From: Candidatus Caccenecus avistercoris
Lineage (GTDB): Bacteria; Bacillota_I; Bacilli_A; RF39; UBA660
Direction: 5' to 3'
DNA: 38,321 nt
Assembly (NCBI GenBank): GCA_018716965.1
Contig: DVJF01000026.1
Coordinates: 1 to 38,321 of the forward strand
The notes under the pieces were generated by a model. It was not told the origin of the DNA. It ran no database searches and worked only from the letters and a program-made list of their open reading frames with translations. Shown in pieces: positions 1-38,321 of the stretch. Within the stretch, counting starts at the first letter, position 1; each line of letters starts with the position of its first letter. The translations under genes were made by a program, and so were the position numbers.

Positions 1-130
1 AAAAATAAGGAAAAAGCCAAAAATATTTTCCCTAATGCTTTAAAAGTTCTAAAAATGATAAAAATATTAAAATCAAAAAAAGACAAAGTAATAATTTTTT
101 TTAAAAATTTCACTTTGTCAACAGTCTGAA

Positions 131-163
131 ACATTGTAATGAAATATCATTACAATGTTTTTT
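131..163 (+). terminator. Intrinsic terminator (ACATTGTAATG-aaatat-CATTACAATGT-TTTTT)
   Basis: Perfect 11-bp stem followed by T-run on + strand. Confidence 0.7.
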
Positions 164-1292
164 GCTTTTTGTATATATTAATAAATTCAAGAAAAATAGC
201 TGTTAATTTTGAAATAAAAAGCAAAAAGAATATATATACTAAATTTTTTAAATCATAAATTATTTTTATTTTTTCTAATAAAAGTGGATAAAAAAATAAA
301 AGCACATTAATAAATAGTATAATTAACAAGGTAAATATTAAACTTAAAAAATATATACCTAAAATATCTTTTAGTTGTAAATATATAAATTTGAAGAGAA
401 TTTTAGAAGTAATATCTTTTTTTATTGTATTAATTTTTTTTGTAACTTTTTTTTTGAAAAAATATATAGTAGAAATTATAAACAATGTAATAAATAATAT
501 GATATTGCATAATGTTATAAAATTATTGATATGTTCAATCTTATTAGTATTAAGATATATCATTGGAGAAAAATTGTATCCTAAATTTTTTAGTTCTTTT
601 TCTACATATTCCATATTTTCTAATTTATCTACTTCAATTATTGAATCATTTTGACTTTGCATAAATTCTTTACTGTAAATATCATTAGCTATCTTATTTA
701 GTGTTTTTTCATTTACATAACAAACATATTCATCAATATTTTGATTATTATTTTCATAAACTCCTACAACCTTTAAATCAATGTCAAACTTTTCTCTTTT
801 CATATTTTCGTCGTAACTACCATAATATGAAAAAGGTATGGTTTGATTTAATAATTGATTACTATTAATTATATCTGAATTTAATGAATATCTTATTTTG
901 TAAAAATCTAGTGTTGGTAAAAAATTTTGTGGACAAATGATGTAATAATTTTTGTTATCGGGGAAATAATCACCATAAACGATTTTAGGAATGTTTTCTT
1001 GACTGATGTTGTATATCCATAATTCTCCAGAGATGTTATTATTTCGAAAAATCATACTTTCCAATCCATTTTGAAAATTATAAGAATGATGCACTTTTAA
1101 AATATGTTTATTCTGTGTTAATTCTCTTTTTATTTCATTAAAACTTTTATTGTCATTCCAAACTAATAATGTTTTATATAACAGTGTTTTATAGTTACCA
1201 TTTGAAATATAAGCATTATAACTTTTTTTATAAGTATTTAAACAGAAAATTGAACTAATTAATATAATTATTAATAATATAGTTTTTTTCAT
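150..1292 (-). CDS. FtsX/MacB-like permease, probably bacteriocin-associated membrane protein
   Basis: 380 aa ORF; N-terminal TM, large extracytoplasmic domain, C-terminal TM segments; adjacent to a secreted peptide gene. Confidence 0.5.
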   Translation of the reverse strand: MKKTILLIIILISSIFCLNTYKKSYNAYISNGNYKTLLYKTLLVWNDNKSFNEIKRELTQNKHILKVHHSYNFQNGLESMIFRNNNISGELWIYNISQENIPKIVYGDYFPDNKNYYIICPQNFLPTLDFYKIRYSLNSDIINSNQLLNQTIPFSYYGSYDENMKREKFDIDLKVVGVYENNNQNIDEYVCYVNEKTLNKIANDIYSKEFMQSQNDSIIEVDKLENMEYVEKELKNLGYNFSPMIYLNTNKIEHINNFITLCNIILFITLFIISTIYFFKKKVTKKINTIKKDITSKILFKFIYLQLKDILGIYFLSLIFTLLIILFINVLLFFYPLLLEKIKIIYDLKNLVYIFFLLFISKLTAIFLEFINIYKKQKTL

Positions 1293-1335
1293 AAAATAGT
1301 GCCTTTCTTAAATAAAGAGTTCTTTTAGAACTCCT

Positions 1336-1767
1336 TTACCCATTTGAAATTACTTTTATTTCTCCAGTCCATCCAGAACAAATATCTCCACCTATAATTT
1401 TTGCAGAAACATTTAGTTGCCAAAAGCCATTTCCAATATAACCCATATCCACTTTACCGCTTCCGTTTTGAGAAATGGAAACTATTTTTGTTCTTTGAGT
1501 TAATATACTAGATCCTACTCCTAATCCTAAACCGAAAACAGTTTTTTTGGTACCATCATTATTTAATTTTTTAATTTTATATTCAATAATTCCATTTCTG
1601 TATAATGCTGGCGTAGTAGTGGCAGCTGAAGTTACGAATCCTTTATTTACTTTAAAATTAGAGTTGCTATAAACGGTTTGAGATCCTGCAGCATTTACAA
1701 TTTTTATTCCAGAAAATAGCATTAAAAAAAGAGCAGCAATAGCTATTATTTTTTTCACTAATTTCAC
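1336..1767 (-). CDS. Secreted small protein, bacteriocin-like candidate
   Basis: 143 aa with clear signal peptide (MKLVKKIIAIAALFLMLFSGIKIVNAAG), directly upstream of the permease. Confidence 0.5.
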   Translation of the reverse strand: MKLVKKIIAIAALFLMLFSGIKIVNAAGSQTVYSNSNFKVNKGFVTSAATTTPALYRNGIIEYKIKKLNNDGTKKTVFGLGLGVGSSILTQRTKIVSISQNGSGKVDMGYIGNGFWQLNVSAKIIGGDICSGWTGEIKVISNG

Positions 1768-1976
1768 CTCACTTTCACTATATTATATTCTATAAATATT
1801 CAGTAAATAATGAAAAGGCTTAATTTTTATCAATTATAAAGAAATTAAAAAGGTTTTACTTTTTAATTTCTTGATCTTATCTTAATTTTATAATTATTTT
1901 CGTTTAAATGCACATTTCTTTTTGCATAGCTATATAAATTTTCTATTGCATTCATTTTTTCGTGTTGTGTTTTTTG

Positions 1977-2075
1977 ATTATTTAAATCTTTTAATGCCTT
2001 TTCTTTTGTAGCATTATAAACTTCTTGAACTTTTTTTATTATTTCTTCATTCGGCATATCTTTGTAAAAATCTTT
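1977..2075 (-). repeat. 99-bp perfect inverted repeat, left copy
   Basis: Reverse complement is identical base-for-base to 6389-6487. Confidence 0.95.
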
Positions 2076-2086
2076 CTTCAAAGGAT

Positions 2087-3124
2087 ATGTATTGGGAAAA
2101 GTCAGCAACTGCAGTATTGTCTGCTTTATGCTATGCTTTAATAGAAGATTGTAAAACTGAAGATGAAGTGAATTTATATTCTATCTATAATTTGCTAGTA
2201 GAACACGGTACCAAAACTATTGATAGATTTAATTCATTGGATTTATATTTTCAACAAAAACCAATGGGAAGTTTATCTAAAATGAGTTATGCCACAGGTT
2301 CATTTGCTAAAGGTGAAACTCGTGCTACACTTTTTTCTGTGCTTGCAACAACTATTAAAATGTTTAGTGATACTGGAATAGCCAATCTTACTAGTCATAC
2401 AGACTTTGAACTTAATAGTATAGGAAAAGAAAAAACTGTTGTATTTTTGATTATCCCTGATGAAAAGGAATCAAGGCACGAGTTAGCTTCTCTTTTTATA
2501 GACCAATGCTATCAAGCCTTGGTAAATTCAGCACAATCCTATAGTGATGGTAAGATGCCAATAAGAGTTAACTTTATTTTAGATGAATTTGCAAATATGC
2601 CACCTATAACTTCCATATCAAATAAAATTACTGTTTCAAGATCTCGTAATATTCGCTTTTATTTAGTTTTACAAGATTTTGACCAGTTAAAAGAAACGTA
2701 TAAAGATTCGGCAGGAACTATTAAATCAAATTGTACTAATTGGATTTATCTTCTTACTTCTGACAACGAAACTGCTCGTGAGATTTCAAATCGACTAGGA
2801 AAATATACTATTTCTTCCGAACGTGTCTCTACATCTAGTAGAATAGAGCAATTAGATTATAACATTTCGAATGATAAGTCTTTATTGGGCAGAGAATTGC
2901 TTATGCCTGATGAGTTAATGAGGTTTAAATTTGGTGAAGCTTTGTTCATTAAAGCAAGAAAGTATCCAGTTAAAACTATGGCAATTCCAATATATGACTA
3001 TCCTATAAAATTTAAAAAAATATCTTTACCTATTGAAGTAAAAAATACTGAAATAAAATGTTTTAATTTGGATGAGTTTAGAAAATTAAAATCTAGTCAA
3101 GAAAATAAAATTGATTTAGAATAA
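2087..3124 (+). pseudogene. VirD4/TraG-type IV coupling protein, 5'-truncated
   Basis: 'YWEKSATAVLSALCYALIED ... VNFILDEFANMPPI ... LVLQDFDQLKETY' is T4CP C-terminal half; N-terminal Walker A half missing, break lies at the edge of the inverted repeat. Confidence 0.8.
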
Positions 3125-3175
3125 GTTGATTAATAATACTTTCAGAGTTAACATTCAACTTGAAAGTGAGGATAT

Positions 3176-3565
3176 ATGAAAGAAAAATTATTATGTTTAG
3201 GAACAGAAGAAAGTATTATTATTTTCAATGAACATTGTAGTGAAGCAATTAGAATTAGTAATCATAATAATGAAATTATTACATCTAAAATTAAAAATGA
3301 GGCTATTATTGAAAATATAAAAATTTTTCCTGTTAAGTATTCTGATTTAGAGCATTATTTTATTTTTAAAAATTATTATCAGCAAATGGCCGGATTAGGT
3401 GTAAACAAAGAAATAAAACATAAATTAGAGGAATTGATGGATTATCATTTAAAATTCATAAATATTCCAAAAAATAACAATAACGATATAGAAAATATTC
3501 TTTATCAGGTTACAGTGCTTTTTAAAAATGAATGTGATGAAAACCATAAATACAAAGACTTTTAA
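3176..3565 (+). CDS. Hypothetical protein
   Basis: 129 aa ORF with ATG and upstream purine-rich SD. Confidence 0.5.
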   Translation: MKEKLLCLGTEESIIIFNEHCSEAIRISNHNNEIITSKIKNEAIIENIKIFPVKYSDLEHYFIFKNYYQQMAGLGVNKEIKHKLEELMDYHLKFINIPKNNNNDIENILYQVTVLFKNECDENHKYKDF

Positions 3566-3954
3566 TCTTAAAAATACAGCTATATTTTATGTTTATATAT
3601 TTGAATAAATAGACAGATTTATTCCCTTAAATATGCAAAACAAGTAATTATTAACTTAGTTAAGTATAAATAAATATTAAAATTATCTTATTTTAGCCAA
3701 AAAATTAGTTTTATATACAAATGAAAATTTATTTAATTTTTTATATAACTAATTATATTTAATTGCATCATTAAATTTTGGACAACAAATGAACAACATG
3801 ATTTGGTAGGATTTTTGAACCATATTTATGTAAATAAGGTGACAATTTTTTAAATTTTATTGAATTTTGGTAAATAATATATTACAATTAATTTACAACG
3901 AACTCATTGATGTTTTCGATTAAAATCATATATTAATGTGATTTTCGTAATTTT

Positions 3955-4080
3955 TTGGTCTAACAAGACTGTCCTTATATTTGGGGAGCATTAGTAAATA
4001 ATTTAGTAATGCATATATACGAAGTATAAGTAGTAATGCTATATCAAAAATATGGTATAGTTAGATGGTCTGTTCCTTAA
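3955..4080 (+). ncRNA. Candidate retron msr-msd RNA region
   Basis: Immediately upstream of the RT operon; hairpin GCATTAgTAAATaATTTAgTAATGC (3988-4012), hairpin ATAC-GAA-GTAT (4017-4027), closing TCTAAC (3959-3964)/GTTAGA (4060-4065). Confidence 0.4.
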
Positions 4081-4137
4081 CAATTAAGTTAGTCAATGGG
4101 CCTCTAATAATATTTATATTAAAGGAGGAAATAATTA

Positions 4138-4355
4138 TGGATAGTAATATCAAATTTACTTCTGTTAACAAAAAGAAAAAGACTAAAAGAACTTTTATCA
4201 TGAATTTTTCAAAAAAAGATTTCTTTGCTATTCTTGCATTAGAAGTAATAACTAACCCATCATTTTTAGAATTCGTTGTTGAAATTGTTAAAACAATACT
4301 GAACAGACCTTTCTATTATTTTGATAATAATAGTTTTTTTTATTTAAGGAGTTGA
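4138..4355 (+). CDS. Small hydrophobic-segment protein between candidate retron RNA and RT
   Basis: 72 aa from ATG at 4138 with strong SD AAAGGAGG; 'FFAILALEVITNPSFLEFVVEIVKTIL'. Confidence 0.55.
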
Positions 4356-4360
4356 AATAA

Positions 4361-5626
4361 ATGGATTTAAATAAATTAATTGAAGAAAATATTAGCAAAA
4401 ATAGAATTACTGGTTTAACCAAGCCTAAAATAATAAAAGAAATGTTATCAATTCCAGAAAATATTAATTTAAAAAAATTAGACCAAATTATTAATTCCTG
4501 TTATAGTACTTTTTATATAAAAAAGAATTGGTCAAAGCATCAAGAAACTGAAGAAGAAAAATATATAAGATATTTAAATATACATCAAGAATTATCAGAA
4601 AGAATACAGCAACTTCCTGAAAATGCTGATAAAACTAAGTATAGAAAAATTTTAGTAATTAATGAACCTTGGCTAAAAGTAAGTCAAAAAAAACTAAATA
4701 AATTATTAACTAGTATTTTATTAACCAAAAAAGAAAAAGCAAAAAAGAGAGAAAGTATTGTTCCGTATTTACATTCTTCTGTTAAACAAAGATCTTATAC
4801 AACAAATGCACAAGCGCATATAGGAGATAAATATGTTTTTGCAATAGATTTAAAAGATTTTTATCCATCAGTAACAAAAGTAAAAATTTTCAATTTTTTT
4901 AAAAAGCATTTTAAACTTCCTAGTGATATTGCTATGATTTATGCAGTTCTTTCAACCTATAAATCAGATAATGGAGAATACTGTTTGGGTCAAGGTTTAT
5001 CACAAAGTTCAACATTAGCATTTTTAGTAAATTATCGATTGTTTAATTATTTATATCTTGAAGCCCAAAAATTAGGTATAGAAATGACTATTTATGTAGA
5101 TGATGTTATTTTTAGTTCTTCTAGTCCGATTCCACAAAAATTTATTAATAGACTTTTTGGAATAATTAAAGAAAATAAAATGTCTATAAAAAGAAGAAAA
5201 GTGTATTATTATGGAAAAAAGCAAACAAAAAAAATCACAGGAATTTATATAAAAAAAAATAAAACCTCAGTGGCTTATGAAAAACATAAAGAAATTAGAA
5301 TTCAATATAATTATCTAAAAGAAAAAATAAAAGAAATAAAAACTTTTAGTGATTATTTATGTATATATAATCTTTATTTAAAATTTTATGGAAATTATCA
5401 TCATATATTAAATGTGGAAAAGAAAATCAATAATAAAATTTTAAATTTTGTAGATAAATATGATGAATTTTTTCCTAAAGGAATTCATAAGAAACAAAAA
5501 CAGCCATACAGTGTTCAAAATATAAAAACTATCAATGATGTACAAAGACTAAATAAATGTTATCAAAAGTTAAAAAATAAAAATTTAAACGAAGTAATAT
5601 TAGATTATCCTAATGTTAATTTATAA
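4361..5626 (+). CDS. Retron-type reverse transcriptase
   Basis: 421 aa; 'TTNAQAH' (retron NAxxH motif), 'AIDLKDFYPSV', 'LGQGLSQSSTLAFL', 'IYVDDVIFSS' catalytic box, 'KKITGIYI' (VTG-like). Confidence 0.88.
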   Translation: MDLNKLIEENISKNRITGLTKPKIIKEMLSIPENINLKKLDQIINSCYSTFYIKKNWSKHQETEEEKYIRYLNIHQELSERIQQLPENADKTKYRKILVINEPWLKVSQKKLNKLLTSILLTKKEKAKKRESIVPYLHSSVKQRSYTTNAQAHIGDKYVFAIDLKDFYPSVTKVKIFNFFKKHFKLPSDIAMIYAVLSTYKSDNGEYCLGQGLSQSSTLAFLVNYRLFNYLYLEAQKLGIEMTIYVDDVIFSSSSPIPQKFINRLFGIIKENKMSIKRRKVYYYGKKQTKKITGIYIKKNKTSVAYEKHKEIRIQYNYLKEKIKEIKTFSDYLCIYNLYLKFYGNYHHILNVEKKINNKILNFVDKYDEFFPKGIHKKQKQPYSVQNIKTINDVQRLNKCYQKLKNKNLNEVILDYPNVNL

Positions 5627-5710
5627 TCACAAAGGAGGATTGATAAATGAATTTAAACTATGCTATATTTAGAAGCCACCCTAAGTTAATTTGTAAAGGA
5701 GAAATTAATT

Positions 5711-6049
5711 ATAAATATTAAAAATATTTCATGTAACGAAGTTAAAGAACTAAGAAACAATAATTATGAATTTTTGATTTTACAGGGCTGTGGTGGCGAT
5801 CTTAACGATTGGGTTAATGGCTTTACAGATATGTTGAAGGATGAGGGAATCGTAAACGATTCTTTTTCTTTTGATGAAGTGTATAGTTTTGAAAATAATA
5901 ATTTAATTAATTTAGCTTTTGCTATTAATAATGAAAATTTAGATATAGGGAAACTTGCTATTTTTAGATTAAAAATTAGAAATGATTTTGGTGCAATGTG
6001 GCTATCTGATTATATTGATAATGGCTATATTAAAGATGTAAGATTATAA
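5711..6049 (+). CDS. Hypothetical accessory protein, apparent ATA start
   Basis: Open frame extends upstream of the track's TTG start: (I/M)NIKNISCNEVKELRNNNYEFLILQGCGGDLNDW...; SD AAAGGAG at 5695-5701, ATA at 5711. Confidence 0.5.
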   Translation: MNIKNISCNEVKELRNNNYEFLILQGCGGDLNDWVNGFTDMLKDEGIVNDSFSFDEVYSFENNNLINLAFAINNENLDIGKLAIFRLKIRNDFGAMWLSDYIDNGYIKDVRL

Positions 6050-6061
6050 GGGGGAATTATT

Positions 6062-6505
6062 ATATTTAATGAATTAAAAAAAGAATATGAAGAAAAGTTT
6101 AATAAAGAATTAAATAAAACGGGAATATTTTGGGCTTTTAGTAATCAACAATTCGATGAAAACAAAACTCATAAAGATGCGCCTAATGATGAATATTTGT
6201 CTATTGGATCAGGTGGTTATATACACAAATCAAATAAATTAAAATTAGATAATTTTTATAAAGTTATAGTTCCTAAATTAAAAAAAGATTTTACTGATAA
6301 AATAAAAATTGAAGAATTAATTGAATATGAATTAATAAATCATGAATGTTACTATATTGGTGATTATAGTTTGGCAGTATTTTCTATAAAAGATTTTTAC
6401 AAAGATATGCCGAATGAAGAAATAATAAAAAAAGTTCAAGAAGTTTATAATGCTACAAAAGAAAAGGCATTAAAAGATTTAAATAATAGTAGTATTGGAA
6501 TCTAA
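6062..6505 (+). CDS. Hypothetical accessory protein with hybrid C-terminus, apparent ATA start
   Basis: (I/M)FNELKKEYEEKFNKELNKTGIFWAFSNQQF...; SD AAGGGGG then ATA at 6062; last 33 codons fall in the 99-bp repeat. Confidence 0.5.
   Translation: MFNELKKEYEEKFNKELNKTGIFWAFSNQQFDENKTHKDAPNDEYLSIGSGGYIHKSNKLKLDNFYKVIVPKLKKDFTDKIKIEELIEYELINHECYYIGDYSLAVFSIKDFYKDMPNEEIIKKVQEVYNATKEKALKDLNNSSIGI
6389..6487 (+). repeat. 99-bp perfect inverted repeat, right copy
   Basis: Identical to reverse complement of 1977-2075. Confidence 0.95.
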
Positions 6506-6620
6506 AGAAAAATCAAAATAGATAAAAATATAAGCCATTAATTTATTGCTTGACAGAGCTGTGAAAAATAGCTTGTCAAAATAAAAAAGAGCTTTCAAAA
6601 GCCCTTAAAATAAACAAAAT

Positions 6621-6694
6621 TGGAGGAGCCTACCGGATTTGAACCGGTGCTAACGGAGTTGCAGTCCGGTGCCTTACCACTTGGCTAAAGCTCC
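6621..6694 (-). tRNA. tRNA-Cys (GCA), CCA encoded
   Basis: GGAGCTT...CTGCAAC loop...GGTTCAAATCC...AGGCTCC-T-CCA on minus strand; terminator-like hairpin downstream. Confidence 0.93.
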
Positions 6695-6814
6695 ATATCG
6701 CAATGAAATAATACTTCCCTTCATTGCATTTACTATTTTACACTAATGTTGCATCTTTGTCAATTAGTGTAAATGTTTTTTTATGTTTAATTTTATGTTT
6801 TAAGGAGGAATTTT

Positions 6815-7219
6815 ATGATTATATTACATAAAAGTTTAAAAAGAAGTGAAGAATTAGTAAGATCTATTCGTAGAAAATTTGAATACGATGGTAAAGCTAT
6901 AAGCGGTGTTATGGAATGTTTTAATAATAAAGATTATCAAGGATATATCTTAAAAATTATGCATTCTTTTAATAAAGGTAATGATCTCGTTATATGGTTT
7001 TATGAATCTTTAAAAGATAAAAATATTCAAGTAGCTTATAGCACTTTATCTAATGTTGATGAATTTAATAATTGGATAGATAAAGAGCAATTAAATGTCA
7101 AAGTATATCCTATTGTTAAAGAAATTAAAAGAGATATTGTTAGTGATGTTTTTAATAATATAATTAATTATTATGGGTTAGACGAACAAATAGAAGAAGA
7201 AAAAAGTCTAAAAATTTAG
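6815..7219 (+). CDS. Hypothetical accessory protein
   Basis: 134 aa with SD AAGGAGG and ATG. Confidence 0.6.
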   Translation: MIILHKSLKRSEELVRSIRRKFEYDGKAISGVMECFNNKDYQGYILKIMHSFNKGNDLVIWFYESLKDKNIQVAYSTLSNVDEFNNWIDKEQLNVKVYPIVKEIKRDIVSDVFNNIINYYGLDEQIEEEKSLKI

Positions 7220-7229
7220 GAGGCATTTT

Positions 7230-7526
7230 ATAGAACTAAAAAGATTAAGTGATATTTTTTATGAAATAGCAGATTTTTTAAAAAATTATGAGTTGCAAGA
7301 GGAAAATAAGAATTTAAAGCAAAATACTGAAGATGAAAAATTATATAAATTAAAAGAGATATTGGAGTTATACCCGATATTAACCACTTATTCTGTAAAT
7401 AAGGCGGTCAATGAGAAAAAATTAAAAGCAATTCAACTTGGCAAAACTAGATTTTATAAAAAGAAAGATATTGAAAAGTTTTTGGAATCTAATTATGATT
7501 GTAAAAAATACCTAGGAGGGTTTTAA
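7230..7526 (+). CDS. Excisionase-like HTH DNA-binding protein, apparent ATA start
   Basis: (I/M)ELKRLSDIFYEIADFLKNYE...LKEILELYPILTTYSVNKAVNEKKLKAIQLGKTRFYKKKDIEKFLES (HTH_17-like); AGGAGG then ATA at 7230; next to integrase. Confidence 0.6.
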   Translation: MELKRLSDIFYEIADFLKNYELQEENKNLKQNTEDEKLYKLKEILELYPILTTYSVNKAVNEKKLKAIQLGKTRFYKKKDIEKFLESNYDCKKYLGGF

Positions 7527-7528
7527 AT

Positions 7529-9135
7529 ATAGGCAGGATTGCTAAAGTAAGTGATTTAACTAAAAATGATTTAAAAAAATTCGAAATTGGTTTAACTGAA
7601 GCTAAAAAATTAAAAATTACCAAAGAGGATTTAAAAGGGATTACAGAAATAATTCCAAATAAAAAATATGGAATCAGATTAACTACTGGAAGTAGAAAAT
7701 ATTTTACTTTAAATGGTACTTTAATAGATAGCATTCGTGAGAAAAAAAGAGTTGAAAAAAATGTTCAGTTTGATCCAAAACAAGAACATTCAGAAAATTC
7801 AGAACTTATATTTAGTGATGGAATAAAATTGTATTTTAATGATTTATACGATCGTGAAAAAAGGAACGCTATTGATATAAATACAGTATATGATCATTAT
7901 AAAAAAACTAATCTTTATATTATTCCTTACTTTGTAGAAGAACGTGGGGATATAAAATTATCACAACTTACAACTAAGGATATTGAAGACTTTTACACAT
8001 ATATGAGAAAAAGACCAAATAGTAATAATTCAAAAGAATCATTAAGTGAAAAAACTATACACAATACTAGTACAACTCTAAATGCAATATTAAACTTTTT
8101 GGTTAGTGATAAAAAATTGAAATTAATCCAGCCAAAGAAGCTAGAAATAAACCAAATCCTAAAAAAAAGAAAAAAGAATTACAATATTTTAAAAAAAATG
8201 AAGCAATTTATGCTCTTAAATGTATAGATAACTTTGCCGATATTCGTTTAAAAACTTTTATGAATATTATATTTTCGTTAGGATGTAGAAGTGAGGAAGT
8301 AACTGGGTTAAGATGGTGTGATATAGATTTTGATGAGGCAGAAGTTAATTATTATGTTGCAATTACTTCTAATGTTCCAAAAAGTTTTTTAAAAAGTGAT
8401 AAAAGAGTTAGAGAAAAGGAACTTAAAACACCAAATAGTTATAGAACTAATTTTTTGTCGGATAAAGCATTACGACTTTTAAAAAATTATTACGAATTTC
8501 AAAAAGCCTGTGGTTTTGACATAAAAGATACTGATTATATATTTAAATCTTGGGATGGCGAATCGGTAGCTGATCCTCATAAGTTATCAGAATATTGGCG
8601 AAAATTTAAAAAACAATATAATATTAAAAATGTAGATTTACATAGAATAAGACATACTGTTGCAAATATACTAGAGTGAAAAGGAATACCTAAAAAAGAT
8701 ATTGCTAAGTTACTTGGTAATACTGAACGTGTACTCGAGGAATTTTATACTCATGTTGATTCCCAAGAATTAAAAAAAATGAGAAACGTTCTCGATGAAG
8801 AATTATTCGAAGACGTGGAAACAATAGATTTGGATATAAACTTGACTGTTAAAATTCTTAATGATTATCCAATGGCATCTTTTAGTGATTCAGAATTAAA
8901 AAAAATCGACTATTTATTAGATCAAAATATAGACAATACGAATTTTGAATCATATATTAAAATTACGAAACAAACAATTTTAAATAGTAATGCAAAACTA
9001 ATTTATTTTATAGATGATAATAAAGAAAGATTAAATATAAAAATTGAGTGTTATAAGTTATTTGTTCCTAGTAGTAATATAGGTATTAAAAAAGTCAAAG
9101 ATGTTGCTATTACCAAAAGTATTTTTGAATTTTAG
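7529..9135 (+). pseudogene. Tyrosine recombinase/integrase, frameshifted, with in-frame TGA and apparent ATA start
   Basis: (I/M)GRIAKVSDLTKND... to 'LGCRSEEVTGLRW', 'HRIRHT', 'EEFYTHV'; frame change at the A6 run 8111-8116; TGA at 8677-8679. Confidence 0.85.
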
Positions 9136-9360
9136 AGATTAAATGTTAATAAAATATTATGATAAAATACATCCGGTAAACAAACTATATATAGTTTACT
9201 TTTCTATGGATTTATTTGGGAATGTATTGACTGATTATTGTCCAAACAATACAAAAAAATACAAAAAAATATGATTTTTTTAATAAAAATATTGTTTTGT
9301 ATTATTGCGAAATACCTTGATTTTATGCGATTTCTATATAAAATTAAATAAAATGGTATT

Positions 9361-9406
9361 GACTGCAACTCCCCGAGCACCAGTTCAAATCTGGTAGGCC
9401 CCTCCA
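9361..9406 (+). other. Orphan tRNA-Cys 3' half (probable att scar)
   Basis: GACTGCAACTCC...CACCAGTTCAAATCTGGTAGGCCCCTCCA; no 5' half upstream; terminator AAGAGTATTTACTCTTTTTT follows. Confidence 0.8.
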
Positions 9407-9452
9407 ATTGTATTTGAAAGAGTATTTACTCTTTTTTCTTTTGGCCTAAAAG

Positions 9453-9579
9453 AAAAAACATATACTCTCATGAATATATGTATTATTAAATGTTCCCACC
9501 CACCCAAGCATGCTAGTAAAAGTCAAATGAATATAAGCATTTAAACTGTTTGGTATGGAAGAGCATGCTTATCCACTAC
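9453..9579 (-). ncRNA. Structured RNA divergent from tandem-XRE gene, copy 1
   Basis: Minus-strand extended -10 TGGTATAAT (ATTATA at 9586-9591), predicted +1 G9579, stem AAGCATGC/GCATGCTT, GGGTGGGTGGGAA, terminator 9453-9481. Confidence 0.7.
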
Positions 9580-9668
9580 AACTATATTATACCATATAAA
9601 TCGTATTACTGCATAAAAAACTAATATTTATTTTTGAAATGAGAAAATTAATATTGGTGGTAAGTATG

Positions 9669-10115
9669 TATTATGAAAAACTTTTTGACATCCGTATAGA
9701 TGCCGATTTAACTCAAGAGGGGATTGCTAAAATTTTAGGAGTCACTCAAGAGAACTACTCTAGGTGGGAAACAGGTAAAGAATTTATCCCTTTAAGTAAA
9801 TTAAATGTTTTATGTAATTATTTTCATGTTAGTATGGATTATGCTTTAGGACTAGATGAAAACAAAACTTATAAGGAAGTATCACTAGACAAAAATATTA
9901 TTGGCACTCGTCTAAGAGAATTTCGCCACAATATAGGAATTACTCAAAAGGAATTAGCCAAAATATTAAATACCACCCAATCGACTATTTCTGCCTATGA
10001 AAGAGGACACACTTTAATATTAGCTAGTTTTGCTTATGAGCTTGCCAAAAAATATAATTTATCTTTAGACTGGTTAACAAACCGCCACAATACAATGTTT
10101 ATTTCTCAAAAATAA
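9669..10115 (+). CDS. Tandem XRE/HTH_3 transcriptional regulator, copy 1
   Basis: Two HTH_3 repeats: 'LTQEGIAKILGVTQENYSRWETGKEFIP' and 'ITQKELAKILNTTQSTISAYERGHT'; likely ATG at 9669. Confidence 0.8.
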   Translation, partial: YYEKLFDIRIDADLTQEGIAKILGVTQENYSRWETGKEFIPLSKLNVLCNYFHVSMDYALGLDENKTYKEVSLDKNIIGTRLREFRHNIGITQKELAKILNTTQSTISAYERGHTLILASFAYELAKKYNLSLDWLTNRHNTMFISQK

Positions 10116-10210
10116 TTGCTAGATTTTATCTAGTTTTTTTGTTACAAAAAACTTCTAAAAGTTGACACATAGTTTACTTTATGATACATTTATTCATGAA
10201 ATTTACAAAT

Positions 10211-10336
10211 AAAAAAGAAGCCAACTACTTAGTTAATGCTTCTTAAAAATTCCCACCCACCCAAGTGTGCCGGTAAAAGTTTAGGCATATTGCACTTAAA
10301 ACAGTTTGGTATGGAAAGAGCACACTTATCCACTAC
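10211..10336 (-). ncRNA. Structured RNA divergent from tandem-XRE gene, copy 2
   Basis: Minus-strand TGTTATAAT (ATTATA at 10343-10348), predicted +1 G10336, stem AAGTGTGC/GCACACTT, GGGTGGGTGGGAA, terminator AAGAAGC...GCTTCTTTTTT. Confidence 0.7.
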
Positions 10337-10422
10337 ATAATTATTATAACACAAATATCGCATTATGGGGAAAAAAGATAATAATTTTAAAATGCATGGG
10401 AAAATTAAGCATAGGTGGTACT

Positions 10423-10878
10423 ATGCTATATTATGAGTGTTTGCTAGATTTAAGAAAAGATAATAATTATACAATCATGGAAATGTCAAAATTATTAAAT
10501 ACTAGTAAATCAAATTATCAAAGGTGGGAAACAGGAGAGAGGTTTATTCCTACAAGTAGTTTAAATGAAATATCTAGTTTATTTAAAGTAAGTGTTGATT
10601 ATTTATTAGGAATTACCAGAATTAATAATTCGGATATTTCTTATTTTGACAAGTTAAATAAAAAACTAATTGGCCATAATATTAAAAAATTTCGTCAAGA
10701 AAACAATTTATCTCAAAAAGAGTTAGCAAAATTTCTAAACACTTCCCAATCTACTATCTCAGCCTATGAAAATGGTCATACTCTAATTTTATCAATATTT
10801 ATTTATCAAATATGTAGCAAGTATAAAATATCAGCGGATTGGTTACTTGGAAAATCTACACATGAAAAGCTTAAATAG
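10423..10878 (+). CDS. Tandem XRE/HTH_3 transcriptional regulator, copy 2
   Basis: MLYYECLLDLRKDNNYTIMEMSKLLNTSKSNYQRWETG... and LSQKELAKFLNTSQSTISAYENGHT; paralogue of copy 1. Confidence 0.8.
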   Translation: MLYYECLLDLRKDNNYTIMEMSKLLNTSKSNYQRWETGERFIPTSSLNEISSLFKVSVDYLLGITRINNSDISYFDKLNKKLIGHNIKKFRQENNLSQKELAKFLNTSQSTISAYENGHTLILSIFIYQICSKYKISADWLLGKSTHEKLK

Positions 10879-10952
10879 CTTTTTTTCTTTGTTTTCCAAA
10901 TTATCAGGGTATAACTTCATTTTTTTCATTCATAATAAAAATGGAGGTTATC

Positions 10953-11390
10953 ATGAATAAAGAAGAATATCAAAAATTAGTAAAAAAATACGAACCCAAA
11001 GAAAATAAAATTGAAAATGTAGTATTTGCTTTTCTAATTGGTGGCTTAGTAGGTTTTATTGCAGAAGGTTTAATAGTCTTACTGATGAATTTCTTTAATT
11101 TATCAAGACTAATAGCAGGGGCGTGGACATGCTTAATTATTATTTTTGCTGCATCATTATTTACAGCTTTAGGCTTCTTTGATAATTGGATGAGTAAAGC
11201 AAAAGCAGGACTTTTAATACCAACCACAGGATTTGCTCATTCCGTATCAAGTAGTGCTCTAGACTATAAAAAAGAGGGGTTAATAACCGGCTTAGGCTCT
11301 AACTTTTTCAAACTTGCTGGTAGTGTAATTCTCTATGGAATTTTATCAGCCTTTATTTTAGTGATTGTGAGAGTGATTATTGGTGGCTAG
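10953..11390 (+). CDS. spoVAC: Stage V sporulation protein AC
   Basis: SpoVAC-like membrane protein sequence; operon order with spoVAD/AE; GGAGG SD before ATG 10953. Confidence 0.85.
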   Translation: MNKEEYQKLVKKYEPKENKIENVVFAFLIGGLVGFIAEGLIVLLMNFFNLSRLIAGAWTCLIIIFAASLFTALGFFDNWMSKAKAGLLIPTTGFAHSVSSSALDYKKEGLITGLGSNFFKLAGSVILYGILSAFILVIVRVIIGG

Positions 11391-12357
11391 TAAAAAATTT
11401 AACAATGTTTATATTAAAGATAACTTTGAAGTAGTAGGCCCCCTAGAACGTGATGGCTTATTAAAAAGTTATGATTTAGTAATGGAAGACTATTATTATG
11501 GTGAACCAACCTTTGAACAAGCCGAAATAAAAATGCAAAAGATCGTTTTAGAGAATCTCTTAAATAAAAACAAATTAAGTGAAAGTAAAGTTGACGCTTT
11601 AATTGGTGGTGATCTAATTAATCAAATATCCATATCTAGTTATAATGCTTCCAAATTTAGAATACCATATTTAGGTGTATATAGTGCCTGTGCTAGTTAT
11701 GCTGAAGAACTAATTGTTGGAGCTTCTCTAATAAGTGGTAATTTAGCTAAAAATATTGTAGCTATTACTAGTTCTCATAATTTAAATGCGGAAAGACAAT
11801 TTAGATATCCCGTTGAATATGGTGCTGTAAAAAAACATACGACAACCTTTACAACTACTGCTGCCGTCTCTACTTTAATTACTAGAGAACCAACAAATAT
11901 AAAAATTGAAAGTGCAACAATTGGTAAAGCTATTGATATGGGCATAACAGATACCAATAATATGGGTGCCGTAATGGCTCCAGCAGCCGCGGATACTCTA
12001 AATACCCATCTCTTAGAAATGCGAAGAAACATTAACTATTATGATTTAGTTTTAACAGGTGATTTAGGGTTAGTGGGAAGAGAAATATTTATTGAAATGT
12101 TAAATAAAGAATACAATATAAACTTAAAAAAATACATGGATGCTGGTTGTGAAATATATACCAACTCTCAAGAAACTTATGCTGGAGCAAGTGGCCCTGT
12201 AGCTCTTCCATTAGTTTTATTTGACAAAGTTTTAACTTCTAAAAGATACAAAAAAATATTAATTATTGCAACCGGTTCCTTGCAATCCGTTCAATTAGCT
12301 AATCAAAAGTTAGGCATTCCGGGCATTGCCCATGCTATTAGTTTGGAGGTAATATAA
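11383..12357 (+). CDS. spoVAD: Stage V sporulation protein AD
   Basis: 'YSACASYAEELIVGASLISG', 'NLNAERQFRYPVEYG' thiolase-fold SpoVAD signatures. Confidence 0.92.
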   Translation: MASKKFNNVYIKDNFEVVGPLERDGLLKSYDLVMEDYYYGEPTFEQAEIKMQKIVLENLLNKNKLSESKVDALIGGDLINQISISSYNASKFRIPYLGVYSACASYAEELIVGASLISGNLAKNIVAITSSHNLNAERQFRYPVEYGAVKKHTTTFTTTAAVSTLITREPTNIKIESATIGKAIDMGITDTNNMGAVMAPAAADTLNTHLLEMRRNINYYDLVLTGDLGLVGREIFIEMLNKEYNINLKKYMDAGCEIYTNSQETYAGASGPVALPLVLFDKVLTSKRYKKILIIATGSLQSVQLANQKLGIPGIAHAISLEVI

Positions 12358-12707
12358 TGACATTTATTTGGGCTTTTTTAATCGCTGGAACTTTCTGTGT
12401 CATTGGACAGATTATCCTAGATAACACCAAATTAACCCCAGGCCATGTAACTAGTTTATTTACCGTTTTAGGAAGTCTTCTTGCCTTCTTTGGAATATAT
12501 GATAAATTAATTGAGTTAGGTGGTGGAGGAGCAACTTCTATTATTTCCAATTTTGGATACATGCTTTATACCGGAGCCCTAGAAGGATTTAAAGAAATGG
12601 GTATTTTAGGAATTTTTTCGGGCATGTTAACCAAATCTAGTGTAGCAATAGTCGGTTCCATCGTCTTTGCTGCCATCGTAGCATTAATTTTTAAGCCAAA
12701 GGACTAA
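12357..12707 (+). CDS. spoVAE: Stage V sporulation protein AE
   Basis: 'GQIILDNTKLTPGHVTSLFTVLGSLLAFFGIYDKL', follows spoVAD. Confidence 0.9.
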   Translation: MTFIWAFLIAGTFCVIGQIILDNTKLTPGHVTSLFTVLGSLLAFFGIYDKLIELGGGGATSIISNFGYMLYTGALEGFKEMGILGIFSGMLTKSSVAIVGSIVFAAIVALIFKPKD

Positions 12708-12719
12708 TTAGTCCTTTTT
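12698..12719 (+). terminator. Terminator after spoVA operon
   Basis: AAAGGACTAATTAGTCCTTTTT. Confidence 0.75.
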
Positions 12720-12767
12720 ATTTAGCCTATTTTTTGGTATAATTTTAAATAGTAAGAAGGGATTGTC

Positions 12768-13724
12768 ATGGCAAAAAAGAAATATAAAAATGTAAAGGTT
12801 GAACAAGAAGAACTAAAACCCATTGCTATAGGTGCTTTTGAATCTAGGAAAAAAACATCTGTAGGTATTTTTATCATTTTAACCATCTTTGTTTTAGTAG
12901 TTATATTTTTACCACAAATAACGGAAAAAATAAATGAATATTTAGATCCAACACCACCGACTCCAACAACACCAAATACTCCAAATGAAAATCCAAACGA
13001 AGAGGATCCTGATGATGGAGAAGATAATGAAGATGAAACCTTTTATCAATATGATCCAACTCTTAGAATTGAAAGAGAAGATGTAATTATAAGTGATATT
13101 AGTATCGATGCTACTAATAATACCATTACTTACAGTGTAACCAACAATACTAATGCTTACCAAGACATGGAAACTCTAAATTATTATATAGAAATTTATA
13201 ATACGGAAAGAACTTTAATTGAAAGAGTAAAATTAGTACCAGAGGGACTCTTAGCAGGTGGTGCTTTTGAAAACTTTACTAGACCTATAACTAGTACTTC
13301 AGCCACAACCATTGGCTACATTGTTTTAGTAAAGAAAACACTAGATGATTACCCAGAAGTAGAACTCGCAACTGATGGCGATGGCAATTCAAGTTTAGTT
13401 TGTACAAACGCTCATGAAACAGTTACTTATGAATTTAACAATAATGCTTTAAAATCGGTAACCAGTATTGTAGAATATGTAAATACCGATGCTAATTATA
13501 CCGATATTTATAGTACCTATCAAACTCTAGCAGATTCTTATAATCGGACAAACGGTATTACTTCTAATTTCTTTATTAATACAGGTGGTTTTAATATCAC
13601 AACTTTAATTGATTTAGAGAGTGCTAGCCGTACCTACATCTTTAATGCTGATACTTTCACATTAGATACCGAGGCTAAAGAAGTAAGTTTTGAAATGGAA
13701 GCTCAAGGTTTTGATTGTAACTAA
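12768..13724 (+). CDS. Membrane-anchored hypothetical protein with Pro/Thr and acidic linker
   Basis: One TM, PTPPTPTTPNTPNENPNEEDPDDGEDNEDE linker, extracytoplasmic domain. Confidence 0.6.
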   Translation: MAKKKYKNVKVEQEELKPIAIGAFESRKKTSVGIFIILTIFVLVVIFLPQITEKINEYLDPTPPTPTTPNTPNENPNEEDPDDGEDNEDETFYQYDPTLRIEREDVIISDISIDATNNTITYSVTNNTNAYQDMETLNYYIEIYNTERTLIERVKLVPEGLLAGGAFENFTRPITSTSATTIGYIVLVKKTLDDYPEVELATDGDGNSSLVCTNAHETVTYEFNNNALKSVTSIVEYVNTDANYTDIYSTYQTLADSYNRTNGITSNFFINTGGFNITTLIDLESASRTYIFNADTFTLDTEAKEVSFEMEAQGFDCN

Positions 13725-13746
13725 AAACTAGTAAGGAAGTGATCAA

Positions 13747-14481
13747 ATGGAATATCAATTTAGTATTAACGATTTTGAAGGTCCTCTAGACCTTCTTTTA
13801 CATCTTGTTAAAACTTCCAAAATGAATATATATGATATTGATATTAAATTAATTATTGATGAATACTTAAAGTTTATTGAAAGCGAAAAAAATAAAAATA
13901 TTGATATTGCTAGTTCTTATCTAGTGATGGCATCAGAACTAATTCACTTAAAAAGTAAAATGTTAGTAAATGATCAAGAAATAGAAGAAACAAATGAAGA
14001 AGAATTTTCGATTACTTCTGAAGAAGATTTAAAAAGAAAAATATTAGAATATGAAAAATATAAAAAGATTAGCGAGAATCTAATCGAATTAGAAAATAAA
14101 AGAAATAATTTTTATACCAAAAGCCCGATGAATTTAGAAGAATTTATTGATAAAGGAAATATGAATTTTGGTGATGTTAGTCTAAATGATTTAGTAGAAG
14201 CTTTAAAAAGATTTAAAGAACGTGAAAAACTTAATAAACCTTTAAATACCAAAGTAACAAGAAAAGAATATAGTATAGAACGTCGAATTAATGATATCAG
14301 AAAAATATTACAAGTAAGAGACAAAGTAGAATTTTTAGAGTTATTTAATGAACCAACTAAGGATTTCATTATTGTAACATTCTTATCCGTTTTAACAATG
14401 AGCAAAAATGATGAAATAACATTAACACAAGAAAATAATTTTGCCCCAATTTTAATAGAAAGGAGAACCATTCATGAATAA
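13747..14481 (+). CDS. scpA: Segregation and condensation protein A
   Basis: 'FEGPLDLLLHLVKTSKMNIYDI'; overlaps scpB. Confidence 0.93.
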   Translation: MEYQFSINDFEGPLDLLLHLVKTSKMNIYDIDIKLIIDEYLKFIESEKNKNIDIASSYLVMASELIHLKSKMLVNDQEIEETNEEEFSITSEEDLKRKILEYEKYKKISENLIELENKRNNFYTKSPMNLEEFIDKGNMNFGDVSLNDLVEALKRFKEREKLNKPLNTKVTRKEYSIERRINDIRKILQVRDKVEFLELFNEPTKDFIIVTFLSVLTMSKNDEITLTQENNFAPILIERRTIHE

Positions 14482-15049
14482 ACTAGGAATACTAGAAGGA
14501 ATTTTATTTGTTGTAGGCGATGAAGGTATTAATCTAAAAAATTTATGTGAAGTTATGAATATTGATATCGAAGAAGCCAAAGAATTACTACTAAAGTTAA
14601 AAGAATCCTATGAAAGTGATGAAAGAGGAATAAGAATTAGTTATCTTGGCGATGCTTTTAAATTAACAACCAAAGAAATTCATAAAGAATATTATCAAAA
14701 ATTAGTCGAAAATCCTGAAACCAACACTCTTAGTCCTTCCACACTAGAAGTCTTAGCTATCATTGCTTACAACCAACCGATAACTAGAGTAGAAATAGAT
14801 ACTATGCGTGGTGTAAGTAGCAATCATATCATCCGTAAATTAGTAGCTAAAGGTCTCATAAAAGAAGCAGGTAAATCCAAAATGCCCGGAAGACCCAATT
14901 TGTATCGTACAACTAGTGAGTTTCTAGATTGTTTTGGCCTGTCTAGTCTAAGTGAATTACCAGAAATTAATGATGAAATAACGGAAGAAGACGAAACAGA
15001 ATTATTTACATCAATTTATAAGGAGACCACGAATGAATTTGAAAACTAG
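14474..15049 (+). CDS. scpB: Segregation and condensation protein B
   Basis: 'LSPSTLEVLAIIAYNQPITRVEIDTMRGV', 'PGRPNLYRTT'. Confidence 0.93.
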   Translation: MNKLGILEGILFVVGDEGINLKNLCEVMNIDIEEAKELLLKLKESYESDERGIRISYLGDAFKLTTKEIHKEYYQKLVENPETNTLSPSTLEVLAIIAYNQPITRVEIDTMRGVSSNHIIRKLVAKGLIKEAGKSKMPGRPNLYRTTSEFLDCFGLSSLSELPEINDEITEEDETELFTSIYKETTNEFEN

Positions 15050-15650
15050 TTATGAATTAAAAAAAGAATCTTTTGCTAATTATGAAGATTTAACACTAAC
15101 TTATATCTTTTTTGAAAAAGAAGACATTAATAATATCGAGATAAAATTCGAAACATTTAGAGAAGTAGAATTTAGAAAATGCAGACTAAATAATGTTACA
15201 TTTAGTGATACTTTTTTAGGAAAAGTAAAATTTCAAAATTGTGAATTAAATAATGTAACATTTACAGGTACTTCTCTAAGTAAAGTAGTGTTTGATAATT
15301 GTAAACTAATAAGTGCTTCTTTTTTTGAAGCAAACTTAAACGATGTAAATTTTATAGAAAGTTTAATAGAGTATTCAAAAATTGAAAATTCTAAGATGGA
15401 AAATTCGTTTTTTGATGATGTTAAACTAATGGAGAACATCCATCGTCACAACAAATATGAAAATACCAAGTTTTATAAATGCAACTTAAATAGAGAAAAT
15501 TTTATTGACACAACTTTTAAAAAATGTGATTTAAAAACAAGTCATTTTGAAGATACCAAAATTAATATAGATGATTTAATTACATCCAAGCTATCGATAT
15601 TAAATTTATTAGAAATTGTAAGTTCCAAAGGAATAATCATTGAAGAATAA
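15033..15650 (+). CDS. Pentapeptide-repeat-like protein
   Basis: Repeated 'CxLNNVTFSDTFLGKVKFQNCELNNVTF' pattern. Confidence 0.65.
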   Translation: MNLKTSYELKKESFANYEDLTLTYIFFEKEDINNIEIKFETFREVEFRKCRLNNVTFSDTFLGKVKFQNCELNNVTFTGTSLSKVVFDNCKLISASFFEANLNDVNFIESLIEYSKIENSKMENSFFDDVKLMENIHRHNKYENTKFYKCNLNRENFIDTTFKKCDLKTSHFEDTKINIDDLITSKLSILNLLEIVSSKGIIIEE

Positions 15651-15706
15651 AAAAAGTATGTTATAATTTATAATAGGAGGTATAGAAACAAATCCACAGT
15701 GCAAAA

Positions 15707-15734
15707 TTTATTATACATCTAGATGTATAATAAA
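15707..15734. promoter_or_regulatory. 28-bp perfect palindrome, candidate operator
   Basis: TTTATTATACATCTAGATGTATAATAAA upstream of the ABC transporter operon. Confidence 0.65.
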
Positions 15735-15812
15735 AAAATATTAAATAGAAAGGATTAATCAATATATAGAATTAATTAATAATTTCTATAATATTGATTA
15801 TACAAGGATGCT

Positions 15813-16514
15813 ATGAGTTATATTGAACTAAAAAATGTAAAAAAAGAATATATTATGGGTAGTGTTAAAATTAAAGCTGCTCATGACGTATCATTTACTG
15901 TAGAAAAAGGAGAATTAGTTGTTATATTAGGACCCAGTGGTGCTGGAAAAACAACTATTCTAAATTTACTAGGAGGAATGGATTCTGCCACCTCTGGCAA
16001 AATTGTTGTTGATGGAGAAGATATTACTTCCTACAAAAGAAAAGAACTAATTGGTTATCGAAGAAATAGCATTGGTTTTGTTTTTCAGTTTTATAATTTA
16101 GTTCAAAATTTAACAGCTTTAGAAAATGTTGAATTAGCCGTGCAAATTTGTAAAAATCCTCTAGATCCTGCCACAGTTTTAGAACAAGTTGGCCTAAAAG
16201 ATAGAATAAATAACTTCCCAGCTCAGTTATCTGGAGGAGAGCAACAACGTGTAGCCATTGCTAGAGCCATCGCTAAAAATCCTAAATTACTTTTATGTGA
16301 TGAACCAACAGGAGCTCTAGATTCTAAAACCGGTATTAAAATATTAGATTTACTGGAAAAATCGTGCCGTGAGCTAGGTATGACAACCATAATTATAACT
16401 CATAATGCTATGATATCCGAAATAGCGGATAAAGTAATACGTCTTAAAAATGGAACAATCGAAGAAATAAAAATTAATAAAAAACCTAAAAATGTAAAGG
16501 AGCTTGACTGGTAA
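15813..16514 (+). CDS. ABC transporter ATP-binding protein (MacB/LolD type)
   Basis: Walker [10 protein letters not shown], signature [14 protein letters not shown], Walker [13 protein letters not shown]. Confidence 0.93.
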
Positions 16515-19500
16515 TGCGCCTTTTATATAAGCTATCTTTTACCAAGATGCGCAAAAACATTGGTCGCTTTTTATCGGTTTTATTTATTGTTGCTTTAGGT
16601 GTCGGTTTTTTTGCAGGGCTCCGTGAAACAACTCCGGACATAGAGTCTACTTTAGATAGTTACTATGATGAACATAATTTAATGGATTTTAAAATTGTCA
16701 GTACAGGTGGTTTAACCGAAGATGATGTAAATAGTCTAAAAGAATTAGAGTACATTGAAAAAGTAATTCCGAGCTTTTCCGTAGATACTTTAATTGATGG
16801 GGAAGAAGTTAGAGTTCATGCGATTGAAGAAGACATAAATAATGTTGCCCTAAAAGAAGGAAGAATGCCCGAAGAAGAAAGTGAATGTATCGCTGATGCT
16901 ACCCACTATCAAATAGGAGATAAATTAACAATTACCAAGTTAAGTGGGGATGGTATTCTAAAGACTCTAGAGTATGATGTAGTAGGTCTAGCCGACTCTC
17001 CACTATATTTAAGTAGACAAATGGGTATTGCGAGTATCGGAACAGGAGAGTTAACATCTTTTATTTATGTTCCAAGAGAAAACTTTACTTCAGAGTATTA
17101 TACTGAAATATATTTAACAGCTAAAAACTCTAAAGAAACTACAGCTTACCAAGATGAATATGAAGAAATAACAAGTCTTTTGCTTGCCGAATTAGAAGAA
17201 TTAAAACCAATTCGTGAAACCAAAAGATACGAAGAAATATTAGAAGAAGCAACAATAGAAATCAGAAAAATTGAATTAGAAGCTAATGAAAATATAACGA
17301 ATGCCAAGCAGGAATTAGATGAAGCTTTAACAGAAATTAATAATGGTTATAATGAGATTAACTCGGCAAAAGAAAGAATAGCCGCTAGTGAGGCAACTCT
17401 AAATGCCGAAGAACAAAATGGCAGGACAGAAATTAACAATGCTCGTGTTACTTGGCAAGAAAATTACAATATATGGGCTAATGCTCTAGCAAGTGCTGGC
17501 CTAACAGAAAGTACACTAAGTTCTACAATGGATACTCTAAATAATGAGATTACCAATTTAGAACAAATATTAAGTAACCTTCCAGAAACTGATCCAAGCT
17601 ATGCCACCTATAAAGCTACTTTAGATACTCTAAACACCCAAAAAAGCAATTTACAAACGCTAATTACGACAAAAGAAACACTAGATGCTAGCAAAAACAC
17701 AATTGATGCTAATGAACAGGAATTAAATGCAAGAATATCTAGTGCAAGAAACGAATTAACAAGTGCCAAAAATGAAATTACTACCAATGAAGAAGAACTA
17801 AATAGTGCTTATGCTGAATATTTATCTGGCCTAGATACTTTAAATGAACAAAGAGCGGAAGTACAGCGACAAATTAGTGATGCTAAAAGTGCTTTAGACG
17901 AAATTGAAAAACCAGTTTGGTATTTATTAGATAGAACTGATAATAATGGCTATTCTAGTGTTTGGGATGATGCGGCTAAAGTAGATGCTATTGCCGGTAT
18001 ATTTCCAATTTTCTTTATCATTGTCGTAGCCTTAATGTGTTTTAACACAATGAATCGTATGATTGAAGAAGAACGAGGAGAAATTGGCATTTTAACATCA
18101 TTAGGATATAGTAATTTTAAAATAATTAATGGTTATTTATTCTATATTTTCTTTGCTACTGTAATAGGAGTTACCGTAGGATTATTAGTTGGATATACTT
18201 TAATACCAAATGTTATTTATAGTATTTACAATGCTAATTACATTTTACCTAAATTAAGTATTAATATTAAATTATTACCATTCTTCATAATGATTTTAAT
18301 TACTTTAGGTCTAATGAGTTTTATAGCTATTTATTCATGTTTAAAAGAATTAAAGAATGCTCCAGCCGATATTTTAAGACCAGCAGCTCCAAAAGCCGGT
18401 AAAAAAGTATTTTTGGAACACCTTAAATTTATTTGGAAAAAGCTATCCTTCACCGGAAAAGTAACAGCCAGAAACATGTTTCGTTACAAAAAAAGAATTA
18501 CAATGACTATACTAGGAGTAGTAGGGTCAACTGCTTTATTATTAACAGGATTCGGCTTACGTGATAGTATTAGTTCTCTAGCTGATCTCCAATACGGAAA
18601 AATTAATCATTATGATGCCTTATTTGTTTTCCAAAATAATTTTACAAGTATTGATGAAGAGGTAACAAATCGTCTAGCAAGTGATAATATTGAGGGTTAC
18701 ATGCCAATCTATCAAGCATCTTATACTTTTGAAGCGAAAGATTTAACCCATGATACTTATTTAATTGTTATATCAGATCCCGATAATTTAGATGATTTTA
18801 TCACATTAAATAGCAAAGTAAATGATGAATTTGCTTTTCCAGAAGATGGTGTTGCCATAAGTGAAAAAATGGCTACTCTCTTAAATGTAGATATTGGTGA
18901 TTTTATAAAGCTACGTAACAGCAATAATGAATTAGTTGTTTTACCAGTATCAGAAATCGTAGAAAACTATACTTTACACTATGTGTATATGAATGAAGAA
19001 ACCTACGTTAAATATTTCGAAACAGATTTAGAATACAATATGATTATGGCCAATTTAGATGAATCTATCAATCATGATACTTTAGCAAAAGAATGGATGG
19101 ATGCTGGACTAATTAGTACCATTAATTTTACGGAAGATAATATTTTAGTATTTGATAATATGGTAGGAGGCTTAAACTTAATAGTTTTACTTATTATTGG
19201 TGCCTCATGTGCTTTAGCTTTCATAGTTCTTTATAATTTAACAACAATTAATATTGCTGAGCGCATAAGAGAAATATCAACTCTAAAAGTATTAGGTTTT
19301 TACGATAAAGAAGTATCTAGTTATGTTTACAGAGAAACTTTATTCTTAACTATAATTGGTATTTTACTTGGTTTAGTAGCGGGTATATTCTTACATATGT
19401 ATGTCATAAATGTCGCCGAAACAGATAACATTTTATTCTTACACGATATTTTATGGCCAAGCTATATATACTCATTCTTAATTATTATTTTCTTTACTAT

Positions 19501-19573
19501 CATTGTTCAAATAATAACTAATCAAAGATTAAAGAAAATAGACATGGTAGAATCATTAAAATCAGTAGAATAA
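16514..19573 (+). CDS. FtsX-family ABC permease with long coiled-coil extracytoplasmic insert
   Basis: 1019 aa, two FtsX modules, coiled coil between; overlaps ATPase stop. Confidence 0.88.
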   Translation: MRLLYKLSFTKMRKNIGRFLSVLFIVALGVGFFAGLRETTPDIESTLDSYYDEHNLMDFKIVSTGGLTEDDVNSLKELEYIEKVIPSFSVDTLIDGEEVRVHAIEEDINNVALKEGRMPEEESECIADATHYQIGDKLTITKLSGDGILKTLEYDVVGLADSPLYLSRQMGIASIGTGELTSFIYVPRENFTSEYYTEIYLTAKNSKETTAYQDEYEEITSLLLAELEELKPIRETKRYEEILEEATIEIRKIELEANENITNAKQELDEALTEINNGYNEINSAKERIAASEATLNAEEQNGRTEINNARVTWQENYNIWANALASAGLTESTLSSTMDTLNNEITNLEQILSNLPETDPSYATYKATLDTLNTQKSNLQTLITTKETLDASKNTIDANEQELNARISSARNELTSAKNEITTNEEELNSAYAEYLSGLDTLNEQRAEVQRQISDAKSALDEIEKPVWYLLDRTDNNGYSSVWDDAAKVDAIAGIFPIFFIIVVALMCFNTMNRMIEEERGEIGILTSLGYSNFKIINGYLFYIFFATVIGVTVGLLVGYTLIPNVIYSIYNANYILPKLSINIKLLPFFIMILITLGLMSFIAIYSCLKELKNAPADILRPAAPKAGKKVFLEHLKFIWKKLSFTGKVTARNMFRYKKRITMTILGVVGSTALLLTGFGLRDSISSLADLQYGKINHYDALFVFQNNFTSIDEEVTNRLASDNIEGYMPIYQASYTFEAKDLTHDTYLIVISDPDNLDDFITLNSKVNDEFAFPEDGVAISEKMATLLNVDIGDFIKLRNSNNELVVLPVSEIVENYTLHYVYMNEETYVKYFETDLEYNMIMANLDESINHDTLAKEWMDAGLISTINFTEDNILVFDNMVGGLNLIVLLIIGASCALAFIVLYNLTTINIAERIREISTLKVLGFYDKEVSSYVYRETLFLTIIGILLGLVAGIFLHMYVINVAETDNILFLHDILWPSYIYSFLIIIFFTIIVQIITNQRLKKIDMVESLKSVE

Positions 19574-19574
19574 C

Positions 19575-19617
19575 AAAGGGGCTATTGGGAAATTAATCAC
19601 TTCCAACAGCCCCTTTT
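19575..19617 (+). terminator. Intrinsic terminator after ABC operon
   Basis: AAAGGGGCTaTTGG...CCAAcAGCCCCTTTT. Confidence 0.8.
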
Positions 19618-19641
19618 AAATATGCTAATAAAATAAGTAGT

Positions 19642-20406
19642 TTATAACTTTAATATTCTAGCTTGCACTCTAGATGCAAAATTACTGACAAGTAATGCTT
19701 TATTATTCTGTATAAAAGTCGTTATAAGAAACTTTATGTCCTCTTTTGATATTTCTGTTAAATTGTGTGAAAATCGATATTGAATGACAAAATCAATAAA
19801 ATTTTTGACATAATCAAATCGTCCAAAATCAGAAGAGCAAGTCATATTATGATGATCATTTAAAAAATAAAAAATGATTTTGCCATCTTTTTTAGGAATA
19901 GAATACCCTACCTTTTGAAGTAATATGGCATCACCTCCTTCAACTAATTTTTTAACTTCATCTTCTTCATCTAATAAATGATAATATTCATCCCTTCTTT
20001 TTTCTGCGTTTACTATTATTTTGGCTTTCCATAAATTAAATCTTTCTTCACTGCCACCCCAAATACCATAAAATAGATACTCAATGTAATAATTAGCTTT
20101 TTGGTATTGAAAATTTTGTTCTTCAACAATATGAATAAGCAAGCATATAGCATCAGTTATCATGTGCTCATCAAAGGTAGAATAGTTAGTAAGCAGATTG
20201 TTAAATTCCTGAACTGCTTCTAAATTACTCTTTATATTTTTTTCAGCATCTATGAGTGGAAAGCGATATTTTTCTTTAATTGCCTCTATTTCCTCTTGCT
20301 CTTTATTAAGTAATTCCTGTTTCTCTTCTAAAGACTTTTTATAATGAACTATAATATTTTGATATTCATCTAATAATGTGTTTTGTTGCCTTATTTCCTC
20401 CATCAA
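19642..20406 (-). CDS. Hypothetical protein with coiled-coil N-terminus
   Basis: 254 aa intact ORF. Confidence 0.5.
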   Translation of the reverse strand: MMEEIRQQNTLLDEYQNIIVHYKKSLEEKQELLNKEQEEIEAIKEKYRFPLIDAEKNIKSNLEAVQEFNNLLTNYSTFDEHMITDAICLLIHIVEEQNFQYQKANYYIEYLFYGIWGGSEERFNLWKAKIIVNAEKRRDEYYHLLDEEDEVKKLVEGGDAILLQKVGYSIPKKDGKIIFYFLNDHHNMTCSSDFGRFDYVKNFIDFVIQYRFSHNLTEISKEDIKFLITTFIQNNKALLVSNFASRVQARILKL

Positions 20407-20489
20407 TATTCACCTCTAATTGCATTATATCTCGATTTATGATATAAATAAAATATATAATATTTATATTAAATATAAGGAGAATTTAT

Positions 20490-21383
20490 ATGAACATCAA
20501 TTTAGAACTATATCATACTTTTTATGTAGTAGCAAAAACCGGTAGCATTTCTGCCTCCTCAAATATTTTATACATATCCCAACCAGCGATAACCTTACAA
20601 ATAAAAAAATTAGAAGAAACATTAGAGGTAAGTCTATTTACAAGAACGAAACATGGGGTTATTTTAACGGAAGAAGGAAAAATTTTTTTTGATTATGTAA
20701 AAATGGGAATAGATAGCATAACAAATGGGGAAAATGCTTTATCTAACTTGAAAAATTTAGAAAGTGGTATCATTAGAATTGGTGCATCCACCACTGTTTG
20801 TAAACATGTCCTAATGCCTTATTTAGAAAAATTTCACGAAAAATATCCCAAGATAGAAATAGAAATTATCAACAATTTAACAACCAATTTGTTAAAAGAA
20901 CTTCGTAATGGAAACCTAGATATATTAATTTTAAATATGCCTATGAATGAAACAAAAGACCTAAAAATAATTCCTATCCAAGATGTACATGATATATTTG
21001 TTGGTAATAAAAAATATTATAATTTAACAAAAGGGAAAATCGATTTAAAAGATTTAGGGCAATACCCTTTAATATTTCAAAAATTACCTTCTAATACTAG
21101 AGCTTTTCTAAATAAATATTTAAAAGAAAATAAGATTGATTTAAAACCTCAATTAGAAGTAGTTAGTTACAATTTAATCATGGATTTAGTCAGTGCTGGT
21201 TTTGGTATCGGATATGCTACTAAAGAATTTATTAAAGAGGAATTAGCTAGTGAAAAATTATATGAAATAAAAGTAACACCACCCATTCCCAAAAGGTTTA
21301 TAGGAATTGCTATTATAGAGCAAAAAACACCAAACTACAGTGTGCAAAAATTAATAGAAATGATGAAAAAAAGGCCGAATTAA
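20490..21383 (+). CDS. LysR-family transcriptional regulator
   Basis: N-terminal wHTH 'FYVVAKTGSISASSNILYISQPAITLQIKKLEETLEVSLF' and LysR substrate domain. Confidence 0.9.
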   Translation: MNINLELYHTFYVVAKTGSISASSNILYISQPAITLQIKKLEETLEVSLFTRTKHGVILTEEGKIFFDYVKMGIDSITNGENALSNLKNLESGIIRIGASTTVCKHVLMPYLEKFHEKYPKIEIEIINNLTTNLLKELRNGNLDILILNMPMNETKDLKIIPIQDVHDIFVGNKKYYNLTKGKIDLKDLGQYPLIFQKLPSNTRAFLNKYLKENKIDLKPQLEVVSYNLIMDLVSAGFGIGYATKEFIKEELASEKLYEIKVTPPIPKRFIGIAIIEQKTPNYSVQKLIEMMKKRPN

Positions 21384-21449
21384 TATTGACATATATAGCG
21401 AACATTTGTTATAATCGGATATACAATAATTCAGGGGGAGGTATTAAAA

Positions 21450-22284
21450 ATGAATGAATTAAAAGAAATTTATACGGAAAAAACATTTGAAGAAATTAAA
21501 CATATTAATGAATTTGGTGAAGAATATTGGAGTGCTAGAGAACTTATGCCAATTTTACAATATTCAAATTGGCAAAATTTTGAAAAAATAATTGATAAAG
21601 CTAAAGTAGCATGCCAAAACAGTAATGCTCAAGTAGTAGACCATTTTATTGACGTCAGTAAAATGGTTCAAATTGGGTCAGGAGCTTATAGAAAACAACT
21701 TGATTATCATTTAACAAGATATGCTTGCTATTTAATTGCACAAAATGGAGATGCTAGGAAAAAAAGTAATTGCTCTTGCTCAAACCTATTTTGCAATTCA
21801 AACTAGAAAACAAGAATTAACGGAGCAAAAATATAGAAATCTAACAGAAGATGAAAAAAGATTGTATCAAAGAAATTTAACAAAAAAGGGTAATTATTCT
21901 TTAAATAAAACTGCTAAAAAAGCCGGAGTTAAAAATTTTGATAAATTTCATAATGCTGGATATAAAGGCTTATATAATGGTGAGACTGCGGGTGATATTG
22001 CAAGAAGAAAAGAGTTAAGATACCGTGAAGATATATTAGATAATATGGGAAGTGATGAACTAATTGCCAAGCTTTTTAGAATTTCTCAAATAGAACAAAA
22101 ATTAAAGATAGATAACATAAAAGAAGAATTTGAATCATGTGTCATTCACTTTAATATAGGTAAAAACATTAGAGAAGTCATAGCTAAAAATGGTGGAACA
22201 ATGCCAGAAGACCTGCCAACACCAGAAAAAAGTTTAAAAGAAATAGAAAAAGAAAATAAGAACAAATTATTAAAAGTTGATTAA
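21450..22284 (+). pseudogene. dinD: DNA damage-inducible protein D, frameshifted
   Basis: 'EEYWSARELMPILQYSNWQNFEKIIDKAK' then frame change at A7 21759-21765, resuming 'KKVIALAQTYFAIQTRKQEL...'. Confidence 0.8.
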
Positions 22285-22304
22285 GAAAGAGAGGAAGATA
22301 AAAT

Positions 22305-22937
22305 ATGTTAGAAAATATTGAAGTTTTATATCACAGTAGTATTAAAATAAATAAAGGAGGTATTATTTATTTTGATCCTTTTAAAATAGATAAGGAATAT
22401 CATGATGCTGATATTATTTTTATTACTCACAGCCATTATGACCATTATAGTGAAGAAGATATACTTAAAGTAAGAAAAGAGAACACTTGCATTGTAGCAC
22501 CATTCGACTTGTTAGATAATTTATTAACACTAGATTTTACAAAAGAAAGTATAACAACTGTAAAACCGAATGAAAATTATAATGTAAACGGTTTAACGTT
22601 TAAAACCATACCAGCCTATAACACTAATAAAAGCTTTCATCCAAAAAGTAATAATTGGGTAGGATATTTGCTTACTTTAAATGATACAATCTATTATATC
22701 GCAGGTGATACAGATATTACCGAAGAAAATAAACAAGTGAAATGTGATGTTGCCTTTGTACCCATTGGTGGAACTTACACGATGGATTATAAAGAAGCCG
22801 CTGAACTAATAAATGAAATAAAGCCTAAAATTGCCGTACCAACTCATTATGCAGCAATTGTTGGGGCAAAAGAAGATGGCGAAAACTTTGTAAAGCTATT
22901 AGATTCAGAGATTGAATGTAAAATCTATATAAAATAA
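22305..22937 (+). CDS. MBL-fold metal-dependent hydrolase (UlaG-like)
   Basis: 'ITHSHYDHYSEED' HxHxDH, 'AGDTDI', 'VPTHY'. Confidence 0.88.
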   Translation: MLENIEVLYHSSIKINKGGIIYFDPFKIDKEYHDADIIFITHSHYDHYSEEDILKVRKENTCIVAPFDLLDNLLTLDFTKESITTVKPNENYNVNGLTFKTIPAYNTNKSFHPKSNNWVGYLLTLNDTIYYIAGDTDITEENKQVKCDVAFVPIGGTYTMDYKEAAELINEIKPKIAVPTHYAAIVGAKEDGENFVKLLDSEIECKIYIK

Positions 22938-22946
22938 GGAGAGATT

Positions 22947-23405
22947 ATGGAAAATTTAACACCAGCAGAATTAACAGATAGGGGAATATGCCCAACCTGT
23001 TATGATAGGAAGAACAATAACTGTTTATATGGAAATAATAAGGATAAAATGTTATTTGAAAATGATTTGTTTGAATGCTTTTTAGTTGGCAACCCTAGGG
23101 CAGAGGGTCATACTGTAATATGTAGCAAAAAACATTATAAAGATATGATGGAAATACCAGATGATTTATGTGCGGAAGTATTTGTTTTTGCCAAAAAAGT
23201 AATGAACGTTTTAAAAAGTGTTTATCACTCTGAAAGTATATATTTATGTACTATGTGTGATGGACCAATGAACCATTTTCACATACAATTAATACCGAGA
23301 TATTCATATGAGCGTAGGGGTTCAAAAAATTTTGTTAAAGAAAGAAAAGAATATATAGAAGATAAAGAAAAAATAGCTAAGATACGTAAACTATTAAGTG
23401 ATTAA
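22947..23405 (+). CDS. HIT-family protein
   Basis: 'GPMNHFHIQLIPRY' HIT motif with N-terminal CPTC. Confidence 0.85.
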   Translation: MENLTPAELTDRGICPTCYDRKNNNCLYGNNKDKMLFENDLFECFLVGNPRAEGHTVICSKKHYKDMMEIPDDLCAEVFVFAKKVMNVLKSVYHSESIYLCTMCDGPMNHFHIQLIPRYSYERRGSKNFVKERKEYIEDKEKIAKIRKLLSD

Positions 23406-23642
23406 AATAAATTAATCCAGTTTTTTAAATATTAACTTATTATTACCTTGCATAATCTCCAACTTTTTATCAAAGGTTTTGATAAGAATCTATCTTTAAA
23501 GTATACACCCATTCTTCAATCTTTAATAAAAAACTTTTCTTTGTTTTCTTACTTTGTGGTATTGTTTATTGTATAATTTTAACAGGAATATTTGATGTGA
23601 GTGTCGTCCTCCAATCTTGAAAAAGAAAGGAGGTAGATATTG

Positions 23643-23735
23643 ATGAAAACTAAGACTTTTATAATAAAAGCTCTAAAGCTCATTGCTATCATTTTATTAC
23701 TTTCTACTTTATTGGTATTAGCAATAAAAAAATAG
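23643..23735 (+). CDS. 30-aa hydrophobic peptide, candidate type I toxin
   Basis: MKTKTFIIKALKLIAIILLLSTLLVLAIKK; SD GGAGG 23629-23633; not in ORF track. Confidence 0.7.
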   Translation: MKTKTFIIKALKLIAIILLLSTLLVLAIKK

Positions 23736-23840
23736 ACACTCTACAGCATTGATAGAGTGTCAAACCCATTAAATGGAGGCGACATTCACTTGCAAGATCG
23801 AATGTTCCTCTTTTTATTTTATGCAAGTTCTCTTACTTAC
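23733..23840 (-). ncRNA. Candidate antisense RNA antitoxin, convergent with the 30-aa ORF
   Basis: Minus promoter TTGACA-17 nt-TATGAT (23875 to 23847); ends at hairpin GACACTCTA...TAGAGTGTC followed by TATTTTTTT on the minus strand. Confidence 0.65.
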
Positions 23841-23846
23841 ATACTA

Positions 23847-23875
23847 ATCATATCATAAATTACTCAATCTGTCAA
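23847..23875 (-). promoter_or_regulatory. Sigma-A-type promoter for antisense RNA
   Basis: TTGACAgattgagtaatttatgaTATGAT read on minus strand. Confidence 0.75.
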
Positions 23876-23986
23876 AATAAGATCTATTATTTGTTAATCC
23901 TTTTTTAAAATTATACCTTATCATTAGTTAAAATTATACCTCAATATATTGTATAATATATCTCTGAAAGGAGATGTATTTTTTAT

Positions 23987-25273
23987 ATGCATAATAAATC
24001 ATATGCATTAAAACTTGTTCAAGATAAAATTAATGGTTTAAATAATTATTCTTACTCACAAATTGGAACTTTAAGTGGGTATTCTAAACTTCAAATAATT
24101 AATTTTGCAAAATTATTAAAAGAAAAGGATATTGACTCTATTTTAGTTCATGGACTTACTAACAAACCTTCTAATAATTCTCCCTCTAACAAAGAAATAG
24201 AATTTATTAGGAACTTCAAAAATCAATATCCGTCTATTAGTATACAACAATTTATGGATATTTTCCATGAAGATATTGTATTTAATCCTAAAATGATTAA
24301 AGTAGTAAAATTAAATAACCTTCAAAAAAGAAGTTATTCTTTCTTTGAGAATTTATATCATAAAGAAGGTTGGAAATCCACAATTAAGCATAAATGCTTT
24401 AATAAAGAATATGAACATCACCCTTTAAGAGAACCCTCTCCAAGACGTGGTATTTTAATTATGATTGATGGTACTCCTCATGATTGGTTTAATAATGGTA
24501 GAAAATCATCTTTACATATTGCTATTGATGATGCTACTGGAGAACTTTTATGTGGTTGGCTTATGCCAACAGAATGTTTAGAAGGATATGTTCATATGCT
24601 TAAAATATTAGTTACTAAATATGGTATCCCTGAAAATTTTTACAGTGATAAACATACTATCTTAATTAGCCCAATAGATGGTAATTTAACACAATTTGGG
24701 CATATATGCGAAGATTTAGGTATCAACATCATCGCTGCCAATACTCCTCAAGCTAAAGGTAAAGTAGAAAAATGGAATAATACTATTCAAAATAGATTAG
24801 TAAATGATATTAAAAGATTTAATATTAAATCAATTGATGAACTAAACAAATTCTTTAATGATTTTTATTGTGATTATCTAAACAAGAAATATGCTTATGA
24901 ACCCAAAGAGAAAGGATCAAGTTTTGTTCTCATAAACAATATTGTTTTATCAAATATCTTATGTATTAGAGAAGAAAGAAAAATGCTAGATGGTAATGTT
25001 ATATCTTGGAAAAATAATTATTATCAAGTAATAAACGAAGATAATTCTATTAAGCAAATCTTTAAAGGAACATCACTAATGATTTATCAAAACGTTTTAA
25101 CTAAAATAGTTAAAGTAAAATATTATAATCATTTTTATAATACAGTCCAAATAGAGGGACATAGACAAGATCCCGTTAAAAGAGAACAATTAAGAATAGA
25201 TAATCAAAAACAACTTGAACAAGTTTTAAAAGAAAGAGATAAAAGAGTACTGACAATATTAAAGAACAAATGA
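23987..25273 (+). CDS. IS transposase with rve-type DDE domain (ISNCY-like)
   Basis: 428 aa; 'MIDGTPHDWF', 'YSDKHTIL', 'NTPQAKGKVEKWNNTIQNRL'. Confidence 0.8.
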   Translation: MHNKSYALKLVQDKINGLNNYSYSQIGTLSGYSKLQIINFAKLLKEKDIDSILVHGLTNKPSNNSPSNKEIEFIRNFKNQYPSISIQQFMDIFHEDIVFNPKMIKVVKLNNLQKRSYSFFENLYHKEGWKSTIKHKCFNKEYEHHPLREPSPRRGILIMIDGTPHDWFNNGRKSSLHIAIDDATGELLCGWLMPTECLEGYVHMLKILVTKYGIPENFYSDKHTILISPIDGNLTQFGHICEDLGINIIAANTPQAKGKVEKWNNTIQNRLVNDIKRFNIKSIDELNKFFNDFYCDYLNKKYAYEPKEKGSSFVLINNIVLSNILCIREERKMLDGNVISWKNNYYQVINEDNSIKQIFKGTSLMIYQNVLTKIVKVKYYNHFYNTVQIEGHRQDPVKREQLRIDNQKQLEQVLKERDKRVLTILKNK

Positions 25274-25282
25274 TGTTTATAT

Positions 25283-25413
25283 TTTTGCTTTTGTTTTGTT
25301 AGATACTCAAAAAAAGAAAATAGCTACTTTGTCAAGGGCTCGAAGAGTTTACTTTACCCTTTATTAAGTAGTTATTTTCTTTTACCATTTTTTATTCTAA
25401 AACAAAAGCAAAT
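25283..25413. repeat. Two nested inverted repeats in the 3' part of the IS
   Basis: Outer 14-bp TTTGCTTTTGTTTT/AAAACAAAAGCAAA; inner 18-nt arms AAAAGAAAATAGCTACTT/AAGTAGTTATTTTCTTTT (one G.T). Confidence 0.8.
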
Positions 25414-25490
25414 ACTATCTTTTGAAATTATATAAATCGGTATAATTTTAACTAATGATTAACACTCATCCAAAAAAGTATGAATTATTT

Positions 25491-26522
25491 TTATCTTGTT
25501 CTTCTTTCTGTTTGATCTACACTCTCAAACCATCTTACGTCGTTCATTATTTCTTTATACTGCTTTTGTAACATCATTTGTTTCTTTTCAGCTATCCAAG
25601 TTTCTAGTTTTTTTAAAGTTTTTTCCACATTATCAAATTTGGTAGTAAAATAAGGCTTACCAGCTTTTTCTTTTATAAAAGTTTCTTTTGCTATAGCGTT
25701 TTTGATTCTATCACTTTTTATAGTGTTTTCTAAATCTTCTAGATTTGATATATGGTCTTTTAAAGAGTTGAGATATTTTATTGTTTTAAAATCAATATCT
25801 AATTCATTTTCTTTAAAAGTTTTAGCTAATAAATACTTAAACATTCCTTCTAAATTACTAGTATCTATGCTATTTTCATTAACATATTTTACGCCATTGG
25901 TGCCATAAATAGATTTTAATATATTTAATTCTTCTTTTCCCCACATATTTGTCTTTCTTGCTGGTATATTTTTTAGAACATTAGCAAATAGTTCTAAGTG
26001 ATATCTTCGCATTTCTAGTTTTTTTGTAACTACAGCTTTTATATCTTTTTCTGTTAAATCAATATCTTCTTCATCGTGAAGTAAATCTTCGCCTATTCTT
26101 ACTCGATATAATTTATAATTACTTGCTGGTACATAATCTGTAATATATTCACTACCCTCAAAACCGTTGTTATAATGTCCTTTTAAGACATCCGTTATAA
26201 ATGGCTTTCTTATATCTAGGCCGTCCGTATTAATTTCATAAATGATTGCTATAGAAGGTATTAGAATTGGTCTATTATTTAAAGTTGGCCTTCCTGTTAG
26301 GGGAATACCATCGTTATGGAGGGAACCGTAAGCTCCCAAAACCATATTTAAATTATCAGTCATATATATACCGTATTCATTACCATCACTAACTGTTTTC
26401 CTACCATATTTATCTATTATTGGTTCATAATTTAGAGTTATAGGCACTTTGGAAAACTCAAAATTAGCTAAATGATTATAATCGATTTTTATACCACGAT
26501 ATAAAATTTTTGGCTTATCCAT
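25491..26522 (-). CDS. Hypothetical protein, possible ADP-ribosyltransferase-like N-terminus
   Basis: 343 aa; N-terminal 'KILYRGIKI' and 'GNEYGIYMTDNLNMVLGAYG'. Confidence 0.45.
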   Translation of the reverse strand: MDKPKILYRGIKIDYNHLANFEFSKVPITLNYEPIIDKYGRKTVSDGNEYGIYMTDNLNMVLGAYGSLHNDGIPLTGRPTLNNRPILIPSIAIIYEINTDGLDIRKPFITDVLKGHYNNGFEGSEYITDYVPASNYKLYRVRIGEDLLHDEEDIDLTEKDIKAVVTKKLEMRRYHLELFANVLKNIPARKTNMWGKEELNILKSIYGTNGVKYVNENSIDTSNLEGMFKYLLAKTFKENELDIDFKTIKYLNSLKDHISNLEDLENTIKSDRIKNAIAKETFIKEKAGKPYFTTKFDNVEKTLKKLETWIAEKKQMMLQKQYKEIMNDVRWFESVDQTERRTR

Positions 26523-26559
26523 AGGCCTTCTCCTTATATTCTAATATTTGCACTTTAAA

Positions 26560-26636
26560 TGGTGTCCCAAGCGCGATTCGAACGCGCGATCTCTAGCGTC
26601 GGAGGCTAGCATTCTATCCAGCTGAACTATTGGGAC
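26560..26636 (-). tRNA. tRNA-Arg (CCG), CCA encoded
   Basis: GTCCCAA...CTAGC-CTCCGAC-GCTAG...CGCGCGTTCGAATCGCGC-TTGGGAC-A-CCA. Confidence 0.92.
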
Positions 26637-26681
26637 ATGTCTTTATTTTATCATAAATAGAGAAGAAAAAAAAGACTTACC

Positions 26682-27734
26682 TTACGTAAATCTTATAATA
26701 TCAAACACAGTGATATAAATCATTAGTAAAATAATTAAGAAGAAGAAAATCATATGACAAGCATTTTCAAACTTCGCATTAATTGGACTTCCCTTAATTT
26801 TTTCAATAATTAAGAACAAAATTCTTCCTCCATCAAAAGCTGGGATTGGTAAAATGTTAATTAAACCAACATTAATACTTAAGAATGCAATTAAATAAAC
26901 TATTTGTTGTAAGCCCATAGATAAACTCTCGCCTACAACATGATAAATACCTACGGGACCAGACAGACTACTTAGGGATATTTGGCCGGTAAATAAATTA
27001 ATAACCGTAATCCACATCGTAGAAATTAAACTCCAGAATCTTGCAAAAGCATATTTAATACTAGCCCATAAGCCTCTTTCGGTTTTTTGTTCAATTCCAA
27101 AGCCAAAAGTTTTTTGTTCTTCACCCGCCTCAGTTTTCGTAACATCTGGTTCAAGTTCTAAAGTCATCGTTTTGCCATCCCGTAATACTTCAAATTCATA
27201 AACATTGCTATCATTTTTTAAATATAAAACGATTTGAGTTTGATCCCAGGTAGATACTTTATGATCATTAATAGAAAGAATTAAATCTCCTTCCATTAAG
27301 CCTCCCGCTTCAGCTGCAGAGTCTTCTAGGACAGTACCTACTTTTGGGTCTAAGCTATTTGCTCCCCAAATAAGAGCCATGATAAATAAAATGATTATCG
27401 CTAGTAAGAAGTTATTAAATACACCAGCGGCTAGAATAATTACTCTTTGCCACCATTTTTTATTACACATAAAATCTTCTTTTTTAATGGTTTTGGTATC
27501 ATCATCTTCATAAACTTCTCCGGCCATAGAAACAAATCCACCAATTGGTAGAGCCCTTATATTATAATTAATGCCATCTTTGCCTTTATGGGTTTTAATT
27601 AAAGGACCCATACCAATTGAGAATTCATAAATGTGAACACCAGCTTTTTTAGCAGTAATAAAATGCCCAAATTCATGCACTAAAATAATTAAACCTAAAA
27701 TAAATATTAGTAATATTAAAACAATAAACCACAT
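26682..27734 (-). CDS. rseP: Site-2 protease RseP/RasP family
   Basis: HEFGH zinc motif, PDZ domain, 'NILPIPAFDGGRIL'. Confidence 0.92.
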   Translation of the reverse strand: MWFIVLILLIFILGLIILVHEFGHFITAKKAGVHIYEFSIGMGPLIKTHKGKDGINYNIRALPIGGFVSMAGEVYEDDDTKTIKKEDFMCNKKWWQRVIILAAGVFNNFLLAIIILFIMALIWGANSLDPKVGTVLEDSAAEAGGLMEGDLILSINDHKVSTWDQTQIVLYLKNDSNVYEFEVLRDGKTMTLELEPDVTKTEAGEEQKTFGFGIEQKTERGLWASIKYAFARFWSLISTMWITVINLFTGQISLSSLSGPVGIYHVVGESLSMGLQQIVYLIAFLSINVGLINILPIPAFDGGRILFLIIEKIKGSPINAKFENACHMIFFFLIILLMIYITVFDIIRFT

Positions 27735-27745
27735 AAATTATCCTC

Positions 27746-28537
27746 CTATAATAATGAATATACTAGTAAAAATCCTAACATAATAGCTATAGTACTATCT
27801 AGGCGGTCTAATATGCCACCATGGCCAGGAATTAAATTGCTAAAATCTTTAATTTCATTTTCTCTTTTAATTTTACTAAATATTAAATCCCCTATTTGAC
27901 CTAATATAGATAAGAAAAGAGTTACTAATACTACCCAAATGGTAATATCACTTACAAAGAAGTGGTAGAAGAAACACGCTACTACGGTTGCAATAATAGA
28001 ACCTAATACGCTTCCTTCGACTGTTTTTTTTGGACTAACCGCTGGTATTAATTTATGACGACCAAAGGCCATACCCATAAGCATAGCAAAGGTATCCGTA
28101 AAAATAAAAATTAGAATCAAATAAATAAATAAGTACAAATCTGTCATTCTCGCTAAAATCATCGCATTAAAGGAAACACCTAAGAGAAGAACACATCCAA
28201 TTAATACTAAAGCATCAGTAGCCCGATATTTGTTTTCTGGATAAAATACCGATAAACCTAATAAGCTAAGTAAGAGTATGGCAATCCCCCGATAAGTAAC
28301 TCCAAACATGATAGAATAACCATCAAATTCAGATAAAACAATCAGTAATAAAGCTACCATACTTACTAATTTTACAAATATGGGTATTTCTTGATGACTT
28401 TTTTTTAAGTCTAAAAGTTCTTTTAAAGCTAGAAGACTTACCACACCTACTCCTAACCGAAATAAATCACCACCATACCAAACAAGAGGTATGACAATAA
28501 TTAACATCACAATAGCACTAATAATTCTTTTTTTCAT
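27746..28537 (-). CDS. cdsA: Phosphatidate cytidylyltransferase
   Basis: C-terminal 'KDFSNLIPGHGGILDRLDS' signature. Confidence 0.93.
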   Translation of the reverse strand: MKKRIISAIVMLIIVIPLVWYGGDLFRLGVGVVSLLALKELLDLKKSHQEIPIFVKLVSMVALLLIVLSEFDGYSIMFGVTYRGIAILLLSLLGLSVFYPENKYRATDALVLIGCVLLLGVSFNAMILARMTDLYLFIYLILIFIFTDTFAMLMGMAFGRHKLIPAVSPKKTVEGSVLGSIIATVVACFFYHFFVSDITIWVVLVTLFLSILGQIGDLIFSKIKRENEIKDFSNLIPGHGGILDRLDSTIAIMLGFLLVYSLL

Positions 28538-28588
28538 AAAATCCTACTTTCTATTTAAAAGTATACTACTTAACGTTTCTTTCGTCAA

Positions 28589-29593
28589 TTATTTATATAA
28601 GCCCATTTTTTCTTTCATGAGCATAAATTTCTTCTGGGCAATTGCTCTTGTTATGGTAGCATTTTCTTCTAATAGTTTGTCTAATTCTTGGCTATTTATG
28701 ATTTTTTGATAACGGGCTTGAATAGCACTAATTTCTTCTATGACGGTATCTGCTACAAAACGTTTGAATTCGCCATAATTTTTACCTTCAAACATCGTTT
28801 CAATATCACTTATGCTTTTACCAGTTAGGGCAACGCATATATTTATTAAATTGCTAATTCCTGGTTTTGCCTCAGGATCAAAGCGAACAATGCATTCACT
28901 ATCGGTAGTAGCTCCCATTATCTTTTTGCGAATGCTATTTATATCATCAAGAATTCTAATAACACCTTTAGGGTTTTCGCTTGATTTACTCATTTTTTTT
29001 AGAGGATTTACTAAATCCATAATTTTCGTTCCTTCTTTAGTAATATATACATCAGGAATTTTAAAAGTATCACCATATTTTTTATTAAATTTTATAGCAA
29101 TATTGCGAGTTAGTTCTACATGCTGTTTTTGATCGATTCCAACGGGTACATAATCTACATCATAAGCTAGAATATCAGCCGCCATTAATATGGGATAAGT
29201 AAATAAACCAGCATAAAAATTAGCATTCTTACTACTTTTATCTTTAAACTGGGTCATACGGGATAATTCTCCAAATGGGGTATTGCATTCGAGTAACCAT
29301 GAAATATTAGCATGATATTCATTTTCTGATTGAATAAATATTATATTTTTATCCGGATCTATACCACAAGCGATATACAAAGCTACTAAACTACGAATAT
29401 TTTCATGCAAAGTAGTTGGATCTTGAGGTACCGTAATAGCATGCATATCGGCAATAAAAATATATGATTTAAATTCATCTTGCATACGAACCATCTGTTT
29501 TATAGCTCCAATATAATTTCCAAGCGTAATAACTCCAGATGGTTGGATACCGGTTAAAATGGATTTGGTTATATTTGCACTAAATTCTTTCAT
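28589..29593 (-). CDS. trpS: Tryptophanyl-tRNA synthetase
   Basis: 'TGIQPSGVITLGNYIGA', KMSKS motif. Confidence 0.95.
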   Translation of the reverse strand: MKEFSANITKSILTGIQPSGVITLGNYIGAIKQMVRMQDEFKSYIFIADMHAITVPQDPTTLHENIRSLVALYIACGIDPDKNIIFIQSENEYHANISWLLECNTPFGELSRMTQFKDKSSKNANFYAGLFTYPILMAADILAYDVDYVPVGIDQKQHVELTRNIAIKFNKKYGDTFKIPDVYITKEGTKIMDLVNPLKKMSKSSENPKGVIRILDDINSIRKKIMGATTDSECIVRFDPEAKPGISNLINICVALTGKSISDIETMFEGKNYGEFKRFVADTVIEEISAIQARYQKIINSQELDKLLEENATITRAIAQKKFMLMKEKMGLYK

Positions 29594-29694
29594 AATAAAA
29601 TTCACTTCCTAATTTTAAGTATATCAGAAAAAGCGATAAAATAAAATAAAAAATTATAAAAATCAAAAAATTCCTAAATGAAATCTAGGAATTT

Positions 29695-29940
29695 TTAAAA
29701 AGAATCAATGTTAATTTTAACATTTTTAATATGATTTAAATAAGCATGGGCTAGAATAACGGTTCTAAGAGCTTTAGCGGTTCTACCACTCTTACCAATT
29801 ACTGCACCCATATCTTCGTCTGATACTAAAATTTCTAAAATCGTAGCTTCCTCATCACCAGTAAAAGCACTAACTTTTACTAGGTCGGGATTTTTTACAA
29901 TATTTTTAATTAAATAGGTTGCAAACTCTGTTATTTCCAT
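29695..29940 (-). CDS. khpA: KH-domain RNA-binding protein
   Basis: 'DMGAVIGKSGRTAKALRTVI', follows rpsP. Confidence 0.9.
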   Translation of the reverse strand: MEITEFATYLIKNIVKNPDLVKVSAFTGDEEATILEILVSDEDMGAVIGKSGRTAKALRTVILAHAYLNHIKNVKINIDSF

Positions 29941-29942
29941 AA

Positions 29943-30218
29943 TTATTTACCTGATTTTTTGGCTTCTGCATATTTAGCCATGATTCCTTCTTTAGAAAGA
30001 ATAGAACGAACAGTATCGGTAGGAATAGCTCCATTATTTAACCATTTTAAAGCCAAGGCTTCATCTACTTTTACTTCAGCTGGTTTTTTTATTGGATTAT
30101 AAGTACCAACTGTTTCAATAAATCTACCATCTCTTGGACTTCTCGCATCGGCGGCTACAATACGATAAAATGGTTTTTGCTTAGAGCCCATTCTTTTAAG
30201 TCTTAATTTAACGGCCAT
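29943..30218 (-). CDS. rpsP: 30S ribosomal protein S16
   Basis: [35 protein letters not shown]. Confidence 0.97.
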
Positions 30219-30240
30219 AATAATCCTCCTTTGCATATTC

Positions 30241-30269
30241 ATTCTATCACATAACAGAAAGTGTGTCAA
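30241..30269 (-). promoter_or_regulatory. Promoter for rpsP operon
   Basis: TTGACA-17 nt-TAGAAT on minus strand. Confidence 0.75.
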
Positions 30270-30285
30270 CTATTTTTGGTTGACA

Positions 30286-30819
30286 CTATTTTAAATAATC
30301 CTCATCAATTTCTTGAATAACTTCATCTATTTCTTCTTCCTGCGTCTCATCTTCAATAACTTCATAATCATCTTCCTCTTCTTCTACACTTACTTTAATC
30401 ATTGTATTGCCTACTATTTCTACCCCTAATTCTTTTTCAATAGATAGATTAACTACACCTTGCTCTGTTGTAACATCCGTTACAGTAGGTTGCGTTAAGC
30501 TTCTTACAATAATTTCTGATGCATCACTTAAAACGGCTCCATCTTTTAACTTGATATTCATTTTATCTTCATATGTAAAATGTTCTGTTGCTACGGCTGT
30601 TTTAGTATCATTATTATATGAATACCAAACATTAACATCAAAACCTCCATTAATTACAACTGCTCCGTTTAGCCCATGCCCTTCAAACGTATGGTTAATT
30701 ACCCAACAGCCTAATACAGTATCAGGAATTTCATTAGGGGTTACGGAAAATTTAGAAACACTTGTTTTTTTAGCTTTACCAATAACAGCTTTGGTTACAA
30801 TCTCTTTAAAACTTGCCAA
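30286..30819 (-). CDS. cotE: Spore coat protein CotE-like
   Basis: 'REIVTKAV'-like start, 'VLGCWVINHTFEG', 'FDVNVWYSYNNDTKTAVATE', acidic C-terminus. Confidence 0.85.
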   Translation of the reverse strand: MASFKEIVTKAVIGKAKKTSVSKFSVTPNEIPDTVLGCWVINHTFEGHGLNGAVVINGGFDVNVWYSYNNDTKTAVATEHFTYEDKMNIKLKDGAVLSDASEIIVRSLTQPTVTDVTTEQGVVNLSIEKELGVEIVGNTMIKVSVEEEEDDYEVIEDETQEEEIDEVIQEIDEDYLK

Positions 30820-30930
30820 TTTGATTCCTCCTCTATTTTAATCTATGCAACAAATAGCTAAAAGTGCACTGTATTTTTAAAAAGTTGGCATATTTAAAAA
30901 TATTTTGATATAATTTAAGTGGTGATAAAA

Positions 30931-31302
30931 ATGGATTGTATATTTTGTAAAATTATTAAGGGTGAGATTCCTAGTAAAGTATTATATGAAGATGAATTAG
31001 TAAAAGTTATAATGGATGTTAATCCGACTGTAAATGGGCATGCTTTAATTATTCCTAAGAAACATTATACGGATTATTTAGAACTAGATCAGAATATCAT
31101 TACTCATATATGGGATGTAGCTAAAAAAATGGGACCTAGTATTATGGATAAGCTAAAAGCTAAATCTTTAACACTTCTTGTTAATTTTGGTGATGATCAA
31201 CAAGTAAAACATTTTCATATGCATTTACTTCCTAATTTTGGGACTATGGAATCAAAAGCTACAAAAACTAGTGAAGAAATATTTAGCATTTTAAAAGACT
31301 AA
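30931..31302 (+). CDS. HIT-family hydrolase
   Basis: MDCIFCKIIKGEIPSKVLYED ... HFHMHLLP. Confidence 0.93.
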   Translation: MDCIFCKIIKGEIPSKVLYEDELVKVIMDVNPTVNGHALIIPKKHYTDYLELDQNIITHIWDVAKKMGPSIMDKLKAKSLTLLVNFGDDQQVKHFHMHLLPNFGTMESKATKTSEEIFSILKD

Positions 31303-31325
31303 GGGCAAGCCCTTAGTCATTTTTA
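31298..31325 (+). terminator. Intrinsic terminator
   Basis: GACTAAGGGcaagCCCTTAGTC followed by T-rich run. Confidence 0.8.
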
Positions 31326-31454
31326 ATTTACAAATAAAATGTACATTAAATAACGAATATGAATTGCTCGAATCATTCTTTCAAATGCTTGAGCAAAGGG
31401 AGCAAACATACTGCCACCACTCACTTTTAATAAGCTCTCATTATTTAGTTTCAT
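31323..31454 (-). CDS. Small peptide with double-glycine-like leader
   Basis: 43 aa MKLNNESLLKVSGGSMFAPFAQAFERMIRAIHIRYLMYILFVN; SD AAAGGA; TATAAT upstream; not in ORF track. Confidence 0.5.
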   Translation of the reverse strand: MKLNNESLLKVSGGSMFAPFAQAFERMIRAIHIRYLMYILFVN

Positions 31455-31489
31455 ATTATCCTTTCTAACGAGTGAACAGTATGATTATA

Positions 31490-32038
31490 TCACACTTTTA
31501 AGTAATTCTCTATACTCAAATAAGGAATTTTAATACTGATAGCTCCACTACTCCAAGGACCTACTTGATATGGTGGAAAAATAATTTGTAAGTTATCTTC
31601 TAGAAATATTAAAAGGCTAAAATTTTCTATAGTTGGAGTTAGGCCAGTCTTTACCATCTTAACATCATCATATAATAAATTTTTCTTTTCTTTTAGTAAA
31701 TATTCTGATAGAGTACTTAGTTCTTTTAAAAATTCATCTTTATTCGTTATTAAATCTTCTAAAAATAATTCCTTATTATTTACTAAGTCATAATAAAATA
31801 CTTTATCATAACGAATACTATGGGCTCCTCCACTATCGACATATAAAATGTAATGAAGAGAAGCTATATTTTTATAAAATCTAATATCATAAGATAAATC
31901 ATAAATGCTTTTTTTGGCTATCTCAGTTTCTATCTTACTTAAAAATTCGTTTTTCTTGTCTATGATAAAGGTATCTAGCATGATACATTCTTCCATATGA
32001 ATAGAGTCATAAAACTCCATATTTATGTAATTATTCAA
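31490..32038 (-). CDS. DUF3298-like/hypothetical protein
   Basis: 182 aa with 'YVDSGGAHSIRYDKVFYYDL' and C-terminal 'FPPYQVGPWSSGAISIKIPY' pattern. Confidence 0.6.
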   Translation of the reverse strand: MNNYINMEFYDSIHMEECIMLDTFIIDKKNEFLSKIETEIAKKSIYDLSYDIRFYKNIASLHYILYVDSGGAHSIRYDKVFYYDLVNNKELFLEDLITNKDEFLKELSTLSEYLLKEKKNLLYDDVKMVKTGLTPTIENFSLLIFLEDNLQIIFPPYQVGPWSSGAISIKIPYLSIENYLKV

Positions 32039-32097
32039 AATAATCCCTCCTTTTTATTAGTAATTTTTAGTAAAGAAAAAATAGAGATTACTCTCTA

Positions 32098-32253
32098 TTA
32101 TTTCATACTGTTAATTTTGTCATTAGCCATATTCATAGCGTTATTTACAAGTTTGGTGGCTTTTCTTTTTGTGTTTTTATTGTTTAGAGCATAAGCCATC
32201 ATACCAGCTCCTGCAGCCATGGCTATGACACTTCCAACTACTATTTTTTTCAT
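32098..32253 (-). CDS. Small membrane protein
   Basis: 51 aa MKKIVVGSVIAMAAGAGMMAYALNNKNTKRKATKLVNNAMNMANDKINSMK; not in track. Confidence 0.6.
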   Translation of the reverse strand: MKKIVVGSVIAMAAGAGMMAYALNNKNTKRKATKLVNNAMNMANDKINSMK

Positions 32254-32275
32254 TATTAACACCTCAGTAATAGTA

Positions 32276-34480
32276 TTAACTAACCGGAATGAATTTATGC
32301 ACTAATTTTTCTTTTAACATGGTTTTACGATTGGTTGCATAATCGTTATTTACAGCCATTGCAAAACTACTTGCTTCCCCAATTATTACCAAACTTTTTT
32401 TAGCTCTTGATACACCGGTATATATTAGCTTATTATAAAGCATTTTATAATAACTTCTAGAAATTGGCAAGATTACATGAGGGAATTCACTACCTTGGCT
32501 TTTATGAATAGTTATGGCATAAGCATGCTTAATTTGATTTAATTCTTCCTTTGGATATTCAACTTTTACTCCTTCAAAATCTATTAAAACTAAATCTTTA
32601 TTGCGGCTATTTTTCTTACTGATTTTTCTAATATAGCCAATATCGCCATTGAATACATTGTTATCTGGATTATTTTGGAGTTGTAAAACTTTATCACCTT
32701 CCCGATAAGTAATTTCGCCATAACGCAATTCTTCTTTTTTACTAGACTTCGGATTAAATAATTCTTGTAATAAAATATTTAGATTATCAATTCCGTTTTC
32801 GCCTTTATACATGGGTGCTAAAATTTGGATATCTTCTTCATTTAAGCCTTTTTCTTTACTCATTAAGCAAATTTTTTTAATCATTTCTTTAATATACTTG
32901 CTATCAACACTTAAGAAATTGTAATCATCTTTTTGAGTAATAAAATCCTCGGATAAATCTTTATTTTTAATTTCTAATGCTAAATAAGGAATATAAGAGT
33001 TTTCACTTTGACGATAAATTTTTTCTAAGGGACAGAAAGTAAATAAATCACTCTCAATTAAATCATTTAAAATAAGGCCTGGGCCTACTGATGGAAGTTG
33101 GTGAACATCTCCTACCATTATTAGTTGGACATTTGTTTTTATTCCTTTTAGGAGAGCATCAAATAGGCTTACATCAATCATACTCATTTCATCGACAATA
33201 ATTAAGTTTTCTTCAGCTTTATGATATTCATTAACGCCAAAATTTCCGGTATCCTTGTTCCATTTTAAAAATCTATGAATTGTCATAGCAGGAAGGCCGG
33301 TAGAAGAACTCATTTTTTTACTGGCTCTTCCAGTGGGTGCCAAAAGAGCAATATTGGCTAGAACTTCCATAGGAGAGAAATCATGCATTTTAATGTATAA
33401 TTTTACAATAGCATTAATAATGGTTGTTTTACCAGTACCTGGGCCTCCTGAAATAATCGTTATTTTATTTTCTAAGGCTTTACGAATGGCATTTTTTTGA
33501 TCTTCATTATAATGCACTTTATTTTCTTCTTCTAGTCTTTCTAGCTCAGAATCAAAGTTATAAAAAGGAGTCGTATTAAAAGCACTTAAAGTAAAGAGAT
33601 TATCCGTTATATCTTTTTCGGCTTCATAATATTCCGTTAAATAAAAGTTTTCCTTTTCAACGACAATTTTATTTTCTTCTTCTAAGCTGTAGATCATACT
33701 TTCAAAAGTAACATCTTCTAAAATAAGACCAAACTCTTTTTTTAGAGCATCTTTAATTTCTTCTTCTTTGTAATACGTATCACCATTGCTGGAACTAAGA
33801 CGACGCATAGCTTCTGTTAGACAGGCTTTTAATCTTACTTCATCTAACTCTTCATGGTGAGTTTTATAAATACTGTCAATTTTATTAAAATCCATGATTT
33901 CTGTTAAAACATATAAGTTAGATTCCATAATATATTTGGTCGATGCTCCATATTTTTTATAGATTCTGGTAGCTTCGGGAATACTAAAGCCTAGTTCTTT
34001 TAGTTTTAGTAAAGAATCATCAGCATCCGAATACTCTAACAAACTAGCTCGGATGGCTTTCTTTTTGGCATCGCTTAAAGCGGGAATAACATCTAGAGCA
34101 TGTTCATTTTCTTTAATTTTATTTACAGCATCCATTCCTAAGAGTTCTACTATTTTTTCAGCTGTTTTTTCGCCACAACCTTTAATTAGAGAACTAGATA
34201 AAAATTCTATTAATGCACTTTCCGTCGTGATAGCTTCTTTTTCATAAGATTTTACTTGATATTGAAAACCAAAACGTTCATGTCTTATTCCTTCTCCATA
34301 TAAAATAAATACTTCTTCTAAATTAATATCTAGAAAAGTACCGGTAATTGTAACGGTTTTCCCTACATATTCATCCATTTTTTCATCAGTTGTTTCTTTA
34401 ACGCGAAAAACAGCTACAACATAGCCGTTATCTTGATTTTGATAAATAATATTACGCACTTTTCCTTTGATGTACTTCAT
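32276..34480 (-). CDS. recD2: RecD2 family helicase
   Basis: 'ISGGPGTGKTTIINAIV', 'ITIHKSQGSEFPHVILP', N-terminal RecD2 OB/HhH region. Confidence 0.95.
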   Translation of the reverse strand: MKYIKGKVRNIIYQNQDNGYVVAVFRVKETTDEKMDEYVGKTVTITGTFLDINLEEVFILYGEGIRHERFGFQYQVKSYEKEAITTESALIEFLSSSLIKGCGEKTAEKIVELLGMDAVNKIKENEHALDVIPALSDAKKKAIRASLLEYSDADDSLLKLKELGFSIPEATRIYKKYGASTKYIMESNLYVLTEIMDFNKIDSIYKTHHEELDEVRLKACLTEAMRRLSSSNGDTYYKEEEIKDALKKEFGLILEDVTFESMIYSLEEENKIVVEKENFYLTEYYEAEKDITDNLFTLSAFNTTPFYNFDSELERLEEENKVHYNEDQKNAIRKALENKITIISGGPGTGKTTIINAIVKLYIKMHDFSPMEVLANIALLAPTGRASKKMSSSTGLPAMTIHRFLKWNKDTGNFGVNEYHKAEENLIIVDEMSMIDVSLFDALLKGIKTNVQLIMVGDVHQLPSVGPGLILNDLIESDLFTFCPLEKIYRQSENSYIPYLALEIKNKDLSEDFITQKDDYNFLSVDSKYIKEMIKKICLMSKEKGLNEEDIQILAPMYKGENGIDNLNILLQELFNPKSSKKEELRYGEITYREGDKVLQLQNNPDNNVFNGDIGYIRKISKKNSRNKDLVLIDFEGVKVEYPKEELNQIKHAYAITIHKSQGSEFPHVILPISRSYYKMLYNKLIYTGVSRAKKSLVIIGEASSFAMAVNNDYATNRKTMLKEKLVHKFIPVS

Positions 34481-34501
34481 AACTATTTCACCTAAGAGTA
34501 A

Positions 34502-35794
34502 TTATAACCCAATTTTTTCATTTAAACAAGTAAGGATATGACCATATACTTTATTATTTTCTAACTTATCAATAACACATTTATAAACTTGATTTAGTTT
34601 TAGCTCTCCTTTTAGATAAACTTTTAAATAATTGGATGTAAAACCAGTTGTGTAATTATCTGTGTATTCTTCCGTAATAACTTCTAACTCTTTACCTATA
34701 AACTTTTCTTCATAATCATGTTCTAACACTTCCGATAATTCTAATAACACATGGACTCTTTTTCTTTTTTCTTCTTCGTCTATTTGAGGCATTACGGCTG
34801 ATGCCGTACCATTTCTTTTAGAATATGGGAATACATGAAGTTTGCTAAAAGCTGTTTCTTTACAAAAATTAACATATTCTTGGAAACATTCTTCTGTTTC
34901 ATAGGGATGACCCACAATACAATCGGTAGTAATTGATATATCTGGTCGAATATTTCTAATTTGTTCAATTTTATTTTTAAAATAAGCGGTATCATACTTA
35001 CGATTCATTCTTTTTAAGATAGTATCACTACCACTTTGAAGAGGTATATGAAGGTGATTGGCTATTTTGGGTTCTACTTTTAAAAGATCTAAAAACTTGT
35101 CATTTAATTCGGTAATTTCAATGCTTGAAATACGAATACGTTCTAATCCGGGAATCTTGGCAATACTACTAATTACATCACTTAAATCTTTATTTTCATC
35201 GCTGTAACTTCCTGTATGAATACCCGTTAAAACAATTTCTTTATGACCATTTGCGACTAAGACTTCAGCTTCTTTGATAACATCGGCAAACTTTTTAGAC
35301 CGAATATTTCCCCTAACATACGGAATAATGCAATAAGAGCAAAAATTATTACAACCATCTTGAACTTTAATAAAAGCCCTTGTATGAGTAGTAAATTTTT
35401 CGACTTCCATATTTTCAAAATCTAAATCTCTATTTTTTGTAAAAAAGCTATAGGGTTTATGAGTTTTTTTATAATTATTAATTAACTCGACAATTTTACT
35501 TTTTTCGCGGTTGCCAATTAAAATATCAATACCCATATTTTCATATTCATCTGAATCATTTTGGGCACTGCAACCGGCTACTACTAAAATAGCATTTTTA
35601 TTTTCTCGTCTTGCTCTTCTAACCATTTTTCTGGATTTTTTATCAGCCATATTAGTAACACTACATGTATTTATAATGATAATATCTGGTTTTTCTTCAT
35701 TATAAATATAGCCAGAGTGTAATAAATTCTCTAGCATAAATTCACTTTCATAAGTATTTACTTTACAACCTAAAGTAATTATTTTAAATGTCAT
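34502..35794 (-). CDS. mtaB: tRNA methylthiotransferase MtaB family
   Basis: 'TLGCKVNTYES', radical-SAM CNNFCSYCIIP, 'GIHTGSY'. Confidence 0.93.
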   Translation of the reverse strand: MTFKIITLGCKVNTYESEFMLENLLHSGYIYNEEKPDIIIINTCSVTNMADKKSRKMVRRARRENKNAILVVAGCSAQNDSDEYENMGIDILIGNREKSKIVELINNYKKTHKPYSFFTKNRDLDFENMEVEKFTTHTRAFIKVQDGCNNFCSYCIIPYVRGNIRSKKFADVIKEAEVLVANGHKEIVLTGIHTGSYSDENKDLSDVISSIAKIPGLERIRISSIEITELNDKFLDLLKVEPKIANHLHIPLQSGSDTILKRMNRKYDTAYFKNKIEQIRNIRPDISITTDCIVGHPYETEECFQEYVNFCKETAFSKLHVFPYSKRNGTASAVMPQIDEEEKRKRVHVLLELSEVLEHDYEEKFIGKELEVITEEYTDNYTTGFTSNYLKVYLKGELKLNQVYKCVIDKLENNKVYGHILTCLNEKIGL

Positions 35795-35813
35795 AAAATC
35801 CCCCGCTTACTTA

Positions 35814-36335
35814 TTAATTTAATGTTTGTTGTAGTTTTTTTAAAGCTTCTAGAAAAGCTTCTTCTTTTTCATAAGATATTACCGATACTTTAATTTCTGG
35901 TTTTACCCGAACTTCTTTATTAATTAAATTATCTAAATCGACTTTTTTAACAGTTAAATCATCATCTAAAGATTCTTCTTCTGAATAATTTATAGCAAAA
36001 TCATTTTTTCTTTTTAATAATTCATCATAGCTAATAATAGCTTTTTCTTCTTGGTCTTCTTCATACTTATTTAAGTTAATAGCACTAGGTTCGGCATTTT
36101 CTAAAGCTTCGGTAATTTCTTTTAGACTTGTTATTTCATCATTATTATTATCGTTTTTAGGTGGCAAATTATTTCCTTGTGATGGAAAATTCATTTCTTC
36201 TTCTGCACGATTTTCTCTTATAAAATATATTAAGACGATTATTAATAACATTAAAGCTAGTACAGCAAAAAAGAAAACAACATCCACAAAAGAAAGCGTT
36301 TTTAAAAAGTTCATTATGTCATCAATAAATTGCAT
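35814..36335 (-). CDS. Single-TM hypothetical protein
   Basis: 173 aa, N-terminal TM, acidic cytoplasmic region. Confidence 0.55.
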   Translation of the reverse strand: MQFIDDIMNFLKTLSFVDVVFFFAVLALMLLIIVLIYFIRENRAEEEMNFPSQGNNLPPKNDNNNDEITSLKEITEALENAEPSAINLNKYEEDQEEKAIISYDELLKRKNDFAINYSEEESLDDDLTVKKVDLDNLINKEVRVKPEIKVSVISYEKEEAFLEALKKLQQTLN

Positions 36336-36365
36336 AATAATATCACCACAATCTTATTCTATCAA

Positions 36366-36395
36366 AAAAATGCCAATTAATAAAGAGGCATTTTT
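36366..36395. terminator. Bidirectional terminator
   Basis: AAAAATGCC...GGCATTTTT. Confidence 0.7.
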
Positions 36396-36426
36396 ATATT
36401 TACATTTATTTTCCAAAGACTTGACA

Positions 36427-37635
36427 TCAATTTACAACATATGGGTCGGTAAGCGTTCCAGTGCCACTTACTTTAGTATTTCGACTTAAGCTAATTACAG
36501 GTCTTACTCCCCGGTAAAGAGTAGATGCTACACTTTCTGTTAGGCTACCATTCGTACTTACTAAGAATGGATAAATACTACTATCATCTTTTCTAGCTAA
36601 GGAAGAAGTCCACCATAAGCTTTCAATTTCCGAATTATATAAATAATAATTTGTATTTTCTTCATCATATAAGGCACCAGCATAAACGATTTCATCTACG
36701 GTTAAAGTACCTATCCTGCTAATAAAACTTGCACCTAAACAATTAAAGGTAGGAATTTTATTGGTTATAATTCTAGTGTAAGCATTATATTTATCATCTG
36801 CTATACTTGTTTCACTACAAAATTTAGAATTAGCAATATTTCCTTCATAATAGCTTAAATTATTTTCATAAAATGACTTTAAACTCTCATATAGTGAAGT
36901 CTCATTAAAATTGCTTTCTTCCGTATTATAAGTTGACAAAGTATCAGTTACTTCATTTAGGACTAAACGAACTGTACCATCGCCATTTATTCTTATGATT
37001 CGCCAAGTAAGATTAGCAAAGGATACATAATTATTATCTACTGCCCCTCTAAAATAATAGGTAGCTCCATCATCATCTTTATCTTCAATTAAGCCTTCGT
37101 TCGTAGAGCTTATTTGTTCTCCAACTACTGTTGTAGGGTTTTTAAGTTCATTATTATTTAAAATAGTCATATAAAAATATTCTTCGACATCTTCTATTTT
37201 TTCGATATCTAGAGAAAAACTGGTACTCGTATTACCATTAACTGTTAAAGTAAAATTTTGGGTTTCTAAAGCAGGAATTAAAATATTATTAGCAATAACT
37301 GGGTTATCAGCATCAAGTGTTGTCTTTTCTGTTCCAATACTAGCATCACTTGAAGTAAGGGTATAAGTTAAGTCTTTATCATATCCAGTTATATCATTAA
37401 CACTTATACGATAGTAAACATCATTACTACCATTATTCGTAACTGAAAATCGATATTCCCCATTGGTTATAATATTTTGACCATCTAAATAATTAATTGA
37501 TAATTCATCATTTACTACTACTTGGGTTTCATCTAATACAACTTTATCATAAAATAAATACCCAATACCAATACATCCAATTAAAACAATTAATATAGCA
37601 ATGAAAGTTAAACTTCTTTTATAAACAATACGCAT
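36427..37635 (-). CDS. Surface-exposed protein with N-terminal TM
   Basis: C-terminal 'LWWTSS...RGVRPVISLSRNTKVSGTGTLTDPYVV' typical of extracellular Firmicutes proteins. Confidence 0.65.
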   Translation of the reverse strand: MRIVYKRSLTFIAILIVLIGCIGIGYLFYDKVVLDETQVVVNDELSINYLDGQNIITNGEYRFSVTNNGSNDVYYRISVNDITGYDKDLTYTLTSSDASIGTEKTTLDADNPVIANNILIPALETQNFTLTVNGNTSTSFSLDIEKIEDVEEYFYMTILNNNELKNPTTVVGEQISSTNEGLIEDKDDDGATYYFRGAVDNNYVSFANLTWRIIRINGDGTVRLVLNEVTDTLSTYNTEESNFNETSLYESLKSFYENNLSYYEGNIANSKFCSETSIADDKYNAYTRIITNKIPTFNCLGASFISRIGTLTVDEIVYAGALYDEENTNYYLYNSEIESLWWTSSLARKDDSSIYPFLVSTNGSLTESVASTLYRGVRPVISLSRNTKVSGTGTLTDPYVVN

Positions 37636-37730
37636 ATCATCAATCCCTTTATTAAAAGTATACTCAGAAAAATAGAACTTGTCAATTTAAAAGACGAGTA
37701 AAACAGGATAAACACATAAGTTTTTAAAAC

Positions 37731-38321
37731 TCATGCGTTTATCCTGCCCATTTGATTATATCCATCTGTTATTCTAACACATATTTTTTGTTCATTTTCG
37801 TTATTATCTAAATTAACGGTAAAGGTATTATCACTTAAGGTTGGTAATGTATCTGGCGAGCAAGTATCACTTGTAGTTGTACAATACTCTACTTCATAGT
37901 CATCTGTATAACTAGTTATATTACTAGTTATACTTGCACTCTTATACCAACCATTAGATCCTTCTGTAGTATTACCTACAAATAATACTTCTGGTGTTGG
38001 ATATTCTCCATTACTCTCTACTTTGATTGTTCCACTTAATGTACTTCCTATATCTGCATTTTGTGCTGTATCTTGATTGGGATATTCTATTACCACATAA
38101 TAATAAGTTACGGTTCCTTCTGGTGAAGTTACTATTACTTCATTATTCAAAAGAGTAGTTTTTCCATTACTTATAGTTCCACTTTTTATTGGACTTCCTA
38201 AACTTGTTATATTATTACCACTACACTCTTCATAATATTGCATGGCTCCACTAACTACTTGTGTCTTAGCTTCACAACTATAACTAACTTCAACATTACT
38301 ATCTATTTTATAGATAGTATA
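37731..38321 (-). CDS. Surface protein, C-terminal part (runs off window end)
   Basis: Frame stays open to 38321 upstream of the track's Met; Thr/Ser-rich extracellular repeats. Confidence 0.65.
   Translation of the reverse strand, partial: YTIYKIDSNVEVSYSCEAKTQVVSGAMQYYEECSGNNITSLGSPIKSGTISNGKTTLLNNEVIVTSPEGTVTYYYVVIEYPNQDTAQNADIGSTLSGTIKVESNGEYPTPEVLFVGNTTEGSNGWYKSASITSNITSYTDDYEVEYCTTTSDTCSPDTLPTLSDNTFTVNLDNNENEQKICVRITDGYNQMGRINA

Follow-up and report, generated by a model that had tools for sequence, protein, structure and literature searches.

In Bacillus subtilis the stand-alone RNA RosA acts as a sponge of RoxS and FsrA (PMC8216469), and in enterohaemorrhagic E. coli the prophage-encoded AgvB is an anti-sRNA of GcvB (PMC7873438). 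Contacts between small RNAs have also been found by RNA ligation in the sporulation network of Clostridioides difficile (PMC10267692). On present evidence the RNA family described here, Z, looks like these three cases. RosA is likewise a Gram-positive stand-alone RNA with an intrinsic terminator that pairs with small-RNA seeds; however, it directs G-rich regions against C-rich seeds, as has been shown experimentally (PMC8216469), whereas Z uses UCCAUACCAAAC, is structured by a stem (P1), is duplicated and lies divergent from XRE genes. An Rfam search revealed no sequence relation between the two. The likeness to AgvB is that of an accessory-locus RNA that mimics small-RNA targets and pairs with the seed, but AgvB comes from a prophage and belongs to an Hfq-dependent network of enterobacteria (PMC7873438), whereas the Z locus is a variable chromosomal interval. 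The C. difficile case concerns a Gram-positive anaerobe in which small RNAs may sponge each other (PMC10267692), and no related sequences are claimed.

The DNA analysed, hereafter the window, comprises positions 1-38,321 (38,321 nucleotides, forward strand) of contig DVJF01000026.1 from Candidatus Caccenecus avistercoris (GCA_018716965.1). Its genome, G000, measures 1.25 Mb in 77 contigs and is 91.5% complete. Two copies of Z, c1 and c2, lie in the window; further copies are c3 (G000:C5:33137-33220) and c4 (G034:C1:46968-47052), and X and Y are names given here to two further small RNAs outside the window. We put at about even the chance that c1 and c2 are base-pairing anti-sRNAs (sponges) of X, probably controlled by the divergent XRE proteins; we infer the direction of sponging (who silences whom), the XRE control and the expression of Z. 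With this analysis a structured RNA that was anonymous becomes a base-pairing circuit open to testing, in a small-genome lineage of Bacilli that is uncultured. The analysis also adds X, Y and Z, three RNA families absent from Rfam whose contact sites are predicted exactly, and it suggests that Gram-positive variable loci can carry anti-sRNAs, as enterobacterial prophages do.

Two copies of Z in the window and their relatives

The features of the two copies, with their basis in brackets, are as follows.

9586-9594, minus strand: extended -10 of c1, TGGTATAAT (sequence)
9453-9579, minus strand: RNA gene c1 (family Z), about 127 nt (sequence, alignment, covariance model)
9563-9570, minus strand: 5′ arm of P1 in c1, AAGCAUGC (covaries with 9506-9513)
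9548-9559, minus strand: anti-seed of c1, UCCAUACCAAAC, complementary to the X linker (12-nt perfect complement in X)
9506-9513, minus strand: 3′ arm of P1 in c1, GCAUGCUU (covariation)
9493-9507, minus strand: G-rich tail of c1, UUGGGUGGGUGGGAA, possible self-mask of the anti-seed (conserved; predicted pairing)
9453-9481, minus strand: intrinsic terminator of c1, hairpin and U-run (sequence, fold)
10343-10351, minus strand: extended -10 of c2, TGTTATAAT (sequence)
10211-10336, minus strand: RNA gene c2 (family Z), about 126 nt (sequence, alignment, covariance model)
10320-10327, minus strand: 5′ arm of P1 in c2, AAGUGUGC (covaries with 10263-10270)
10303-10315, minus strand: anti-seed of c2, UCCAUACCAAACU (13-nt perfect complement in X)
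10263-10270, minus strand: 3′ arm of P1 in c2, GCACACUU (covariation)
10250-10264, minus strand: G-rich tail of c2 (conserved; predicted pairing)
10211-10244, minus strand: intrinsic terminator of c2 (sequence, fold)

The first-pass annotation had described two minus-strand loci of the same architecture, giving RNAs of about 127 and 126 nt, each divergent from a paralogous double-HTH_3 protein. Both the architecture with its coordinates and the neighbouring proteins (by ORF and Pfam) were confirmed. Each copy has an extended -10 lacking a -35, with the predicted +1 G 7 nt downstream, and the two have in common the blocks GTAGTGGATAAG, CCATACCAAAC, CTTTTAC and TTGGGTGGGTGGGAA, followed by an intrinsic terminator. 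Shuffled windows gave an expectation of zero chance matches to the 5′ block pattern. In the c2 orthologue of the sister species G029 the terminator sequence differs and the hairpin is kept. Judged by sequence, c1 and c2 stand alone as RNA genes, each carrying a promoter and a terminator of its own; the same does not apply to c3 and c4. Read on the plus strand (9568-9579 and 10325-10336), both RNA starts give CTTATCCACTAC, a resemblance to the DnaA-box core TTATCCAC that is probably coincidence.

The two compensated stem substitutions reported between c1 and c2 are real, and the proposal that RNA structure is under selection is supported by covariation of P1 in an alignment of six sequences. 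In this alignment 93.8% of cells are paired, three pairs are changed on both sides, and the covariation score is 0.408, compared with 0.215 +/- 0.057 for shuffled alignments and 0-0.142 for slid partners; the six sequences are few and related, and the support is good, not overwhelming. Fold energy is not significant for c1 or c2 (RNAfold z -0.99 and -0.25). The long stem that the annotation drew thus stands by covariation (n=6) and is missing from the minimum-free-energy folds of both copies; therefore, P1 rests on covariation and not on energy. The anti-seed of c1 is predicted to pair with the RNA's own G-rich tail at -9.3 kcal/mol, and values of -8.5 to -10.1 kcal/mol are predicted across all four copies (c1-c4). 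The tail is a possible self-mask of the anti-seed, on which covariation is uninformative because anti-seed and tail hardly vary.

Six sequences combine a covarying P1, an invariant core UCCAUACCAA and a G-rich tail, namely c1 and c2 in both G000 and G029 and the two divergent copies c3 and c4. The core is identical in 6/6, and the remainder diverges. Close copies of c1 and c2 were found by blastn only in G029, where they adjoin an apparently intact tRNA-Cys, and a covariance model recovered c3 (E 3e-8) and c4 (E 3e-5), E-values of such custom-built models being rough. A second model, built from the six sequences, gave no additional Z in 36 genomes of the genus, and neither model gave an additional member among 386 genomes of the family (150 genera). 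Those weak model matches that we inspected resemble coding DNA, and several of them correspond to an antisense stretch resembling ftsY. When 85,462 GTDB species were scanned for the exact pattern, matches came from G029, G034 and L126 (a close relative), together with a single one in the alphaproteobacterium Haematobacter, which we ascribe to chance. No phage or plasmid homologues of Z were found, and pattern scans of viral contigs gave nothing apart from one chance match. As far as searched, Z is confined to one genus. No Rfam 15 family matches Z at the gathering threshold, and the best hit of a permissive search (E 0.62) falls far below that family's gathering score; the annotation had left room for a known Rfam family. 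At the X and Y loci Rfam matched only rRNAs; X, Y and Z are three RNA families absent from Rfam.

Unlike the window copies, c3 (on G000:C5) and c4 (on G034:C1) begin a few nucleotides past the stop codon of a gene for a protein of about 235 aa.

L197 4427-5134, L196 2761-3462, L122 and L124: members of the ~235-aa protein family, two of which carry Z after the stop codon

This protein has no credible family match in Pfam, PHROGs or PADLOC, and its gene is usually divergent from that of a small single-HTH regulator. As an obligate partner of Z it was rejected, since homologues in G028 and G002 occur without the RNA. The position of c3 and c4 directly after this gene bears on another explanation, in which the conserved loops of a structured Z would bind a protein or small molecule (orphan riboswitch-like or protein-sequestering), the match to X being a by-product. 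Conserved loops flanking P1 and the G-rich tail, beyond what pairing with X needs, speak for it as well. We nevertheless consider it unlikely: RNA-free homologues of the protein exist, c1 and c2 have no such neighbour gene, and the loop match to X and Y described below is too specific for easy coincidence.

Complementarity between Z, X and Y

We scanned 1.247 Mb of G000, almost all of it, for complements of the invariant Z blocks. Besides the opposite strands of c1 and c2, only two exact matches to GTTTGGTATGG exist, one in a coding stretch within the ORF at 27746-28537 (minus) and one at C11:16222, which falls within a compact RNA gene, X.

G000:C11:16182-16265, plus strand (L298 1518-1601): small RNA X, predicted at about 80 nt, in 10 genomes

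X consists of a TTGATT/TATAAT promoter, a 5′ hairpin, a linker containing UAGUUUGGUAUGGA, and a terminator hairpin with U-run. It is present in 10/36 genomes of the genus, with UAGUUUGGUAUGGA invariant throughout, and its 5′ hairpin and terminator show compensatory changes (98.7% of cells paired, 3 pairs changed on both sides). The linker is mostly unpaired in predicted folds, except in G005 and G024. Among the 36 genomes searched X was not found in G029, G019 or G015. In five genomes (G000, G005, G008, G009 and G024) it adjoins 5S rRNA, and absence from an assembly is weak evidence because of this rRNA adjacency and because several copies lie near contig ends.

The Z core UCCAUACCAA(AC) is complementary to the X linker over 12-13 nt without mismatch (c1 and c2, respectively), or 14-15 nt including G-U pairs. 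In 175 kb of intergenic DNA the 13-nt complement of c2 is present a single time, and permuted 13-mers occur there in 0.7% of trials. Less conserved parts of c1 and c2 also have 12-13-nt complements in intergenic DNA, so complement length alone is not the argument; a chance match is unlikely because the rare 13-mer coincides, in addition, with the linker that X, a conserved small RNA, keeps invariant. Local duplexes with X reach -27.4 kcal/mol for c1 and -28.0 kcal/mol for c2. The net co-fold gain with X is -12.2, -14.6 and -7.3 kcal/mol for c1, c2 and c3, and -14.7 kcal/mol for c4 with the X of G034. The gains of c2 and c4 beat 40/40 shuffled partners and 40/40 seed shuffles of X, and those of c1 and c3 are not above every shuffled control, which counts against the sponge reading. 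Taken together, the predicted X:Z pairing is well supported by sequence, and Z is probably an antagonist of X because its invariant core complements the X pairing site exactly. The best partner found for Z is X, not XRE.

Sites matching TCCATACCAA are in excess over a reversed control in X-bearing genomes. They were rejected as targets: the other sites in G000 are coding and nearly all antisense, so the excess probably reflects codon usage. Following other TCCATACCAA sites led to a third small RNA, Y.

L337 1455-1541, L332 1455-1541, L372, L113, L182 and L353: small RNA Y, predicted at about 75 nt, in six species

Y is laid out as hairpin, UUCCAUACCRA and terminator. In six genomes (G029, G024, G007, G005, G019 and G015) the gene downstream of it encodes a ZIP transporter (PF02535, E 1.9e-19). 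It has the same anti-seed as Z, and in G024 its match to X is 14 nt and perfect. The X of G007 has GGAAGA in place of the GGAGG of most copies, and this faces CUUUCC in its Y, as a joint change would give. In G029 we found c1, c2 and Y and did not find X, which speaks, though weakly, against the sponge reading. In G000 the place corresponding to Y gives way to unrelated sequence close to a contig end, and Y is therefore missing or displaced there. Since Y uses the same anti-seed, Z may mimic Y as an accessory, duplicated RNA.

The distribution of Y also bears on the direction of the interaction. Z and Y could be effectors that use the seed UUCCAUACCAAAC against mRNAs, with X as their common sponge: Y occurs in genomes across the genus, also in G019 and G015, where X was not found, Y and Z have their seed in common, and X is known from ten genomes only. 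We regard this reversal as possible but doubtful. The mRNA start regions of G000 pair with the Y/Z seed no better than with shuffled seeds (none was an outlier for the seeds of X, Y or Z), and XRE mRNAs do not pair above the control level. That no mRNA target of X emerged also counts against the sponge reading. Z as an anti-sRNA of X is favoured because no mRNA start region in G000 stands out whereas X and Z match, and moreover because Z is accessory, duplicated and XRE-linked.

XRE proteins and the Z promoter

The protein genes divergent from c1 and c2, and the segments at the -35 places of the two RNA promoters, are listed below.

9639-10115, plus strand: XRE1, tandem HTH_3 protein divergent from c1 (ORF, Pfam)
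10396-10878, plus strand: XRE2, tandem HTH_3 protein divergent from c2 (ORF, Pfam; start codon by comparison)
9600-9607, minus strand: operator-like AATACGAT at the -35 place of c1 (58 divergent promoters compared; putative binding)
10357-10364, minus strand: operator-like AATGCGAT at the -35 place of c2 (58 divergent promoters compared; putative binding)

Tandem-HTH XRE proteins form a large paralogous family, with 34 matches in G000 and up to 53 in another species. A divergent TTGAC/TATAAT promoter is found at 19/29 inspected XRE loci of G000, and 17 of these 19 promoters precede a gene for a protein with an N-terminal membrane segment, which we read as a surface protein. A comparison of 58 divergent promoters showed that a AATACGAT-type segment is common to XRE/surface-gene intergenic regions, and a variable segment resembling AAATACGACATTTTTC lies upstream of the -35 at XRE loci. 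At c1 and c2 the AATRCGAT-like segment is kept and sits where the -35 would be, followed by the extended -10. XRE repression of the Z promoter is suggested by this segment taking the -35 position.

The annotation had described RNA and XRE gene as a duplicated module. The RNA is divergent from a tandem XRE gene for c1 and c2 in G000 and G029 and for a c2 copy in L126, but c3 and c4 lie 3′ of the ~235-aa protein gene, so XRE adjacency does not define Z, and one conserved module is not supported in that form. It is very unlikely that Z is an RNA regulator of the neighbouring XRE, as the annotation had considered, or a ligand for it: the divergent arrangement of c1, c2 and their G029 orthologues speaks for this, but c3 and c4 lack it, some 30 XRE paralogues in G000, mostly adjoining surface-protein genes, have no Z RNA, and pairing of Z with XRE translation start regions was not above controls.

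For Z as a sponge of X, we propose the following mechanism. The divergent XRE would act on the AATRCGAT segment, which stands in for the -35 element, and so repress the Z promoter. On release from XRE, Z would build up, its own G-rich tail loosely covering the anti-seed; X would then displace the tail and a 12-15 bp X:Z duplex would form. X would be titrated or degraded, and its regulated partners thereby freed. Only tentatively do we extend this to a three-RNA antisense circuit, in which X has the anti-sRNA Y and an XRE-controlled, duplicated mimic of Y, namely Z, whose pseudoknot mask X would open. In such a circuit the regulators of a variable chromosomal site would set free RNAs that rewire X, itself conserved.

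Several further observations concern the XRE loci. The members of the expanded family (L017 and L129-L157 in G000, L018-L066 in other species of the genus) are mostly divergent from genes for surface-type proteins with a membrane anchor. Their TTGAC..TATAAT promoter is near-constant, the operator-like segment immediately preceding it is variable, and the loci look like many parallel regulator-operator pairs. Most tandem-XRE genes are preceded by a conserved leader, ATGAGAMAAT-6/7nt-GGTGA, which in many cases can be read as a very short frame, for example MRKLFW-stop, with its stop codon overlapping the ribosome-binding site; the copy in the window (9639-9668) is in frame with XRE1. Another candidate terminated RNA, at G000:C5 ~31390-31640 on the plus strand (L134), is divergent from the tandem XRE at C5:30951-31382. 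It contains TGTGTTATAAT, a GGAAATA/TATTTCC-type hairpin and UUUCCAUAC, and does not match the Z model.

The variable chromosomal interval

The interval that holds both window copies of Z is variable: a tRNA-Cys close to spoVAC recurs in several species of the genus, and the cargo differs among them. The G000 version has tRNA-Cys at 6621-6694 and a repeated tRNA 3′ end at ~9360-9407, with an integrase-bearing stretch in between. This interval from tRNA-Cys to spoVAC, with its integrase element at the tRNA, speaks for another reading, in which the repeats would be DNA-level sites of a mobile element rather than genes for RNAs. That explanation is improbable in the extreme, given the aligned promoters and terminators, the G029 terminator that changed in sequence while keeping its hairpin, and the occurrence of only four contexts in the genus. 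By analogy, a variable interval carrying Z is like the loci of known accessory anti-sRNAs. The adjacency to spoVAC is no evidence for a role of the window RNAs in sporulation.

The integrase reading frame in the stretch at ~6621-9407 is broken in more than one place, and G029 has the same tRNA-Cys without the integrase-bearing stretch. Elsewhere in the window, 4361-5626 holds a reverse-transcriptase-like ORF of 421 aa with a YVDD motif, adjoining mobile-element-like genes.
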